From Prolixibacter denitrificans (GTDB lineage: Bacteria; Bacteroidota; Bacteroidia; Bacteroidales; Prolixibacteraceae): a DNA stretch of 64,000 bases. Under the pieces are notes generated by a model. The model did not search any database and was not told where the DNA came from. It saw only the letters and a program-made list of their open reading frames with translations. The stretch is from the NCBI RefSeq assembly GCF_003014495.1, contig NZ_PYGC01000007.1, forward strand, positions 62,001 through 126,000, given 5' to 3'. Every line of letters starts with the position of its first letter. The first letter of the stretch is position 1. Of this stretch, positions 1 through 64,000 are shown piece after piece. The position numbers and the translations under genes are program-made.

Positions 1-385
1 CAAAGACGGCCATCGGGTTGGAAACAGTTAGTAGCAAGGTGAAAAGATAATCCTGTAGGTAGGTCGATCCTTTCTTCTTGAACTTTTGTAACTCCTGCGA
101 CGGATTGGATTTGAAGATGTGCAGTCCGAGGAGAATAAGGATAATCGCACCGGAAATTTCGAAATAGATGGAGTGTGCCGTGATGAAATCGATAATCATC
201 GTCATACTGAAACCGGCTATAATCGCATAGATCGTATCAGACGTTGCAGCTCCCAGCCCTGACGACATACCGGAACGCCAGTTTTTGTTCACTGTACGTT
301 GTATGCAAAGCATTCCGATTGGTCCTAAGGGAACGGAGACAGCAATTCCAATAATGAATCCTTTCCAGATTAATTCCAGTTCCAT
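1..385 (-). CDS. LysE/RhtB-type amino acid exporter, N-terminal part (cut by window edge)
   Basis: The reverse strand is open from an ATG at 385 to the window edge, giving the first 128 residues. They begin MELELIWKGFIIGIAVSVPL and continue with GPIGMLCIQRTVNKN. This glycine/proline-rich first helix and the following GLGAATSDTIYA segment are typical of the LysE/RhtB family of inner-membrane exporters for amino acids or small metabolites. At least three hydrophobic segments are visible (about residues 5-25, 40-60 and 68-85), then a charged linker and the start of another helix. The substrate cannot be told. The 3' part lies outside the window. Confidence 0.8.
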   Translation of the reverse strand, partial: MELELIWKGFIIGIAVSVPLGPIGMLCIQRTVNKNWRSGMSSGLGAATSDTIYAIIAGFSMTMIIDFITAHSIYFEISGAIILILLGLHIFKSNPSQELQKFKKKGSTYLQDYLFTLLLTVSNPMAVF

Positions 386-565
386 GGCCGCAAAATTAAG
401 TTAAAAATTGTAACACCTCCCGATTTCGTTGGTTAAAAATGAGTCTATGTTTGTGGACAAATATTCTGTTTTTAAAAGAATTTAAAATAAGTTTATGGCT
501 TCCGTTCGGATACTCACAACCTGCTTCATACAATAAGCAGAAAAACTAATGGCAAATCCAGTGTT

Positions 566-1468
566 ATGAAGAATCTCTTGCTACTTACCCTATTGTTTAT
601 GTTTAGTTTACAGCCTTCTTTCTCACAGGAAACGTTAAAGCTTTGGCCTGATGGAGTTCCGGGGCCCAATGTTTCGCCCAAACCTGAAGAGGTATTTGAT
701 AGTGTGCGGGTCCGTTATGTTTCGGAGCCAACGCTGACCGTTTATCTTCCGGAAAAGAAAAAAAACAGTGGAACGGCTGTGGTTATATGTCCCGGAGGAG
801 GTTATTGGATTGAGGCAATGGATCACGAGGGATATGATTTTGCAAAATATTTGCAGGAGCGTGGAATTGCCGGTATCGTATTAAAGTACCGCCTCCCATA
901 TGGCCATTCAAATATTCCACTGCAGGATGTGCAACAGGCCATCCGAACGGTTCGGGCTAATGCCCAAAAGTGGGGGATTGACCCGAATAAAGTGGGAATT
1001 GCAGGATTCTCTGCTGGTGGACACCTGGCATCGACTGCCGAGACACACTTCGACGCTGGAAACCCGGATGCTTCTGAGCTCATAGCTCGGGAGAGCAGTC
1101 GCCCCGATTTTGCCATTCTGGGTTACCCGGTAATTACCATGAATAAAGCCTGGACGCATTTGGGATCGCGGGAAAATTTACTCGGGAAGAATCCGTCAAA
1201 GGAATTGGTTAAAAAATATTCAAACGAACTGCAGGTAACTCCGCAAACTCCGCCTACTTTCATTTTTCTGGCGGATGATGACGATGTTGTTCCTCCCAAA
1301 AACAGTGTTGAGTTCTATATGGCTTTAAGAAAAAACAAGGTGCCGGCTGAGATGCATATTTTCGCAGAAGGCGGGCACGGCTTTGGAATGCACATTAGCG
1401 GAAAACCACACGACCAATGGCGAAATTTGGTCATCGATTGGATGCGCGTCCGTAAATTGATTCCTTAA
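566..1468 (+). CDS. Secreted alpha/beta hydrolase (esterase, acetyl-xylan-esterase-like)
   Basis: A 300-residue protein with a clear signal peptide (residues 1-20, ending SFSQ). The alpha/beta-hydrolase signs are an oxyanion loop PGGGY (76-80), the nucleophile elbow GFSAGG with Ser149, an acidic cluster LADDDD (235-240) that should hold the catalytic Asp, and GGHGFG with His271. This set matches the exported BD-FAE/acetyl-xylan-esterase-like hydrolases common in Bacteroidota, which usually remove acyl groups from plant or algal polysaccharides. It stands alone, divergent from the exporter gene, and the gap at 386-565 should hold both promoters. The fold is sure; the substrate is inference. 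Confidence 0.85.
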   Translation: MKNLLLLTLLFMFSLQPSFSQETLKLWPDGVPGPNVSPKPEEVFDSVRVRYVSEPTLTVYLPEKKKNSGTAVVICPGGGYWIEAMDHEGYDFAKYLQERGIAGIVLKYRLPYGHSNIPLQDVQQAIRTVRANAQKWGIDPNKVGIAGFSAGGHLASTAETHFDAGNPDASELIARESSRPDFAILGYPVITMNKAWTHLGSRENLLGKNPSKELVKKYSNELQVTPQTPPTFIFLADDDDVVPPKNSVEFYMALRKNKVPAEMHIFAEGGHGFGMHISGKPHDQWRNLVIDWMRVRKLIP

Positions 1469-1517
1469 ATATGGAGAACCTGTTCAAACTCCCAACTTAT
1501 TGTTAAGTTTATTGTCT

Positions 1518-2057
1518 ATGTTGTCTGACACACATCCTCACAAAGTCATAAATCATTGTCCCCGTTGTGGTTCAAGCCAGTTTATTAGTAGGGAAGAAGG
1601 TATCTCTTTTTCTTGCGAAGATTGTGGCTTCGTTTATTTCGTCAATAGTTCGGCAGCGGTGGCTTGTCTTATTTTTAATTCGAAAGGCGAATTGATGCTT
1701 TCGCGAAGAGCGATTGAACCGAACCGCGGAATGCTGGACTTGCCGGGAGGATTTGTTGATGTGATGGAAACCGCAGAAGAGGCGGTTCGAAGAGAAATCA
1801 ACGAAGAGTTGGGAATTGCAGTTACCGGTTTGCAGTATCTCACGTCCTTTCCCAACGAATATGTCTTTTCGGGCTACAGCGTTTTTACGCTCGACATGGC
1901 TTTTGTTTGCCGGGTCGATGACCTCGCTTCTGCCCATCCCAAAGACGATATTTCAGCCATCGAATTTTACGATGTGAAAACTGTTCCGTTCCAGGAATTG
2001 TGTTCCGACAGCATGCGAAATATTATTGAGTTCTATCTTGAAAATAAAATAAAATGA
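1518..2057 (+). CDS. NUDIX hydrolase with N-terminal zinc ribbon
   Basis: About 179 residues from the ATG at 1518; a TTG six codons upstream is also possible. Cys14/Cys17 and Cys33/Cys36 form a zinc ribbon. A full NUDIX box (G-x5-E-x7-RE-U-x-EE-x-G-U) runs from Gly78 to Ile100, ending REINEELGI. The zinc-ribbon plus NUDIX layout is that of NADH-pyrophosphatase-like (NudC-like) and related nucleotide-diphosphate hydrolases, although the protein is shorter than NudC. Its last four bases (ATGA) overlap the start of the aminopeptidase gene, so the two are probably translated together. The substrate is unknown. Confidence 0.85.
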   Translation: MLSDTHPHKVINHCPRCGSSQFISREEGISFSCEDCGFVYFVNSSAAVACLIFNSKGELMLSRRAIEPNRGMLDLPGGFVDVMETAEEAVRREINEELGIAVTGLQYLTSFPNEYVFSGYSVFTLDMAFVCRVDDLASAHPKDDISAIEFYDVKTVPFQELCSDSMRNIIEFYLENKIK

Positions 2058-3832
2058 CTGTACCAGAACGTCTTGCTGCTGCAAGAGATTTGATGAAACA
2101 GCGTGGAATCGATGCGTGGATTATCTCCGGCACCGATCCGCACATGAGTGAATATCTTCCAAAACATTGGTATACAAGAGAGTGGATATCCGGATTTACC
2201 GGCTCCTATGGAAAGGTGGTCGTTACACAAAACGAGGCCATCCTGTCTACCGATTCGCGTTACTTTTTACAGGCCGACGAGCAATTGGCCGGAACCGGAA
2301 TTCAACTGATGAAGGATCTTCGCCAGCCGGGCGATGCGCCTTACATCAGTTGGCTGAAAAAATCGCTTCCGGAAGGAAGTAGAGTTGCCATCAACGGACT
2401 GACAATTCCGGTAAACAAAAAACGCAGTTTGGAGGCTTCATTGGGTGCGAAGGGCATTACTTTGGATATTACCATTGATCTGGTCAGTGAACTGTGGGAT
2501 GACCGACCATCGCTTCCCAACTCGCCGGCTTATGAGTTAATGCCCGAATTTGCCGGTACTTCCCGCAAGGAAAAACTGGCGACGTTGCAAAATAGTCTGC
2601 TGGAAAAAGAGGCGGACGGATTGGTGATAACAGCGTTGGATGAACTGGCCTGGATTTTCAATCTTCGCGGTAGCGACATCGATTACAATCCGGTTTTTGT
2701 TGGGTATGGATATATCGACAGGGAAGAGGCGCATCTTTTCGTTCCGGAAGGAAAGATTGACAGCGCATTAAGTGAAAAACTGGAGTCGGAAGGAATTCGC
2801 ATCCATGGTTATGACGAATTTCTCTCTTTCGTGAAGAATGTAGAGGATAAAACGTTGTTAATCGATCCATCACGAACCAGCGCTTTGTTGTTCGAGTCGG
2901 TTCCGAAATCGTGCCGAATCGTAGAAGCTTCATCTTTAGCTAATTTACTGAAGTCTGTTAAAGGACCGATCGAAATAGAAGGAATGAAAAAGGCGCATGT
3001 ACGCGACGGTGCTGCGATGGTGAATTTTCTGTATTGGTTGGAAAATCACCTGGGAAAAGAGAAAATAACCGAGCTGACAGTCGACGGAAAACTGAGGGAA
3101 TTCAGAGCTGAGCAGGATTTGTTTGCCGGCGAAAGTTTCCATTCCATTGTAGGGTATGCCGACCACGGTGCGGTTGTTCATTATAGTGTGACCGAAGAAA
3201 CCGATAAGGAAGTATTGTCTGAGGGTTTCTTGCTCATTGATTCTGGAGGTCAATATCTTGACGGAACGACAGATATCACAAGGACGGTTGCTGTTGGTCC
3301 ACTTTCGGACCAGCAGAAACGCGATTTCACGTTGGTACTAAGGGGCATGATCGGTTTAAGTCTGGCGCGTTTCCCGGAAGGAACACGTGGGGTGGCGTTG
3401 GATATTCTGGCCAGAAAGCCATTGTGGGACAACGATATGGATTATGGTCACGGAACAGGTCATGGCGTCGGACATTTTCTGAATGTGCACGAGGGGCCGA
3501 TGAGCATCCGACAGGATTTGAACCCTGAACCGATTCGCCTGGGTCAGATTTTGTCGAACGAGCCGGGCATATACAAGACTGGTCAGTATGGTATCCGAAC
3601 GGAGAATATGATTCTTTGTGTCCCTGGAAATGAGTCGGAGTTTGGCCAATTTCTGAAATTTGAAACATTGACTCGTTGTCCGATTGATACGAGTGCTGTA
3701 ATTCCTGAATTGTTAACAACGGAAGAGCGTGAGTGGCTGAATGACTATCACCACACCGTTTTGCAGGAAGTCGGACCGCTGGTTTCTACACCGGTAAGAG
3801 AATGGCTGACAGCCAAATGTGCGCGAATCTGA
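2054..3832 (+). CDS. Xaa-Pro aminopeptidase (M24B, aminopeptidase P family)
   Basis: A 592-residue cytosolic peptidase that removes the first residue when proline follows. The length is that of the long, eukaryote-like aminopeptidase P with two creatinase-like N-terminal domains (about 1-150 and 160-300) and a C-terminal pita-bread metal domain. All five metal ligands are visible: Asp396 (LLIDSGG), Asp407 (DGTTDITRT), His470 (HGTGHGVGH), Glu503 (NEPGIY) and Glu517 (RTENM). It starts inside the stop codon of the NUDIX gene. No signal peptide is seen. The M24B family assignment is firm. Confidence 0.95.
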   Translation: MTVPERLAAARDLMKQRGIDAWIISGTDPHMSEYLPKHWYTREWISGFTGSYGKVVVTQNEAILSTDSRYFLQADEQLAGTGIQLMKDLRQPGDAPYISWLKKSLPEGSRVAINGLTIPVNKKRSLEASLGAKGITLDITIDLVSELWDDRPSLPNSPAYELMPEFAGTSRKEKLATLQNSLLEKEADGLVITALDELAWIFNLRGSDIDYNPVFVGYGYIDREEAHLFVPEGKIDSALSEKLESEGIRIHGYDEFLSFVKNVEDKTLLIDPSRTSALLFESVPKSCRIVEASSLANLLKSVKGPIEIEGMKKAHVRDGAAMVNFLYWLENHLGKEKITELTVDGKLREFRAEQDLFAGESFHSIVGYADHGAVVHYSVTEETDKEVLSEGFLLIDSGGQYLDGTTDITRTVAVGPLSDQQKRDFTLVLRGMIGLSLARFPEGTRGVALDILARKPLWDNDMDYGHGTGHGVGHFLNVHEGPMSIRQDLNPEPIRLGQILSNEPGIYKTGQYGIRTENMILCVPGNESEFGQFLKFETLTRCPIDTSAVIPELLTTEEREWLNDYHHTVLQEVGPLVSTPVREWLTAKCARI

Positions 3833-3873
3833 CATCTTAATTTTTAATATTGATTGTGTAAATCATTCTGAAT

Positions 3874-6768
3874 ATGAGGAGATTTTTCGTGGTTTTCATC
3901 CTGCTGATAAGCAGTTTGACGTCGTACGGCCAGTACTACGTTAACGGGCAGGATCCTGCTTCGATTCACTGGGGACAAATCAATACGCCAAATTTCCAGG
4001 TAATTTACCCGGATGATTTTGAGCAGAAGGCTCAGCAGGTGGCCTATATCCTGGAAAAGGTTTATGGCTATGCCAGTGAAACGCTACAACATCAACCAAG
4101 AAAAATCTCTGTCATTTTACATACGAAAACCGTTCATGCCAATGGTTTTGCCGCCTGGGCACCTGCCCGGGTCGAAATGTTCCCTACGCCATCGCAGGAT
4201 ATTTATCCACAGAAATGGCTGGAACAGTTGGCTATTCATGAGTTTCGGCATGTGGTGCAGATTGATAAAATCGGTGAGGAGTTGCCCGGTATTTTCAAGG
4301 TGATTCTCGGTCAGCAAGCTGCAGCTGCAGTGGTTGGTGCTTACTTGCCTTTTTGGTTTCTGGAAGGTGATGCCGTTTCAACAGAAACCACTCTTTCACA
4401 CGCTGGTCGGGGACGCCTGCCTTCTTTCGAAATGCCTTTACGGGCGCAGGTTCTTCAGAAAAAGATCTATTCCTACGACAAGGCTTATCTGGGGTCTTTC
4501 AAAAATTTCATTCCCGATCATTATGAATTGGGTTACCAACTAGTGGCTGGAGCCCGTAGCCGTTATGGTGCCGATGTGTGGGCCGGTGTGCTGGACCGCG
4601 TCGCCCGGCAGCCTTTGTCGCTGACGGCTTTCGATAAGGGATTGAAACTGGCTACCGGAAAGAACAAGATTGGCATGTATCACGAAATATTCAACGGACT
4701 GAAAGCCAAATGGCAACATCAGGATAGCCTGAACGAGTTGACCCCGGTTCAGGTTCTTTCGGCTAAGCCAAAGTATTTTACGAGTTACCGGTATCCTTAT
4801 TATGTGAATGATTCAACGGTCGTTGCCCTGAAAACTTCCATCGACGATATCGACCGGTTTGTTCTGATTGAACCCAATGGCAAAGAACACAAGCTGGTTG
4901 CACCGGGTCCCTGGTTTCGCGAATCGGTGACATACGGAAACAACCGGATTTACTGGGTCGAACAGAAATCGGATGTCCGCTGGCAACATCGTGAATTTTC
5001 GTTGCTCCGCGTATATGATATCAATCGGGGAATGGTTTGGCAACGACGCTATCAGGTAAAAGTGCTGGCACCCTCGGTTTCGAAAAATGGAAAACAATTA
5101 TGCGCAGTGAAAGTGGGGAGCGAAAATCAAAGTTCCATTGTGTTGCTTTCGCCGGAAAATGGTGATATCATCAAATCGTTTCCGGCTCCTGACGGGCAAT
5201 TGTTTCTGACACCTTCGTGGAGCCAGGACGGGAAACATATTTTCACGGTAGTGTTAGGCGACAAAGGGAAGACACTCGCCGAGCTGAATGTAGCGACCGG
5301 CAAACTCAAAACATTGATGCCTTTTTCGTATGTGGAAATCCGCAGGCCGGTGCAACAGGGGAATTACCTATTCTATGCTTCGGCTCAAACGGGGATCGAC
5401 AATATTTTCGCATTGGATCTAAAGACCGGTGAAAACTTCCAGGTAACGTCTTCGCGTTTTGGTATCCGGGATATTCAGTTTTCTCCGAACGGAAAGAAAC
5501 TATTGTATGCCGATTATTCTGCTAATGGTTTCCGGGCGGTTCAGGCAAACGAGAAATCATTGCTTTGGAAGAGTTCGCCACAGCAGGAAGAGGTGCATAT
5601 GGAACCGGCACAGACGATTGCCCGGCAGGGACCGGGGGCTGTGCAACTGGATGAGCCGGATTCGGCTTTATATCCATCAACAAAATACAGTAAGCTGGGA
5701 CATCTTTTCAATATTCACAGTTGGGCACCGGTTTATGTGAACACGACGGATTACACGATTCATCCCGGAGTGTCGATCATGTCGCAGAATAAGCTGAGCA
5801 GCATGATTGCGCAGTTTGGTTACGATTACTCGGTGAATGACAAAGAGGGTAAGTGGTATGCAAACCTCGAGTATGAAGGTTGGTTCCCGATTTTTAAACT
5901 GGAGACTAGTTTCGGAAAACAAAAATCGCAGTATTACCAGGTAACCAATTATACCAATCAGGCCGGCCAGGTGGTCCGGTCGGATACTTCGCTGGTCGAT
6001 TTTTCCTGGAATCAGTGGAACATCGATCTGGATGCCCGGATTCCGCTGGATTTGTCGAGAGGGAAATGGTACCGGCTCCTTCAGCCCGAAGCAAAAATGG
6101 AGTTCACGGGTATTCAGCACAATTCGACTACGCCTTCCCAGTTTTTCTCGGGCAGCATTGTACCGATTACTTACCGGCTGTATTTTCATAACTTACTGCG
6201 ACAGAGCATGCGGGATTTGCAGCCTCGCTGGGGACAGATTGTGGATTTCAGTTTCCGGCATACGCCTTTTGGCAATTTGGATTATGGAACGGCCTGGTCG
6301 GCTGAGGGATATGAATACCTTCCCGGATTTTTCCGCCACCATGGAATCCGGGTGTATGGTGGTTACCAGCGGAAGGAGCTATCGGCAACCGGGAATATGT
6401 TGTCGGACCTGATTTTGTACCCGCGTGGTTACAAGAGTTTTTCCAACCGGCAGTTGTTTACACTTCGAACGGACTATACGCTGCCGTTGCTGTACCCGGA
6501 CTGGAACCTGGGACGGTGGATTTACCTGAAGCGAATCAACCTGCGCGGTTTTTATGATTATGGATGGACAGAGGCACTTGCTTCTCAAAACAACCAGACA
6601 ATCAACTATAATTTTAGTTTTCAATCTTACGGGGCAGAAGTAACAACCAATTGTCATTTCCTTCGATTTAAAGCTCCGGCCAACTTAGGAGTCAGGTATA
6701 GTTACATGCCCGATTTAAATGACTACCGTTTTGACGTACTTTTCTCCATCAACTTTTCAGCGCTGTAG
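3874..6768 (+). CDS. Large exported protein: HExxH peptidase-like domain, TolB/WD40-like propeller, C-terminal barrel
   Basis: A 964-residue protein with a signal peptide (residues 1-20, ending SYGQ). Residues 30-280 contain IHEFRHVVQ, an HExxH motif (His122, Glu123, His126), followed by WFLEGDAVS with Glu164. This is a gluzincin-like layout in which all three zinc ligands are present. Residues 290-600 carry repeated blades with WSQDGKHI and FSPNGKKLLYAD motifs, as in TolB/PD40 propellers. From about residue 620 to the end, alternating aromatic strands (for example WYANLEYEGWFPIF) and a terminal strand ending in Leu suggest an outer-membrane beta barrel. The three-part reading is inference from motifs. 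It may act in surface proteolysis or in envelope assembly. An intrinsic terminator follows. Confidence 0.75.
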   Translation: MRRFFVVFILLISSLTSYGQYYVNGQDPASIHWGQINTPNFQVIYPDDFEQKAQQVAYILEKVYGYASETLQHQPRKISVILHTKTVHANGFAAWAPARVEMFPTPSQDIYPQKWLEQLAIHEFRHVVQIDKIGEELPGIFKVILGQQAAAAVVGAYLPFWFLEGDAVSTETTLSHAGRGRLPSFEMPLRAQVLQKKIYSYDKAYLGSFKNFIPDHYELGYQLVAGARSRYGADVWAGVLDRVARQPLSLTAFDKGLKLATGKNKIGMYHEIFNGLKAKWQHQDSLNELTPVQVLSAKPKYFTSYRYPYYVNDSTVVALKTSIDDIDRFVLIEPNGKEHKLVAPGPWFRESVTYGNNRIYWVEQKSDVRWQHREFSLLRVYDINRGMVWQRRYQVKVLAPSVSKNGKQLCAVKVGSENQSSIVLLSPENGDIIKSFPAPDGQLFLTPSWSQDGKHIFTVVLGDKGKTLAELNVATGKLKTLMPFSYVEIRRPVQQGNYLFYASAQTGIDNIFALDLKTGENFQVTSSRFGIRDIQFSPNGKKLLYADYSANGFRAVQANEKSLLWKSSPQQEEVHMEPAQTIARQGPGAVQLDEPDSALYPSTKYSKLGHLFNIHSWAPVYVNTTDYTIHPGVSIMSQNKLSSMIAQFGYDYSVNDKEGKWYANLEYEGWFPIFKLETSFGKQKSQYYQVTNYTNQAGQVVRSDTSLVDFSWNQWNIDLDARIPLDLSRGKWYRLLQPEAKMEFTGIQHNSTTPSQFFSGSIVPITYRLYFHNLLRQSMRDLQPRWGQIVDFSFRHTPFGNLDYGTAWSAEGYEYLPGFFRHHGIRVYGGYQRKELSATGNMLSDLILYPRGYKSFSNRQLFTLRTDYTLPLLYPDWNLGRWIYLKRINLRGFYDYGWTEALASQNNQTINYNFSFQSYGAEVTTNCHFLRFKAPANLGVRYSYMPDLNDYRFDVLFSINFSAL

Positions 6769-6795
6769 TTTTTGACAAAGAATATAGAACTGGAA

Positions 6796-6830
6796 GCCGT
6801 TCATCAAGCGGAAATGAACGGCTCGTTTTT
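6796..6830 (+). terminator. Intrinsic terminator after the 964-residue protein gene
   Basis: A nine-base perfect stem, GCCGTTCAT (6796-6804) with ATGAACGGC (6814-6822), is followed by a T-rich run. It lies 28 bases after the stop codon. Confidence 0.85.
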
Positions 6831-7845
6831 TACGCAGTCATCTGACGTTGATTCATTGATTCCTGCGCCTAAAAATCCGCATCATTACCGGACGGACTCG
6901 GAAACATGCAATTCTCAACAGGTTTATGACACTTAAATCTCATTGTATTGGGCTGATTGTACGCTAATTAATATCTATCCATATAAAGAGAAAACGATCT
7001 CCAAATAAGAGCTTCAAGCCGTTTGAGTTGCCAATTTGCTTAAATTCCCACTTATCGATCCGATTGACACGTTGAAACCGGATCTCCTTTCCTGGAAAAA
7101 CGCCATTTTCGATTTACAAGAAACAATCGCTGTAGTCATACTTGTTGTTCTTCAACATAAGCAGAAAAGACAAATGTCAACCAAACGTATGAATACATAT
7201 GTAAATAATGTATTTTTGAAACATTTGTGATTTAACCATCTGTTTTACTAATGTAATCAATCAGAATTTACATAAAATGAATTTAAATTCACATTTATTA
7301 TTACTGATAGTGTCTTATTGTAAATAAGATTCATTAGTCAATAAATACGCCACATACGAACATATTAAGCCCACTAAATCAATGACTTAACATCAAAACT
7401 ATAAGTTTAACTTTAAGTATTTGGATACATTTGTATGCAAATAGGCTTTAAATCACACATATACCGCATAAATTAATAATTAATAGACTAATATTCAGTT
7501 ATTAATGAAAATTAGTAATACTAATACTTTAAGTATTTCATTTTATTATTCCGGATATTCTTTGTGTATGATTAAAGTATAGAAAAACAACACATTAGGT
7601 GTATATGCGAGTAAACATGATGTTTTAATCAACTTGTATTCATGTAGTTTGATATATTTTCAGAAGATACAATTGTAAATTGCAATGTGTATATCAAATC
7701 TATTGTTTGTTCGATTCTATATTATTACATTTGTCACAGATAGAGTTTACAAATGAGTGGTCGTAGATAAATAACATTTCTGTATCGTCAGAAGCTGGCT
7801 GCTAAATGTGAATTCACTCAATTACCAAAATTCAACTGTAAACAG
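6831..7845. other. AT-rich gap of about 1 kb without a convincing gene
   Basis: No reading frame here looks like a protein. The longest open frame (64 codons at 7036-7230) has no recognisable features. From about 7130 the base composition becomes strongly AT-rich. It holds several short symmetric or repeated sequences: the 14-base palindrome TGAATTTAAATTCA (7278-7291), two copies of CTTTAAGTATTT (7411-7422 and 7527-7538, the second inside a near-palindrome), and ACAATTGT near 7669. There are promoter-like elements near its right end. It could be a long regulatory region for the HTH gene or the scar of a lost gene. Confidence 0.5.
7703..7733 (+). promoter_or_regulatory. Probable Bacteroidota-type promoter for the HTH gene
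   Basis: TACATTTG (7726-7733) fits the minus-7 consensus TAnnTTTG. TTG at 7703-7705 lies 20 bases upstream of it. A transcript would start about 105 bases before the HTH start codon. TACATTTG also occurs at 7426-7433. Confidence 0.4.
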
Positions 7846-8325
7846 ATGAAGGAACGGATCAATGAGTTTTTGCTAAGTGAACATTTGTCTCCGGCTGAAT
7901 TTGCCGACCGGATTGGAGTGCAGCGCTCCAGTGTTTCACATGTGCTGAACGGACGAAATAACCCCAGCGCTTCGTTTATTCAGAAGATGATTGCTGCTTT
8001 TCCCGGACTGAGCACTCGGTGGCTGTTGCTTGGCGAAGGAAACATGACAGAGCAATCAACCAGGTCGGGCAGTGACTTATTCACCGAGCCAAGGCAGCCG
8101 GAAGCTACGACAACCAACCATGAACCGGTTCAAAAGAAGGCGGAAGGTCCCGAAATTACGCAGAAACCTACTCACGAACCGTCAGTGGTCCAATCGGAAG
8201 AACCAATCTCTTATGCATCGAAAAAAGAGGTACAGGACATCTGGGATGACGGCCCGGGCGAAATCGAACGTATTGTGGTGTTTTATTCCGACAAAACTTT
8301 TAAAGCATACAAACCCTCAAAATAG
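7846..8325 (+). CDS. HTH (XRE/Cro-like) DNA-binding protein
   Basis: A 159-residue protein. Residues 1-65 form a Cro/CI-type helix-turn-helix: LSPAEFADRIGVQRSSVSHV places the two recognition helices, followed by LNGRNNPSASFIQKM, and the domain closes with STRWLLLGEGNM. The remaining part is a low-complexity linker rich in Pro, Glu and Thr, ending in a short conserved-looking tail (IVVFYSDKTFKAYKP). Similar proteins are common in Bacteroidota and their targets are unknown. It lies 39 bases upstream of pyrK, but a promoter of its own between the two suggests separate transcription. Confidence 0.85.
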   Translation: MKERINEFLLSEHLSPAEFADRIGVQRSSVSHVLNGRNNPSASFIQKMIAAFPGLSTRWLLLGEGNMTEQSTRSGSDLFTEPRQPEATTTNHEPVQKKAEGPEITQKPTHEPSVVQSEEPISYASKKEVQDIWDDGPGEIERIVVFYSDKTFKAYKPSK

Positions 8326-8335
8326 TTTTTTCGGC

Positions 8336-8343
8336 TATCTTTG
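8336..8343 (+). promoter_or_regulatory. Minus-7 promoter element for pyrK-pyrD
   Basis: TATCTTTG matches the Bacteroidota consensus TAnnTTTG and lies 21 bases before the pyrK start. No good TTTG was found 19 bases upstream, so only the minus-7 part is supported. Confidence 0.5.
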
Positions 8344-8364
8344 CCCTTCAAATAGTGGCTCAAG

Positions 8365-9147
8365 ATGATGAATAAGACTGTTCAGAACCTCAGGGTTTTA
8401 TCGAATATCCAACTTAACCGGGACCATCATCTCCTGGAGTTGCAGGCTCCCGTCAAGTTGGAACAGATCGCCCCCGGCCAGTTTGTGAATGTTCGTGTTG
8501 AGAAATCACAAAGTACGTTCCTTCGCCGACCGTTTTCTATCTACGGGGTTGATTACGAAAAGAATACTATCTCTTTGTTTATTAAAGATGTGGGCCCAGG
8601 TTCGCATGTGCTGACATCAACGCCTGAAGGTGAGGAGGTCGATGTGGTTTTTCCGCTTGGAAACGGCTTCTCGTACCCCGAAGAGAACGAACGTATCCTG
8701 CTGGTGGGCGGCGGTTTTGGTATCGCTCCTTTACTTTTCTTCGCCAGAGAACTGAAAAAACGCAACCTTGATGTGCATATCCACGCTCTGGTTGGTGCCC
8801 GCACTTCGGATGATCTGATGGAACTGAATTCGTTTGCTCAGTGTGGTGAGGTTTATTCAACGACTGAAGATGGTTCGCACGGTGTGAAAGGCCGGGTGAC
8901 TGACCATCCGGCTCTAAAGGATAGATTACAAAAGTTTGACAGAGTTTACAGTTGTGGACCAGAGCCAATGATGGAGGCTGTGGCGGCTAAAGCTGCCGCG
9001 GTTGATGTCTTTTGTGAAGTATCGCTGGAGAATACAATGGCTTGTGGTTTTGGAGTGTGCTTGTGTTGTGTAACCGATACGACCAGCGGTCATCAGTGCG
9101 TTTGTACAGACGGGCCGGTATTTAATATAAAGGATTTGAAATGGTAG
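8365..9147 (+). CDS. pyrK: Dihydroorotate dehydrogenase B, electron transfer subunit
   Basis: A 260-residue FAD and [2Fe-2S] protein that passes electrons from the dihydroorotate dehydrogenase subunit PyrD to NAD in pyrimidine synthesis. The FAD site is seen as LRRPFSIYG (about residues 53-61), and the NAD-binding part as [16 protein letters not shown]. The cluster-binding cysteines lie near the C-terminus: Cys227, Cys232, Cys235 and Cys245 or Cys247 in CGFGVCLCC and CVCTDGPVF. It overlaps pyrD by seven bases, which supports coupled translation of the two subunits of a class 1B enzyme. Confidence 0.95.
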
Positions 9148-10052
9148 ATTTAGGTGTAAAAATAGGCAATCTCGACCTGAAAAACCCGGTTATGACGGCT
9201 TCCGGGACATTTGGGTACGGCCTGGAATTCGAGGATTTTTTCGACTTAAACCGACTGGGTGGCTTTGTGGTCAAGGGTACAACCTTGCATGCACGCCAGG
9301 GAAATCCTTATCCGCGTTCTGCTGAAACACCTTCCGGTATGTTGAATGCGGTGGGTTTACAGAATCGTGGAGTAAAGTACTTTGCCGAAAATATCTACCC
9401 GAGACTGGAGAAATTTCAGACCAATGTGTTGGTCAATGTTTCGGGTTCTACCGTGGAAGAATACGTGGAATGTGCCGAAGTGATTAACGAACTGGAACAT
9501 ATTCCCGGTATCGAACTAAATATTTCCTGCCCGAATGTAAAGGAAGGCGGAATGACTTTCGGAACAAGCTGTCCGTCGGCTGAAGCGGTAGTCCGTGCAG
9601 TACGGAAAGTTTACGATAAGCATCTGATGGTGAAGTTGTCGCCAAATGTAACTTCCATTGAGGAGATTGCCCGTGCGGTAGAAAATGTGGGTGCTGATAG
9701 TGTTTCACTTATTAATACATTGCTGGCTATGGCCATCGATGCTGAATCGCGTAAGCCTTTGCTTTCGACGATTACCGGTGGATTATCAGGTCCAGCTGTG
9801 AAGCCTGTAGCACTGCGGATGGTCTGGCAGGTGGCCCAGGCGGTGAAAATTCCGATTGTCGGTATGGGAGGTATCATGAATGCCGCGGATGCAGTTGAGT
9901 TTATGCTAGCGGGTGCTTCTGCCATCCAGGTGGGAACGGCTGGCTTTGTCGACCCGCTTGCTCCGGTAAAGATTGTGGAAGGGATTGAAGATTACCTGAA
10001 ACGTCACAAAATTGAATCGGTCACTGACTTAGTGGGCAGTTTACAATTGTAA
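9141..10052 (+). CDS. pyrD: Dihydroorotate dehydrogenase, class 1B catalytic subunit
   Basis: A 303-residue FMN protein that oxidises dihydroorotate to orotate. Visible motifs are the N-terminal TASGTFGYG, the loop [14 protein letters not shown], the active-site segment [12 protein letters not shown] with catalytic Cys130 (class 1 enzymes use Cys, class 2 use Ser), and the phosphate-binding GMGGI and [10 protein letters not shown] near the end. The pyrK gene directly upstream confirms class 1B, which uses NAD. The enzyme is cytosolic. A terminator follows. Confidence 0.97.
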
Positions 10053-10102
10053 TTACATCTGTAAACATACGAATTAATGAATTTTAACGTTATATAACAT
10101 GC

Positions 10103-10130
10103 AGCCTGTTTTTTGAACAGGCTTTTGTTT
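10103..10130 (+). terminator. Intrinsic terminator after pyrD
   Basis: AGCCTGTT (10103-10110) pairs with AACAGGCT (10116-10123) and is followed by TTTGTTT. Confidence 0.85.
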
Positions 10131-10207
10131 ATAAAATTGCGCACGTTATTAAATTGTGCTACGATATTTTAGTGAATTTTCGAAATATTATTTCCAGAAC
10201 AGTGCCT

Positions 10208-11515
10208 ATGAGGTATTTATTGGGATCTATTTTGGCATTACTGTTTGTCATGTCCGACTTTACACCCGGCTTTTCTGACCTGGGTGTTCCCAAACACAGC
10301 TTTTCGGTTCCAGATATGAAACCGCTTAATGAGCGGTTGACCAACGATTTATCGACGTTTGAATATTCCGATTACATCGAGCGTACGGTCGATCGGTTTA
10401 TGGAACGGAATGAACTACGTGGCGTTTCCATCGCCGTAGTAAAGGATGAGAAGCTGGTATTTGCACATGGATACGGTTATGCTGACAAAGAAAACAATGT
10501 CATTACCGAACCTCGTAATATTTTCAGAATTGCCAGTGTTTCTAAGTTGGTCACAGCGGTGGCTATTTTTAAACTCATCGAGAGTGGCAAATTATCACTC
10601 GACTCAAAGGTGTTTGGCAAGGACGGCGTTATCAACGACGAAAAATATATGCCATATCGTGATCGTCGCATGAAAGATATTACCGTGCGGGAATTACTGA
10701 ATCACTCTGGCGGCTGGACGCAAAAATATGGCGACCCGATGTTCATGCCTGATGTCATTGCCCGTAAAGTGGGCGATCCACTTCCGGCGACCATCGATAC
10801 CTATTTAAAGTTTGTAACCAGCCACCGGTTGCATTTCAAGCCGGGTACCATGAGTTCGTATTCGAACCTGGGCTTTGTGTTGCTGGGCGAAGTGATTGCC
10901 CGTGCTTCCGGAATGTCGTACGAAGATTATGTGCGGGCCAATGTTTTATTGCCTGCCGGGATTACCGATATGCACATCGGGCATAATACTTATAAGGACA
11001 AATATCCAAATGAAGTCAAATATTACGAACAACGGGGATCGCTTCCGGTAACGGCCTGCGACGGTTCGGGACTGATTCTTCCGAAATCGAACGGTGGAAA
11101 CGATATTACACTGCTGAGTTCTGCGGGTGGATGGGTCGCATCCCCTGTTGAACTGATGAAGTTACTGGTGGTCATTGATGGTTTTCCCGGTGTACCGGAC
11201 ATTCTTTCGCCTGAAAGCATCCGGGAAATGACAACGCCTAATCCCCGCGGATTCGAACCGCTTGGTTGGCGCGGTACTACAGCTTCAGGGTATTGGTGGC
11301 GAACTGGCAGCATGCCTGGTACAGCTGCAATCATGAAACGTCGTCCGGACGGTCTTGAGTATGTGATCATTTCGAATACAAGTAGCTGGAAAGGGCCGAA
11401 CTTTACACGGGACCTGAGCCACCTAATGGACCGCATTTGCCGCCGGGTAAAAGAGTGGCCCGACCAAAATTTGTTCGAATATCACCGTCCCAAAGATATG
11501 TTGGCAATTAATTAA
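10208..11515 (+). CDS. Exported serine hydrolase, beta-lactamase/class C-like
   Basis: About 435 residues from the ATG at 10208. An upstream ATG at 10154 would add 18 residues without signal-peptide character, so the later start is preferred because it opens with MRYLLGSILALLFVMS. The family motifs are SxxK in RIASVSKLVTAVAIFK (the acylated Ser and its Lys) and YxN in SSYSNLGFVLLGEV. Members include class C beta-lactamases, D-amino-acid peptidases and esterases, and sequence alone does not separate them. A role in cell-wall peptide or ester hydrolysis in the periplasm is likely. It stands alone between two terminators. Confidence 0.85.
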   Translation: MRYLLGSILALLFVMSDFTPGFSDLGVPKHSFSVPDMKPLNERLTNDLSTFEYSDYIERTVDRFMERNELRGVSIAVVKDEKLVFAHGYGYADKENNVITEPRNIFRIASVSKLVTAVAIFKLIESGKLSLDSKVFGKDGVINDEKYMPYRDRRMKDITVRELLNHSGGWTQKYGDPMFMPDVIARKVGDPLPATIDTYLKFVTSHRLHFKPGTMSSYSNLGFVLLGEVIARASGMSYEDYVRANVLLPAGITDMHIGHNTYKDKYPNEVKYYEQRGSLPVTACDGSGLILPKSNGGNDITLLSSAGGWVASPVELMKLLVVIDGFPGVPDILSPESIREMTTPNPRGFEPLGWRGTTASGYWWRTGSMPGTAAIMKRRPDGLEYVIISNTSSWKGPNFTRDLSHLMDRICRRVKEWPDQNLFEYHRPKDMLAIN

Positions 11516-11536
11516 TACACAATATAATCGAATTGA

Positions 11537-11568
11537 AAAGAGCACCACATTTTGGTGCTCTTTTTTTT
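11537..11568 (+). terminator. Intrinsic terminator after the serine hydrolase gene
   Basis: AAAAGAGCACCA pairs with TGGTGCTCTTTT in a perfect 12-base stem around a four-base loop. The T run continues to 11568. Confidence 0.9.
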
Positions 11569-11710
11569 AATTGATATCTCCACATTACATTTTTATACAT
11601 TTTTTTTAAAGTAGAATGAACCCTTTTCAAACCTTTCAGGCTTTAGTGTGTTAAAGGAGGTGAAAAAAAAATTGATTTATAATCATTCACCATAAAACCG
11701 TTTAATTACA

Positions 11711-13039
11711 ATGTCTGATTTTCAAGTGATGATGCCCAAAATGGGTGAAAGTGTCCAGGAGGCTACAATCACCAAAATGTTTGTCAAAAAGGGCGATACT
11801 GTTGAAGAGGACGATGTTCTTTTCGAAATTGCTACCGATAAGGTGGATTCGGAAATTCCCTCGCCGGTTGCCGGTAAGGTAAAAGAAATTAAATACAACG
11901 AAGATGACCTGGTTGCGGTTGGGGAAGTTGTTATGTTGATTTCAATGGATGGGGAAGACGAAGGAGATGATACTTCTTCGGAAGAGACTACCGATAAAAA
12001 GGCAGAGGAACAACCTGCCGCCAAGGAAGAAAAATCGGAAACACCGAAAGATTCCGGTGCTCCGCAAGGAAATGTAAACAAACAATCGGGCCGGTTCTAT
12101 TCACCGCTGGTTCGCAGCATTGCCGATAAAGAAGGCGTTTCGTTTGACGAGCTCGAATCGATTGAAGGAAGTGGCCAGGGAGGTCGTGTTCAGAAGAAGG
12201 ATATTCTGGCTTACCTCGAAAACCGTGGCTCCGGAAAAGCTGCTCAACCCGCAGCGGCCAGTGCACCTGCACAGGAAGCCAAAGCTGCTCCCCAAGCTCA
12301 ACAACACAAAGTATCGGTTTCCATCGGTGCCGAAGATACTATCGTGGAAATGGATCGCGTGCGCAAGATGATTGCCGACCACATGGTGACATCGAAACAT
12401 GTAGCACCTCACGTAACTTCAGTTGTCGAAGCCGATATGACCAATATGGTGCTGTGGCGAAACAAAGTGAAGGGCGAATACCAGGAGAAATACGGTGAGA
12501 AAATTACGTTCATGCCCTTGATTACGGAAGCTGTTGCCAAAGCATTGGCTGAGTTCCCGTATGTAAACTCTTCGGTTGACGGTTATAATATTGTTCTGCG
12601 CAAGCATGTAAATATTGGTATGGCGGTAGCTACCGAGAATAATAACCTGGTAGTTCCGGTTATTAAAGATGCCGATACGAAGAATCTGCTTGGTTTGACC
12701 AAAGACGTGAATCGTCTGGCTGCGCTGGGACGTAAGAACAACCTGGGGCCCGACGATCTGCAGGGCGGAACATTTGCCATTACCAACTTCGGTTCGTTTG
12801 GTAACATCATCGGAACTCCGATTATCAACCAGCCGCAAACAGCTATTCTGGCTGTGGGTACCATCGAAAAGAAACCGGCTGTTATGGAAACACCTACCGG
12901 CGACGCTATCGTGGTTCGTCACAAAATGTTTCTGTCGCTGTCATACGACCACCGTGTGATTGACGGAATGTTGGGTGGTAAATTCCTGCGCCGCGTGGCT
13001 GATATTCTGGAAGAACATGATCCCAACCGCGAAATCTAA
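11711..13039 (+). CDS. 2-oxo acid dehydrogenase E2 component (dihydrolipoamide acyltransferase)
   Basis: A 442-residue E2 core of a keto-acid dehydrogenase complex. An N-terminal lipoyl domain (1-76) carries the lipoylated Lys44 in EIATDKVDSE. An acidic and Ala/Pro-rich linker leads to a peripheral-subunit-binding domain (about 128-170, FYSPLVRSIADKEGVS). After a second linker comes the acyltransferase domain, ending with the active-site SYDHRVIDG (His414, Asp418). E1 follows 42 bases downstream, so the pair forms one operon. The fused E1 suggests a branched-chain or pyruvate-type complex. The E3 gene is not in this window. A perfect Shine-Dalgarno lies about 50 bases before the start and cannot serve it. 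Confidence 0.93.
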   Translation: MSDFQVMMPKMGESVQEATITKMFVKKGDTVEEDDVLFEIATDKVDSEIPSPVAGKVKEIKYNEDDLVAVGEVVMLISMDGEDEGDDTSSEETTDKKAEEQPAAKEEKSETPKDSGAPQGNVNKQSGRFYSPLVRSIADKEGVSFDELESIEGSGQGGRVQKKDILAYLENRGSGKAAQPAAASAPAQEAKAAPQAQQHKVSVSIGAEDTIVEMDRVRKMIADHMVTSKHVAPHVTSVVEADMTNMVLWRNKVKGEYQEKYGEKITFMPLITEAVAKALAEFPYVNSSVDGYNIVLRKHVNIGMAVATENNNLVVPVIKDADTKNLLGLTKDVNRLAALGRKNNLGPDDLQGGTFAITNFGSFGNIIGTPIINQPQTAILAVGTIEKKPAVMETPTGDAIVVRHKMFLSLSYDHRVIDGMLGGKFLRRVADILEEHDPNREI

Positions 13040-13081
13040 TTGACAAACGGATAAAAGATTATTACTACAAAAGGAGATAAA

Positions 13082-15142
13082 ATGAAAGAGAATCTTCACG
13101 AACTTGAAGTTCCCAAGAAATACCATATTAAGAAGACCGATAAGGAGACCCTGGCTAAGTGGTTTTACCTAATGACCGTTGGTCGTGCTATTGATGAAAA
13201 GGCTCCCAATTACCTGAAACAGGCGATTGGATGGTCGTACCATGCACCATACGCCGGTCACGATGGAATCCAGCTGGCCATTGGTCAGGTTTTCGATAAG
13301 GAAACAGACCACCTGTTTCCTTACTACCGTGATATGCTGACCAACCTTTCGGCTGGGATGACTTCCGAAGAGTTAATCCTGAACGGAATTTCGAAAGCAA
13401 CTGATGTTACTTCGGGTGGCCGGCACATGTCGAACCACTTTGGTAAACCCGAGTGGAACATTCACAACGTTTCATCGTGTACCGGTAACCATACGCTTCA
13501 TGCTGTTGGTGTGGGACGTGCCATGCGTTATTACAAACACAAGGGCGTTTCCATCAGTTCGCAGGGAGAATCGTCGGTGTCTGAAGGATACGTTTATGAA
13601 GCCATCAACGGTGCTTCGAACGAGCAACTACCCGTGATATTCGTTTTACAGGATAATGGTTACGGAATTTCGGTTCCGAAACGTGACCAGACGGCCAACC
13701 GAAAAGTGGCTAATAACTTCACCGGATTCAAAAATCTGCGTATCATCCATTGTAACGGTAAGGACGTATTCGATTCGATGAATGCCATGGCTGAAGCAAA
13801 AGCGTGGTCGATTGAGAACCAGATGCCGGTGATTGTTCAGGCCAACTGCGTGCGTATTCATTCACACTCGAATTCCGACCGTCACGAACTGTATCGTAAC
13901 GATTACGAGTTGAATTATGTGTCGGAATACGACCCGCTGGGCAAATTCCGCCGGATGTTGCTTCGTTACAACCGCTTCACGGAAGATGAGCTGGACGAGT
14001 TGACCAACAAGGCTTTACAGGAAGTTAAGGATGTACACAAGAAAGCGCTGAAAGCTCCGGATCCGGATCCGGAATCTATCTTCGATTTTGTACTTCCCGA
14101 GCCTTACGTGTCAGAAAATTACCCTGACGGAACCCACAACGAAGACGGCGATAAAAAGAAACTAATCGAAGCTTTGAACGGTACCTTGAAAGAGGAATTC
14201 CGTCGCAACCCCGATACTTTTATTTGGGGACAGGATATGGCCAACAAGGACAAAGGCGGTATCTTCAACGTTTCGAAAGGAATGCAGCAGGAATTCGGTA
14301 TCGAGCGCGTATTTAACGGCCCGATTGCCGAGGACTATATCACAGGAACAGCCAACGGAATGTCCCGCTTCAAAGAGGATATCCGTATTGTGGTAGAAGG
14401 GGCTGAATTTGCCGACTATTTCTGGCCGGCAATGGAGCAGTTTGTGGAAATGACGCACGAATACTGGCGAACCAACGGTAAATTTTCTCCGAATGTGACC
14501 ATTCGTCTGGCTTCCGGAGGATACATCGGTGGTGGTTTATATCACTCACAGACCATTGAAGGTGCTCTATCGACATTCCCGGGTATCCGCATTGTGTATC
14601 CGTCGTTTGCTGACGATGCAGCCGGACTGCTTCGTACGTCCATTCGTTCCAAAGGACCGACGTTATTCCTCGAACCGAAAGCGCTTTACAACTCACCGAT
14701 TGCCGCTACGCCAATCCCTGAAGAATTTGAAGTACCTTTCGGCAGGGCACGCGTGCGCAAAGAAGGGTCCGATTTGACTGTTATCACTTATGGTAATACA
14801 ACCCATATGTGTCTTAATGCAGCTAACAAACTGGAAGAAGAAGGCTACAGCGTAGAAGTAATTGACCTGCGTTCACTGATTCCGCTCGATAAGGAAACCA
14901 TTCTCGAATCGGTTAAGAAGACCAACAAGGCAATTGTTGTTCACGAAGATAAAGTGTTTGCCGGCTTTGGTGGCGAAATCGCTGCGACCATTACGTCGGA
15001 AGCGTTCGAATACCTCGATGGTCCGGTGCAACGCGTTGGTTCAACCTTCACACCTGTTGGTTTTAACCGTATTCTTGAAAAAGCCATTCTTCCGAACGAT
15101 GATAAGGTTTACGATGCGATGGCCAAATTGCTCAAGTACTAA
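13082..15142 (+). CDS. 2-oxo acid dehydrogenase E1, fused alpha and beta subunits
   Basis: A 686-residue thiamine-diphosphate enzyme that decarboxylates the 2-oxo acid and acylates the lipoyl group of E2. Residues 1-340 are the alpha part (GRHMSNHFGK, then SSVSEGYVYEAINGASNEQLP and LQDNGYGISVP). Residues 355-686 are the beta part (IWGQDMANKDKGGIFNVSKG, FNGPIAEDYITGTANGMS, VHEDKVFAGFGGEIAA). In many bacteria these are two genes, whereas the single-chain form is common in Bacteroidota. A good ribosome-binding site (AAAGGAGATAAA) stands directly before the ATG. It was annotated as 2-oxoisovalerate-type because of the fusion; pyruvate is the alternative substrate. Confidence 0.93.
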   Translation: MKENLHELEVPKKYHIKKTDKETLAKWFYLMTVGRAIDEKAPNYLKQAIGWSYHAPYAGHDGIQLAIGQVFDKETDHLFPYYRDMLTNLSAGMTSEELILNGISKATDVTSGGRHMSNHFGKPEWNIHNVSSCTGNHTLHAVGVGRAMRYYKHKGVSISSQGESSVSEGYVYEAINGASNEQLPVIFVLQDNGYGISVPKRDQTANRKVANNFTGFKNLRIIHCNGKDVFDSMNAMAEAKAWSIENQMPVIVQANCVRIHSHSNSDRHELYRNDYELNYVSEYDPLGKFRRMLLRYNRFTEDELDELTNKALQEVKDVHKKALKAPDPDPESIFDFVLPEPYVSENYPDGTHNEDGDKKKLIEALNGTLKEEFRRNPDTFIWGQDMANKDKGGIFNVSKGMQQEFGIERVFNGPIAEDYITGTANGMSRFKEDIRIVVEGAEFADYFWPAMEQFVEMTHEYWRTNGKFSPNVTIRLASGGYIGGGLYHSQTIEGALSTFPGIRIVYPSFADDAAGLLRTSIRSKGPTLFLEPKALYNSPIAATPIPEEFEVPFGRARVRKEGSDLTVITYGNTTHMCLNAANKLEEEGYSVEVIDLRSLIPLDKETILESVKKTNKAIVVHEDKVFAGFGGEIAATITSEAFEYLDGPVQRVGSTFTPVGFNRILEKAILPNDDKVYDAMAKLLKY

Positions 15143-15171
15143 AACTTTAGTTGAAGATTAATCAGTAGAAA

Positions 15172-15678
15172 ATGAAAAAAATAGGATTATTCTATAGTTT
15201 CCATACACAGAAAACCGCTAAAGTGGCCGAGAAAATACAGAAAGCTTTTGACGAAAAAGGCATCGAGGCCATTAATGTGGAAGAAGTGGATGAGAAGACT
15301 TTCTTGAAATATGACAATTTGATTCTGGGCGTTCCAACCTGGTTTGACGGCGAATTACCCAACTACTGGGATGAATTTGTTCCGGCCATCGAAGAGATGG
15401 ACCTAAAAGGCAAAAAAGTTGCCATTTACGGATTGGGTGACCAGGTCAATTATCCCGAAAATTTCTGTGACGGAATTGGCATTCTGGGCAAACTGATGGA
15501 ACAGCAGGGCGCTGAGCTCGTTGGTTTTGTTTCGGCCGATGACTACAACTTCGAAAGCTCAAGAAGCGTTCGGGGTGACAAATTTGCAGGACTTGCGCTT
15601 GACCAGGAAAATCAGGCACGTAAAACCAATAAACGTATCGAAGATTGGGTAGCTGACCTTAAGAAGTCATTTAGCTGA
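15172..15678 (+). CDS. Flavodoxin (long-chain type) with an altered phosphate loop
   Basis: A 168-residue FMN electron carrier. The core flavodoxin segments are present: the first strand MKKIGLFYS, LILGVPTWFDGELPNYWDEF around the flavin ring, KKVAIYGLGDQVNYPENFCD, and the long-chain insertion with SADDYNFESSRSV. The usual phosphate-binding loop TxTGxT is replaced by FHTQKT, which lacks the conserved Gly. It lies 29 bases after the E1 gene on the same strand, so low-potential electrons from the keto-acid reaction or from pyruvate oxidoreductases may pass to it. That link is inference. Confidence 0.88.
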   Translation: MKKIGLFYSFHTQKTAKVAEKIQKAFDEKGIEAINVEEVDEKTFLKYDNLILGVPTWFDGELPNYWDEFVPAIEEMDLKGKKVAIYGLGDQVNYPENFCDGIGILGKLMEQQGAELVGFVSADDYNFESSRSVRGDKFAGLALDQENQARKTNKRIEDWVADLKKSFS

Positions 15679-15710
15679 TTACCAGATACAATTTATTGAC
15701 AAGATAAACG

Positions 15711-15746
15711 ATACCATGCTGCGGGAGGTTCTCCCTGGCATGGTAT
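15711..15746. terminator. Double-stem hairpin between the flavodoxin and glucosaminidase genes
   Basis: ATACCATGC (15711-15719) pairs with GCATGGTAT (15738-15746). Inside it, GGGAG (15723-15727) pairs with CTCCC (15731-15735). The long stem lies 32 bases after the flavodoxin stop. No T run follows, so it may be a transcript-end stabiliser rather than a plain terminator. Confidence 0.55.
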
Positions 15747-15760
15747 TCGTATATTTAGGC

Positions 15761-15768
15761 TACATTTG
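15761..15768 (+). promoter_or_regulatory. Minus-7 promoter element for the glucosaminidase gene
   Basis: TACATTTG matches TAnnTTTG and lies 17 bases before the ATG. No clear minus-33 element was found. Confidence 0.45.
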
Positions 15769-15785
15769 TAGCATAATTTCAACTT

Positions 15786-16661
15786 ATGAAACTAAGGCAA
15801 AGAAACAGACTATTTCAAATTATTGTTGTTACCGGAATAGTGATATTAGTTGCTTTACTGACCCGAACACCCGAATTCAAAACCCGAAATATACAGATGC
15901 TGGAGAAAAACATTACCAGCGTCGACAGCATTATTCCACCCGGCGATTCCACTATTGTTCCGGTTAAATACCAGGGAGTTCCCGATTTTACCGATCTCGA
16001 TCCACAGGTTCGCAAAGAAAAATTTATCCAGTTTATGCTCCCGGCCGTTCTGATCGTTCGCCACCAGTTACTGGAAGACCTGCGGCATGTCGAATACATT
16101 GAGGACCGGAAAGCTAAAGGTGATCCGATCGCTCCGGCTGATACCGTTTTCCTTCATCGTATGTTCTCGAAATATCGGACTGATTCCGTCAATGTGCTGA
16201 AACGGAGGATTTACCCCCATCCTGTGAGTCTGGTAATTGCGCAGGCAGCGCTGGAATCAGGTTGGGGTACCTCTCGGTTCTTCCGTAAGGGAAATAACAT
16301 TTTCGGCGTCTGGTCGTTCAACAGCGACGATTCACGTATTGCTTCGAAATACAAGCGCAACGGACGGACGGTCTACCTTAAGAGCTATGACTCTTACATT
16401 CAGTCCATCAGCAACTATTATCTAACCATTGCCCGAGTACCGTATTACAAGAAGTTTCGGAAGGAACGTTGGAAAGGCGCTTCGTCGCTTGATTTGCTGC
16501 CATATTTGAGTCGGTATTCGGAAAAAAGCCAGTACGCCCAACTGGCTGGTTCCATTATCCGTGAAAACGGAATACAGAAATACGACAAGTACTCATTAAG
16601 AGAATATGAACACAAATCGGGCATTATGTTGCTTATTCAGGATAAGTTGAAGTTTTGGTAA
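15786..16661 (+). CDS. Membrane-anchored glucosaminidase-domain protein (Bax-like)
   Basis: A 291-residue protein with one N-terminal membrane segment (about residues 8-26), a short periplasmic stalk, and a glucosaminidase domain from about 135. The signature VIAQAALESGWGTSRFFRKG places the catalytic Glu at 157, followed by NNIFGVWSF, which is typical of the Bax/FlgJ-like peptidoglycan N-acetylglucosaminidases. It should cut glycan strands of the cell wall in the periplasm. The gene has its own promoter and no obvious operon partner; methylglyoxal synthase follows 93 bases later. Confidence 0.88.
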   Translation: MKLRQRNRLFQIIVVTGIVILVALLTRTPEFKTRNIQMLEKNITSVDSIIPPGDSTIVPVKYQGVPDFTDLDPQVRKEKFIQFMLPAVLIVRHQLLEDLRHVEYIEDRKAKGDPIAPADTVFLHRMFSKYRTDSVNVLKRRIYPHPVSLVIAQAALESGWGTSRFFRKGNNIFGVWSFNSDDSRIASKYKRNGRTVYLKSYDSYIQSISNYYLTIARVPYYKKFRKERWKGASSLDLLPYLSRYSEKSQYAQLAGSIIRENGIQKYDKYSLREYEHKSGIMLLIQDKLKFW

Positions 16662-16754
16662 GCATTTTTTCGTCTCTGATGTTATGTTTATTTATTAGTT
16701 TTACGACAAAATAATATCAGGATTTACCGCCTGTGTGGAATAAATCAGGATATA

Positions 16755-17240
16755 ATGACAGAAATAATGAAAAAGAAGAAAAGAATTGCACTGGTTGCCC
16801 ATGACAACCGGAAGAAAGATATGATCGAATGGGTTAGCTACAACTGGAAAGAGCTGGCTCAGCATTCGCTGGTAGGAACCGGTACTACGGGTAGATTGGT
16901 AGAGGAAACCATCAACCAGAAATGCATTGAAAACGATGCGGTTCCACCCGAAGTAACCCGCTTAAAATCAGGACCATTAGGTGGAGATCAACAACTGGGT
17001 TCAATGATTTGCGAAGGCTTGATCGATATGGTTATCTTTTTCTGGGACCCGATGCAACCACAGCCACACGACGTCGATGTGAAAGCTTTACTGCGTATCT
17101 CAGTATTGTACAATATCCCGACGGCTTCAAACCGTTCAACGGCAGATTTTCTGATTTCATCAGAACTGTTTCACAAAGAATACAAGCCGCGTATTAAGGA
17201 TTATTCAGGCTACATTACCCGTTCCATTGATATGGAGTAG
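16755..17240 (+). CDS. mgsA: Methylglyoxal synthase
   Basis: A 161-residue enzyme that turns dihydroxyacetone phosphate into methylglyoxal and phosphate, an overflow route of glycolysis. The motifs are RIALVAHDNRKKDMIEW, the phosphate-binding GTGTTGRL, and SGPLGGDQQLGSMI with the catalytic Asp, followed by FFWDPMQPQPHDVDVKALLR. The length is close to the usual 150. The ATG at 16755 is used; the one at 16767 (MKKKKRIAL) is equally possible. The enzyme is cytosolic. Confidence 0.95.
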   Translation: MTEIMKKKKRIALVAHDNRKKDMIEWVSYNWKELAQHSLVGTGTTGRLVEETINQKCIENDAVPPEVTRLKSGPLGGDQQLGSMICEGLIDMVIFFWDPMQPQPHDVDVKALLRISVLYNIPTASNRSTADFLISSELFHKEYKPRIKDYSGYITRSIDME

Positions 17241-17343
17241 GAGCCTCTGTGATATTTATTTAACCTTTACATAACAATTTTATTCATTTCTCTCTGACTG
17301 AAAGGCCGTAACTTTATATTGTTAACCTCTAATCCCTTGAGTT

Positions 17344-17529
17344 ATGAGAAGAAAGAGAGAGAAATTGAGAAAAATGATTAAAGCCATGTATCTTCTGAAG
17401 GAAGTTATTGGCGAGAAGCAGGAAAATGACGTGTCGTTCAGTAAAACTCCCAAAAAGAAAATCATTGCCGATCTCAACGAGATTATTGATTTGAGCCTGG
17501 AAGATTATTATTCGACAAATTTATCCTGA
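17344..17529 (+). CDS. Small basic protein of unknown function (61 residues)
   Basis: The 61-residue frame starts MRRKREKLRKMIKAMYLLKE and continues with a predicted helical, lysine-rich part, then LNEIIDLSLEDYYSTN. It has its own leader with TAACTTTA, one base off the TAnnTTTG promoter element, and is followed by an intrinsic terminator, which supports a real gene. The family is not recognised. The highly basic helical start could bind nucleic acid, but this is a guess. Confidence 0.55.
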   Translation: MRRKREKLRKMIKAMYLLKEVIGEKQENDVSFSKTPKKKIIADLNEIIDLSLEDYYSTNLS

Positions 17530-17562
17530 TGAAATACATGTTATTACGTAACACCAACTGAA

Positions 17563-17598
17563 AACATCGCCACAGATTGCTGAGACGGTGTTTTTTTA
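17563..17598. terminator. Terminator shared by the small basic gene and msrB
   Basis: AACATCG (17563-17569) pairs with CGGTGTT (17586-17592), with one G-U pair, and is followed on the plus strand by seven T. The convergent msrB ends at 17596, so it may act both ways. Confidence 0.7.
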
Positions 17599-18096
17599 TT
17601 TTACTGATTCAGCCGCAGTATCGGGTACAAATTTTAAGGCAGCAGAATTAATACAGTAACGCAGGCCCGTTGGTGGCGGGCCGTCATTGAAAACATGCCC
17701 TAAATGAGCACCACAGTGTGCGCAGCGTACTTCCGTCCGAATCATACCGTGACTGGTATCTCTTACTTCCTTGATGTTTTTGTTATTCGCGATATCGCTA
17801 AAGCTGGGCCAGCCACAACCTGACTGGAATTTGGAATCGGAATCGAACAGCAAAGCACCGCAACAAACACAGTGATAGGTACCTTTTTGATAGAAATCGT
17901 AGTAAACGCCGGTAAATGGTCTTTCAGTAGCCGATTTCCGCGTAACTTCATATTGCAACGGCGTCAATGTTTCTTTCCATTCTTGGTCAGTCTTCTTTAC
18001 CATAGTTTGCTCGCTTTGTTTCGATTTATGACTTTGTGCCTGGGATGTAAACATTCCAGACCAAATTATACCGATAATGAGAATAGTCCGTTTCAT
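17596..18096 (-). CDS. msrB: Exported peptide-methionine (R)-S-oxide reductase
   Basis: About 166 residues from the ATG at 18096; a start 15 codons upstream exists but lacks signal character. The signal peptide [20 protein letters not shown] sends it to the periplasm. The MsrB domain is complete: zinc pairs CVCC (Cys76/79) and CAHC (Cys125/128), the GCGWPSF motif, and catalytic Cys148 in RYCINS. It repairs oxidised methionine in envelope proteins. An exported MsrB, not fused to MsrA, fits a periplasmic repair role. It is convergent with the small basic gene. Confidence 0.93.
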
Positions 18097-18321
18097 GCTA
18101 CTACATACGTAATCCAGACAATTTTGTTTATTCGCTGGCATTTTATCTCAATGAGATTTTCATATTTACTAAAAGCTGCACGTTGCACATAAAGAAAGCC
18201 GCCTGAATCGGTATTTTGTAGTGATAAGTTGTGTTGAGTGAATTGATTTCTGTTAATATTCACTCCTTACTCACTTTTCAACATGCTTGTCTTATAATTA
18301 ATATTATGTTATTTTTATAAA

Positions 18322-18353
18322 CAGAAAAACAGGGAAGCGATTTGGCCTCCCTG
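18322..18353 (-). terminator. Terminator downstream of the TPR protein gene
   Basis: On the minus strand CAGGGA pairs with TCCCTG around a loop of about 12 bases, followed by TTTTTC. It lies 23 bases after the stop. Confidence 0.65.
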
Positions 18354-18375
18354 CTCTTATGATATTATTTACAGA

Positions 18376-19551
18376 TTATTTCAAGCTGTCGAGCTTTGCT
18401 GACACTTCTTTGAATTTATCCATCATTTTCAAACGGTAGTACAAATTCTTCAGGTGCTCCAGGATAAAACGATCCTTCGGATTCAGCGTACTGGCTTTTT
18501 CCATATAAGGAATTGCTTTCTTGAACTGAACATCAGCTTTTGCTTTTTCTGCTTCGTACTTGTCCTGTTCTGTCGGCGGAATTTTCGCAGCAACTTCCAG
18601 CTGTTTTACACCACGGTTGAAATAAACCACACCCATGTTGTAATAAGCGTCGGCAAATTTCGGATTTACTTCCGTTGCCTGCTGGTAAGCTTTCAGTGCT
18701 TCATCCGAACGGCCCAGTTTGTCGAGAGCGGCTCCTTTAGCAAAATAGAAAGTCGGGTTTTTCGGATCTTTCTCAATTGCTTTGTTAAGATACGAGATGG
18801 CATCTTCTGATTTGTTTTTCGACATGTAGTAGTTAATCAGAGAAACCAGAATATTCTGACTTTCAGGATAAGCTTCGAAACCTTCTTTCATTGCATTAAC
18901 AGCAGCGGTGGTATCCCCCATTGCTTCGTATGCATTGATGATCTGGCCATAAGAAGCGCCGCCGTTATAGTCATACTTGATGCACTGCTTAAAGTAATCA
19001 ATTGCTTTCTTGTACTGCTTGGCATTGGTTGCCGCCAAACCAGTGTTGTAAATAATTACTGTATCAACCGGTGTATCTTTTTTGAACATATCGGTTTTCT
19101 CGACATCGAGAATGTTTTCGAAGTACTTGGTCGCTTCGTCATATTTCTCTGCCTGGAAGGCGTTCACAGCAGCCTTTGTCAAATCCTGAATCAGGAATGT
19201 GAGCTTAATTTTAATGGCGTTGGTATAACGGCCTTTATCATCCAATGACAAAGCTTTCATATATGACTTGTAAGCTTCTTCCAAAGGATTATCGCTCAGC
19301 TTTTTATAGTTTTCGTCTTTTGAGGCGAAAATTGCCTGATAGATTTCACCGCGAACTTCCCAGGTACGAGGCCAATCAAGTGTTTTGTCTGATTTTGGAT
19401 TATCCGGACTAATTGTATACTCAATTGTCTCCAAAGCCTTGTCGAGCTTTCCGCTTTCCTTGTAATTTTCAGCGCTGGATACTTTACCTTTCTGCGCGAA
19501 TACAGTAGTCCCCGCGAGAAGTAAAATGGCTACAAAAAATACTTTTTTCAT
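18376..19551 (-). CDS. Exported tetratricopeptide-repeat protein
   Basis: About 391 residues from the ATG at 19551, which opens with the signal peptide MKKVFFVAILLLAGTTVFAQ. The longer frame upstream adds 24 residues without signal character. Several TPR units are visible, such as AINYYM-type and ATKYFENIL segments. The clearest are at about 200-330: AIDYFKQCIKYDYN, AISYLNKAIEKDPKNPTFYF and ALKAYQQATEVNPKFADAYY. TPR proteins serve as protein-binding scaffolds; the partner is unknown. It lies 72 bases after gyrA on the same strand and no terminator was seen between them, so co-transcription is possible. Confidence 0.87.
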   Translation of the reverse strand: MKKVFFVAILLLAGTTVFAQKGKVSSAENYKESGKLDKALETIEYTISPDNPKSDKTLDWPRTWEVRGEIYQAIFASKDENYKKLSDNPLEEAYKSYMKALSLDDKGRYTNAIKIKLTFLIQDLTKAAVNAFQAEKYDEATKYFENILDVEKTDMFKKDTPVDTVIIYNTGLAATNAKQYKKAIDYFKQCIKYDYNGGASYGQIINAYEAMGDTTAAVNAMKEGFEAYPESQNILVSLINYYMSKNKSEDAISYLNKAIEKDPKNPTFYFAKGAALDKLGRSDEALKAYQQATEVNPKFADAYYNMGVVYFNRGVKQLEVAAKIPPTEQDKYEAEKAKADVQFKKAIPYMEKASTLNPKDRFILEHLKNLYYRLKMMDKFKEVSAKLDSLK

Positions 19552-19623
19552 GTTTGAATTGATTATCATTTTGCTAATTACAAATTTGCTTGATTTTTCA
19601 GAAAGTACAAACTTTCCAACCAA

Positions 19624-22134
19624 TTATTCTGATACTTCATCATTTGATTCATTATCAGCCTCTAATACATCATCTGAAGCTTCAATTTCAGTCTCGGATG
19701 CCTTCACCCGGGCAACAGATGCAATCTTATCGGTATCTTTCAGGTTGATCAGTTTAACTCCCTGAGCTGCACGACCTGTCATCCGAATATCCTCGACGGG
19801 AACACGAATGGTCACACCTGTTTGGGTAATGATCATCAGGTCATCATCGTTGCTTGCGCTTTTAATCGCTACCAACGATCCGGTTTTCGGGGTAACATTC
19901 AGCGTTTTAACTCCTTTACCTCCCCGGTTGGTAATCCGGTAGTCATCAATCTTAGAACGCTTTCCGAATCCATTTTCGGAAACAACAAGGATATCCTCGC
20001 TTTCATTCTCTACACAAACCATACCAACCAGCTCGTCGTTCTCTCCTCCCAGTGTAATTCCGCGGACTCCAGCGCCTGTACGACCAATGGCCCGAACCTT
20101 ATCTTCGGGGAAGCGGATGGCTTTTCCAGTACGAACCGCCATCATAATTTCGTGATTACCGTTGGTCAGACGTGCTTCCAGCAACTGGTCATTTTCACGA
20201 ATGGTAATGGCATTTACTCCGTTTTGACGCGGACGGGAATATGCTTCAAGCGAAGTCTTCTTGATAACTCCCTTCTTGGTACAAAGAATGATGTAGTTAT
20301 TATTGATGTACTCTTCATCCTTCAGATTCTTGACATTGATGAAAGCCTTGACGTTGTCATCCGGTTCAATATTCAGGAGGTTCTGAATAGCACGGCCTTT
20401 GGAAGCCTTCGCCCCTTCCGGAATTTCATACACTTTCAGCCAGAAACATTTACCTTTTTCGGTAAAAAGAAGAATGGTATTGTGCATCGTAGCGATGAAC
20501 ATGTGCTCGAGGAAGTCTTCATCACGGGTTGTCGAACCGCGGGAGCCAACGCCTCCGCGCGATTGTGTGCGGAACTCAGTCAATGGAGTACGCTTCATGT
20601 ATCCCATGTGCGAAATGGTAATTACCATTTCATCATCGGCGTAGAAATCTTCCGGGTTGAATTCTTCTGCTGAATGGATGATTTCCGTTTTTCTTTCATC
20701 CCCGTAGCGACTTTGGATCTCAGCTAATTCATCCTTAATAATCTGCATCCGAAGTGGCTCGTTGGCCAGAATATCTTTCAGATGTTCGATTTGCTTCATC
20801 AGCTCATCGTATTCTTCGTGCAGCTTATCGCGTTCAAGTCCGGTCAGCTTCTGAAGACGCATATCGAGAATAGCGCGCGCCTGAATTTCGTCCAACTCGA
20901 AATTGGTCATCAAACCTTCTCTCGCTTCTTCCGGCGTTTTGGAACCGCGAATCAAACTGATGACAGCGTCCAGATTGTCGATTGCGATAATCAAACCGCG
21001 CAAGACGTGTGCTTTCTTTTCTGCCTGATCCAGCTCATATTGTGTGCGACGCACAACCACTTCGTGACGGTGCTCGACAAAATAGTGAATCAGGTCACGA
21101 AGGTTCAGCATGCGGGGCCGGCCTTTAACCAGTGCAATGTTATTAACGCTGAAAGTCGACTGCAGCTGTGTGTATTTGTAAAGCTTGTTCAGCACCACAC
21201 TGGCCATGTCATCGCGTTTGATATCTACCACGATGCGCATTCCTTTGCGGTCCGACTCATCATTTACGTTGGCAATTCCATCAATTCTCTTTTCATTAAC
21301 AAGGTCAGCGATTTTGATAATCAATTCAGCCTTGTTAACCAGGTATGGAATCTCTGTAATAATCAGCTTTTCTCTTCCGTTCGGAGCTACCTCGATCTCT
21401 GATTTACCACGCATCACAATCCGGCCGCGACCAGTCTCGTAGGCTTCGCGCACTCCAGAGTAGCCATAAATGATTCCTCCTGTCGGGAAATCAGGTGCTT
21501 TGATTAAATCAATCAACTCGTCCATTTCGATGTCCGGGTTGTCGATATAAGCATTGATCGCCTCAATGGTATCGGTCAGGTTGTGTGGCGGCATATTCGT
21601 TGCCATACCGACAGCAATACCTGATGCACCGTTAACCAAAAGGTTCGGAAATTTGGCCGGGAGAACGGTGGGTTCTTTCAACGACTCGTCGAAGTTGGGT
21701 GCAAAATCAACCGTATTCTTGTCCAGGTCGGCTAATGCCTCTTCGGCAAGTTTCTGGAGGCGAGCCTCCGTGTACCGCATGGCAGCAGGACTGTCACCGT
21801 CAACTGAACCGAAGTTTCCCTGCCCATCAACCAGCCGGTATCTCATGGACCATTGCTGTGCCATACGAACCATGGCAAAATATACCGAGGAATCACCATG
21901 AGGGTGATATTTACCCAGCACTTCACCAACAATCCTTGCTGATTTCTTATACGAGCGATTGGAGTAGATTCCCAACTCTCCCATCCCAAACAAGATTCTT
22001 CGGTGAACAGGCTTCAGCCCGTCCCGAACATCCGGAAGAGCTCTCGATACAATCACCGACATCGAGTAATCGATGTAGGCAGATTTCATCTGCTCTTCGA
22101 TATTTATCTTAATTATCTTTTCTCCGTCAGCCAT
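19624..22134 (-). CDS. gyrA: DNA gyrase subunit A
   Basis: An 836-residue type II topoisomerase subunit that cuts and rejoins DNA during negative supercoiling. The N-terminal breakage domain shows [16 protein letters not shown]-type sequence, the [10 protein letters not shown] helix of the quinolone pocket, and the catalytic Tyr in [10 protein letters not shown]. The C-terminal half has the repeated blades of the DNA-wrapping propeller, with the GyrA box [11 protein letters not shown] long acidic tail ends the protein. At the site equal to E. coli Asp87 the residue is Phe. The partner gyrB is not in the window. Confidence 0.97.
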
Positions 22135-22487
22135 TTATTTTAAATTAAAAATTTCTAACGTGTCTTTTAAGGTCACACAAAAATAGTAAAATATGGGTAT
22201 CTCAGTGAATTATTTGCGCTTCAATTTACTAACAAATTCAAGTTGCTGCTTTACATATTATTTATGCATTTTAATGACGAAAAGACAGTTATTTTACCTA
22301 TTTTGACAGCTAATAAATTATGAATAGGTAAACTTTCTCGTTTACAGCGCAAATCCACTGAACATGCATGTACAGTCGGTTGTTAATTTGGCTAAAACAT
22401 CATGAAAAAACTGAAATAATAGCTATTTTAGTAATTCCGGATTCCCCGGAACAGTATTTGATAAGCAATTGCAAACACAGTTAGCTG
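22135..22487. other. Divergent gyrA-clpC intergenic region
   Basis: 353 bases, AT-rich, between the two divergent starts. It should carry both promoters. For gyrA a minus-7 element is visible. For clpC no clean TAnnTTTG and no CIRCE-type repeat was found. No small reading frame is convincing. Confidence 0.5.
22178..22185 (-). promoter_or_regulatory. Minus-7 promoter element for gyrA
   Basis: On the minus strand TATTTTTG matches TAnnTTTG, 43 bases before the gyrA ATG. The minus-33 part is not clear. Confidence 0.4.
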
Positions 22488-25043
22488 ATGAGTATGGATT
22501 CAAAATTTTCACCCAGAATAAAAGACGTCCTTTCCTACAGTCGTGAAGAAGCCATTCGGTTGGGGAATGATCATATAGGCACCGAACACCTTTTCCTCGG
22601 GATTCTCCGGGACGGTGAAGGCGTTGCCATTGATATTATGACCCAATTAGGAATTGACTTTTCCGGCATTAAAAAGGATGTGGAGAAAGCAGTTATTAAT
22701 GATAAGCCTTTGGAACCTGATGCATCGGTACCATTGATGAAAAGTACCGAAAAGGTCCTCAAAATAGTGTACCTCGAAGCGCGCTCATTGAACGAACAGA
22801 CCATTAGTACCGGACATCTGCTTCTGGCTATTTTGAAAGATCAAAATAGTCTGGTTAGTCAGTTGTTTAACGACTATGGACTCGGTTACGATGACGTGAA
22901 GACGGAATTGGAGCACCTTTCGAAGACAGAAAACAAATCCGATTTTCCGGAAGACAGTGATGACCAGGATGAAATGTATGGTGGTCGTGGCAGCGGTACA
23001 GGCGGTTCCGGAAGTGCCAAAGGTTCTTCCCCTAAAACAGAAACACCGGTACTCGATAATTTCGGTATTGATATTACCAAGGCTGCGGTTGAAGGAAGTC
23101 TTGACCCGATAGTTGGCCGCCAGAAAGAAATTGAACGGATTGCCCAGGTGCTGAGTCGTCGTAAAAAGAACAACCCTGTACTGATTGGTGAGCCTGGCGT
23201 TGGTAAATCGGCCATTGTCGAAGGTTTGGCATTGCGCATTGCTCAGAAGAAAGTTTCCCGTGTGCTGTTTGACAAGCGCGTGGTTAGCCTCGATTTGGCT
23301 TCAATCGTAGCTGGCACCAAATATCGCGGTCAGTTCGAGGAGCGAATGAAAGCAATCCTGAATGAACTTTCAAAAGTGGACAACGTGATTCTTTTCATCG
23401 ATGAGATTCACACCATCGTTGGTGCCGGCGGAGCAACCGGTTCGCTGGATGCAGCCAATATGCTGAAACCGGCCTTGGCACGTGGTGATATTCAATGTAT
23501 TGGCGCAACCACACTGGATGAGTACCGTCAACACATCGAAAAAGATGGTGCACTGGAACGTCGTTTTCAGAAAGTGATGGTTGAACCAACCAGCATTGAG
23601 GAAACCATCGAGATTCTGAATAATATTAAAGAACGTTACGAGGATCACCACAACGTGATGTACACCCCGGAAGCTATTGACGCCTGCGTTAAGCTGACGA
23701 CTCGCTACATTACCGACCGGCATCTTCCCGATAAGGCTATTGATGCGCTGGACGAATCGGGTTCCCGCGTTCATATTTCCAACATTACGGTTCCCGATCG
23801 GATTGTGAAGTTAGAAGAGGAAATTGAAGATACCCGGAACGAAAAAATCCAGGCGGTAAAAAGCCAGAATTTTGAATTGGCTGCCAGCTTCCGTGACAAG
23901 GAGAAAAACCTGCTTGCAAACCTCGACAAAGAGAAGGAAGATTGGGAAAAAGAGCTGGAAAGTCATCGTGAAACCGTTGGCGAAGAACAAGTTGCCGATG
24001 TTGTTTCCATGATGTCGGGTATTCCGGTACAGCGTATCGCCGAAGCGGAAGGTAAAAAGCTGAAAAATATGCTGGCCGACCTGAAAGCAAATGTGATTGG
24101 TCAGGATGAAGCGCTGACAAAAATTACCAAGGCAATTCAGCGTAACCGTGCCGGACTGAAAGATCCGAATAAACCGATTGGTACCTTCATTTTCTTAGGT
24201 CCAACCGGTGTAGGTAAAACCCAGTTGGCAAAGGTTTTGGCTGAATACCTGTTCGATACAACCGAAGCGTTGATTCGTATCGACATGAGCGAATACATGG
24301 AGAAATTTTCCGTCTCGCGTCTGGTTGGTGCACCTCCGGGATATGTCGGTTACGAAGAAGGTGGACAGCTGACCGAGAAAGTCAGAAGAAAGCCCTACGC
24401 GGTTGTACTGCTCGACGAAATCGAGAAAGCGCATCCTGATGTGTTCAACCTGTTGCTTCAGGTACTCGACGAAGGACGCTTAACCGACAGTTTAGGCCGT
24501 AAAATCGATTTCCGGAACACGATTATTATTATGACATCGAATATCGGAACCCGCCAGTTGAAAGACTTCGGACAGGGGCTGGGATTCAATATAAGAAAGT
24601 CTCCGGATGAAGAAAACGAGCACGCCAAATACATCATTCAAAAGGCCTTGAAACGCGCGTTTGCACCTGAGTTTCTAAACCGTGTAGATGATGTCGTACT
24701 CTTCAACACCTTGTCGAAAGAGCACATTAGTAAGATTATCGACATTGAGCTGAAAGGACTGTTTGAACGCGTTGAAGCATTGAATTACAAGCTTAAAATC
24801 ACTGCGAAAGCGAAAGATTTTATTGCCGGAAAAGGCTTTGACCCGCAGTTTGGTGCACGTCCGTTGAAACGGGCTATTCAGAAATACCTGGAAGATGAAA
24901 TGGCTGAAGCCATTATTCAGAACCGGATTGAAGATGGCTCGACGATAACGATTGATTACAATGCCAAAGAAGATAAGATGGTGGTGAAAATTGTTTCTCC
25001 GACAGAACCACCCAAAGCTTTGGAAAATAACAATAACAACTAA
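22488..25043 (+). CDS. clpC: ATP-dependent Clp protease ATP-binding subunit
   Basis: An 851-residue Hsp100 unfoldase that feeds substrates to ClpP. In order: two Clp N-terminal repeats (about 1-145), a Gly/Ser-rich linker, the first AAA+ module with Walker [10 protein letters not shown] and Walker [11 protein letters not shown], a UVR-like coiled segment ([16 protein letters not shown]), and the second AAA+ module with GPTGVGKTQ and [10 protein letters not shown]. The C-terminal small domain ends with a Asn-rich tail. The UVR segment separates ClpC from ClpA and ClpB. The start may also be the ATG two codons later. A terminator follows directly. Confidence 0.95.
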
Positions 25044-25044
25044 A

Positions 25045-25076
25045 AAAAGCGGTCCTTTCGGGGGCCGCTTTTCTTT
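25045..25076 (+). terminator. Intrinsic terminator after clpC
   Basis: AAAAGCGG pairs with CCGCTTTT, with a GC-rich upper stem, two bases after the clpC stop, followed by TTCTTT. The convergent mazG ends 22 bases further on. Confidence 0.85.
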
Positions 25077-25097
25077 ACATCAATTTATTTACCACGA

Positions 25098-25883
25098 TTA
25101 CTTCTTATCAAGCTTTTTGGCCTCTTCCCAGTAATGATCCATCTCTTCCAGGCTCATATCATGAAGTGAGCGCCCGTTTCCCAGTGTTTTTTCTTCCAAA
25201 TAATTGAAACGACGAATGAATTTCCGGTTAGTTCGTTCCAGCGCTGTTTCCGGATCGATATCGTACAACCGTGCGGCATTGACCAGCGAGAAAAGCAAAT
25301 CACCAAATTCCTGTTCCAGCTTTGCCTGATCATTTGCTCTCATTTCGTGTTCAACTTCCGACAACTCTTCTTTCACCTTGTCCCAAACCTGTTCGCGTTC
25401 TTCCCAGTCGAAGCCTACTCCCCTCACCTTTTCCTGAATACGATTGGCTTTTATCAATGCTGGAAGCGAAGCCGGCACACCTTCCAATACTTTCTTTTTG
25501 CGCCCTTTCTCTTTTAATTTGAGCGCTTCCCAGTTCTCTTCTACCTCGGAAGCATCTGCCACTGAAACATCGCCAAATACGTGCGGATGACGGTAAATCA
25601 GCTTTTCGTTAAGCGAGTTGATCACGTCTTCGATGTCAAACGCTTCCATCTCGTCACCGATTTTGGCATAAAAAACGATGTGCAGTAGAATATCGCCTAA
25701 TTCCTTTTTTATTTCCGCCATGTCGCGCTCAATGATGGCATCTCCCAGTTCGTATGTTTCTTCAATGGTCAACTTGCGAAGCGATTCAAGGGTTTGTTTG
25801 CGGTCCCAGGGACATTTTACCCTAAGCTCATCCATAATATCCAGCAACTTTCCGAAGGCCTCCAGCTGTTCTTTCTTCGCCAT
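25098..25883 (-). CDS. mazG: Nucleoside triphosphate pyrophosphohydrolase
   Basis: A 261-residue protein with two MazG repeats. The first has CPWDRKQTLESLRKLTIEETYEL and KKELGDILLHIVFYAKI (about 20-90). The second has EVEHEMRANDQAKLEQEFGDLLFSLVNAARL (about 170-215). The EExxE and ExxD residues that bind magnesium are present. The enzyme hydrolyses (d)NTPs to monophosphates and pyrophosphate and is thought to clear abnormal nucleotides or lower the alarmone level. It is cytosolic, single-gene, and convergent with clpC. Confidence 0.95.
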   Translation of the reverse strand: MAKKEQLEAFGKLLDIMDELRVKCPWDRKQTLESLRKLTIEETYELGDAIIERDMAEIKKELGDILLHIVFYAKIGDEMEAFDIEDVINSLNEKLIYRHPHVFGDVSVADASEVEENWEALKLKEKGRKKKVLEGVPASLPALIKANRIQEKVRGVGFDWEEREQVWDKVKEELSEVEHEMRANDQAKLEQEFGDLLFSLVNAARLYDIDPETALERTNRKFIRRFNYLEEKTLGNGRSLHDMSLEEMDHYWEEAKKLDKK

Positions 25884-26067
25884 TTATTGATTATTTTTTG
25901 GTAATAAAATTCATTTTCTCTGAACCAATTCGGCTTTCCCGAGTTTTGATTTGCGAACGAAGTTAACAAATTCTTGTGTAGGGTTAATCTGTTGGGCTGT
26001 TACCTTAGCAACACGAAAAAAAGTGTTTATTTTGTAGTGCCTCTCAGAAAGGTGATAATAACTGTTT

Positions 26068-27021
26068 ATGATCGAAAAGATTTTTGAACTCGAAGGCGTA
26101 GAACATACTTCTTTCTTTGGAGTAAGGAACAGTAAAATTGAACTGATAAAATCCTACTTCCCAAAACTCATCATCACAGCCCGCGGGCACAATGTTAAAG
26201 TAAAAGGTGACCCTGCAGAAATAGAGGAATTTACCACAAAATTTCAGCTGGTTCTTGACCATTACTACCACTACAATTCCTTGTCGGAAGAAAGCATTCA
26301 TCAAATTATGATGGACGCGGTGACGACAATCGAGCAACAGTTTCCCGGACAGGAAGATATTTTACTCTTCGGAAATTCCGGAAAACCGATACGTGCCCGC
26401 ACGCCCAACCAGCGAAAACTGGTCGAAAAAGCAAAGAACGACGATTTGATTTTTGCCATCGGACCGGCTGGTTCCGGAAAGACCTACACGGCCATTGCCC
26501 TGGCCGTTCGCGCGTTGAAAAACCGTGAAATCAAGCGGATTATTTTGAGTCGTCCGGCAGTGGAAGCTGGAGAAAATCTGGGGTTCCTACCGGGAGATTT
26601 AAAAGAAAAAATCGATCCGTACCTGCAGCCATTGTACGATGCGCTGCTCGATATGATTCCTCCGCGTAAGCTGGAAGAGTTCCTGAAAGATGGTGTAATT
26701 CAGATTGCACCGCTGGCATTTATGCGGGGGCGAACGCTCAGCAATGCCTACGTCATTCTGGATGAAGCACAGAATACATCCATCCCCCAGCTGAAAATGT
26801 TTTTGACCCGGATGGGACTGAATACCAAGTATGTAATTACCGGCGATATTACACAGATTGATTTGCCGAAAAAGCAGCCGTCGGGTTTGATAATGGCACT
26901 AAGGATTTTAAAGAATCTGGAAGGAATTTCCATCATCGAATTCGACAAGGGCGATATTATCCGGCACCGTTTGGTACGCGACATTGTAGAGGCGTACGAC
27001 CGTTACGACGATTCGAAATAA
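26068..27021 (+). CDS. PhoH-family ATPase (PhoH-like, YbeZ type)
   Basis: A 317-residue protein. The N-terminal 110 residues are a KH-like part (IELIKSYFPKLIITARGHNVKVKG). The PhoH ATPase domain follows, with Walker A GPAGSGKTYTA, RPAVEAGENLGFLPGDLKEK and Walker B YVILDEAQNTS, ending with the arginine-containing FDKGDIIRHRLVRDI. This layout is that of the YbeZ-type proteins linked to ribosome and RNA maturation along with YbeY; YbeY is not seen here. purC follows 30 bases later, so the two may share a transcript. Confidence 0.92.
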   Translation: MIEKIFELEGVEHTSFFGVRNSKIELIKSYFPKLIITARGHNVKVKGDPAEIEEFTTKFQLVLDHYYHYNSLSEESIHQIMMDAVTTIEQQFPGQEDILLFGNSGKPIRARTPNQRKLVEKAKNDDLIFAIGPAGSGKTYTAIALAVRALKNREIKRIILSRPAVEAGENLGFLPGDLKEKIDPYLQPLYDALLDMIPPRKLEEFLKDGVIQIAPLAFMRGRTLSNAYVILDEAQNTSIPQLKMFLTRMGLNTKYVITGDITQIDLPKKQPSGLIMALRILKNLEGISIIEFDKGDIIRHRLVRDIVEAYDRYDDSK

Positions 27022-27051
27022 GCAATATAAAAACCGTTAAACTTAATCAAC

Positions 27052-28005
27052 ATGAGCAGTAAAGCCATTACTCAGACAGATTTCAATTTTCCCGGACAAA
27101 AAAGCGTTTACAAAGGAAAAGTACGTGATGTGTACAACATCAACGACGACCACCTCGTAATGATTGTATCCGACCGTATTTCTGCCTTCGATGTGGTGCT
27201 CCCTGAAGGGATTCCTTACAAAGGACAGGTTCTGAACCAAATTGCAGCCAAGTTCCTGGATGCAACTTCGGACATTGTTCCGAACTGGAAAATTGCTACT
27301 CCGGATCCGATGGTAACCGTTGGACATATGTGCGAACCGTTTAAGGTTGAGATGGTCATTCGCGGGTATCTCACCGGTCACGCCTGGCGCGAATACCGCG
27401 ACGGAAAACGCTCGTTGTGCGGCGTTCCACTCCCGGAAGGAATGATAGAGAATCAGAAGTTCGATCAACCGTTGCTCACTCCTACTACCAAAGCCGATGA
27501 AGGCCATGATGAAGATATTTCCCGTGAGGAAATTCTGGCCCAGGGATTGGTAAGCGAGGAAGACTACGTATTACTGGAGAAATACACACGCGAATTATTT
27601 CAGCGGGGAACGGAAATGGCGGCCGAAAAAGGATTGATTTTGGTGGATACCAAGTATGAATTCGGTAAGAAAAATGGAAAAATCTACCTGATCGACGAGA
27701 TTAATACGCCTGATTCATCGCGCTATTTCTATGCCGATGGATACGAAGAAAGACTGGCCAAAGGCGAAAAACAGAAGCAGCTATCAAAAGAATTTGTACG
27801 CCAGTGGCTGATAGAAAATGGTTTCCAGGGACAAGAAGGCCAAAAAGTACCGGAAATGAATGAAGATTTCGTTAACCAGGTTTCTGAGCGTTACATTGAG
27901 TTGTTTGAAAAAATCACCGGCGACAAATTTCAGAAAGCTGAAGCCAGCGATGTTGCAGCTCGTATTGAAGAAAATGTAACGAACTACATTAAGCAGAATC
28001 TTTGA
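27052..28005 (+). CDS. purC: Phosphoribosylaminoimidazole-succinocarboxamide synthase
   Basis: A 317-residue SAICAR synthetase of purine synthesis. It joins aspartate to carboxyaminoimidazole ribonucleotide with ATP. The signature segments are [56 protein letters not shown] and [30 protein letters not shown]. It is longer than the 237-residue E. coli enzyme and closer in length to the yeast form, as usual in Bacteroidota. It is cytosolic. Directly downstream is a secreted thioredoxin with no evident link. Confidence 0.97.
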
Positions 28006-28061
28006 TAATTTCCATCATTAACTAATGATTTAGTTGATGGGTATTCATTAAAATAAATCAG

Positions 28062-28568
28062 ATGAAAAAAACCATCCTCCTCAGCCTGTTTCTGGCTTTT
28101 GCCACATTGGCTTTCGCCGATGGAAAAGGAACAAAGGTAGAAACGGGACAACCGGTTCCTGAATTCAAATTTCACGATCAAAACGGGAAAAAGGTCTCCA
28201 TTGCTGATTTCAAAGGTAAGGTGGTCGTAATTGATTTTTTTGCCACCTGGTGTCCGCCTTGTCGGAAAGAGCTTCCTGAAGTTCAGACAAAAATATGGGA
28301 CAAATACAAGGACAATCCCAATTTTGCCCTGTTTGTTTTCGGTCGTGAGCAGAAAGCGACGGAACTGGATAAATTCAAGAAGGAGAATCACTACACCTTC
28401 CCCATCATTCCTGATGAAAAGCGGAAAATCTTTAGCTTGTTTGCCGATCAGTACATTCCCCGCACCTTCGTTATCGACCAAGCCGGGAAAATTATTTTTG
28501 ATTCTGTCGGCTATAGCCAGAAAGATTTTCAAAAACTGCTGAATGTATTGGCGAAGAACATTCAGTAA
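28062..28568 (+). CDS. Exported thioredoxin-like protein (TlpA/ResA type)
   Basis: A 168-residue protein with signal peptide MKKTILLSLFLAFATLAFA. The thioredoxin fold follows, starting VPEFKFHDQNGKKVSIADFKGK. The active site is FFATWCPPCRKELPE, and cis-proline IPRTFVID lies near 140. CPPC is a common variant in TlpA/ResA oxidoreductases, which keep cytochrome or other periplasmic thiols reduced. The substrate is unknown. It lies 56 bases after purC; an imperfect inverted repeat (28012-28040) lies between. A terminator follows. Confidence 0.9.
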   Translation: MKKTILLSLFLAFATLAFADGKGTKVETGQPVPEFKFHDQNGKKVSIADFKGKVVVIDFFATWCPPCRKELPEVQTKIWDKYKDNPNFALFVFGREQKATELDKFKKENHYTFPIIPDEKRKIFSLFADQYIPRTFVIDQAGKIIFDSVGYSQKDFQKLLNVLAKNIQ

Positions 28569-28590
28569 TAACACCATTACAAGATAAGCC

Positions 28591-28618
28591 GGGGGAATCG
28601 ATTGATTCCCCTTTTTTT
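28591..28618 (+). terminator. Intrinsic terminator after the thioredoxin gene
   Basis: GGGGAATC (28592-28599) pairs perfectly with GATTCCCC (28604-28611), with T at 28612-28618. Confidence 0.9.
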
Positions 28619-28678
28619 GTTCGTTATTTTGTCGAGACTCCCCTTTTGTCTACATTTATTTTTATTTAACAGGAATAA

Positions 28679-31600
28679 ATGGCGGAAAGCAATGACATCC
28701 ATCGGCTTCGGGAACGTGTAGCTGAATTGGAAAACAGAGTAAAAGAACTGGAGAAGATTCATGACCTGACTGGAACCGGGTATTTCAAAGATGACGGTTC
28801 CAAAGGATATTGGTCGGATGAATTGCTGAAAATCACCGGGTATCAGCGTGGAGAAACAGACGAACGGTTCTACTCTTTCCTTGACACCGTTGTGCATCCG
28901 GAGGATTTGGAGTACATCGACCGCCAGCACACGGCGCTAACGCCCGGAACGAACCGGATTCTCAACTACCGTATCGTCAGAAAAGACAGAAGTATTCTGC
29001 TGGTTCAGGAAAATGTCCGGCTGGATGTTACTCCTGATAAGCAGAGAATAATAACCGGTGCCATCAGGGACATTTCCGACATTTTTACCGTTGATGCAAC
29101 GCAGAAAGAAAACCGTACCTCCTATCGTGCATTGATTAATGGCGCCAACGACCGGATTGCTTTACTGAAGGAAGACCAGACAAAAGTACTGGTGAATACG
29201 GCCTACTACCAATCGCTGGGCTTTGACGAGTCAGACCAACAGGAGTTGCTGGAGCGCAACCTGGTTTCCCCGGAAGACAAAATGGCTTATGACGATGCGA
29301 TTTGTCAGGCGTTGACCTCTGGCAGTTCGGTTGCCGAATACCGCGTGCTCGCTCGCAATGGTTCTGTTCACCATATGGACACCCGCTTTACCCGAATTTG
29401 GTCCGATAACGGGACGACGCCTTATATTCTCCAGATTTCACGCGATGTCAGCTCTTTGAAAAAAGCGGAAGAAAAACAATCGGAAAGCGAAAAAAAATTC
29501 CGCCAGTTATTCGAAATGTCTAACGACGCTATTCTTTTATTAAAGGAGTCGGGCGAGATAGTGGATTGTAACCGCAAAACTAACGATCTCTTTGAAATGG
29601 AACGTGAGGCGTTAATCGGGCGTTTCCCCTGGGAATTATCACCTGAAACGCAACCCGATGGAGCACTTTCCAGGGAAAAAGCACTGAACATTTTCCAAGA
29701 CGCTTTATCCGGAAAGAAACCGGTATTCAGGTGGGAACATCTGAGTCATAAAGGGTATTTGTTTGATGCTGAAATTCAAATCACTGCCATTCAGGTTAAT
29801 AATCAAAAACTTCTGCTGAGCAACCTGCGGGATATCACCAAACAAAACCTGGCCGAAAGCGCGCTGCTCGAATCAGAGCAGAAATTCCGTAAGTTCTTCG
29901 ATACCAGCTTGCTTGGAAACATCATCGCTTTAGCTGATCATTCCTTTGCCGAAGTAAATGATAAGGCTTGTACGATGCTGGGATATTCGCAGGCAGAATT
30001 CAAGGTGATGAACTGGAACCAGATCATTCATCCCGATGATCATTCAGAACTGCTTTTCGAAGTTGGACAAATTTTTCAGGGAAAGAAAAAAGAAATCACC
30101 CGCGAAGTAAGGCTCGAGCGCAAGAATGGTCATCTGTTATTTGGACTGGTGGCAATAACGCCGCTCAGGAACGACGCCGGACATGTATACGCCATTCTTA
30201 CTTCATTACTCGATATCACCGACAGGAAATTAGCTGAAAACGCTTTAAAACAAAGTCAGAATCGGCTTTCATCAATCTTTGAAAATGCTCCGTTGGGTAT
30301 CATTATCCTCGACGGTGACGGCAAGCTTTTCATGTGGAATGAGCGGTTTGTCAGCATTCTGAATGCCCGCGGTGAACGAATTGACATGAATTACATTGCC
30401 CGGCACATGCACCCCGATGACGTGAACGATGCCCGGGAGGCATTGAAACGGTTAATTGTCGGCCGGACAGATTCGCTCGTGATGACCAAAGCTTACCGAT
30501 TGGATAATTCTGAAACCTTATGGCTGAAAGTAACCGCTTCTTCCATTAAATCCGATAGCAATGACGTTCAGTATATCGTGTGCATGATTGAGGATATCAC
30601 CACACAGACTTCCATTAGTGAATCGCTGAAAGCCAGCGAACAGCGATTCCGGTCCTTATTTTCGCATATGCGCAACGGCTTTATGATCATCGATGTAATA
30701 AAAGATGAAAATGATCGCATTGTAAATTTTCAGTTTGCTGAAGTTAACGAAGCGATTGAAGAAGTAACCGGCATTTCCCGAACTCAGTATGCCGCCAAAC
30801 TTGCTTCCACTTTGATGGGAAGGCAGTCGCGCTATTGGTTTCCGTATATCGAAGAAATACTGAAGAGTCAATCGGTTATCCGTGAAGAATTCTTCATTAA
30901 AGATACGGGGCGATACCTCGAAATCACAGCTTATCCTTTGCAGGGAAATCAAATTGCAGCGATACTGGAAGACGTAAGTGAGCGAAAAATGACCGAAACT
31001 TCGCTCATGGTTAACGAGCAAAAGTTCCGAAGCCTGGCCGAAAATAATCAGGATGCCATTATTCGCTACGATAGTCATCAATGGGTAACGTACCTGAACC
31101 GGCAAGCAGAAGAGCTTTTTCAGGTCCGGCTGATTGATATCATGAGTCAACCACTTCCTGAGAAAGTATGGAAGAAAAGCCAGCGGAAAAAATGGCAGGA
31201 AACGCTGGATTATGTTTTAAAATCCGGCGAATCGAAACACATCGAGACGCACCACAAAAGAAAAGGGAAACAGGTCATCATGCTCTGGCGCCTCACGCCC
31301 GAGTTTTCGACGAACAACAAGATCATTTCCATTCTCGCCGTATCGCGGGATGTTACGCTCATGAAAGAGGCGCAACAGCAACTGTTGGTGGCCAAGGAAA
31401 AAGCGGAGGAGAGCGACAAATTGAAATCGGCATTCCTGGCTAACATGTCCCATGAAATCAGGACTCCGCTGAACGGAATAATGGGCTTCGCCGAGCTGCT
31501 GAAACTGTCGAATATTGGTGAGGATGAAAAACAGGACTTCCTGGAAAACATCACGCAAAGCGGATATAAACTGCTCACGATTATCAACGACATCCTCGAC

Positions 31601-32536
31601 CTGTCGAAGATTGAAGCCGGCCAGATTAATATTGTTCGCAATCGTTTTTCGGTTAACCGGATGCTGAATGACCTGTACAAACTCTTTCAGCCGAAGCTCA
31701 GTCTTTCGAATTCGAAGGTGAGTATGTCAGTTACGACTACATTGGAGGACAACGAAAGCTTTATTTACAGCGACGAAGGCCGATTGCGACAAATCATCAT
31801 CAACCTGGTTGACAATGCACTTAAATTTACCGAAGAAGGTGAGATTGAATTTGGTTACGAAATTATCGACCATTCGCAGATTCGCTTTCTCGTTAAGGAT
31901 TCGGGAATTGGAATTCCTGATGATAAACGCCAGGCCATTTTCGAACGATTTAGACAAGCGCAGGACACGCACCTAAACAAATACGGAGGCACTGGCCTGG
32001 GATTGTCTATCGCGAAAGGTTTTGCAGAGCTACTCGGTGGAACTATCGATTTTACTTCGGAAGTTGGTAAAGGCACCACTTTCTATCTAACACTTCCCTT
32101 CCCTGCCGGTTCGGATCACAAACCCGAAAATACCTCACCTGATGAGTTAGCTTTTGACCCGGAAATGTACGACTGGACCGGTAAGAAAATTCTGTTGATT
32201 GACGACGATCGGAGTAATTTCTTCCTGTTGAGAAGACTACTTAAAGAGACAGGATGTAAAGTTGATTTTGCTCAAAATGCAAGCGAAGGGTTAGACAATT
32301 TAATAAATAACGAATATTCGACTATACTAATGGACATTCGTCTGCCTGACATCAACGGGTTTGATTTGACAAAAAAGCTAAGAAAAGAACAGAACGATAT
32401 TCCGATTATTTTCCAAACGGCTAATGCCGTGGAGCAGGATCGGAAGAAGGCATTTGAAGTGGGTGCCGATGATTTCCTTTCCAAGCCACTCGATTTCGAA
32501 GATCTGTTTCATGTGCTCGAGAAATTTCTGCAATAA
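28679..32536 (+). CDS. Soluble multi-PAS hybrid histidine kinase with receiver domain
   Basis: A 1285-residue signalling protein without signal peptide or membrane segment. A short coiled coil (5-27) is followed by about seven PAS modules (roughly 28-135, 145-262, 268-390, 397-515, 523-643, 650-770 and 780-895), several joined by the usual ExxFR-type linkers. The kinase core has the phosphorylated His925 (ANMSHEIRTPLNG), Asn1046 (N box), DSGIGIP (about 1074) and GGTGLGLS (1103-1110). A receiver domain ends the chain with DDD at 1175-1177, Asp1219 and Lys1269. It should sense internal ligands or redox. No separate response regulator lies next to it. Confidence 0.93.
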   Translation: MAESNDIHRLRERVAELENRVKELEKIHDLTGTGYFKDDGSKGYWSDELLKITGYQRGETDERFYSFLDTVVHPEDLEYIDRQHTALTPGTNRILNYRIVRKDRSILLVQENVRLDVTPDKQRIITGAIRDISDIFTVDATQKENRTSYRALINGANDRIALLKEDQTKVLVNTAYYQSLGFDESDQQELLERNLVSPEDKMAYDDAICQALTSGSSVAEYRVLARNGSVHHMDTRFTRIWSDNGTTPYILQISRDVSSLKKAEEKQSESEKKFRQLFEMSNDAILLLKESGEIVDCNRKTNDLFEMEREALIGRFPWELSPETQPDGALSREKALNIFQDALSGKKPVFRWEHLSHKGYLFDAEIQITAIQVNNQKLLLSNLRDITKQNLAESALLESEQKFRKFFDTSLLGNIIALADHSFAEVNDKACTMLGYSQAEFKVMNWNQIIHPDDHSELLFEVGQIFQGKKKEITREVRLERKNGHLLFGLVAITPLRNDAGHVYAILTSLLDITDRKLAENALKQSQNRLSSIFENAPLGIIILDGDGKLFMWNERFVSILNARGERIDMNYIARHMHPDDVNDAREALKRLIVGRTDSLVMTKAYRLDNSETLWLKVTASSIKSDSNDVQYIVCMIEDITTQTSISESLKASEQRFRSLFSHMRNGFMIIDVIKDENDRIVNFQFAEVNEAIEEVTGISRTQYAAKLASTLMGRQSRYWFPYIEEILKSQSVIREEFFIKDTGRYLEITAYPLQGNQIAAILEDVSERKMTETSLMVNEQKFRSLAENNQDAIIRYDSHQWVTYLNRQAEELFQVRLIDIMSQPLPEKVWKKSQRKKWQETLDYVLKSGESKHIETHHKRKGKQVIMLWRLTPEFSTNNKIISILAVSRDVTLMKEAQQQLLVAKEKAEESDKLKSAFLANMSHEIRTPLNGIMGFAELLKLSNIGEDEKQDFLENITQSGYKLLTIINDILDLSKIEAGQINIVRNRFSVNRMLNDLYKLFQPKLSLSNSKVSMSVTTTLEDNESFIYSDEGRLRQIIINLVDNALKFTEEGEIEFGYEIIDHSQIRFLVKDSGIGIPDDKRQAIFERFRQAQDTHLNKYGGTGLGLSIAKGFAELLGGTIDFTSEVGKGTTFYLTLPFPAGSDHKPENTSPDELAFDPEMYDWTGKKILLIDDDRSNFFLLRRLLKETGCKVDFAQNASEGLDNLINNEYSTILMDIRLPDINGFDLTKKLRKEQNDIPIIFQTANAVEQDRKKAFEVGADDFLSKPLDFEDLFHVLEKFLQ

Positions 32537-32569
32537 AAAAAGGGCACTCTAAACTGAATGCCCTCTTTT
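32537..32569 (+). terminator. Terminator after the hybrid kinase gene
   Basis: AGGGCA (32541-32546) pairs with TGCCCT (32559-32564), with A before and CTTTT after. It also lies at the end of the convergent DUF5606 gene. Confidence 0.75.
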
Positions 32570-32586
32570 CTATCTAAATGTAAGTT

Positions 32587-33027
32587 TTATTCTTTGCTAT
32601 CATCAGCTTCTTCCGAAGTTTCGCTTTCTTCTGACTCTTCTTCGTCTTCGTCGTTAAGCAGCTCCTTTTCCTGAAGCAGATTATACCACTGAATCACTTT
32701 CCGGATATCGGAAATGTAAACCTGGTCGCGATCATACTCAGGCAAAACTTCACCAAAATAATTGGTAAGCTCTTCGGTTGATGCCTTATGGCTGATGGCC
32801 TTTCCACCATCTTCCTTCTCCATGATGTTTTTGAAGACTTCTTTCAACGGAACATCTTCCTGCGAAGTATAAATGGCAATATCTTCCAGCGAGCTGATTT
32901 TAGAGCTGGCAAATGCCGGCATCTTTTTACCGTTCAGCAACGATTCTACGATGATGTTATTCTTTCCTTCGGATACTACTTTAAAAAGTCCGGGCTGACC
33001 GGAAATCGCCAAAATTCCTTTTAACAT
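32587..33027 (-). CDS. DUF5606 protein
   Basis: A 146-residue protein beginning MLKGILAISGQPGLFKVVSE, which is the start of the conserved Bacteroidota family DUF5606. The first part (1-60) looks like a small beta-rich fold with SLLNGKKMPAFASSKISSLEDIAIYT. The middle is helical, and the last 25 residues are an acidic Glu/Asp/Ser tail. The function is not known. It is a single-gene unit facing the kinase terminator, with TATATTCG (one mismatch from the promoter element) upstream. Confidence 0.88.
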   Translation of the reverse strand: MLKGILAISGQPGLFKVVSEGKNNIIVESLLNGKKMPAFASSKISSLEDIAIYTSQEDVPLKEVFKNIMEKEDGGKAISHKASTEELTNYFGEVLPEYDRDQVYISDIRKVIQWYNLLQEKELLNDEDEEESEESETSEEADDSKE

Positions 33028-33100
33028 ATGCTTCGTTTCTTATTTTTTGGTGCACGAATATAGTAAATAAATTGGCGCAAAACGTTGACACCTGTTCAGT

Positions 33101-33146
33101 GGATTCAATCCGGAACGTATTTTTTCCAACATCCCGGACTGAATCC
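33101..33146. other. Long stem-loop just after the TonB-dependent receptor gene
   Basis: GGATTCAATCCGGA (33101-33114) pairs with the facing arm at 33132-33146 (TCCCGGACTGAATCC), with one G-U pair and a bulge. It begins 12 bases after the receptor stop on the minus strand. A short T run follows only on the plus strand. It may end or protect the receptor transcript. Confidence 0.55.
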
Positions 33147-33158
33147 TTTTAGATATTA

Positions 33159-35234
33159 TCAGAGATCGATTTGCTGCATAATTCCAAAGCGAATCCATCG
33201 ACCTGGCTGTACCAGATTTCCGAAATCGTAATAGGTTCTATCCAACAGATTGGAAACTCCCATGTAGATATTCGTTCCTTTTTTCTTCCAATACAAACGG
33301 GCGTCAGCTAACCAGAATGGCTTGTAATCTACCTCTTGTCCATAGCCGGTTCCGGTCCATTGGGTGTAAGCGCCGTTTCTATCCTGATAAGAGAACTGCC
33401 AGTTGGCACCGAAATGATTCCAGATAGCATGCGAAATACCGATATCGAGCTTGTTCTTCATGTAATCGAGCACATAGCGCGACGCATAAATCCCACTCTG
33501 CTTGTTCTGGTTCATCCAGGCGTACGATACTTCCACATAGTGCAGGAACGTTTTCTGTCCAAGCAGCTGGTCCAGACTGACGCGCGCCGAAAACTCAATT
33601 CCGTCGGTATTTATTTTCGTCAGGTTCTCGGCGTGCCACACCGTCTCATTGGGTTGATGAACCCAGTCGATCATGTTCTTTCCCCAGCGATGAAACCAGG
33701 AAACGTGCCCTATCAGACCTTTCTGTTCCAATTTGATACCTGATTCCAGAGTGGTTGCTTCTTCCGGTTTTAAATCCGGATTTCCGACATTCGTCGGACT
33801 ACTGTAATACAAATCGGTAAAGGTTGGCATACGCAGTGACTTATTCACCGATGCATACCAGCGGGCTATCTTGCTGAAATTCCAACTGATATCAGCTCCG
33901 GGGTACAAATTCCATTTCATCCCCAGCTGCGAGTTCCAGTTGGTCATCAGTCCGGCCGAGAACATCCAGTTTTTCAAGTAAACCGAATGCTCCAGAAATA
34001 TACTGAAGTTGGTCCGGGAATCTGATTTCGTAAACTGAATTCCATCTTCTCCCGGAACATTAATTGGCTTGTCCATTTCTTTTCCCAACACGGTACTCCA
34101 GATGTTTTCACTCCGGAAATCGGAACCAAACGCTGTTTTCCCTAACGGTGAAGTAAACCAGGCATTCAGATTCGTTCCGTACACATCGGTCAGATGATAA
34201 TTGTGCTGTGTGTACCACGAAGGCGCATCGACCATACCACGGAACAGTTCAAACTTGTCCTGGTTCCGCCGCCAGTAAACCGATGGCGTGAAATGCACAA
34301 CCTTTCCGGTCTCCATTTTAGCTGACGCGAAAGTAGTTTTGATACGCTCGTACTGATTGGGAAATGCAGGCGTATAGAAGCTGTTCGCTCCAAATCCCCG
34401 GTTGGTATAACCAGTCTGGATTTCCAGGTTGCCTGCATTGGTCATGATTTTCCCCTCGTAGAATCCTTCACCGATGTTGAAATCCGTGTTGCTAATGTAA
34501 CCATCGGATTTCCGGTAATCAGCTGCCACGAAGTTTTTCATGTGTTTCGAAACCCAGGTACCCGACAAACCGGCATTATAATAGCCGTGCTGTCCGCCTG
34601 CTGCGCGTACTTTTACATTCGAATGGTCACTGGTTCCGGTAATGATGTTAATGGCTCCGCTGAAGGCGTTGGGTCCGTAAACCCTTGATGCGGGCCCTTC
34701 GAGGATTTCGATGCGTTCCACTGCATCGAGGCTGATGGGGAGATTTAAATTGTGGTGACCCGTTTGTGGGTCGGTGATGTTGATGCCGTTGAGAAGGATT
34801 AAAACCTGGTCGAAAGAACCACCGCGGATACTGACATCGGCCTGGACGCCGAAATTGCCGCGTTGTCGTACATCAACATTTAGGGCATACTCTAAAAGGT
34901 CCTGAATACTCTGAACCGGAGCAGCCTCAATTTCGTCCTTCCCGATTACGGTAACGACACGAGCCACCTGCGAGAAGGTTACAGGGGCACGTTGCGCACT
35001 CACCACAACCTCACCGACCGGATGGGTATCCTTTGTCAGATCAAGGGTGTCGCGGCGGGCATCCATAAGGTTGGTTGCTGCGTTCGAGGGTAAGGCGTGC
35101 AGGAGATACATCACTCCCAGCGAGCCAATGCGCAAAACTTTGTGCAGGCTGCTGAAGACGGAGTATCCTTTCCGGCCCCACTTTTTGAACGTCACCACTT
35201 CGGATGCCTGGCGCTTGCCAGTTGTTTTGTTCAT
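33159..35234 (-). CDS. TonB-dependent outer-membrane receptor
   Basis: About 691 residues from the ATG at 35234. The upstream TTG-type extension is not needed. The leader is long and basic: a KKWGRKGYSVFSSLHKVLRIG stretch precedes the hydrophobic signal segment. Next come a TonB box (GEVVVSAQRAP), a plug domain with SIRGGSFDQVLILLNGI and YGPNAFSGAINIITG, and a 22-strand-type barrel ending in an aromatic-rich C-terminus. It imports a ligand across the outer membrane using TonB energy. The BtuB-like plug and the leader resemble, from memory, receptors in cobalamin loci, but no cobalamin riboswitch is seen upstream. The ligand is therefore open. Confidence 0.92.
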   Translation of the reverse strand: MNKTTGKRQASEVVTFKKWGRKGYSVFSSLHKVLRIGSLGVMYLLHALPSNAATNLMDARRDTLDLTKDTHPVGEVVVSAQRAPVTFSQVARVVTVIGKDEIEAAPVQSIQDLLEYALNVDVRQRGNFGVQADVSIRGGSFDQVLILLNGINITDPQTGHHNLNLPISLDAVERIEILEGPASRVYGPNAFSGAINIITGTSDHSNVKVRAAGGQHGYYNAGLSGTWVSKHMKNFVAADYRKSDGYISNTDFNIGEGFYEGKIMTNAGNLEIQTGYTNRGFGANSFYTPAFPNQYERIKTTFASAKMETGKVVHFTPSVYWRRNQDKFELFRGMVDAPSWYTQHNYHLTDVYGTNLNAWFTSPLGKTAFGSDFRSENIWSTVLGKEMDKPINVPGEDGIQFTKSDSRTNFSIFLEHSVYLKNWMFSAGLMTNWNSQLGMKWNLYPGADISWNFSKIARWYASVNKSLRMPTFTDLYYSSPTNVGNPDLKPEEATTLESGIKLEQKGLIGHVSWFHRWGKNMIDWVHQPNETVWHAENLTKINTDGIEFSARVSLDQLLGQKTFLHYVEVSYAWMNQNKQSGIYASRYVLDYMKNKLDIGISHAIWNHFGANWQFSYQDRNGAYTQWTGTGYGQEVDYKPFWLADARLYWKKKGTNIYMGVSNLLDRTYYDFGNLVQPGRWIRFGIMQQIDL

Positions 35235-35266
35235 AAAATGATTATTTAAGTTAAAATGAAACGGCG

Positions 35267-35274
35267 CAAAGTTA
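35267..35274 (-). promoter_or_regulatory. Minus-7 promoter element for the TonB receptor gene
   Basis: On the minus strand TAACTTTG, followed by CGCC, fits TAnnTTTG. It lies 33 bases before the chosen ATG. The minus-33 region is not clear. Confidence 0.5.
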
Positions 35275-35359
35275 GGCAATCATTTCTTTTATTACTTTCA
35301 ATTTTGGATCTTAGTACCTGACACCGACCGAAACTAACACAAACTGATACTACTAGATA

Positions 35360-36856
35360 ATGAAGACTAACCGAAGAAATTTTTTCCGCCTTGCGGGAAT
35401 AACCGGTGCCGGAATTCTTTCCGGCGGAATGGCATCCTGCCAGCAAGAAATCCAAAACACAACGCCAATAAGTTCCCTTCCTGAAATTGAAGAGGCCGTT
35501 AAAAAGAAACATACACAGCGATTTAATATGTCGGGTTATGCCGCTCCGAAAATGGACAAAGTGCGAATCGGATTTATTGGTCTCGGCGATCGGGGTTCCG
35601 GCGCTGTCGTCAGAATGGCCCACATCGACGGGGTTGAAATCAAAGCGCTTTGCGACAAACGACCTGCAGCAGTTGAAGCTTCCCAAAAGACGCTTGTTGA
35701 GATGGGGCTTCCGGAAGCAACAACCTATACCGGCGATGAATCGGCATGGAAAGAGCTATGCCAACGCGATGATTTAGACTTGGTATACATCTGCACACCG
35801 TGGAGCTGGCATACGCCGATGTCGATTTATGCCATGGAAAACGGCAAACATGCGGCAACGGAAGTTCCTGCTGCAACCACAGTTGACGAAGCCTGGCAAC
35901 TGGTTGAAACTTCGGAAAGAACAAAGAAGCATTGCATGATGCTGGAAAACTGTTGTTACGACTTCTTCGAGTTGCTTACGCTGAATATGGCCCGGCAAGG
36001 TTATTTCGGTGACATTGTGCATGCCGAAGGAGCTTATCTGCATACCTTACTCGGAATGAATTTCGCCAAGCCACAGGACAATAAGCAATCCGACGGAGCC
36101 TATACCGATATGTGGCGATTGAAGGAAAATTTCCGGAATGGAAACCTTTATCCTACTCATGGTTTGGGCCCGGTTTGTCAGGTGATGAATGTCAATCGCG
36201 GTGATAAGATGGAATACCTAACAGCCATGCAAACCAACGATTTTCAGATGGCCCAGATGGCCAACGAATTAGCAAAAGAGGATTCGTTTTATGAAGAGTT
36301 TGCAAGGAAACAATACCGGGGAAACCACAATACCACATCGATACGAACGGCTAAAGGAAGGACCATAACCGTAAAACACGATGTAACCTCTACCCGTCCC
36401 TATTCCCGTATTCACCAGATTACAGGAACAAAAGCCACTGCTCAAAAATGGCCGTCTCCTCAGCGAATTTCCATTGAACATCGCTGGGCTTCGCCCGAAG
36501 AATTCAAAAAGTTTGAAGATCAATATACACCGGAAATTGTAAAAAGAGTTGGTGAAATGGCGAAAGAAGTTGGTGGACATGGCGGCATGGATTTCATTAT
36601 GGACTGGCGATTGATAGATTGTTTGCGCAATGGCTTGCCACTGGATCAAGACGTATACGACGCTGCGTTGTGGAGCGTTGTAGCACCATTGAGCGAATGG
36701 TCGGTTGCGAACCGTTCAAACTCCATTGAAGTTCCCGATTTTACCTGTGGTTCGTGGGAAAAGAATACTCCGGTTGACCTTTCGATGAAAGAAGGAGGTA
36801 ATACACGGGTTGTTAATCCTGAAAAAGCTGACAAAACAAAGCAACTACAAGTGTAG
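35360..36856 (+). CDS. Gfo/Idh/MocA-family protein, GH109-like (possible alpha-N-acetylgalactosaminidase)
   Basis: A 498-residue protein. The N-terminus has a twin-arginine type leader (NRRNFFRLAGITGAG, Arg5-Arg6) and a possible lipobox ending at Cys27. The NAD-binding Rossmann part shows IGFIGLGDRGSG (70-81). Segments such as ENCCYDFFELLTLN, NGNLYPTHGLGP and GGHGGMDFIMDW are those of the GH109 group, which cleaves alpha-GalNAc by an NAD-dependent oxidation and elimination route. Export in folded form by Tat agrees with a bound cofactor. Substrate and true glycosidase activity are inference. It is divergent from the TonB receptor. Confidence 0.87.
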   Translation: MKTNRRNFFRLAGITGAGILSGGMASCQQEIQNTTPISSLPEIEEAVKKKHTQRFNMSGYAAPKMDKVRIGFIGLGDRGSGAVVRMAHIDGVEIKALCDKRPAAVEASQKTLVEMGLPEATTYTGDESAWKELCQRDDLDLVYICTPWSWHTPMSIYAMENGKHAATEVPAATTVDEAWQLVETSERTKKHCMMLENCCYDFFELLTLNMARQGYFGDIVHAEGAYLHTLLGMNFAKPQDNKQSDGAYTDMWRLKENFRNGNLYPTHGLGPVCQVMNVNRGDKMEYLTAMQTNDFQMAQMANELAKEDSFYEEFARKQYRGNHNTTSIRTAKGRTITVKHDVTSTRPYSRIHQITGTKATAQKWPSPQRISIEHRWASPEEFKKFEDQYTPEIVKRVGEMAKEVGGHGGMDFIMDWRLIDCLRNGLPLDQDVYDAALWSVVAPLSEWSVANRSNSIEVPDFTCGSWEKNTPVDLSMKEGGNTRVVNPEKADKTKQLQV

Positions 36857-36865
36857 TCCGGAGAT

Positions 36866-36903
36866 AAAAAAGGTCTGCTTCCCCTCGGAAACAGACCTTT
36901 TAA
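36866..36903. terminator. Terminator between the GH109-like and zinc peptidase genes
   Basis: AAAAGGTCTG pairs with CAGACCTTTT around a loop of about 14 bases. A and T runs on both sides let it serve both convergent genes. Confidence 0.85.
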
Positions 36904-36933
36904 TCTATGAAAGGACATAATTACACTGTTGTC

Positions 36934-37608
36934 TTATCTTCGGGCTCCCATAAATATTAGTATATAATAAATAAGGGTGGCCAACGACGCCAGAGCTGCA
37001 ACTACATAAGTGTATGCGGCCCACTTTAAGGCGTCAAAAGCTTTTTCCTGTGTCTGAACGGTTGTAATCCCGGTTGTTTTCAACCAGGCCAAAGCGCGAC
37101 TACTGGCATTAATTTCTACCGGAAGGGTAATGAAACTAAACAACGTAGTCAGTCCAAACAGGATGATACCGATCAGCATAATAGCCGGGAAACGCTGAAC
37201 AGTAAAAATACCGGCCAGCAAAATCCACATAGTATATTTCGACGTGGCGCTCACAATCGGGACTAATTTTGAGCGTAAGCCCAACCACTCGTAAGCTCTG
37301 GCGTGTTGGACCGCGTGTCCACATTCGTGAGCTGCGATGGCTGCAGCTGCAATACTATGACCGTAATACACATCACGGCTCAGATTAATTGTTTTGTTGG
37401 CAGGATTATAATGGTCGCTTAGCTGCCCCGAAACGGTTCCAATCCTTACGCCTTGAATTCCATGATCCCGCAACATCTGCTCAGCCACGTCACGTCCGCT
37501 CATTCCGTTTGCCGTCGGAATCTTGCTATATTCTTTGAAGCGGCTTTTCAGCTGGTAACTTACCAACCAGCTCAATAGAGCAAAACCGATGAAAATAATC
37601 CAAATCAT
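36934..37608 (-). CDS. Membrane zinc metallopeptidase (YugP/DUF2227-like family)
   Basis: A 224-residue membrane protein with a first membrane segment at 2-20, a zinc site IAAHECGHAVQHA (His94, Glu95, His98), and three or four further hydrophobic segments (about 115-165 and 195-218). It fits the neutral zinc metallopeptidase family typified by B. subtilis YugP. The substrate is unknown; such proteins are thought to handle membrane-protein quality. It is a single-gene unit convergent with the GH109-like gene. Confidence 0.9.
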   Translation of the reverse strand: MIWIIFIGFALLSWLVSYQLKSRFKEYSKIPTANGMSGRDVAEQMLRDHGIQGVRIGTVSGQLSDHYNPANKTINLSRDVYYGHSIAAAAIAAHECGHAVQHARAYEWLGLRSKLVPIVSATSKYTMWILLAGIFTVQRFPAIMLIGIILFGLTTLFSFITLPVEINASSRALAWLKTTGITTVQTQEKAFDALKWAAYTYVVAALASLATLIYYILIFMGARR

Positions 37609-37784
37609 ATCTTTTTGTTTTTAGTTTTTCATGTTTGTCATAACATCGTGAGATGAACAAATGCCCTGCCAAATTATAAATCCAGACCGTTTGGCAGCGT
37701 TCAAATTATCTTAAATTTTCTTAATACTGTCACGTTTTCCCGGTAAGGTTCATCATATTTGTATCATCAAAATTCAAAAGACTC

Positions 37785-38318
37785 ATGAAACAACTGGCAA
37801 CCATATTTGCTGTTTTTACATTATTACTTTCAAACGCTTTCGCTGAAACTCCTTCAGGAGATGACATACAATTCTTAAAAGACGGGGTATCATTCAGTCT
37901 TCCAGCCGACTGGAAAATTATTTCGGATGAACCCGTAGGTAAAGACGGACACTATTTTTCGGCAGAGCATAACACAGAAGATGCCACTGGTGTGATTACC
38001 GTTACCTGGCTAAACGCACATATAGAACCGGATGTGGTGATCGACTCGCACAAAAAAAACATGCGGGCCGCCGATATTTACCAGCAGCCGGGTATTGAAT
38101 TTACTGCCATCGAGCCTGTCACTTTTGCCGGACGGAAGGCTTATCGCTCAAAATATGCCACTTTGGTCAACGGTGACAAAATGGAAGGTGAAATTATCTG
38201 TCTGAATTGTGAAGGAAAAACCATCAGCTTATTCATGCAGAGCGGACTGGATGACAAGAAAGCAACCGAGGCGGCATTTTTACAGTTGGAGCAGACTTTT
38301 GGCTGCCGCGAAGAATAA
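37785..38318 (+). CDS. Exported protein, possibly PsbP/DcrB-like fold
   Basis: A 177-residue protein with signal peptide MKQLATIFAVFTLLLSNAFA. After it come FLKDGVSFSLPADWKI, then alternating strands with VTWLNAHIEPDVVIDSHKKNM and a conserved-looking FAGRKAYRSKYATLVNG. The pattern of phrases like FSLPADWKI and the C-terminal EAAFLQLEQTF recalls the PsbP/DcrB-type fold of small periplasmic proteins. This is a resemblance only. Two cysteines (in IICLNCEG) could form a bond or bind metal. No role can be assigned. Confidence 0.6.
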   Translation: MKQLATIFAVFTLLLSNAFAETPSGDDIQFLKDGVSFSLPADWKIISDEPVGKDGHYFSAEHNTEDATGVITVTWLNAHIEPDVVIDSHKKNMRAADIYQQPGIEFTAIEPVTFAGRKAYRSKYATLVNGDKMEGEIICLNCEGKTISLFMQSGLDDKKATEAAFLQLEQTFGCREE

Positions 38319-38451
38319 TTGTTGTTTTTCGTCAAACCAACTTTCCATTTTTCTGTTTTTAGAAACAGACACCGACCTATTTTGGCAATCTATAAACCAG
38401 CTGGATTCCAGACAAAAACCCAATTTTCATTATTAAAAATGAGGAAAAGTT

Positions 38452-38673
38452 ATGGAAACAGTTTGGGATCACCATCCAACAGCCGCGGAAATTGAAGAGC
38501 TCTCGCTGATATCGCAGGAGGAATACATGCGGGTCAATCAGGAAACAGTCAACCTCGATCTTTTTCTGCTATTCAGCCACCGGAAAGAAAATGGGAAGGC
38601 GGCAGTTTATTTTAACCGCTTAAGCGAAGAAACAAAACAGCTTTTTATTACGCAAAGCGATTTCGACTGCTAA
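38452..38673 (+). CDS. Small acidic protein of unknown function (73 residues)
   Basis: A 73-residue frame starting METVWDHHPTAAEIEELSLI, predicted mostly helical, acidic, and ending in Cys. The codon use looks like that of its neighbours. A possible promoter (TATTTTGG) lies upstream and a strong terminator downstream, which together suggest a real short gene. The family is not recognised. Confidence 0.5.
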   Translation: METVWDHHPTAAEIEELSLISQEEYMRVNQETVNLDLFLLFSHRKENGKAAVYFNRLSEETKQLFITQSDFDC

Positions 38674-38716
38674 ATACAAATGTAGACTGGAGGCTTTTAG
38701 TGAGCAGCGGCCAAAG

Positions 38717-38758
38717 AAAAAGCCATTTACAGCGACAACCGTTGTAAGTGGCTTTTTT
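38717..38758. terminator. Bidirectional terminator between the small acidic gene and tRNA-Gly
   Basis: AAAAGCCATTTAC (from 38718) pairs with GTAAGTGGCTTTT (38744-38756), with one G-U pair. T runs occur on both strands, so it can end the small gene and the convergent tRNA. Confidence 0.85.
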
Positions 38759-38762
38759 CATG

Positions 38763-38835
38763 AGCGGCAAACGAGATTCGAACTCGCGACCCTCAGCTTG
38801 GGAAGCTGATGCTCTACCGACTGAGCTATTGCCGC
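38763..38835 (-). tRNA. tRNA-Gly (anticodon CCC)
   Basis: The minus strand folds as a full cloverleaf of 73 bases. The acceptor arms are GCGGCAA and TTGCCGC with discriminator U, the anticodon loop is TTCCCAA on the stem TCAGC/GCTGA, and the T loop is TTCGAAT on GCGAG/CTCGT. The anticodon CCC reads GGG. The terminal CCA is not encoded. Confidence 0.95.
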
Positions 38836-39150
38836 CTTTAAAATGAACAGGGCAAATGTACTTTTTTTCGTTTGTGTTTTTCCATGTTTTTCTAAAAATA
38901 CTCCTTCTCTGTAACCATTTTTTCATTTCAATTTCATAAAAAGCAGTCTGTGCGGAACTTTCTTTCCTTGTTATACGAAAAAGTAATTATCATCATTTAA
39001 CCATTCCTTTCAACTTCTCTGTTCATCAAATATTGATTATTGCTTTTTCAGGGAATTTCGAAACCTGCGATTTCCTGTTATACAATATATTGTCAAACCG
39101 AATGAAAACTAGTACGTTCATAAAGAAACTATCCATTAAATAGGCAACTT
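38836..39150. other. Intergenic region upstream of the transhydrogenase operon
   Basis: 315 AT-rich bases between the tRNA and pntAA. It contains the perfect 12-base palindrome ACAATATATTGT at 39082-39093, 57 bases before the pntAA start, a possible operator. No good TAnnTTTG and no small gene are seen. Confidence 0.45.
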
Positions 39151-40287
39151 ATGATAATTGGATTACTGAAGGAGACCGGTTCAGAGAAACGGGTCGCCAT
39201 GTTACCCGAAGTTGTTTCAGGCCTCATAGAACGAAAAGTGGAAATTTTCGTCGAGGAAGGGGCCGGTGAAACAGCTTACCAAAATGATGAAAGTTATAAA
39301 AAGGCTGGTGCCCAGGTTGTATCACGGAAAGAAGTTTTGGAAAAAGCGGAAGTCCTGATACAAATTCAACCTCCTGAGACCGATTTAGTTGAAAGTCTGA
39401 AAAAAGAGCAGATATGGATTAGCCAGTATAATCCGCTCTGGAATACCGATTTGGTAAAGGCTTTCATTTCGAAAGGAATGGTCAGCTTCAGTCTTGATTC
39501 GGTTCCCCGGATTACACGTGCCCAGGCGATGGACGTTCTGTCGTCGATGGCAACGGTTTCGGGTTACAAGGCTGTATTGGAAGCTGCTTCTCTCCTTCCC
39601 TCTTTTTTCCCGATGTTCATGACAGCTGCCGGAACCATCCGCCCGGCCAATGTACTGATTCTTGGTGCCGGCGTTGCCGGACTGCAGGCCATTGCGATTT
39701 CCCGCAAGCTGGGGGCTCAGGTTCAGGTTTTCGATGTGCGTTCGGCCGTTAAAGAGGAAGTTATGAGCCTCGGCGCTAAATTCGTTGAAGTGGAAGGCGC
39801 CCGAGAGGATGCCGCTGCTGGCGGCTACGCGGTTGAACAAACCGACGATTTCAAAAAAAGGCAGCAGGAAGCCATCAATGAAAAAGCGATAAAAGCTGAT
39901 GTTGTTATTGGGACGGCGCAAATTCCTGGTAAGAAGGCCCCTGTTTTAATTCCTAACGATGTGGTAGAAAAAATGAAGCCCGGATCGGTGATCATCGATT
40001 TGGCCGCTTCGACAGGTGGAAACTGTGAGCTTTCGAAAGACAACGAAATAGCCGAACATCATGGTGTGCGCATCGTGGGACAGTCCAATTATCCTGCTCA
40101 AATGCCTGTGGATGCCAGTAAAATGTTTGGCAAAAACCTCTCCAATTTTCTCGCTCTCATGATTGATGAAGAAGGTCAGCTTCAGCTCGATTTTGAAGAC
40201 GAGATTATCAAGGGAACCTGTATAACCCGCGATGGTGAAATCATTAATGAGCGGGTAAAGTCGATGTTGGACAGTAAAAACGAATGA
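39151..40287 (+). CDS. pntAA: NAD(P) transhydrogenase, alpha subunit part 1 (NAD-binding)
   Basis: A 378-residue cytosolic NAD(H)-binding domain (dI) of the proton-driven transhydrogenase, which makes NADPH from NADH. Features: start MIIGLLKETGSEKRVAMLPE, RAQAMDVLSSMATVSGYKAV, the Rossmann loop LGAGVAGLQAIA, and VIIDLAASTGGNCE. In E. coli this part is fused to the membrane helices of PntA; here it ends and the helices are a separate gene one base further on. A mobile-loop-like AAAGGYAVE segment is present. It is the first gene of a three-gene operon. Confidence 0.95.
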   Translation: MIIGLLKETGSEKRVAMLPEVVSGLIERKVEIFVEEGAGETAYQNDESYKKAGAQVVSRKEVLEKAEVLIQIQPPETDLVESLKKEQIWISQYNPLWNTDLVKAFISKGMVSFSLDSVPRITRAQAMDVLSSMATVSGYKAVLEAASLLPSFFPMFMTAAGTIRPANVLILGAGVAGLQAIAISRKLGAQVQVFDVRSAVKEEVMSLGAKFVEVEGAREDAAAGGYAVEQTDDFKKRQQEAINEKAIKADVVIGTAQIPGKKAPVLIPNDVVEKMKPGSVIIDLAASTGGNCELSKDNEIAEHHGVRIVGQSNYPAQMPVDASKMFGKNLSNFLALMIDEEGQLQLDFEDEIIKGTCITRDGEIINERVKSMLDSKNE

Positions 40288-40288
40288 T

Positions 40289-40603
40289 ATGGAACAAGTA
40301 TTAGTTTATTTCTATACCTACAAAGAAGTCATCTTTATCATCGCCCTTTCTATTTTTCTTGGTATTGAAGTGATTTCCCATGTGCCGTCGGTGTTGCATA
40401 CGCCACTCATGTCGGGTGCCAATGCTATTAGCGGTGTTATTATCATCGGGGGAATTATCCTGGTCGGTCATGCCGATACCAGCCATATTTCTACCGAACT
40501 GGTGCTCGGCATTTTGGCCATTATTTTCGCCACACTCAATGTGGCCGGAGGTTTTGTGGTGACGGACAGAATGCTGGAAATGTTTAAGAAGAAAAAGAAA
40601 TAA
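40289..40603 (+). CDS. pntAB: NAD(P) transhydrogenase, alpha subunit part 2 (membrane)
   Basis: A 104-residue membrane protein with about four hydrophobic helices (14-32, 40-60, 66-82 and 84-96) and a basic tail KKKKK. LGIEVISHVPSVLHTPLMSGANAIS is the conserved helix region of the proton channel. It forms the channel with PntB. It begins one base after pntAA ends. Confidence 0.95.
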   Translation: MEQVLVYFYTYKEVIFIIALSIFLGIEVISHVPSVLHTPLMSGANAISGVIIIGGIILVGHADTSHISTELVLGILAIIFATLNVAGGFVVTDRMLEMFKKKKK

Positions 40604-40612
40604 GCGATCGAT

Positions 40613-42052
40613 ATGGATAAAATTATCGGAACACTAAACGGTACGCCCTTTACGATGGGCGAAACCCTCCTTCAGCTGAGCTATTTGCTGGCTGCACTAT
40701 TATTTGTTTACGGATTGAAATTACTGAGTCATCCTGAGACGGCGCGCCGCGGAAACATCATTGCCGGCGCCGGTATGCTGCTGGCCATGATTTCGACAAT
40801 GTTTCTGCATAAAAATGCCGACGGACAAGGTATCGCATTAACGAACATCTGGATCATCATCATATCGATTGGGGTTGGAACTGTCCTTGGCTGGTACATT
40901 GCCCGGACGGTGAAAATGACTGCCATGCCACAACTGGTATCGTTCTTCAATGCCACCGGAGGTTTGGCATCGGCACTGGTTGCGCTACTCGAATTTCCAC
41001 ACGCCGACATCACCGATGTGCGGCTTGTTTTGGTCACACTTTTGGGGCTCGTCATCGGTAGCATCGCTTTCAGCGGTTCAATGATAGCTTATGGTAAACT
41101 TGACGGAAAAATCAAGGATATTCGCGCTGGGATCATGAAGTATGTGAATATTGCGCTCCTCATTTTTGTAGTAGCCATGTTTGTATACATGCTCGTATCC
41201 GGGAAAAGCACTCAAGAACTTGGATGGGAACTTTATGTCCTGTTCGGTATATCCCTGCTTTACGGCGTTCTGTTTGTGATGCCGATTGGAGGCGCCGACA
41301 TGCCCGTGGTTATCTCGTTACTGAACAGTTTCACCGGTATTGCAGCTGCGATGGCAGGTTTTATCTATAACAACCAGGCGATGATTCTCGGCGGTATTTT
41401 AGTTGGCTCGGCCGGAAGTATTCTGACCGTACTGATGTGTAACGCCATGAACCGCTCGTTACTGAATGTGATTGTGGGCGCTTTTGGCGGCGGTCCCTCT
41501 TCCGCGCAAGCCGAAGGTGGTACGATGAAGGAAATTACGCTAAGCGACGCTTCCATCCTGTTAAGCTATTCGCAAAATGTGGTTATTATTCCCGGTTACG
41601 GACTAGCCGTTGCCCAGGCACAACATGTTTGTCACGAGCTTGACCAGTTGTTGTCGTCGAAAGGCGTCAATGTGCGGTACGCCATTCACCCCGTTGCAGG
41701 GCGTATGCCCGGCCATATGAATGTGTTGTTGGCAGAAGCGGATGTTCCTTACAGCCAGTTAGTCGAAATGGACGACATCAACCCGGATATGCCAAGTACT
41801 GACGTCGCGGTAGTGATTGGTGCCAACGACACCGTCAACCCGGCAGCATTGAACGATCCGGGAAGTCCCATTGCCGGAATGCCGATAATACACGCACATG
41901 AAGCGAAGAACATTATCGTTATGAAGCGTGGACGAGGAAAAGGTTATGCGGGGATTGAAAATCAGTTATTCTTTGGTGAGAAAACACGATTACTTTTCGG
42001 CAACGCTAAGGACTCGTTGCAGGCACTGGTTAATGAAATTAAGAGTTTGTAA
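40613..42052 (+). CDS. pntB: NAD(P) transhydrogenase, beta subunit (membrane and NADP-binding)
   Basis: A 479-residue subunit with about eight or nine membrane helices (residues 15-280) and a soluble NADP-binding domain (about 290-479). Typical motifs are LVSFFNATGGLASALVAL, LLNSFTGIAAAMAGF, IIPGYGLAVAQAQH (NADP loop), HPVAGRMPGHMNVLLAEA and VIGANDTVNPAA. It completes the PntAA-PntAB-PntB complex, which uses the proton gradient to make NADPH for biosynthesis. Confidence 0.96.
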   Translation: MDKIIGTLNGTPFTMGETLLQLSYLLAALLFVYGLKLLSHPETARRGNIIAGAGMLLAMISTMFLHKNADGQGIALTNIWIIIISIGVGTVLGWYIARTVKMTAMPQLVSFFNATGGLASALVALLEFPHADITDVRLVLVTLLGLVIGSIAFSGSMIAYGKLDGKIKDIRAGIMKYVNIALLIFVVAMFVYMLVSGKSTQELGWELYVLFGISLLYGVLFVMPIGGADMPVVISLLNSFTGIAAAMAGFIYNNQAMILGGILVGSAGSILTVLMCNAMNRSLLNVIVGAFGGGPSSAQAEGGTMKEITLSDASILLSYSQNVVIIPGYGLAVAQAQHVCHELDQLLSSKGVNVRYAIHPVAGRMPGHMNVLLAEADVPYSQLVEMDDINPDMPSTDVAVVIGANDTVNPAALNDPGSPIAGMPIIHAHEAKNIIVMKRGRGKGYAGIENQLFFGEKTRLLFGNAKDSLQALVNEIKSL

Positions 42053-42071
42053 CTAATCGTGATATAAAAAG

Positions 42072-42109
42072 TTCCCGGATTTGCTTCGAGGCTTATTCGG
42101 GGATTTTTT
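42072..42109. terminator. Terminator after pntB
   Basis: TTCCCG (42072-42077) pairs with CGGGGA (42098-42103), with one G-U pair, and is followed by TTTTTT. The convergent 76-residue gene ends at 42108. Confidence 0.7.
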
Positions 42110-42338
42110 ATTCGTCAAACCAGGGATCCATAAAAAGATTGGTATTAGCATAGATATCCAGATTTTGATACCTCAGGATTTCCTCCAGTTGACTTCGTAA
42201 TATTTTTCCTTCCGGGAATTGATGATGATCCGCTTCCCATTTGTTTAATTCATTGAGGGCTTCACCGTAGCGCTGTTCTCCAATCAATTGGGAAATACGT
42301 TCATACTTCTCCCGGTTAGTTTCTTTCGGATTCATCAA
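42108..42338 (-). CDS. Small helical protein of unknown function (76 residues)
   Basis: A 76-residue frame starting MMNPKETNREKYERISQLIG, predicted to be two or three amphipathic helices resembling a single TPR-like hairpin (YGEALNELNKWEAD), ending with MDPWFDE. It overlaps the 3' end of the NifX-like gene upstream by 23 bases, which suggests translational coupling and a shared role. The family is not recognised. Confidence 0.6.
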   Translation of the reverse strand: MMNPKETNREKYERISQLIGEQRYGEALNELNKWEADHHQFPEGKILRSQLEEILRYQNLDIYANTNLFMDPWFDE

Positions 42339-42801
42339 AAAACATTTTACGATGCACCGGCTTATCCTGCCTTACTGAAGATTTCAGGATTCCCTGATTA
42401 ATCTGAAAAAGCTGAAACGAACCAACGTGTTTGCGGCGTTCCTCTGTCAGCCAACGAACGTGTTTTTGCAGAATTTCCAACACTTCTACAGGAGAATCGA
42501 GCGAAATAATGACTGGAATAAAATATTGATTGATCCTTTTCAGGTTACCACCAAACTTTTTGGAAACAAGAACATCAACCTCTTCACCCCGGAATAAGCT
42601 TGTCAACAACCGGGCCTTTTCCGGGGAACCGTGAGCGATACTATGCTGCAATTCTTTTGCAGGATTCGATATTTCCCGGTGGAAATTTATTTTGCCTTCA
42701 CAATAGTCATATAGAAGGTATTTATCCGCATCACCAAAATGTTGCGGTTCAAAAATATGTTCGTTATTCACAGCTAAAGCAAAACGCAAGTTCGATTTCA
42801 T
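42316..42801 (-). CDS. NifX/NafY-like (dinitrogenase iron-molybdenum cofactor) domain protein
   Basis: A 161-residue protein. Residues 5-100 look like the small alpha/beta domain found in NifB C-termini, NifX and NafY: MKSNLRFALAVNNEHIFEPQ and FGDADKYLLYDYCEG at the start, followed by RGEEVDVLVSKKFGGNLKRI. Members bind iron-sulfur or molybdenum cofactor pieces, or have unknown roles when no nif genes are near. None is seen here. Residues 100-161 are an added basic helical tail. It is probably co-translated with the small protein that overlaps it. Confidence 0.7.
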   Translation of the reverse strand: MKSNLRFALAVNNEHIFEPQHFGDADKYLLYDYCEGKINFHREISNPAKELQHSIAHGSPEKARLLTSLFRGEEVDVLVSKKFGGNLKRINQYFIPVIISLDSPVEVLEILQKHVRWLTEERRKHVGSFQLFQINQGILKSSVRQDKPVHRKMFFDESERN

Positions 42802-43011
42802 AAAGTCTGATTTTTACGGTTGGAAGCGTTGTAATATCAGCTCAAATCCAATTCAGGTCATTCTAAAGATAATAAAGTGCATGAACATATGTTCCTTTAA
42901 GAAGAAAACCTTTCCAACATTTACATGCAGAAAACAGAAAGCCTGAAAAATAACCAAGGATACGATTAAAGGATACCAGACCAGAGACAAAATGTGTAGA
43001 AGATGACAAAC

Positions 43012-43043
43012 AAAAAAAGTCTGCTGAATATTCAACAGACTTT
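43012..43043 (-). terminator. Terminator downstream of tRNA-Thr
   Basis: On the minus strand an AGTCTGTTGAA arm pairs with TTCAGCAGACT (one mismatch or wobble), followed by seven T. It ends the tRNA transcript. Confidence 0.85.
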
Positions 43044-43054
43044 TCTTTCACGAG

Positions 43055-43127
43055 AGCCACTCATGGGACTCGAACCCACGACCTGCTCATTACGAATGAG
43101 CTGCTCTACCAGCTGAGCTAAAGTGGC
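43055..43127 (-). tRNA. tRNA-Thr (anticodon CGT)
   Basis: The minus strand gives a 73-base cloverleaf. The acceptor arms are GCCACTT and GAGTGGC (with one G-U), the anticodon loop is TTCGTAA on the stem GCTCA/TGAGC, and the T arm is GTGGGTTCGAGTCCCAT. The anticodon CGT reads ACG. The CCA end is not encoded. Confidence 0.95.
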
Positions 43128-43197
43128 GATTTTCGGGTGGCAAATTTAGCAAAATTGGCATTTACTACAACACTCCCCTACCCGAAAATAGATGTTT

Positions 43198-44229
43198 TTA
43201 GTCTTCCCAGTCGAGAATAATTTTTCCGCAGTTTCCTTCTTCCATGATTTCGAATGCTTTCTGGAATTCGGTATAATGGAATCTATGTGTAATAACCGGA
43301 GAAATATCGAGGCCTGAAAGCAACATTTTTTCCATTTTATACCAGGTTTCATACATCTCCCGACCGTAAATTCCCTTCAGGGTAATTCCCTTAAAGATGA
43401 CTTTATCCCATTCAATTTGTGTGGTATCAGGCAAGATTCCCAACAAAGAGATTTTACTGCCATTGTACATGTGCTTAATCATGGTATCGAACGCAACGGG
43501 CGAACCTGAAACTTCCAATCCAATATCGAACCCGGATACCATGCCGTTATCGTGCATCGCTTTTTCCAGGCTTTCGGTACGCGGATCGATAACCTGGGTT
43601 GCACCCATTTTCATTGCCAATTCGCGACGGTAAGGGCTTAATTCGGTACCAATCACGTTTCGGGCGCCAACAAATTTACTTACGGCAATCGCCATACATC
43701 CGATGGGACCGCCAGCTCCGGTAACCAGGACATCTTCACCAATCAAAGGAAATGAAAGCGCTGTATGAGTAGCATTGCCGAGCGGGTCCATGATAGAAAC
43801 AATCTCATCAGGAATCCGGGCGTCAATTTTCAGCACGTTTTCCGAAGGGACAACTACATATTCAGCAAATCCACCATCACGATTCACACCAATTCCCACT
43901 GTATGGTCGCAAATGTGCTTCCGTCCGCGACGGCAGTTCCGGCAATATCCGCAAGCGATGTGACCTTCTACTGTTACCCGCTCTCCAATTTCAAAATGAG
44001 TTACTTCATTGCCTTTGTCCGCAATTACGCCAACATACTCATGTCCGATGGTCATCGGGGTCTTAATGGTTTTCTGCGCCCACGCATCCCATTTATATAT
44101 ATGCAAATCAGTTCCGCATACGGCCGACTTTTTTATTTTGACCAATACTTCGTTGACCCCCACTTCCGGGATGACAACATCTTCGAGCCAAAGGCCCTTT
44201 TCCGGTTTGCTTTTTCTTATTGCTTTCAT
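43198..44229 (-). CDS. tdh: L-threonine 3-dehydrogenase
   Basis: A 343-residue zinc alcohol-dehydrogenase-family enzyme that oxidises threonine to 2-amino-3-ketobutyrate. The ATG at 44229 gives the standard start MKAIRKSKPEKG and the usual length; an upstream TTG would add 26 atypical residues. Cys38 (VCGTDLHIY), His63 and Glu64 (GHEYVG) bind the catalytic zinc. Four cysteines at 93, 96, 99 and 107 bind structural zinc. The Rossmann loop is VTGAGGPIGCMA. Its partner, glycine C-acetyltransferase (kbl), is not in the window. Long repeats lie upstream. Confidence 0.95.
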   Translation of the reverse strand: MKAIRKSKPEKGLWLEDVVIPEVGVNEVLVKIKKSAVCGTDLHIYKWDAWAQKTIKTPMTIGHEYVGVIADKGNEVTHFEIGERVTVEGHIACGYCRNCRRGRKHICDHTVGIGVNRDGGFAEYVVVPSENVLKIDARIPDEIVSIMDPLGNATHTALSFPLIGEDVLVTGAGGPIGCMAIAVSKFVGARNVIGTELSPYRRELAMKMGATQVIDPRTESLEKAMHDNGMVSGFDIGLEVSGSPVAFDTMIKHMYNGSKISLLGILPDTTQIEWDKVIFKGITLKGIYGREMYETWYKMEKMLLSGLDISPVITHRFHYTEFQKAFEIMEEGNCGKIILDWED

Positions 44230-44349
44230 GAATTTCTTCTTTATCTGATGATTGACTTTTTTTCTACCAGTCCGGACAGATTTGTATAAATCCATTCGCG
44301 GAGACAATTAAGTACCTCCTTTACAAAATAAGGCAATTTGCCGATCCAA

Positions 44350-44372
44350 ATCGCTAATAAAAGTCATTTATT
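44350..44372. repeat. Direct repeat copy 1 upstream of tdh
   Basis: The sequence ATCGCTAATAAAAGTCAT, followed by TTATT, lies 121 bases upstream of the tdh ATG. A near-identical copy lies at 44468-44491. Both have the same orientation. Confidence 0.6.
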
Positions 44373-44467
44373 GAAAGCAATCACGCTGAAAAAAAATGAA
44401 CAAATGACCGTAAATCGTTTGTATTCAAGACAAATTGGTCTTCTATACCACATATGCTGAAAAACAT

Positions 44468-44491
44468 ATCGCTGATAAAAGTCATATTATT
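44468..44491. repeat. Direct repeat copy 2 upstream of tdh
   Basis: ATCGCTGATAAAAGTCAT, followed by ATTATT, differs from copy 1 by one base in the first 18. It starts 118 bases from it. The rest of the gap (44230-44696) is AT-rich and shows no gene. Confidence 0.6.
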
Positions 44492-44696
44492 CACTGTTTA
44501 TGTGAACGTTAAACACATTCTACAGGATCAAATGGAGAGTAATTGTTTTAATTACATTAACATTTTTAACAAAAATTAATAATTAGTGCTAAATTAGCTA
44601 CTGCTAAACCTGATGAGCATTTTGATTGAATCTGAAGGTTCAGACCTTTTACTAAAACCACAACATTTTCTGACCTAGCTATGCTAAACTAATGAA

Positions 44697-44720
44697 GCGG
44701 GAACTTTCTTCTTCCCGCTT
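44697..44720. terminator. Stem-loop at the end of the MATE transporter gene
   Basis: GCGGGAA (44697-44703) pairs with TTCCCGC (44712-44718), abutting the MATE stop at 44721. The T run is better on the plus strand (TTTTATTTT), while on the minus strand it is weak. Confidence 0.65.
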
Positions 44721-46058
44721 TTATTTTACAATGTGCCGGATGTTGTACCGAATGCGGATGTAAAACAATATTCCGGCGGAAGCCAAACCAGCCAGAAAGC
44801 CAATCCAGATCCCTGCCGCCCCAACGTTCAGAACGAATGCAAACAAGTAACTGACTGGTATGCCAATTACCAGGTATGAAATACCAGCCATGTACATCGG
44901 ATACTTTACATCGGCCATTCCTCGCAAACATCCCAGTGAGACAACTTGCAATCCGTCGAAAATCTGGAAGAAAGCTGCAACAATCAACAAAATAGTTGCC
45001 TGATGAATGACCGTCTTATCGGGCGTAAACAGAATCGGAAGAAAATTCCGAAAGACAATAAATACAACTGCCGAGAATCCCATGAAAAGTAAAACCAGAT
45101 GGCGCGAAGCTTCAATAGCCATCCGCATTTCCTTAAGGCGATGTGCTCCCATCCAGTTACTCACCCTCACTGTTGTTGCCATGGCAATTCCATTGGAAAT
45201 CATAAAAGTCATAGTTGCCAGTCCCAATGCAACCTGATGCGCTGCGAGCGGAACGGCTCCCAACCATCCCATCATGATTCCGCCAAAATTGAATGCAACG
45301 ATTTCGAGTACCAGTTGTATCCCAATTGGTAAACCAATTTTAAGCAATTCAACCATCTTCTGTACACTCGTTTGAACCGAAGGAAAGAACAGTAGGTATT
45401 TTCTGAAATTACCTCTGAAATAGAGTAACAAAGCCATCAAAACCGGCATGGCCATTCGGGCGACTAACGTAGCATAACCCGCTCCCAGCAATCCCAAGGC
45501 CGGGAATCCTACTTTACCATAAATCAGGATATAGTTCAAAAGAATGTTTAGCGCATTGGCGGTGAGCGTTACCACCATGGCAATATGAGTATTTCCTAAC
45601 CCTTCGGCGAATTGTTTCAACGTAAAGAACAACAAAAACGGCAACATGGAAATGGTTAATACCCTAAAATACGGAATCGCCAGGGCAACCACGTTGGCGG
45701 GCTGTCCCATGTATGGCATCAAATAAGAAACTCCCCACGAAGCAGAAGTCAATACTACCGTGAAAGCAAAATTCAACCACAGACTGTTCTTAAAATATAT
45801 CGCCACTTCGCGGAAATGGTTGCGACCAAATGATTGCCCCACCAAAGGCGTAAGACCAAATGTTATTCCCATCCCCAACATCATCACCAGGTAAAAAAGG
45901 TTGCTGGCGAACGAGGCAGCTGCCAGTTCCGGAGTGCCGACATGACCGACCATCACTGAATCGGCCAGCTGTACTACCACCTGTCCTGCCTGCGAAAGCA
46001 TCAAGGGAAAAGCAAGGTGTAATATATTCTTATAGTACGATCGGTAATTCCGGAACAT
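44721..46058 (-). CDS. MATE-family multidrug efflux transporter (NorM-like)
   Basis: About 445 residues from the ATG at 46058; a TTG eight codons upstream is less likely. It has twelve membrane helices in two similar halves. The first helix region has LHLAFPLMLSQAGQVVVQLADSVMVGHVG, and the second half starts near 235 (LKIGLPIGIQLVLEIVAF). This is the standard NorM/DinF architecture that exports cationic drugs or metabolites with sodium or proton antiport. The substrate is unknown. It is divergent from the ribosomal operon. Confidence 0.92.
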   Translation of the reverse strand: MFRNYRSYYKNILHLAFPLMLSQAGQVVVQLADSVMVGHVGTPELAAASFASNLFYLVMMLGMGITFGLTPLVGQSFGRNHFREVAIYFKNSLWLNFAFTVVLTSASWGVSYLMPYMGQPANVVALAIPYFRVLTISMLPFLLFFTLKQFAEGLGNTHIAMVVTLTANALNILLNYILIYGKVGFPALGLLGAGYATLVARMAMPVLMALLLYFRGNFRKYLLFFPSVQTSVQKMVELLKIGLPIGIQLVLEIVAFNFGGIMMGWLGAVPLAAHQVALGLATMTFMISNGIAMATTVRVSNWMGAHRLKEMRMAIEASRHLVLLFMGFSAVVFIVFRNFLPILFTPDKTVIHQATILLIVAAFFQIFDGLQVVSLGCLRGMADVKYPMYMAGISYLVIGIPVSYLFAFVLNVGAAGIWIGFLAGLASAGILFYIRIRYNIRHIVK

Positions 46059-46158
46059 AGGCCTCTTTGTTTTCGGCCTCAAAAGTACGACACTTTACTG
46101 AATAAACTGAAGTGGCTTTCATTAGCACAAAACGGAAGGTAAATGAACTGACACAATC

Positions 46159-46189
46159 TTTGATTTCATACAAATAGTTCCTATATTTG
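46159..46189 (+). promoter_or_regulatory. Consensus Bacteroidota promoter of the rpsF operon
   Basis: TTTG (46159-46162), a 19-base spacer, then TATATTTG (46182-46189). This is an exact fit to TTTG-N19-TAnnTTTG. Transcription would start near 46196, about 35 bases before the rpsF ATG. Confidence 0.85.
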
Positions 46190-46231
46190 CGCGGTTTTAA
46201 AACATGTTATTATTAATAAAACTGAAACAGT

Positions 46232-46585
46232 ATGTTGAATCAGTATGAAACCGTTTTCATTGCAACTCCCGTTTTATCTGAAGCCCAGATAAAGGAAGCG
46301 GTTGAAAAGTTCAGAGAGCTGATTACCGGCAACAACGGTGAATTGCTCCACGAAGAACACTGGGGATTAAAAAAACTGGCTTACCCCATTCAAAAAAAAT
46401 CGACTGGGTTCTATCACCTTTTCGAATTTAAAGCCGACCCGGCTTTTATCAACAAGCTCGAAACTGAGTTTCGTCGCGACGAGCGTGTCATTCGTTTCCA
46501 GACAGTAAAACTGGAAAAATATGCCGCAGAGTACAGCGAGAAGAGAAGAAACAAAGTAAATGCGAAAAAAGAAAAGGAGAACTAA
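46232..46585 (+). CDS. rpsF: 30S ribosomal protein S6
   Basis: A 117-residue protein beginning [20 protein letters not shown] and containing [24 protein letters not shown] and [10 protein letters not shown], the S6 pattern. It binds 16S rRNA together with S18, and the C-terminal basic tail is typical. It is the first gene of rpsF-rpsR-rplI. In this phylum the priB gene found between rpsF and rpsR in E. coli is absent, as here. The operon has a consensus promoter. Confidence 0.97.
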
Positions 46586-46588
46586 ACT

Positions 46589-46858
46589 ATGGCAGGTAAT
46601 ACAAGCGAAATCAGGTATCTGACCCCGCCGTCAGTCGAAATCAAAAAGAAAAAATACTGCCGTTTCAAAAAGAACGGAATCAAGTATGTTGATTACAAGG
46701 ATCCGGAATTCCTGAAGAAATTCCTGAACGAGCAGGGTAAAATTCTTCCCCGTCGTATCACCGGAACTTCTTTGAAATACCAGCGTAAAGTAGCGCAGGC
46801 TGTAAAAAGAGCCCGTCAGATTGCTTTGCTGCCTTATGTAACCGATTTGTTGAAATAA
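46589..46858 (+). CDS. rpsR: 30S ribosomal protein S18
   Basis: An 89-residue protein with the S18 core [22 protein letters not shown] followed by [31 protein letters not shown]. An AAAGGAG ribosome-binding sequence lies at the end of rpsF. It pairs with S6 on the small subunit platform. Confidence 0.97.
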
Positions 46859-46877
46859 AAAAGGAGGAGGTAAGACT

Positions 46878-47324
46878 ATGGAAATCATTCTGCTTCAAGA
46901 CGTACCCCGCCTGGGTAGCAAAGATGATATTGTGAATGTAAAGGACGGTTATGCACGTAACTTCCTCATTCCGCAAAGACACGCTGTTGTAGCCACCGAA
47001 TCGGCAAAGAAAGTACTGAGTGAAAATCAACGTCAGCGCGCTCACAAAGAAGCGAAACTGAAAGAGGAAGCTCAGGCAGTTGCTGCCAAACTCGAAGGCT
47101 TGAAAATCAGCATTGGTGCTAAAACAAGCACCACCGGAAAAATCTTCGGTTCAGTTAATAATATTCAGATTGCTGAAGCTCTTAAAGAAAATGGCTTCGA
47201 CATCGATCGCAAACAGATTACCATTAAAGAAGACGCCATTAAAGAGGTTGGTAAGCATATTGCGAAAATAAAACTGCACCGTGAGGTATACTTCGAACTC
47301 GAATTTGAAGTTGTTTCCGAGTAA
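46878..47324 (+). CDS. rplI: 50S ribosomal protein L9
   Basis: A 148-residue protein with the N-terminal MEIILLQDVPRLGSKDDIVN, followed by VKDGYARNFLIPQRHAV, and a long connecting helix (about 40-75), then the C-terminal domain with GKIFGSVNNIQIAEAL. It has a clear Shine-Dalgarno (AAGGAGGAGG) eight bases before the ATG. It is the last gene of the operon, followed by a perfect terminator. Confidence 0.97.
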   Translation: MEIILLQDVPRLGSKDDIVNVKDGYARNFLIPQRHAVVATESAKKVLSENQRQRAHKEAKLKEEAQAVAAKLEGLKISIGAKTSTTGKIFGSVNNIQIAEALKENGFDIDRKQITIKEDAIKEVGKHIAKIKLHREVYFELEFEVVSE

Positions 47325-47392
47325 GTTTATATAACTTATAAAACATTATTATTGATTAAATTCTTTCCGAACATTACATTTTCAAACAACAT

Positions 47393-47425
47393 AAAAGCCG
47401 TCAAAATTTTGACGGCTTTTTTTTT
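47393..47425 (+). terminator. Intrinsic terminator after rplI
   Basis: AAAAGCCGTCAAAA with TTTTGACGGCTTTT forms a perfect stem with a very short or no loop, followed by more T. It can serve both strands. Confidence 0.92.
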
Positions 47426-47473
47426 GAATATCTGTTTTGTCTGCTGAAACGTTCTTCGTTAGTGAAACATTTT

Positions 47474-47851
47474 TTACGATTTTACAGCAATAGTTTCAAT
47501 CTCAACCAATACGCCAAGCGGCAATTCTTTTACCGCGAAAGCAGCTCTTGCCGGCGGATTTGTTTCATAGTACTTTCCATACACCTCATTCATGGCTTTA
47601 AAATTGGCCATGTCCGATAAAAAACAAGTTGACTTCACGACATCATCAAAGCCATAACCAGCGGCCTTTAAAATAGCTTCAACGTTTTTCATTACCCGCT
47701 CGGTTTGGGCAGTTATGCCTTCGGGTATTTCCTTTGTTAAAGAATTAAGCGGTATCTGCCCGGAAATATAAAGCGTCCCGTTTACTTCAATAGCCTGGCT
47801 ATACGGGCCAATTGCTTCGGGGGCATTCGAAGTAGCAATAATTCTCTTCAT
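47474..47851 (-). CDS. ridA: RidA-family imine/enamine deaminase
   Basis: A 125-residue protein with the RidA (YjgF/YER057c) pattern: IIATSNAPEAIGPYSQAIEV at the start, LYISGQIPLN, and the active-site Arg in PPARAAFAVKELPLGVLVEIE. It hydrolyses reactive enamines released by PLP enzymes. Trimeric and cytosolic in known members. It is convergent with the ribosomal operon; the curli locus begins beyond its promoter side. Confidence 0.95.
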   Translation of the reverse strand: MKRIIATSNAPEAIGPYSQAIEVNGTLYISGQIPLNSLTKEIPEGITAQTERVMKNVEAILKAAGYGFDDVVKSTCFLSDMANFKAMNEVYGKYYETNPPARAAFAVKELPLGVLVEIETIAVKS

Positions 47852-47992
47852 ATCGTTTTATTAGATTGAAATTTCCATTCGTCATGTAAATATAATACAT
47901 ACCCGGCATCAGAAATTCATAAAAGACAAGTTTCTGAAAAAGAATAAAAACAAAAATTTTATAGAAAAGTGAGGGGAAATTTACAAACGAAA

Positions 47993-48092
47993 GAATCCAC
48001 GACAAGATTGAAGTCAGTTTAAAACCAAATGATCTTTTAAAACCCAAATACAAAAAACCAATCTTAAAACCGAAAACGACTGTCGTGGATTC
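47993..48092. repeat. 12-base inverted repeat with 76-base spacing
   Basis: GAATCCACGACA (47993-48004) and its exact reverse complement TGTCGTGGATTC (48081-48092). The interior contains leader motif copy 1. Confidence 0.55.
48055..48076 (+). repeat. Curli-region leader motif, copy 1
   Basis: AAACCAATCTTAAAACC, followed by GAAAA, and preceded by CCCAAATACAAA. It is not followed by a start codon. A degenerate further copy starts near 48020. Confidence 0.5.
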
Positions 48093-48397
48093 AATTGCAA
48101 TATTGGTAAACCCTGACGAAAAAAACAACAAATTTTGAGCAATTCTCTACCCCAAAACAAGCATTATTTCGCTTATTGAAAATCGATCAAAACAGTCTTC
48201 ATCACTCCTACTAACGTATGTTTTTGAAAAATATTTTGCAAAAAATGATTTTTTTTCACATTTCCGAAAGCGGCGATTTTATTGGGTTATAGCCTATCCT
48301 TCGATGTCCGATAGCCACTTTTTTATAAAATTTCTTGTCAAAGATCTTGACACGTAAGGTTAGACTTTCGTAACTTGGCGTTACCAAATACAAAACA

Positions 48398-48420
48398 AAA
48401 ACCAATTTTAAAACCAGGTT
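48398..48420 (+). repeat. Curli-region leader motif, copy 2
   Basis: AAAACCAATTTTAAAACC, followed by AGGTT and then directly by the ATG at 48421. It is preceded by CCAAATACAAAA, as in copy 1. Confidence 0.5.
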
Positions 48421-48669
48421 ATGACAAAGCATCTAACGGTGCTGGTTCCTAAATTCTTGGTCAACACTTCCTCCTTCCCCCAGGAAATTGCCCAGTATGG
48501 AAACCAGTTGAAAAATGAAGGTTTCGAGGGTCACCCCTCCAGCCATCGTAACGGTGGGAAAAACAATCCGAATACATTAGGGAGAATTGAAGATGCCATT
48601 GCCTACTTTGTTTTTGATGGTCTGTCTCGACTAGTGAACACTACAACTTTTTTACTAAAAAATAAATAA
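48421..48669 (+). CDS. Possible small protein upstream of the curlin gene (82 residues)
   Basis: An 82-residue frame starting MTKHLTVLVPKFLVNTSSFP, then a Asn/Gly/His-rich stretch (HPSSHRNGGKNNPNTLG) and a more hydrophobic end. It has no signal peptide and matches no family known to me. It begins directly after the repeated leader motif, as the curlin gene nearly does. That position and the neighbour-like codon use are the only support. It could equally be a non-coding leader. Confidence 0.35.
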   Translation: MTKHLTVLVPKFLVNTSSFPQEIAQYGNQLKNEGFEGHPSSHRNGGKNNPNTLGRIEDAIAYFVFDGLSRLVNTTTFLLKNK

Positions 48670-48783
48670 GTTAAAAAATTCTTCCGAGCTCTTGCTTTTT
48701 AGAATTGATGTTCATAAATTGTATTACGTTAAAATGGATTAAATCTTAATAAAGATACTTAAAACCCAAAATCTCCTTTTTAT

Positions 48784-48805
48784 AAACCAATCTTAAAATT
48801 GAAAA
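48784..48805 (+). repeat. Curli-region leader motif, copy 3 (curlin gene leader)
   Basis: AAACCAATCTTAAAA, followed by TTGAAAA, ends two bases before the curlin ATG at 48808. It is identical to copy 1 over 15 bases. Confidence 0.55.
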
Positions 48806-48807
48806 TT

Positions 48808-49725
48808 ATGAAAAAAGTAATTTTACTCTTAGTAGCTGTAATGATCAGCAGTGTGCTTTGGGCACAAAACCAGTATGCCGATGCAACTGTAAAACAACTC
48901 GGTGACAACAACAAGGCCTTTGTCGATCAAAGAGGCGCATACGGCGGTGGTTGGTATTACGAGGCCGGTAGTGGTACCGATGCAACAATCAAGGTGCATG
49001 GAGATAAGAACAATACAGCAATCCAACAGTTCGGAGAAAAGAATGTTGCTGGTCAAGACATCCGTGTTGGAGGGTCTGCTTGCGATGGCTTTTATGCATC
49101 ATTGGTAGGGGCCAAATTTTCTGAAAGTGTTTCTATCAAGCTTTGTAAAGTAAAATTGGCTTGCTGCGAAAAAGTAGGCGGAGGTTCCTTTGAAATTGAT
49201 TCAAAATCGCTGTTTCCAGGTATTTATGTAACTGGTGATAAAAACAAAGCATCTATCTATCAGGATGGTACAAAGAATCTCGCTGGCATTAAAATCGTAG
49301 GCGATCACAACAAAGCTGGTGTCAAGCAAGTTGGCGAAGAAAACATGGCTTCTCTGAAGATTAATGGTGACCACAACACTTCGCTTATCGAGCAACAAGG
49401 TGAAAATGGTGGTATGAACTTGGCTATTGTTAAGCTCAATGGCGATCACAACAAATCAACTATCTATCAACGTGGATGGAACAACGAAGTAGCTCAGAAA
49501 GTTAAGGGTGACCGTAATATTGTATCTGCTAGTCAAATTGGATGGTATGACGGAGTTTACGGTGGAGGAAACCTGGCTATTCAGAAAGTTGTTGGTAATG
49601 ACAACGCACTGCTGCTCGACCAACAAGGTCCTGGAAACAAGAGTGTACAGATTACCACAGATAACATGAATAACTCATGGGTAGTTCAGCACGGTTCTAA
49701 CAACCAATCCTTGGTTCGTCAGTAA
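48808..49725 (+). CDS. Curlin-repeat protein, probable major amyloid subunit (CsgA-like)
   Basis: 305 residues from the ATG at 48808, with signal peptide MKKVILLLVAVMISSVLWAQ. The mature part is built of curlin-type repeats with the pattern hydrophobic-x-Q-x-G-x-x-N and GDxN: VKQLGDNNKAFVDQRG (28-43), IKVHGDKNNTAIQQFGEKN (61-79), then seven or more units from 138 to the end (IYQDGTKN, VKQVGEEN, IEQQGEN, IYQRGWNN, ASQIGW, LDQQGPGN, VVQHGSNN). In curli such repeats stack as a beta helix. Residues 86-136 break the pattern with four cysteines (92, 113, 119, 120). Export by the CsgG, CsgE and CsgF proteins encoded nearby is expected. A terminator follows. Confidence 0.85.
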   Translation: MKKVILLLVAVMISSVLWAQNQYADATVKQLGDNNKAFVDQRGAYGGGWYYEAGSGTDATIKVHGDKNNTAIQQFGEKNVAGQDIRVGGSACDGFYASLVGAKFSESVSIKLCKVKLACCEKVGGGSFEIDSKSLFPGIYVTGDKNKASIYQDGTKNLAGIKIVGDHNKAGVKQVGEENMASLKINGDHNTSLIEQQGENGGMNLAIVKLNGDHNKSTIYQRGWNNEVAQKVKGDRNIVSASQIGWYDGVYGGGNLAIQKVVGNDNALLLDQQGPGNKSVQITTDNMNNSWVVQHGSNNQSLVRQ

Positions 49726-49816
49726 TAGTAGATTTAAATTTTTCTCCAAGGTTAGTTTTCGATCCAATTTTCAAAAGAATTCTTAAAAAATAAATCATAA
49801 CTGATTTTGGGTCTTA

Positions 49817-49845
49817 GCTGCCTGCTTCGGCAGGCAGCTTTTTTA
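49817..49845 (+). terminator. Perfect terminator between the curlin gene and the export genes
   Basis: GCTGCCTGC (49817-49825), loop TTCG, GCAGGCAGC (49830-49838), then six T. It ends two bases before the ATG at 49848, so full-length transcripts of the curlin gene alone are expected, with limited read-through. Confidence 0.92.
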
Positions 49846-49847
49846 TA

Positions 49848-50783
49848 ATGAAAATTAAATCAAGATTCATGAAAGTTTCCGTCATCATCACACTATTAAC
49901 TTTAATCAACGTGCATCTTTATGCGAAAACGGCTCAAGATGAAAAGAAGCCTACTATTTTGTTTGCACCTAACTGGAAAGTCAATACAACAGTTGTGTAT
50001 AAAGGAGAAATACAACGTTCAATAAAACGTGATGATTATACATGGACGGGGCAATACACTAGTAATCAAACATTGACAGTAAAAGCTAAGACAGATTCTA
50101 GTTATACCGTTAACTGGGAGGCAGCGGGGTTTCCCATTAATGTTTTTCAAGAATTTCCTGGACCGATGTATGACTGGTTTCAGGAATGGAGCGAAGGCAA
50201 AAAACTAAATTTAAAAATCCGTTTTAGTAATTTGGGGGTTCCGGTAGCAGTAGAAAATATTGATTCGGTACGCTCTTTCTATCAATCAATGGTCGATGAA
50301 TTTATAAAAGAGTTAGCTTCCCGCGATGTTTCGCCGCTAAATAAAGATCGGGTTAAGCAATCCCTACTAAATATGAAAACCTTAGTAATACCGTCAGACG
50401 CTTTTCCCCAAGTTTTTATCAGCAATTTTAATTTACTGTTTCCACTGTACGGAAAAACCTTTTTTGCGAATCAGAACGAAAAAATCACGGATTACCGAAA
50501 GTTACCTACCATGGGGTTTGCAGTTCCCATCCAAATTCACACCCAACTGTCCAAAGAACCCAATAACATTTATCAGTTGACCTCTAATCAAGCGCCACTG
50601 CCTTATGACAAATGGCGAATTAGACCTTCGGGTTATTCTTCAATAGACTTTGACTATACCGATTCATTGGACTTCCAATACGATGCGGTAAAACAATGGA
50701 TAAATTATGCCAAACATTCGATGAATTTTCATCGCAATAACTTTTCAGATAATTTCACTATTTCATACACTAAAGTGAATTAA
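49848..50783 (+). CDS. Unrecognised secreted protein in the curli operon (311 residues)
   Basis: A 311-residue protein with an N-terminal signal (core VSVIITLLTLINVHLYA); a second ATG at 49869 gives a shorter leader and a start further from the terminator. The mature part shows beta-strand-like segments (TTVVYKGEIQRSIKRDDYTW, SYTVNWEAAGFPINVF), a helical middle (DSVRSFYQSMVDEFIKEL), then more strands with many aromatic residues. No cysteine occurs in the mature part and there is no lipobox. It matches none of the Csg proteins. Its place between the curlin and csgF suggests a part in curli export or assembly; this is inference only. Confidence 0.8.
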   Translation: MKIKSRFMKVSVIITLLTLINVHLYAKTAQDEKKPTILFAPNWKVNTTVVYKGEIQRSIKRDDYTWTGQYTSNQTLTVKAKTDSSYTVNWEAAGFPINVFQEFPGPMYDWFQEWSEGKKLNLKIRFSNLGVPVAVENIDSVRSFYQSMVDEFIKELASRDVSPLNKDRVKQSLLNMKTLVIPSDAFPQVFISNFNLLFPLYGKTFFANQNEKITDYRKLPTMGFAVPIQIHTQLSKEPNNIYQLTSNQAPLPYDKWRIRPSGYSSIDFDYTDSLDFQYDAVKQWINYAKHSMNFHRNNFSDNFTISYTKVN

Positions 50784-50812
50784 TTTTAGTTAATTAGTAT
50801 AAAAAGAGCAAT

Positions 50813-51232
50813 ATGAAGAGGTTAATTATAATGTGTTTCTTGGCGTTTCCACTAATGGCTGCTGCACAAGATTTTGTTTATACACCAGTAAATCCGGCTT
50901 TCGGGGGGAATACATACAACTACAGTTGGTTGATGAGCTCAGCTGATGCACAAAAAAAACAACCGTCTTCTTCAACAAGTTCGGCACTGGACTTATTCAA
51001 CCAATCGCAGACAAGTCTGAGTGATTTCACCAACAATTTAAACAGCCAGATTCTTAATCAGCTGTCATCCCGTATCCTGCAAGATCAATTCGGCAATTTC
51101 AGTTTGCAAAACGGTCAATACAACATTGGCAATTATCAAATTGATATCAAGCAAGGGACGCAAGGCATTGATATCAATATTTTAGATACTCAGACCGGGG
51201 GACAATCCAGTGTGACCATTCCCAATCAATAA
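50813..51232 (+). CDS. csgF: Curli assembly factor CsgF
   Basis: A 139-residue protein with signal peptide MKRLIIMCFLAFPLMAAAQ. The mature start carries the CsgF signature: VYTPVNPAFGGNTYNYSWL compares with F-x-NPxFGGN in E. coli, where this peptide plugs into the CsgG pore. Later parts also match: SQILNQLSSRIL, then YQIDIKQG and INILDTQTGGQSSVTIP. In E. coli CsgF sits at the CsgG mouth and couples export to nucleation at the cell surface. It is followed 32 bases later by csgG. Confidence 0.92.
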   Translation: MKRLIIMCFLAFPLMAAAQDFVYTPVNPAFGGNTYNYSWLMSSADAQKKQPSSSTSSALDLFNQSQTSLSDFTNNLNSQILNQLSSRILQDQFGNFSLQNGQYNIGNYQIDIKQGTQGIDINILDTQTGGQSSVTIPNQ

Positions 51233-51264
51233 TTATTTTGACCATATTTAATCGATCTTCCCCC

Positions 51265-52632
51265 ATGAAAAAAATCGAATCTGCCATCATATTGACTCTT
51301 TCGCTGGTTTTGACTTCGTGCAATGCCTACTTTAATCAACCCATGGCACCAACACCTGCCCGTATCGGACAGGAAACTAAAGTTACCTCACAATTTGCTG
51401 AGCTACCTGCCCCTGAAGAACCCATTGTTGCAGCGGTATATAAATTCAGAGATCAGACTGGCCAATACAAGGCTACCGATTACGGTTCCTCCTGGTCTAC
51501 GGCCATTACACAAGGAGCGACCTCCATTCTACTCAAAGCATTGGAAGACTCGAAATGGTTTGTCCCTATCGAGCGGGAAGGCTTGGCCAACCTATTGAAT
51601 GAGCGAAAAATTATCAATTCAAGCCGGATGAACTACTCACAACAATCCGGGCAAGAAGAGCCGTCGTTACCTCCTCTTCTGTTTGCTGGAATCATTCTGG
51701 AAGGGGGCATCATATCTTATGATTACAATATTTTAACGGGCGGGGCTGGAGCCCGATATTTGGGTATTGGAGCTGACACAAAATATAGAGAAGACCGGAT
51801 CTCTATATATTTGAGAGCGATTTCAACTAATAGCGGAAGAATATTAAAGTCAGTAAATGTAACAAAACGCATTATATCTCAAGAAGTCAGCGCTGGCGTT
51901 TTCAAATATGTGGCAACGAACAAATTACTGGAAGCAGAAACAGGCTTCACTTACAATGAACCGACCGATATTGCTGTAAAAGAAGCCATTGAAAAAGCAG
52001 TTTTGGATTTGATCATGGAAGGCGTGTTTGATGGTCTTTGGAAATTGAAGAATCCGGCTGATGTGGAAGCGCCAATTTTTACGCAGTACCTCCATGAAAA
52101 AGATGAAGATCAACAAGAAAATTTCTGGGGTAATAAACTGCAGCAGCGAAGAGATAAGTTCTCGCTTAACTTTGCTGCGAATGCCTATCAGTTGCAGAGT
52201 GACTGGGGGAAAACAAGCCTGACGGGTGGCGGTACTGTCGGTATTTCTTTCTTACCGAAGAAGCGCACTTCATTTCTTAATTTTTCAACGGGAATAGGAA
52301 AATTAAAAAGTGGGAAGGATTTTGAGACCACAGCACTCAATAGCGAGCTTAACTACGGGATTAATTTGTTTCCGAAACGTTCATTTACCCCCTATTTTTC
52401 GGCCGGAGTGGGTGCTACTTACACCAATGATTTTTATCCGTACATAAAGGGTTCGCTTGGGATGGAGTTCTTACTTCATAATAATGCGGGGCTCTTCATG
52501 GAGATGAGTAGTAGTTATTTGCTGAACGACAATCTGGATGGTATCAATCACGGATACTTCAACGATTATTTTCTGGGTGCCAGGGTAGGACTCAACATCT
52601 ATCTCGACTTCAAAAAGCAAAAACAGAAGTAG
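51265..52632 (+). CDS. csgG: Curli export channel CsgG with extra C-terminal beta-barrel-like domain
   Basis: 455 residues from the ATG at 51265; an earlier ATG at 51238 is less likely because the lipoprotein signal starts here. The lipobox ends at Cys19. Residues 50-262 match CsgG closely: VAAVYKFRDQTGQYK, SKWFVPIEREGLANLLNERK, FAGIILEGGIISYD, GGAGARYLGIGADTKY, and SAGVFKYVATNKLLEAETGF with TYNEP. The pore-lining loop has Trp77 where E. coli has Phe56. E. coli CsgG ends soon after this, but here about 190 residues follow. They have short alternating strands (TGGGTVGISFLPKKR, SELNYGINLF, FTPYFSAGVGATY, VGLNIYLDF) like a small OmpA-type barrel. Confidence 0.93.
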   Translation: MKKIESAIILTLSLVLTSCNAYFNQPMAPTPARIGQETKVTSQFAELPAPEEPIVAAVYKFRDQTGQYKATDYGSSWSTAITQGATSILLKALEDSKWFVPIEREGLANLLNERKIINSSRMNYSQQSGQEEPSLPPLLFAGIILEGGIISYDYNILTGGAGARYLGIGADTKYREDRISIYLRAISTNSGRILKSVNVTKRIISQEVSAGVFKYVATNKLLEAETGFTYNEPTDIAVKEAIEKAVLDLIMEGVFDGLWKLKNPADVEAPIFTQYLHEKDEDQQENFWGNKLQQRRDKFSLNFAANAYQLQSDWGKTSLTGGGTVGISFLPKKRTSFLNFSTGIGKLKSGKDFETTALNSELNYGINLFPKRSFTPYFSAGVGATYTNDFYPYIKGSLGMEFLLHNNAGLFMEMSSSYLLNDNLDGINHGYFNDYFLGARVGLNIYLDFKKQKQK

Positions 52633-52677
52633 GGAGTTAATTGACAATATTCCTGACTTTTTGTAACTTATGTAAAA

Positions 52678-53265
52678 ATGAGCGCTATGAAAAAATTTAC
52701 AATCATATTTATCATATTGGGGTTGACGATGGTCTCAATATGTTCGCGGGCCCAGGACAATAACCGGGAGAAGCAAGATGAGAGTATTCATCAGCATCAG
52801 ATGATGCAGCAGATGTTTATCAACGAGCAGAAGGCATTACAAAATATGTCTTTGCAAACTCAGGTTAATCAAAAAGGTAATAACAATAATGCCTTAATCA
52901 ATGATCAATCAGTACAATCGAATCTGAATTATACATCCATCAATCAGGAAGGCAACTACAATAATACTCAAATACAGCTCGATGGAAAAAATTTACGAAC
53001 GAATACAATGCAAAACGGTAACTACAACAACATTGATTTAAACGTTGGAGGTAATGACATTACTTCGTCGATTGTTCAATATGGAGATAACAACAATTAT
53101 ATTAATCATTTTTCCAATTTCTCATCGGGAAATAAAAAGTATAATATTCAACAGCAAGACGGTGCCCAATTATATATTCAGGAAAATTACTTTAACCGGA
53201 TAAACGGCATTTCCGTTAAGATGAAAGGTGATATGAAGCTGCTTCTCAAAAATGGTGGCAACTAA
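52678..53265 (+). CDS. Second curlin-repeat protein, possible nucleator (CsgB-like)
   Basis: A 195-residue protein with a signal peptide (core FTIIFIILGLTMVSICSRA; the start may be the ATG three codons later). A Gln/His/Met-rich segment follows (about 27-60). Then come five or so curlin-type units: VNQKGNNNNALINDQ, INQEGNYNNTQIQ, TMQNGNYNNIDLN, IVQYGDNNNYIN and IQQQDGAQLYIQ. The end is basic (KMKGDMKLLLKNGGN). Compared with the large curlin it is smaller, Asn-rich and lies in the export operon, as suits a nucleator. That role is inference. Confidence 0.75.
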   Translation: MSAMKKFTIIFIILGLTMVSICSRAQDNNREKQDESIHQHQMMQQMFINEQKALQNMSLQTQVNQKGNNNNALINDQSVQSNLNYTSINQEGNYNNTQIQLDGKNLRTNTMQNGNYNNIDLNVGGNDITSSIVQYGDNNNYINHFSNFSSGNKKYNIQQQDGAQLYIQENYFNRINGISVKMKGDMKLLLKNGGN

Positions 53266-53323
53266 AATTTTACCGAATGGTTCGTACTGTATTATTCACT
53301 AATATCTAACCCCCTCAGAGACA

Positions 53324-54832
53324 ATGAAAAAATTCTCCTCATTTAAGCTTCTTTTCGTTATTGCTTTGCTTTTAAGTCTATGGCGATGTAAGGAACAACC
53401 CTACGATGTTGTCCAATATGGATCGCTTGAAGGAGTTATTTTGAGCGAATACGACGATAAACCAATAAATGGAGTAAAGATTACAACTTCACCAACTTCT
53501 GAAACCGTTTATACCGATTCGGTCGGACATTTTAGTATCCCGGAAGTAGAGTCTGGTGACATTACGGTAACAGCTTCCCGTGACGGATATCTGAATTACA
53601 CCGAAAAACTATCAATCACTGAAAGCGAAACCAGCTCGATAAGTATGTACTTGACCAAAGATAGTACTTCAAATCCGGCTGATGACGTAATGACTTTGAC
53701 ATCTCCGTTGGATGGATCCGTTGACCAGCCTGTTAACCTGACTTTTAGCTGGCATTTTAATGCAACTACTTACAAAAACACGCCAATCGATGTTAGTTTG
53801 GTAACAGTAAACACAGCTACGTTGGAAGAAAAAACATGGATTGCCAATACGACTGATACCACCTATACGGTGCAAGGGCTAAAATACAATTCAACTTACC
53901 TTTGGTATCTGAAGGTGGAAGCAGATGGAGCTTTCATTGGGAATACCCAATTCCAGCGGATTCAAACGCAGGCTGTCCCTAAAAACCTTTTGGTATATGC
54001 CAAGGTATTTAATAATAATTACGAGATCTTCTCATACGATAGCACCACCCAGATAAACTATCAGCTGACAGATTATCCATCCAGAGATTGGTATCCAAGA
54101 AAATCGCCAACCGAAAATAAAGTAGCTTTTGTTTCGGATCGGGATAATTCCAATCAGATTTATACGATGGACATGGACGGGCGCAATGTTACCAAAATAT
54201 CACAATTGTCGGTAACCGGATACAACAACAACGGTACCGGTTTTGCCTGGTCACCGGATGGCGGGTACATCATCTACCCCCACAACAATAAGCTCATAAA
54301 AATCAATAAAAATGGTTACGACAGCCAGGTATTGGCTACTGCCCCGGGCGGACGTGATTTTTGGAAATGCGATTGGTCCCGCTACGGCCACAAAATTGTA
54401 GTGCAGACTGTGGGAGAAAATATCTATGATTCGGAAATCTATATCATGGACGACGACGGTAGTAATATGCAGTTACTGGTTGCAAACGAACCTGGAAGAA
54501 CCGATTCTCCAACGTTTTCGTTCGACGGCAATACGGTTTACTACACGCATGATGCTGGAGGGGTAGATGCACCAGATGGATGGCAAAAAGATGCCCGATT
54601 ATACCAGATTAATATAGATGGGACCAGTCTGCAGGAGATTAATATCGGCAAAGCGGCTGGTGAATCTGTCTATAACCCACATATCTTGAATGCCGGAGTT
54701 GGATTGGTATACTCTCTGGGGATTCCGGATGGGCCTAAAACCATTTACCTGTCTTATTTACAGACCAACCCAGATGGAACTATTTCAGGAACGAACCAAT
54801 CGATTATTGCCGGAGAGATGCCGGATTGGTAA
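53324..54832 (+). CDS. Surface lipoprotein: carboxypeptidase-regulatory-like, FnIII-like and TolB-like propeller domains
   Basis: A 502-residue protein with lipoprotein signal ending SLWRC (Cys22). Residues 33-110 resemble a carboxypeptidase regulatory-like domain (GSLEGVILSEYDDKPINGVK, DSVGHFSIPEV). Residues 122-215 resemble an FnIII domain (LTSPLDGSVDQPVNLTFSW, then YLWYLKV). From 222 on there are propeller blades with FVSDRDNSNQIYTMDMDGRN and FAWSPDGGYIIYP. It is the last gene of the curli operon before a terminator. It could anchor or sense fibres at the surface. That idea rests on position alone. Confidence 0.8.
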   Translation: MKKFSSFKLLFVIALLLSLWRCKEQPYDVVQYGSLEGVILSEYDDKPINGVKITTSPTSETVYTDSVGHFSIPEVESGDITVTASRDGYLNYTEKLSITESETSSISMYLTKDSTSNPADDVMTLTSPLDGSVDQPVNLTFSWHFNATTYKNTPIDVSLVTVNTATLEEKTWIANTTDTTYTVQGLKYNSTYLWYLKVEADGAFIGNTQFQRIQTQAVPKNLLVYAKVFNNNYEIFSYDSTTQINYQLTDYPSRDWYPRKSPTENKVAFVSDRDNSNQIYTMDMDGRNVTKISQLSVTGYNNNGTGFAWSPDGGYIIYPHNNKLIKINKNGYDSQVLATAPGGRDFWKCDWSRYGHKIVVQTVGENIYDSEIYIMDDDGSNMQLLVANEPGRTDSPTFSFDGNTVYYTHDAGGVDAPDGWQKDARLYQINIDGTSLQEINIGKAAGESVYNPHILNAGVGLVYSLGIPDGPKTIYLSYLQTNPDGTISGTNQSIIAGEMPDW

Positions 54833-54868
54833 GAAAAAATTAATCAATAATAATAATAACGATTATAT

Positions 54869-54895
54869 AAAAGGGGCTTTATTAGCCCCTTTTTT
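54869..54895 (+). terminator. Terminator ending the curli export operon
   Basis: AAAGGGGCT (about 54870-54878) pairs with AGCCCCTTT, with T following, 37 bases after the lipoprotein stop. Confidence 0.9.
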
Positions 54896-55183
54896 GATAT
54901 GCTTATAGAATATGAAACAGGTAACTTCGTATAATCTGGACTTTAAAGTATTCTGCACGCATCGAATTAGTATATAATATTCAACGAATCTGCAATAAGC
55001 TATTAAGGTGAGCGTTGCAAATACGGATCAGTAAATTCAACTTAGATATAGTAAAGAGGCTTTAAATACTGAAGGAAAAAATTCATTGCCAAAACAACAG
55101 CAATAGCCTTTGGGACGAAACGCAATCCTTCATCGACTGAAGCAGCCGCCTAATTCTATTTTTCTGTAGTTCAAGATGGAGCA
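54896..55183. other. Gap downstream of csgE and the curli operon
   Basis: 288 bases between the operon terminator and the end of the convergent csgE gene. No gene is seen. A weak CTTCA/TGAAG stem occurs near 55130 that might end the csgE transcript. Confidence 0.4.
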
Positions 55184-55972
55184 TCAATATATTCCGTTCC
55201 CCATCATATCCGGATCTTGTAATGTCTGCGAAACATTCTCTCTCTGTTTCAGGTAATCTTGAACCTGTCCAACGGCATAATCAGCATATGCATTTATGAT
55301 CTCCTCTCGTGGCGATAAATACGAAGAAAATACTTCATCGTCATTTACATAAATAGACACCATCACCCGATTCATTCGGGGTGGACTCTCTTTGATAAAA
55401 AGAGTATAATCTTTTGCGTCAACAGGTGCTACCCATTTGGAATAAAAAGCCTCGTAAAAATCGCGTCCGACCTTCGAAAGCGTCTCATCCACAACCAACC
55501 CATCAATCTCAACACTCAATGACTCCTCACTCTCCTTTTGCTTCTGCTCGTTGAGCAATGCTACCAGTTTTTCGAGCATCATTTTTTGGAACGCTTTCTG
55601 GCGAAAGGTCAAATTACCCAACTTATTTAAGGTCGAATCAGGTGCGGCTGGCAATTGCTTTGATGGCACTGAAGGAAGAGGCTTTAAAGCAAGAAGCACT
55701 TTTACCCCATCAACATAAATTGTGTCAGGGTAAGGCCTTTGGTTTAAAATTTCATCAACATGTTTTTTCCATTCAGCACCATAAGTATCCGGAACCTTGT
55801 ATAGTGCGGAACGGGAAGCCCCATCAATAGTGCTATCTTGATCGACAACTTGAGGAGTAGTAATTCCTACCAATGAATTACTTGATAATAGTGTCTGAGA
55901 TTTGGCCTGAATATTTAATATCAGCAAGAAAAATGCTGCGAGGTAAAAATATTTTTTGAGTTCTTTCTTCAT
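55184..55972 (-). CDS. csgE: Curli secretion accessory protein CsgE with long N-terminal extension
   Basis: A 262-residue exported protein (signal with core YFYLAAFFLLILNIQA). The C-terminal 110 residues match CsgE: SVEIDGLVVDETLSKVGRDF, then YEAFYSKW, LFIKESPPRMNRVMVSIYVND, EVFSSYLSPR and a helix with VGQVQDYLKQRE. In E. coli CsgE is 129 residues long and caps the periplasmic side of CsgG. Here residues 27-150 add a strand-rich piece (YPDTIYVDGVKVLLALKPLP) and a helical, Glu/Lys/Gln-rich linker (QKMMLEKLVALLNEQKQKES). It is on the opposite strand, convergent with the csgF-csgG operon, so it needs its own promoter. Confidence 0.88.
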   Translation of the reverse strand: MKKELKKYFYLAAFFLLILNIQAKSQTLLSSNSLVGITTPQVVDQDSTIDGASRSALYKVPDTYGAEWKKHVDEILNQRPYPDTIYVDGVKVLLALKPLPSVPSKQLPAAPDSTLNKLGNLTFRQKAFQKMMLEKLVALLNEQKQKESEESLSVEIDGLVVDETLSKVGRDFYEAFYSKWVAPVDAKDYTLFIKESPPRMNRVMVSIYVNDDEVFSSYLSPREEIINAYADYAVGQVQDYLKQRENVSQTLQDPDMMGNGIY

Positions 55973-56209
55973 AACACATCTGGGGGTTATCTGGCTTCAA
56001 GTTACTACAAAATATCGTTAAATTCAATCATTGAAGGCATCCCTTTCCCTCTAAAAACACGGCGAAATAGAAGCACTATTTTTCTTTTCCAGTAGCTTCG
56101 CATTTCACTACAAACGAAATATTCTTCCCTGTTGGTATAACCCGTATCGAAAATCTGACTTTAGCACGAATCAAAAATTTGCTTATTTTCACCAATTAAT
56201 TAGGAAAGT

Positions 56210-56614
56210 ATGTCGGATACGATTGATATAACAGGGCGATGGCTGTTCTCGGAAGATTTTGGCTATGGTACCGATAGCGGATACGTCGATTTGGAACAAA
56301 AAGGTTCCAGATTATCGGGGACACTTCAGTTTGCCGAGCAGATAGAAGGTGAAGAGACATTTATTGTCCGACAGGAAATTTACGGAACTGTTACCGGCCG
56401 TATCGTTTCAATGAAGTCCAAGTCATGTGAAATTCTCTTCAATAACCAGGATATAACTTATGAGCTGGATTCCTGGAAAGGAAAAATTACCGATGAAGGG
56501 AAAATTACCGGGAATAGCATCGACGACGAAGGAACAACGGGCAGATTTGTTATGGAACGGGTTAACGTCCAGACTTCCCGCTCTTCTGACGATATTTCAT
56601 TTGGAATAAACTAA
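56210..56614 (+). CDS. Small beta-rich protein of unknown function (134 residues)
   Basis: A 134-residue cytosolic-looking protein. Short strands with repeated turns (ITGRWLFSEDFGYG, GYVDLEQKGSRLSGTLQFAE, GTVTGRIVSM, WKGKITDEGKITGNSID) suggest a lipocalin-like or small barrel fold. Phrases like G-x-L-x-G-x-I/L in repeated turns support this. No family is recognised. It lies directly upstream of a small Cys protein and a TRIC channel gene with spacing of 5 and 12 bases, so it heads a four-gene operon. Confidence 0.7.
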   Translation: MSDTIDITGRWLFSEDFGYGTDSGYVDLEQKGSRLSGTLQFAEQIEGEETFIVRQEIYGTVTGRIVSMKSKSCEILFNNQDITYELDSWKGKITDEGKITGNSIDDEGTTGRFVMERVNVQTSRSSDDISFGIN

Positions 56615-56619
56615 TCCAT

Positions 56620-56805
56620 ATGCCTAATAAAAGCTCTAAAAACTGTTTTGTTTGTCAGGCATCGGAGGAAGAAAAACTACTGCTGATCCATCCCCAGGTG
56701 ATGTTACCCGTATGTCTGGATTGTCACAATACAGATGCTGAAAAACAAAAGGTTGACGAACTGCTGGAAGGATTGGCCGACGGTTTCGTCTGCGGCTGCA
56801 TCTGA
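56620..56805 (+). CDS. Small cysteine-rich protein, possible zinc binder (61 residues)
   Basis: A 61-residue frame with CFVCQ (Cys9, Cys12) and CLDCH (Cys32, Cys35), spaced like a treble-clef or zinc-ribbon knuckle pair, and a C-terminal CGC. The start is MPNKSSKNCFVCQASEEEK. It lies five bases after the beta-rich gene and 12 bases before the TRIC gene, which supports it as real. The function is unknown. Confidence 0.65.
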   Translation: MPNKSSKNCFVCQASEEEKLLLIHPQVMLPVCLDCHNTDAEKQKVDELLEGLADGFVCGCI

Positions 56806-56817
56806 TACTAACTTACC

Positions 56818-57441
56818 ATGATTAATTTTCTCGATTTAGCCGGTACATTCGTATTTGCTGTGAGCGGAACCCATACCGCTATGCAGAAACGATTTGATCT
56901 CTTCGGAGCCCTTTTTATTGGTTTTGTTACAGCAGTTGGTGGCGGAACGCTTCGGGACATTTTGATCGGAAACACTCCGGTATCATGGATGAAGGACATC
57001 AACTATTTCTATATCATCGTAGCAGCAGTTATTTTTACCATCCTTTTCAGGAACTTTGTTCAAAAGCTCAGGAAAACGCTTTTTCTTTTCGATACCATCG
57101 GCATTGGTGTTTTTACAGTCATCGGACTTGAAAAGGCACTTATGATTGGAATTCCCATCCCTATGGCCATTATGATGGGTGTCGCCTCGGCAGTTGCCGG
57201 CGGTATACTTCGCGATGTTTTCAGTAACGAAATTCCCCTCATTTTCCATAAAGAGATATATGCTACTGCTTGTTTTGCCGGTGGAGTTCTCTTCATTATT
57301 CTATACAAGTTTACATCACTTTCCGAATCATTTACCGTGCTATCGACGATATTGGTGATCATTACCATCCGCATTTTAAGCGTGCGTTTTAACTGGTCGC
57401 TACCCCGATTGCCCAAACATCATGAAAGCCATGGAGATTAA
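56818..57441 (+). CDS. TRIC-type cation channel (UPF0126 family)
   Basis: A 207-residue membrane protein of the prokaryotic TRIC family (YadS-like), with two repeats each having a glycine-rich loop: VTAVGGGTLRDILIG (about 40-54) and ASAVAGGILRDVFSN (about 122-136). The repeats give about seven membrane helices, as expected. Known members are trimeric potassium-permeable channels; the exact ion in vivo is not clear. The 3' end overlaps the DUF3820 gene by 20 bases. Confidence 0.93.
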   Translation: MINFLDLAGTFVFAVSGTHTAMQKRFDLFGALFIGFVTAVGGGTLRDILIGNTPVSWMKDINYFYIIVAAVIFTILFRNFVQKLRKTLFLFDTIGIGVFTVIGLEKALMIGIPIPMAIMMGVASAVAGGILRDVFSNEIPLIFHKEIYATACFAGGVLFIILYKFTSLSESFTVLSTILVIITIRILSVRFNWSLPRLPKHHESHGD

Positions 57442-57664
57442 TGCCGAACAGCAACGCCAGGAGTTACTGGAGCTTGCTCGTACCCGCATGCCCTTTGGAA
57501 AATATAAAGACCGGCTACTGGTTGATTTACCCGAACCTTACCTGGTATGGTTTAAACAGAAAGGCTTCCCAAAAGGAAAATTAGGAAGGATGCTTGAGTT
57601 GATGCTCGAAATTAAAATCAATGGTCTGGAATACATAATCAGAAAAATAAACAAGCATTTTTAA
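57422..57664 (+). CDS. DUF3820 protein (80 residues)
   Basis: An 80-residue protein with the DUF3820 pattern TRMPFGKYKDRLLVDLPEPY, then LVWFKQKGFPKGKLGRMLEL. The start may be the ATG at 57422 or at 57431. Members are small proteins associated with DNA polymerase III epsilon-like exonucleases or with no known role. It overlaps the TRIC gene and closes the operon. Confidence 0.82.
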   Translation: MKAMEINAEQQRQELLELARTRMPFGKYKDRLLVDLPEPYLVWFKQKGFPKGKLGRMLELMLEIKINGLEYIIRKINKHF

Positions 57665-57686
57665 CACTGAATATCAATACATTGCC

Positions 57687-57694
57687 TATTTTTG
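57687..57694 (+). promoter_or_regulatory. Minus-7 promoter element for the fasciclin gene
   Basis: TATTTTTG matches TAnnTTTG and lies about 97 bases before the start codon of the FAS1 lipoprotein. No minus-33 element is evident. Confidence 0.4.
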
Positions 57695-57790
57695 TTTAAT
57701 TATTTTCAATTATTCTTAAACATTTTGACATCCTCATGCGTATTACATGCAGAATGAAAACGATTTACGTCTAATCAAACACTGCATGTT

Positions 57791-59149
57791 ATGAAAGCAA
57801 TTAAAATTTCAAGACTTTTAGTCACGATGTTGGTTTTAGGTTTTGTCTTTATGTCCTGTAAAGACGATGATGATAATACCACCACGGTAGAGCAACCACA
57901 AATGGAACAAACCATTGCTGAAAAGGCAATCGGAACTGAAAACTTAAGTAGCCTCGTTGCAGCACTTCAGGCTGCCGACTTAGTTGATCCTTTCACCAAA
58001 TCGGGAAACTATACCGTTTTTGCACCTACTAACGAAGCGTTTGCACAATTTTTGACTGACAACAACTTTGCCTCTTTGAGTGAAGTACCTAAAGAAGTAC
58101 TCGCCAATGTACTACTCTACCATGTAGTTAACTCGCGCGTGATGTCGTCTGATTTATCGGCCGGATACTCACCATCCATGTTGCCGGCATCCGAAGACAA
58201 TTACGTGAGTTTATATTTCCCTGAAGGAAATGTTACGCGAATTAATGGATACTCGAATGTAACAACAGCTGATATTGAGGCCAGCAATGGTGTGATTCAC
58301 ATCGTCGATAAAGTGCTAACGCCTCCAACGGTCGTTGACCATGCTGTTATGAATTCTTCCTTTTCATCGCTGGTAGCTGCTGTTACCAAAGCCAGTTTAG
58401 TAGATGCTTTAAACGATGGTGAGAATCTTACCGTATTTGCACCAGTTGACGCTGCATTTGCATCGCTTCTGTCGGACCTTGGTTTGTCAAGCCTTGATGA
58501 CCTGACAGCTGAAGATTTAACTCCCATTTTGCTTTATCATGTTCTTGGAACAAGCGTTCCTGCGGCCAGTGTAGCAGAAGGATACGTTCCTACCCTATCG
58601 ATGGCCAATGATAACAATTTGAGTTTGTATATCCAGCTGATGGATGGAAATGTGATGCTGAATGGCCAATCGAACGTGGTAGCAACCGACGTATTTGGAA
58701 CCAACGGCGTAATACATGTCATTGACAAGGTGATTTTGCCTCAGACAATCGCTGACTTCGCTGTTTCCAATCCCGCATTTTCACAGCTGGTGGCTGCGCT
58801 TTCACAAGCCAATCTTGTCGACGCATTTAATGGTTCCGATGTTTACACGGTTTTTGCCCCGGTAGACGCAGCTTTTGACGCACTTTATTCTCAGCTCGGA
58901 ATTTCGGGAGCAACCGACCTGACTGCTGAAGATTTGACTCCGATTCTTACAGCTCATGCGGTAAACGGTAATGTACTCTCGAGCACACTCACATCAGGCT
59001 CAGTGCCTACTCTTAATTCGAACAAGTCGCTGGATATCGCTGTCGCAGAGAGTGGAGTAACCATTGATGGAGACATCAACGTAGTAGCCACTGATGTACA
59101 AGCCACCAACGGCGTTATTCACGTCATCGATAAAGTAATCGTTCCCTAA
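57791..59149 (+). CDS. Lipoprotein with three fasciclin (FAS1) domains
   Basis: A 452-residue lipoprotein with lipobox ending at Cys23 (LGFVFMSC) followed by an acidic DDDD stretch. Three FAS1 domains follow (about 45-175, 180-315 and 318-452). Each has the NYTVFAPTNEAF or TVFAPVDAAF motif early and a terminal GVIHIVDKVL-type motif (HVIDKVI). FAS1 domains bind carbohydrates or partner proteins and are common in adhesion proteins. It is anchored in the envelope, probably surface exposed. It has its own terminator. Confidence 0.93.
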   Translation: MKAIKISRLLVTMLVLGFVFMSCKDDDDNTTTVEQPQMEQTIAEKAIGTENLSSLVAALQAADLVDPFTKSGNYTVFAPTNEAFAQFLTDNNFASLSEVPKEVLANVLLYHVVNSRVMSSDLSAGYSPSMLPASEDNYVSLYFPEGNVTRINGYSNVTTADIEASNGVIHIVDKVLTPPTVVDHAVMNSSFSSLVAAVTKASLVDALNDGENLTVFAPVDAAFASLLSDLGLSSLDDLTAEDLTPILLYHVLGTSVPAASVAEGYVPTLSMANDNNLSLYIQLMDGNVMLNGQSNVVATDVFGTNGVIHVIDKVILPQTIADFAVSNPAFSQLVAALSQANLVDAFNGSDVYTVFAPVDAAFDALYSQLGISGATDLTAEDLTPILTAHAVNGNVLSSTLTSGSVPTLNSNKSLDIAVAESGVTIDGDINVVATDVQATNGVIHVIDKVIVP

Positions 59150-59176
59150 TATATAAACGTTTGGTTGATCAATGTA

Positions 59177-59205
59177 AGGGCCGGAAATCTCTTCCGGCCT
59201 TTTTA
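59177..59205 (+). terminator. Terminator after the fasciclin gene
   Basis: GCCGGAA (59180-59186) pairs with TTCCGGC (59192-59198), followed by CTTTTT. Confidence 0.88.
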
Positions 59206-59246
59206 CTCAAAATGCTTATCTTTAGCCTAACATCATTTTGAAAGCA

Positions 59247-60146
59247 ATGCCTGGAACTTATACGATAAAAGATTTGGAGAATCTCTCCGGAATTAAAGCG
59301 CATACCATTCGCATCTGGGAGAAAAGGTACGGTCTTCTGATTCCGCAACGAACAGATACCAATATTCGTCGGTATACGGATGATGATTTGAAGAAAATCA
59401 TCAACATTTCGCTACTGGTCAACCGTGGCTTTAAAATCTCGAAAATTGCAGCACTTTCCGAAGAGGAACTGTATAATCATGCTTTGAAGGCCAATTCGAA
59501 ACCCGAAGATACCAACGACCGCATTGAAAAGTTGATCTTTCATATGCTTTCGCTCGATGTTAACAGTATAGAGCAGGAAGTAGAATCGCTGATACAGGAA
59601 GCCGGTGTAGAAAAGGCGATCTATCAATACATATTTCCCCTAATGGAGAAAATTGGTGCCTTGTGGCAGGCCAACAGTATTGTTCCTGCGCAGGAGCATT
59701 TCATGTTTAATTTCTTACGCCAAAAGTTAATTGTCGAAACGGACAAACTCCCAAAGACCAATGGTCAGACTGAACCTTCGGGTCTTTTTTTCCTGCCGGA
59801 AGGCGAAAATCACGAGTTTAGTTTACTCTTTTACAATTACCTGGCGCGAAAAAACGGGCATCACACCCTATATTTGGGACAGTCGGTTCCACTTTCCGAC
59901 ATTCTTACCATCGCCGAATCGTTCCACTTCGATTACTACTTTACAGCGATCATAACTTCGACGCCTAAGAGTGATTTCGAGCAGTTTCTGGGAGATTTTT
60001 CCCATAAGGTGAGCACGTCTACGTTGTTTGTTACGGGAAAAGAAGCGCAACACTACAAACGTAAACATCCGAGAAATACGCGGATCATCAGCCGGCCGGA
60101 AAAGTTCTCAGAAGAAATCAGAAGCCTAACCAGAAAAGAGAATTAA
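59247..60146 (+). CDS. MerR-family regulator with cobalamin-binding-like domain (CarH/LitR type)
   Basis: 299 residues from the ATG at 59247; a TTG three codons upstream is less likely. Residues 1-70 are a MerR DNA-binding domain (YTIKDLENLSGIKAHTIRIW, EKRYGLL). Residues 95-165 are the B12-binding helical cap with the W-x9-EH signature (Trp140, Glu150, His151) typical of CarH-type adenosylcobalamin light sensors. Residues 175-290 look like the Rossmann-like B12 domain, where His189 (EGENHEFSLL) stands in place of the cobalt-ligand motif but the following Gly is Ser. Light or B12 control is possible and not proven. TATCTTTA upstream may be its promoter. Confidence 0.85.
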   Translation: MPGTYTIKDLENLSGIKAHTIRIWEKRYGLLIPQRTDTNIRRYTDDDLKKIINISLLVNRGFKISKIAALSEEELYNHALKANSKPEDTNDRIEKLIFHMLSLDVNSIEQEVESLIQEAGVEKAIYQYIFPLMEKIGALWQANSIVPAQEHFMFNFLRQKLIVETDKLPKTNGQTEPSGLFFLPEGENHEFSLLFYNYLARKNGHHTLYLGQSVPLSDILTIAESFHFDYYFTAIITSTPKSDFEQFLGDFSHKVSTSTLFVTGKEAQHYKRKHPRNTRIISRPEKFSEEIRSLTRKEN

Positions 60147-60149
60147 CCG

Positions 60150-61067
60150 CTATTTGATATCCTTCAGATTGAACGGAGTTTCCTGGTATACGTAGTAGTT
60201 TAGCCAGTTCGAAAACAACAGGTTGGAATGTGCACGCCACAACATCAACGGCTTTTTCGAGCTGTCGTCGTTCGGGTAGTAATTTTTGGGGACTTCAATC
60301 GGTAAATTCTTGGCCAAATCCCTTTTATATTCCAAATCGAGATTGATACGTGCATATTCAGAGTGACCAGTCACAAAAATCTGCTTCCCTTTGCGTGCCA
60401 TTACCATGTACACGCCTGATTCTTTTGACGACGAAACGATCTTCAAATCCGGGATCTTCTCGATATCTTCCCGGCGGGTTTCGGTATGCCGTGAATGGGG
60501 AACGTAAAAGATATCATCGAAACCTCTGAATATCGGCAACTTATTACTGGTCATCGTGTGCTCGAAAACACCGAACATCTTCTTCTCAAGTGGATGCTTG
60601 GGGACACCGTAAAAGTGATAAAGCCCCGCCTGTGCACCCCAGCAAATAAACAAGGTAGAGGTCACATGATGAACCGACCAATCCATTACCGCTTTCAGTT
60701 CATTCCAGTAATCAACTTCTTCAAACGGCAACAATTCCACCGGAGCGCCGGTAATGATCATACCGTCGTAGTTGTTTTGCGAAACCGCATCGAAACGCTG
60801 GTAAAATGCCTGCATGTGCTCCGCCGGAGTATGCTTCGGAGTATGCCCGCCAAGCTGCAGCAAATCAATTTCTACCTGCAAAGGAGTATTTGACAGCAGT
60901 CGGATTAAATCCGTCTCTGTGTTCACCTTCAGCGGCATCAGGTTAACAATCGCAATTCTCAGCGGCCTGATATCCTGATGCGCAGCCCTGCTCTTGCTCA
61001 TGACAAAGATGTTCTCTTTTTTGAGCATTTTGATAGCTGGCAGTTTATCGGGCAAATTTAAAGGCAT
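60150..61067 (-). CDS. metA: Homoserine O-acetyltransferase of the MetA family
   Basis: A 305-residue enzyme of methionine synthesis that activates homoserine. Catalytic residues are in place: Cys142 (FICWGAQAG), His235 and Glu237 (TGHSEYA). At residue 111 (ITGAPVE) there is Glu. In the MetA family Gly here goes with succinyl-CoA and Glu with acetyl-CoA, so O-acetylhomoserine is the expected product. That matches the sulfhydrylase gene next to it, which lies 81 bases upstream on the same strand. The enzyme is cytosolic. Confidence 0.94.
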
Positions 61068-61085
61068 TTCACTCTGTTTTTGTTG

Positions 61086-61123
61086 TTAAAATTGCAGGAC
61101 TCGAAAATAACGAATCCTGCAAT
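61086..61123 (-). terminator. Stem-loop between metY and metA
   Basis: ATTGCAGGA pairs with TCCTGCAAT around a loop of about 15 bases. On the minus strand the stem is followed by TTTTAAC. It may be a terminator or attenuator before metA. Confidence 0.6.
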
Positions 61124-61148
61124 ATATTCCTATTCGGCCGTTTCCAAA

Positions 61149-62444
<1,296 letters not shown>

Positions 62445-62478
62445 TTATAATTAATAATTGATTTATCCCTATTTCGTA

Positions 62479-62520
62479 TGACACCGACAAGTCGCCTGTG
62501 TCAATTTCCCGGCCGGGGAA
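62479..62520. other. Two stem-loops between lysC and metY
   Basis: TGACAC (62479-62484) pairs with GTGTCA (62498-62503), with an inner CGAC/GTCG stem. A second stem, TTCCC with GGGAA (62506-62520), lies directly after the aspartate kinase stop. The second is likely a transcript end for the kinase gene; the first lies in the metY leader. Confidence 0.5.
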
Positions 62521-62525
62521 TGATT

Positions 62526-63914
62526 TTAAACTGCAATAGATTTTGACTCGAAAAATTCCTGGTGAACTGCTTTCACCGCTTTGGAACGGTCATCGCGGTT
62601 GACCAAAAAATAACTGACAACCGGCGATGCACCAGAACAACTCATGACTACGTTAATTCCTTTACTTGCCATCGATGAAAAGATTCGTGCCGCAATTCCG
62701 TAATTATCGATCAAACCGTCGCCAACGGCAGCTATAACTGAGATTTTTTCCATGACTAGTAACTCACTAACAGCCGGCAACTCTTCGGCACTTACAACCG
62801 CATACGCATTGCGCAAATCTTTTTTGGCTAAAAGAATATTAATGGAAATCTGCGAAGTAATGACCGAGCTAATGTTGATTCCTGCCAGATGCAAAGCCGT
62901 AGTTACTTTTGCCAGAATACCAGGCTTCAATCCTACTCCGGGACCTTTTAGCTTTAATACACCAAAATCATCGCTGTAGGTGACGCTCTTCACTACACCT
63001 TCGCGAATGGTTTGGTCAGAATTCACGATGGAAAGTGGCTTTTCCACATCCATATCACCATAGATATTGAATACCCTGATTGGAATATGCGGGTCGACCA
63101 ATGGCTCGACAGTGCGCGGATGCAGAATCTTTGCACCGAAATAGGCCAATTCTGCTGCTTCTGCGTAGGCCAATCGCTCAATTCGTACCGGCTCGTCAAC
63201 CAGCTTCGGATCGGCGCTTAAAAAGCCATCTACATCTTTCCAGATATCCAACGACGATGCTCCGACACAACGGGCAAGCGCGGCTGCCGAATAATCGCTT
63301 CCGCCCCGTCCCAACAACGTCACTTTCCCTTCATCTGAAACACCATAAAACCCGGGAACCACATAAATCCGGTTTCCCGAAAGGGCTTCTCTTACCTGCG
63401 TTGTGGCTTTCTGGAAATCAATGGAAGCACTTCCAAATTCTCCGTCGGTAACCAGTCCAATATCTTCAGGCGACGCATACGCGGCGTCCACTCCGTAACC
63501 TTCGAGTACGCCCTGCAGGAATACTGCAGACAAACGCTCGCCAAATGCCAGAATCAAATCTTCCAGTGCCGGCGATGCATCACCGGTCAGGGCGATTCCC
63601 TGCAAATAATTTTCCAGTTCATCCAGCAATTCCCGGATGTAGCTTTCTATGCGCTCAAGCAAATCCTTTTCAATCGGATGCTCTTCCAACGCTTCTTTCT
63701 TTAGCTGGAAAAGAAAATGACTTACTTCGCCGGCCACTTTCTCGTTCTGGCGGGCTTTCTCCAACGATTCAATCAGATAGTTGGTAACTCCATAGAAGGC
63801 GGACACTACAACCACAAGAGGCTCATCATAGTTCGTGATAACGTTTACCACGCGGCGCACGTCACTCTTGCTTTTAAGGTTCGATCCGCCGAATTTTACG
63901 ACAATCTTCGGCAT
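62526..63914 (-). CDS. Aspartate kinase (monofunctional)
   Basis: A 462-residue enzyme that phosphorylates aspartate at the start of the lysine, threonine and methionine pathway. The start MPKIVVKFGGSNLKSKSDVR carries the KFGGS motif. The kinase core includes GRGGSDYSAAALARCVGAS. Two ACT-like regulatory domains are at the end (about 315-385 and 395-455), where amino-acid feedback binds. It has no fused homoserine dehydrogenase. The neighbouring metY and metA genes suggest control with methionine demand. It was not given a lysC or thrA name because the feedback ligand is unknown. Confidence 0.93.
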   Translation of the reverse strand: MPKIVVKFGGSNLKSKSDVRRVVNVITNYDEPLVVVVSAFYGVTNYLIESLEKARQNEKVAGEVSHFLFQLKKEALEEHPIEKDLLERIESYIRELLDELENYLQGIALTGDASPALEDLILAFGERLSAVFLQGVLEGYGVDAAYASPEDIGLVTDGEFGSASIDFQKATTQVREALSGNRIYVVPGFYGVSDEGKVTLLGRGGSDYSAAALARCVGASSLDIWKDVDGFLSADPKLVDEPVRIERLAYAEAAELAYFGAKILHPRTVEPLVDPHIPIRVFNIYGDMDVEKPLSIVNSDQTIREGVVKSVTYSDDFGVLKLKGPGVGLKPGILAKVTTALHLAGINISSVITSQISINILLAKKDLRNAYAVVSAEELPAVSELLVMEKISVIAAVGDGLIDNYGIAARIFSSMASKGINVVMSCSGASPVVSYFLVNRDDRSKAVKAVHQEFFESKSIAV

Positions 63915-63963
63915 AGATATCCTTAATGAGATGTAAGAAAATAAAGTGTTTCAGATGATAAAT

Positions 63964-63978
63964 GGTCCGGAATGGACC
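63964..63978. other. Small stem-loop upstream of the aspartate kinase gene
   Basis: GGTCC (63964-63968) and GGACC (63974-63978) form a short stem in the region 50-65 bases before the start codon. The window ends too soon to tell whether it is part of a larger leader structure or of an upstream gene. Confidence 0.3.
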
Positions 63979-64000
63979 GGTCGGAAATGCCTCCAAGCAC

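Follow-up and report, generated by a model that had tools for sequence, protein, structure and literature searches.

The window analyzed here, a 64,000-nucleotide stretch of a Prolixibacter denitrificans genome (contig NZ_PYGC01000007.1), holds a curli-type secretion locus: a curlin-repeat gene (curlin1), a gene for an exported protein that we call p311, csgF, csgG, a second curlin (curlin2), and a lipoprotein gene, all on the forward strand, followed by csgE on the reverse strand. This order, strands included, agrees with a preliminary description of the same DNA, and the same layout is found in four Prolixibacter genomes (the window genome, G001, G002, and G003), a genus that contains iron-corroding strains (PMC8368055). 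The features to which we refer are given below, in window coordinates except for the last.

47993-48092, + strand: hairpin element around the first leader-motif copy, arms GAATCCACGACA / TGTCGTGGATTC (inverted repeat; RNA fold z = -3.9)
48400-48414, + strand: leader motif AACCAATTTTAAAAC, 21 nt ahead of the 82-codon open reading frame (ORF)
48421-48669, + strand: 82-codon ORF, conserved in all four genus genomes, not a curlin
48785-48799, + strand: leader motif AACCAATCTTAAAAT, 23 nt ahead of the curlin1 ATG
48808-49725, + strand: curlin1 (305 aa), likely major subunit (PF07012, 2.9e-20; 7 significant repeats, 7 QxGxxN motifs)
49816-49839, + strand: intrinsic-terminator-like hairpin in the curlin1/p311 gap (10-bp stem and T run)
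49848-50783, + strand: p311, exported 311-aa protein in the usual position of csgE (no Pfam match; found in 4/4 Prolixibacter genomes only)
50813-51232, + strand: csgF (PF10614, 1.5e-41)
51265-52632, + strand: csgG, lipoprotein pore domain and C-terminal extension (PF03783, 7.6e-66)
52678-53265, + strand: curlin2 (195 aa), perhaps a minor subunit or a nucleator (4 QxGxxN motifs, weak CsgA-model match)
53324-54832, + strand: lipoprotein with CarboxypepD_reg domain, FN3-like domain, and TolB-like propeller (PF13620, 6.2e-12; PF07676, 5.7e-8)
55184-55972, - strand: csgE, displaced; carries the long N-terminal extension typical of the phylum (PF10627, 5.3e-24)
L120, 7234-8400 (contig C5 of genome G000): curlin3 (388 aa), unlinked third curlin

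A curli locus in the form of its phylum

The first issue is simply whether these genes are what they seem, and the family assignments made earlier for csgF, csgG, csgE, and the curlin-repeat proteins hold up well: csgF, csgG, csgE, and curlin1 far exceed their Pfam cut-offs, and the components of curli (type VIII) secretion (a CsgG pore lipoprotein, CsgF and CsgE, and curlin-repeat subunits) are all present. Judged by its gene families, this is a genuine curli amyloid-fibre secretion operon of a known kind, in a phylum-specific form, and Prolixibacter would be expected to make fibres with it. No csgC or csgD lies among the ORFs of the locus, which is to say that we do not find the enterobacterial curli regulon here. 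The preliminary description was right about this absence, and we considered it as an oddity and dropped the idea because lacking both genes is already known as the rule in Bacteroidota, in agreement with Dueholm et al. 2012 (PMC3521004).

What had been called a nonstandard layout comes down to the displacement of csgE, downstream and onto the opposite strand, and to p311 in its slot; the layout is otherwise standard. Our wider sample comprised 396 Bacteroidota genomes, 45 of which reach the CsgF family cut-off (41 of them strongly), and 47 csg loci were annotated; csgE stands immediately 5' of csgF in 42 of the 44 loci outside Prolixibacter. One boundary had to be redrawn: the first curlin had been started at 48421, but curlin1 starts at 48808 (an alternative TTG lies at 48799), and the 82-codon ORF is separate. 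The csgG product begins at 51265, at the onset of a signal peptide with a lipobox.

The curlins themselves differ in how readily they are recognized. A Cys-containing insert sits between the repeats of curlin1. Curlin2 falls under the Pfam cut-off, and its match to the CsgA model of NCBIfam is weak (2.9e-5); its four QxGxxN motifs compare with a mean of 0.3 and a maximum of 3 in 2,000 shuffles. Curlin3 carries an insert similar to that of curlin1 and shares the leader motif discussed below; it is also found in G001 and G002 and was undetected in G003.

The CsgG profile matches solved CsgG at 1e-81, and the lipobox cysteine (Cys19) is invariant in the seven CsgG proteins compared. Its C-terminal extension (about 52120-52629) is found in 46 of the 47 loci, the 47th being truncated by a contig end. 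Conservation, together with subthreshold matches to PagL and PorG, suggests a resemblance to an outer-membrane barrel, a fold that the extension may adopt; the predicted model of the protein has a pLDDT of 27.

A putative shared leader

Upstream of curlin1 lies a region that is conserved to a degree one would not guess from the genes that follow it. The 15-mer AACCAATYTTAAAAY occurs in five copies per Prolixibacter genome and not at all in a reversed control: three copies are upstream of curlin1, and one stands 23 nt before the ATG of the unlinked curlin3 in three of the four genomes. Because copies stand 21-23 nt from the ATG at the 82-codon ORF, curlin1, and curlin3, the motif looks like a shared leader that would link the operon, the ORF, and curlin3. 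The fifth copy, behind a terminator and with no evident gene start after it, we set aside as probably due to chance. A scan for sigma-70 promoters found 23, compared with 26 expected.

The block around the copy at 48400-48414 is 100% identical in the four species. The frame of the 82-codon ORF is 70-83% identical in amino acids between the window and its relatives, and its 5' third is almost without synonymous change, which suggests constraint at the nucleotide level there. The hairpin element farther upstream is single-copy and near-invariant (97-100% identity over 136 nt in four genomes); it could be a small RNA or a cis element.

Divergence and probable exchange of alleles

How, then, do the genes behind so conserved a leader compare between species? 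Against G001, the closest relative of the window genome, nucleotide identity is 56-73% for the six operon genes, versus 77-100% (mostly about 93%) for 53 ORFs of the flanks and leader, a contrast with a chance probability of 2e-8; dS is mostly 0.05-0.5 in the flanking and leader ORFs, whereas it is saturated in five operon genes and 1.8 in curlin1. The drop in identity sets in just within the curlin1 signal peptide and ends ahead of csgE, and divergence is normal in the flanks, the leader, and csgE. The diverged stretch is broken up by conserved islands, namely the leader and the terminator-like hairpin, which is near-invariant in the four species between two strongly diverged genes.

Phylogenetic tests were made on the quartet of the window genome, G001, G002, and G003, the only four genomes available for the genus. 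Both flanks support (window,G001)(G002,G003), with AU values of 0.998 and 1. Curlin2 and the C-terminal part of the lipoprotein each reject this arrangement (AU 2e-4 for both) and favour (window,G003), toward which the csgG core (AU 0.04) and the N-terminal part of the lipoprotein (AU 0.05) lean marginally. Curlin1 retains the flank topology; p311, csgF, the putative barrel of csgG, and csgE resolve none. The csgE of G002 stands apart, sharing about 63% identity with each of the others. The conflict of curlin2 and the lipoprotein with the flank tree points to an exchange of alleles, and we regard the whole as good evidence that the operon was swapped between species, the genes on either side staying where they were. 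The simplest account of the quartet results would be two or more exchanges that covered different tracts.

Could the operon instead evolve very fast in place, under diversifying selection or a locally high mutation rate, with no exchange at all? Curlins are highly variable (PMC3521004), synteny is intact, and p311 and csgF are among the genes without a discordant topology. Against this stand the synonymous sites, which even in csgF, csgG, and the lipoprotein gene are at or close to saturation, when neighbours only a few hundred bases away have a dS of about 0.1-0.5; the pairing of the window with G003 by curlin2 and the lipoprotein, contrary to the flanks; and conserved islands inside the very same stretch. 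We consider this explanation unlikely.

Exchange between species remains our preferred reading for Prolixibacter, and its reach can be gauged from pairs of loci elsewhere. Flank proteins of L070/L087, a pair from the Flavobacterium family, share 94% identity and their CsgG proteins 53%; in L065/L090, flank DNA is 83% identical and csgG 67%. Several Bacteroidota pairs, L059/L060 and L063/L065 among them, have little or no excess divergence. That is, excess divergence like that in Prolixibacter is seen in some Flavobacterium-family pairs, and the sequence picture in other genera is mixed. A bolder generalization, which we put forward tentatively and would not yet wager on, is that Bacteroidota curli loci are hypervariable sites of allele exchange, where subunits, pore, and lipoprotein anchor or nucleator would be swapped as modules between a conserved leader and conserved flanks, much as at O-antigen or pilin loci, giving species-specific fibres (e.g., in defence against phages, grazers, or nonkin).

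A lipoprotein that accompanies curli genes

Two extra proteins had been proposed as new components of the system, with conserved linkage to csgG across Bacteroidota as the check. The lipoprotein passes: its linkage is phylum-wide. Members of its family have an invariant lipobox cysteine and a CarboxypepD_reg domain, many have the FN3-like domain, and the C-terminal TolB-like propeller is present or absent by member, the window's protein being one form. At a threshold of E <= 1.6e-33, the family is present in 41 of 41 strongly csgF-positive genomes and in 6 of 355 others among the 396 (Fisher 1e-49); it is found as well in all 20 csgF-positive genomes left out of model building (3e-28). It is present in 43 of the 47 locus stretches examined and nearly always adjoins csgG or the curlins, a position kept through rearrangement. 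Of the four stretches without it, three come from genomes that have a copy elsewhere: in G102, it lies just beyond the stretch; in G179, it is on a different contig; and in the csgF-positive G271, it is about 179 kb off. The fourth such stretch, L016, stops at a contig edge and comes from a genome outside the co-occurrence search.

In 24 of 25 of these lipoproteins, the lipobox cysteine is followed at mature position 3 or 4 by an acidic residue, usually after S, T, K, or E. Surface exposure is likely because this pattern resembles known surface-export signals, those of B. fragilis and F. johnsoniae (PMC5080379). The window's protein has the whole set of family features: lipobox, acidic signal, CarboxypepD_reg and FN3-like domains, and co-occurrence with csgF.

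One might still suspect a linked bystander that takes no part in curli and serves, for instance, in substrate binding or the stress response. CarboxypepD_reg domains are common in Bacteroidota (352 of 396 genomes give weak matches), and in G003, an IS4-type transposase gene splits the lipoprotein gene (L015, 4824-7777), on which account the lipoprotein may be dispensable there. Strong family matches, however, track csgF nearly perfectly over many families, and the place beside csgG or the curlins survives rearrangement, which makes a mere bystander improbable. We, thus, hold the lipoprotein to be the best candidate, and a well-supported one, for a new general curli component, for which linkage and the localization signal suggest a role as anchor or nucleation platform. 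Six csgF-negative genomes (G272, G256, G220, G169, G216, and G450) hold close relatives of about 430-440 aa, possibly serving another system.

A protein of the genus

The other extra protein fared less well: p311 adjoins csgF in all four Prolixibacter genomes (55-60% identity), with no credible relative in 57 other genomes of the family and order, in 294 genomes of the order, or in a scan of GTDB contigs. Because it is found nowhere outside Prolixibacter, it can be at most a genus-specific part. Its N-terminus resembles a signal peptide without a lipobox, no Pfam or NCBIfam family matches it, the best E value against solved structures is 0.27, and Foldseek with a poor AlphaFold model (pLDDT 47) gave no significant match. 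We take p311 to be a genus-specific exported accessory.

CsgH/CsgC-like proteins were observed in other Bacteroidota csg loci (L053, 12366-12779; L058, 12432-12839; L063, 7279-7683; L065, 8754-9158, a call that rests on similarity to L063; and L074, 1680-2054), and the CsgH family gave no above-threshold match in the four Prolixibacter genomes. In the 2012 survey, by contrast, csgC was not found in Bacteroidetes, and csgH was reported from Alphaproteobacteria (PMC3521004). We doubt that p311 stands in for such an amyloid inhibitor or assumes part of the role of CsgE: it does occupy the usual slot of csgE, in a genus where no CsgH-like protein was found, but it has no sequence or profile similarity to CsgE (its candidacy as a CsgE relative was rejected for want of profile similarity) or to CsgC/CsgH-type helpers, its size and predicted secondary structure are unlike the small CsgC/CsgH domain, and csgE itself is retained intact.

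How the parts may work together

We think it likely that all of this adds up to a Bacteroidota-type curli system with a lipoprotein anchor or nucleator, p311 as an accessory, and a cassette exchanged between lineages. By family, CsgG with CsgF would form the outer-membrane pore, CsgE would gate it from the periplasm, and curlin1, curlin2, and the unlinked curlin3 would be exported unfolded to assemble outside. The lipoprotein, probably carried to the outer leaflet, would anchor or nucleate fibres beside the pore, the job that other bacteria give to CsgB and CsgF, and p311 may help in the periplasm. The stretch running from curlin1 through the lipoprotein gene would be exchanged as a cassette by homologous recombination within otherwise stable flanks, and related species would, therefore, carry very different fibre and pore alleles. 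The marks of exchange are there in the alignments and trees; as to its selective cause, the exchange, if true, would mean that diversifying pressure acts on fibre identity.

Comparison with known systems

What is new, we believe, is one well-supported candidate component (the lipoprotein), one genus-specific accessory (p311), and good evidence of operon exchange; the accessible portions of PMC3521004 and PMC12822426 hold no mention that we found of the lipoprotein, the CsgG extension, or allele exchange. With the CsgH/CsgC amyloid inhibitors, the locus may share a functional slot in the operon, although no homolog was found in the four genomes and p311 is dissimilar. The likeness to E. coli curli (type VIII; csgBAC-csgDEFG) lies in the CsgE, CsgF, and CsgG families and the curlin repeats; in contrast, Prolixibacter has no csgC, csgD, or separate csgBAC operon, its CsgE and CsgG are longer, and the lipoprotein and p311 are extra. 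Closest are the Bacteroidetes curli operons (PMC3521004; the CsgA/B+CsgEFG class of PMC12822426), which likewise have csgE-F-G with several curlins and no csgC or csgD, and from which Prolixibacter differs in its displaced csgE and added p311. To the curli field, the comparison offers a concrete candidate component, a probable surface lipoprotein kept phylum-wide. It also suggests that whole fibre-plus-pore alleles are exchanged in Bacteroidota, in contrast to the 2012 survey, which concluded that horizontal transfer has had only a small part in how curli evolved (PMC3521004).
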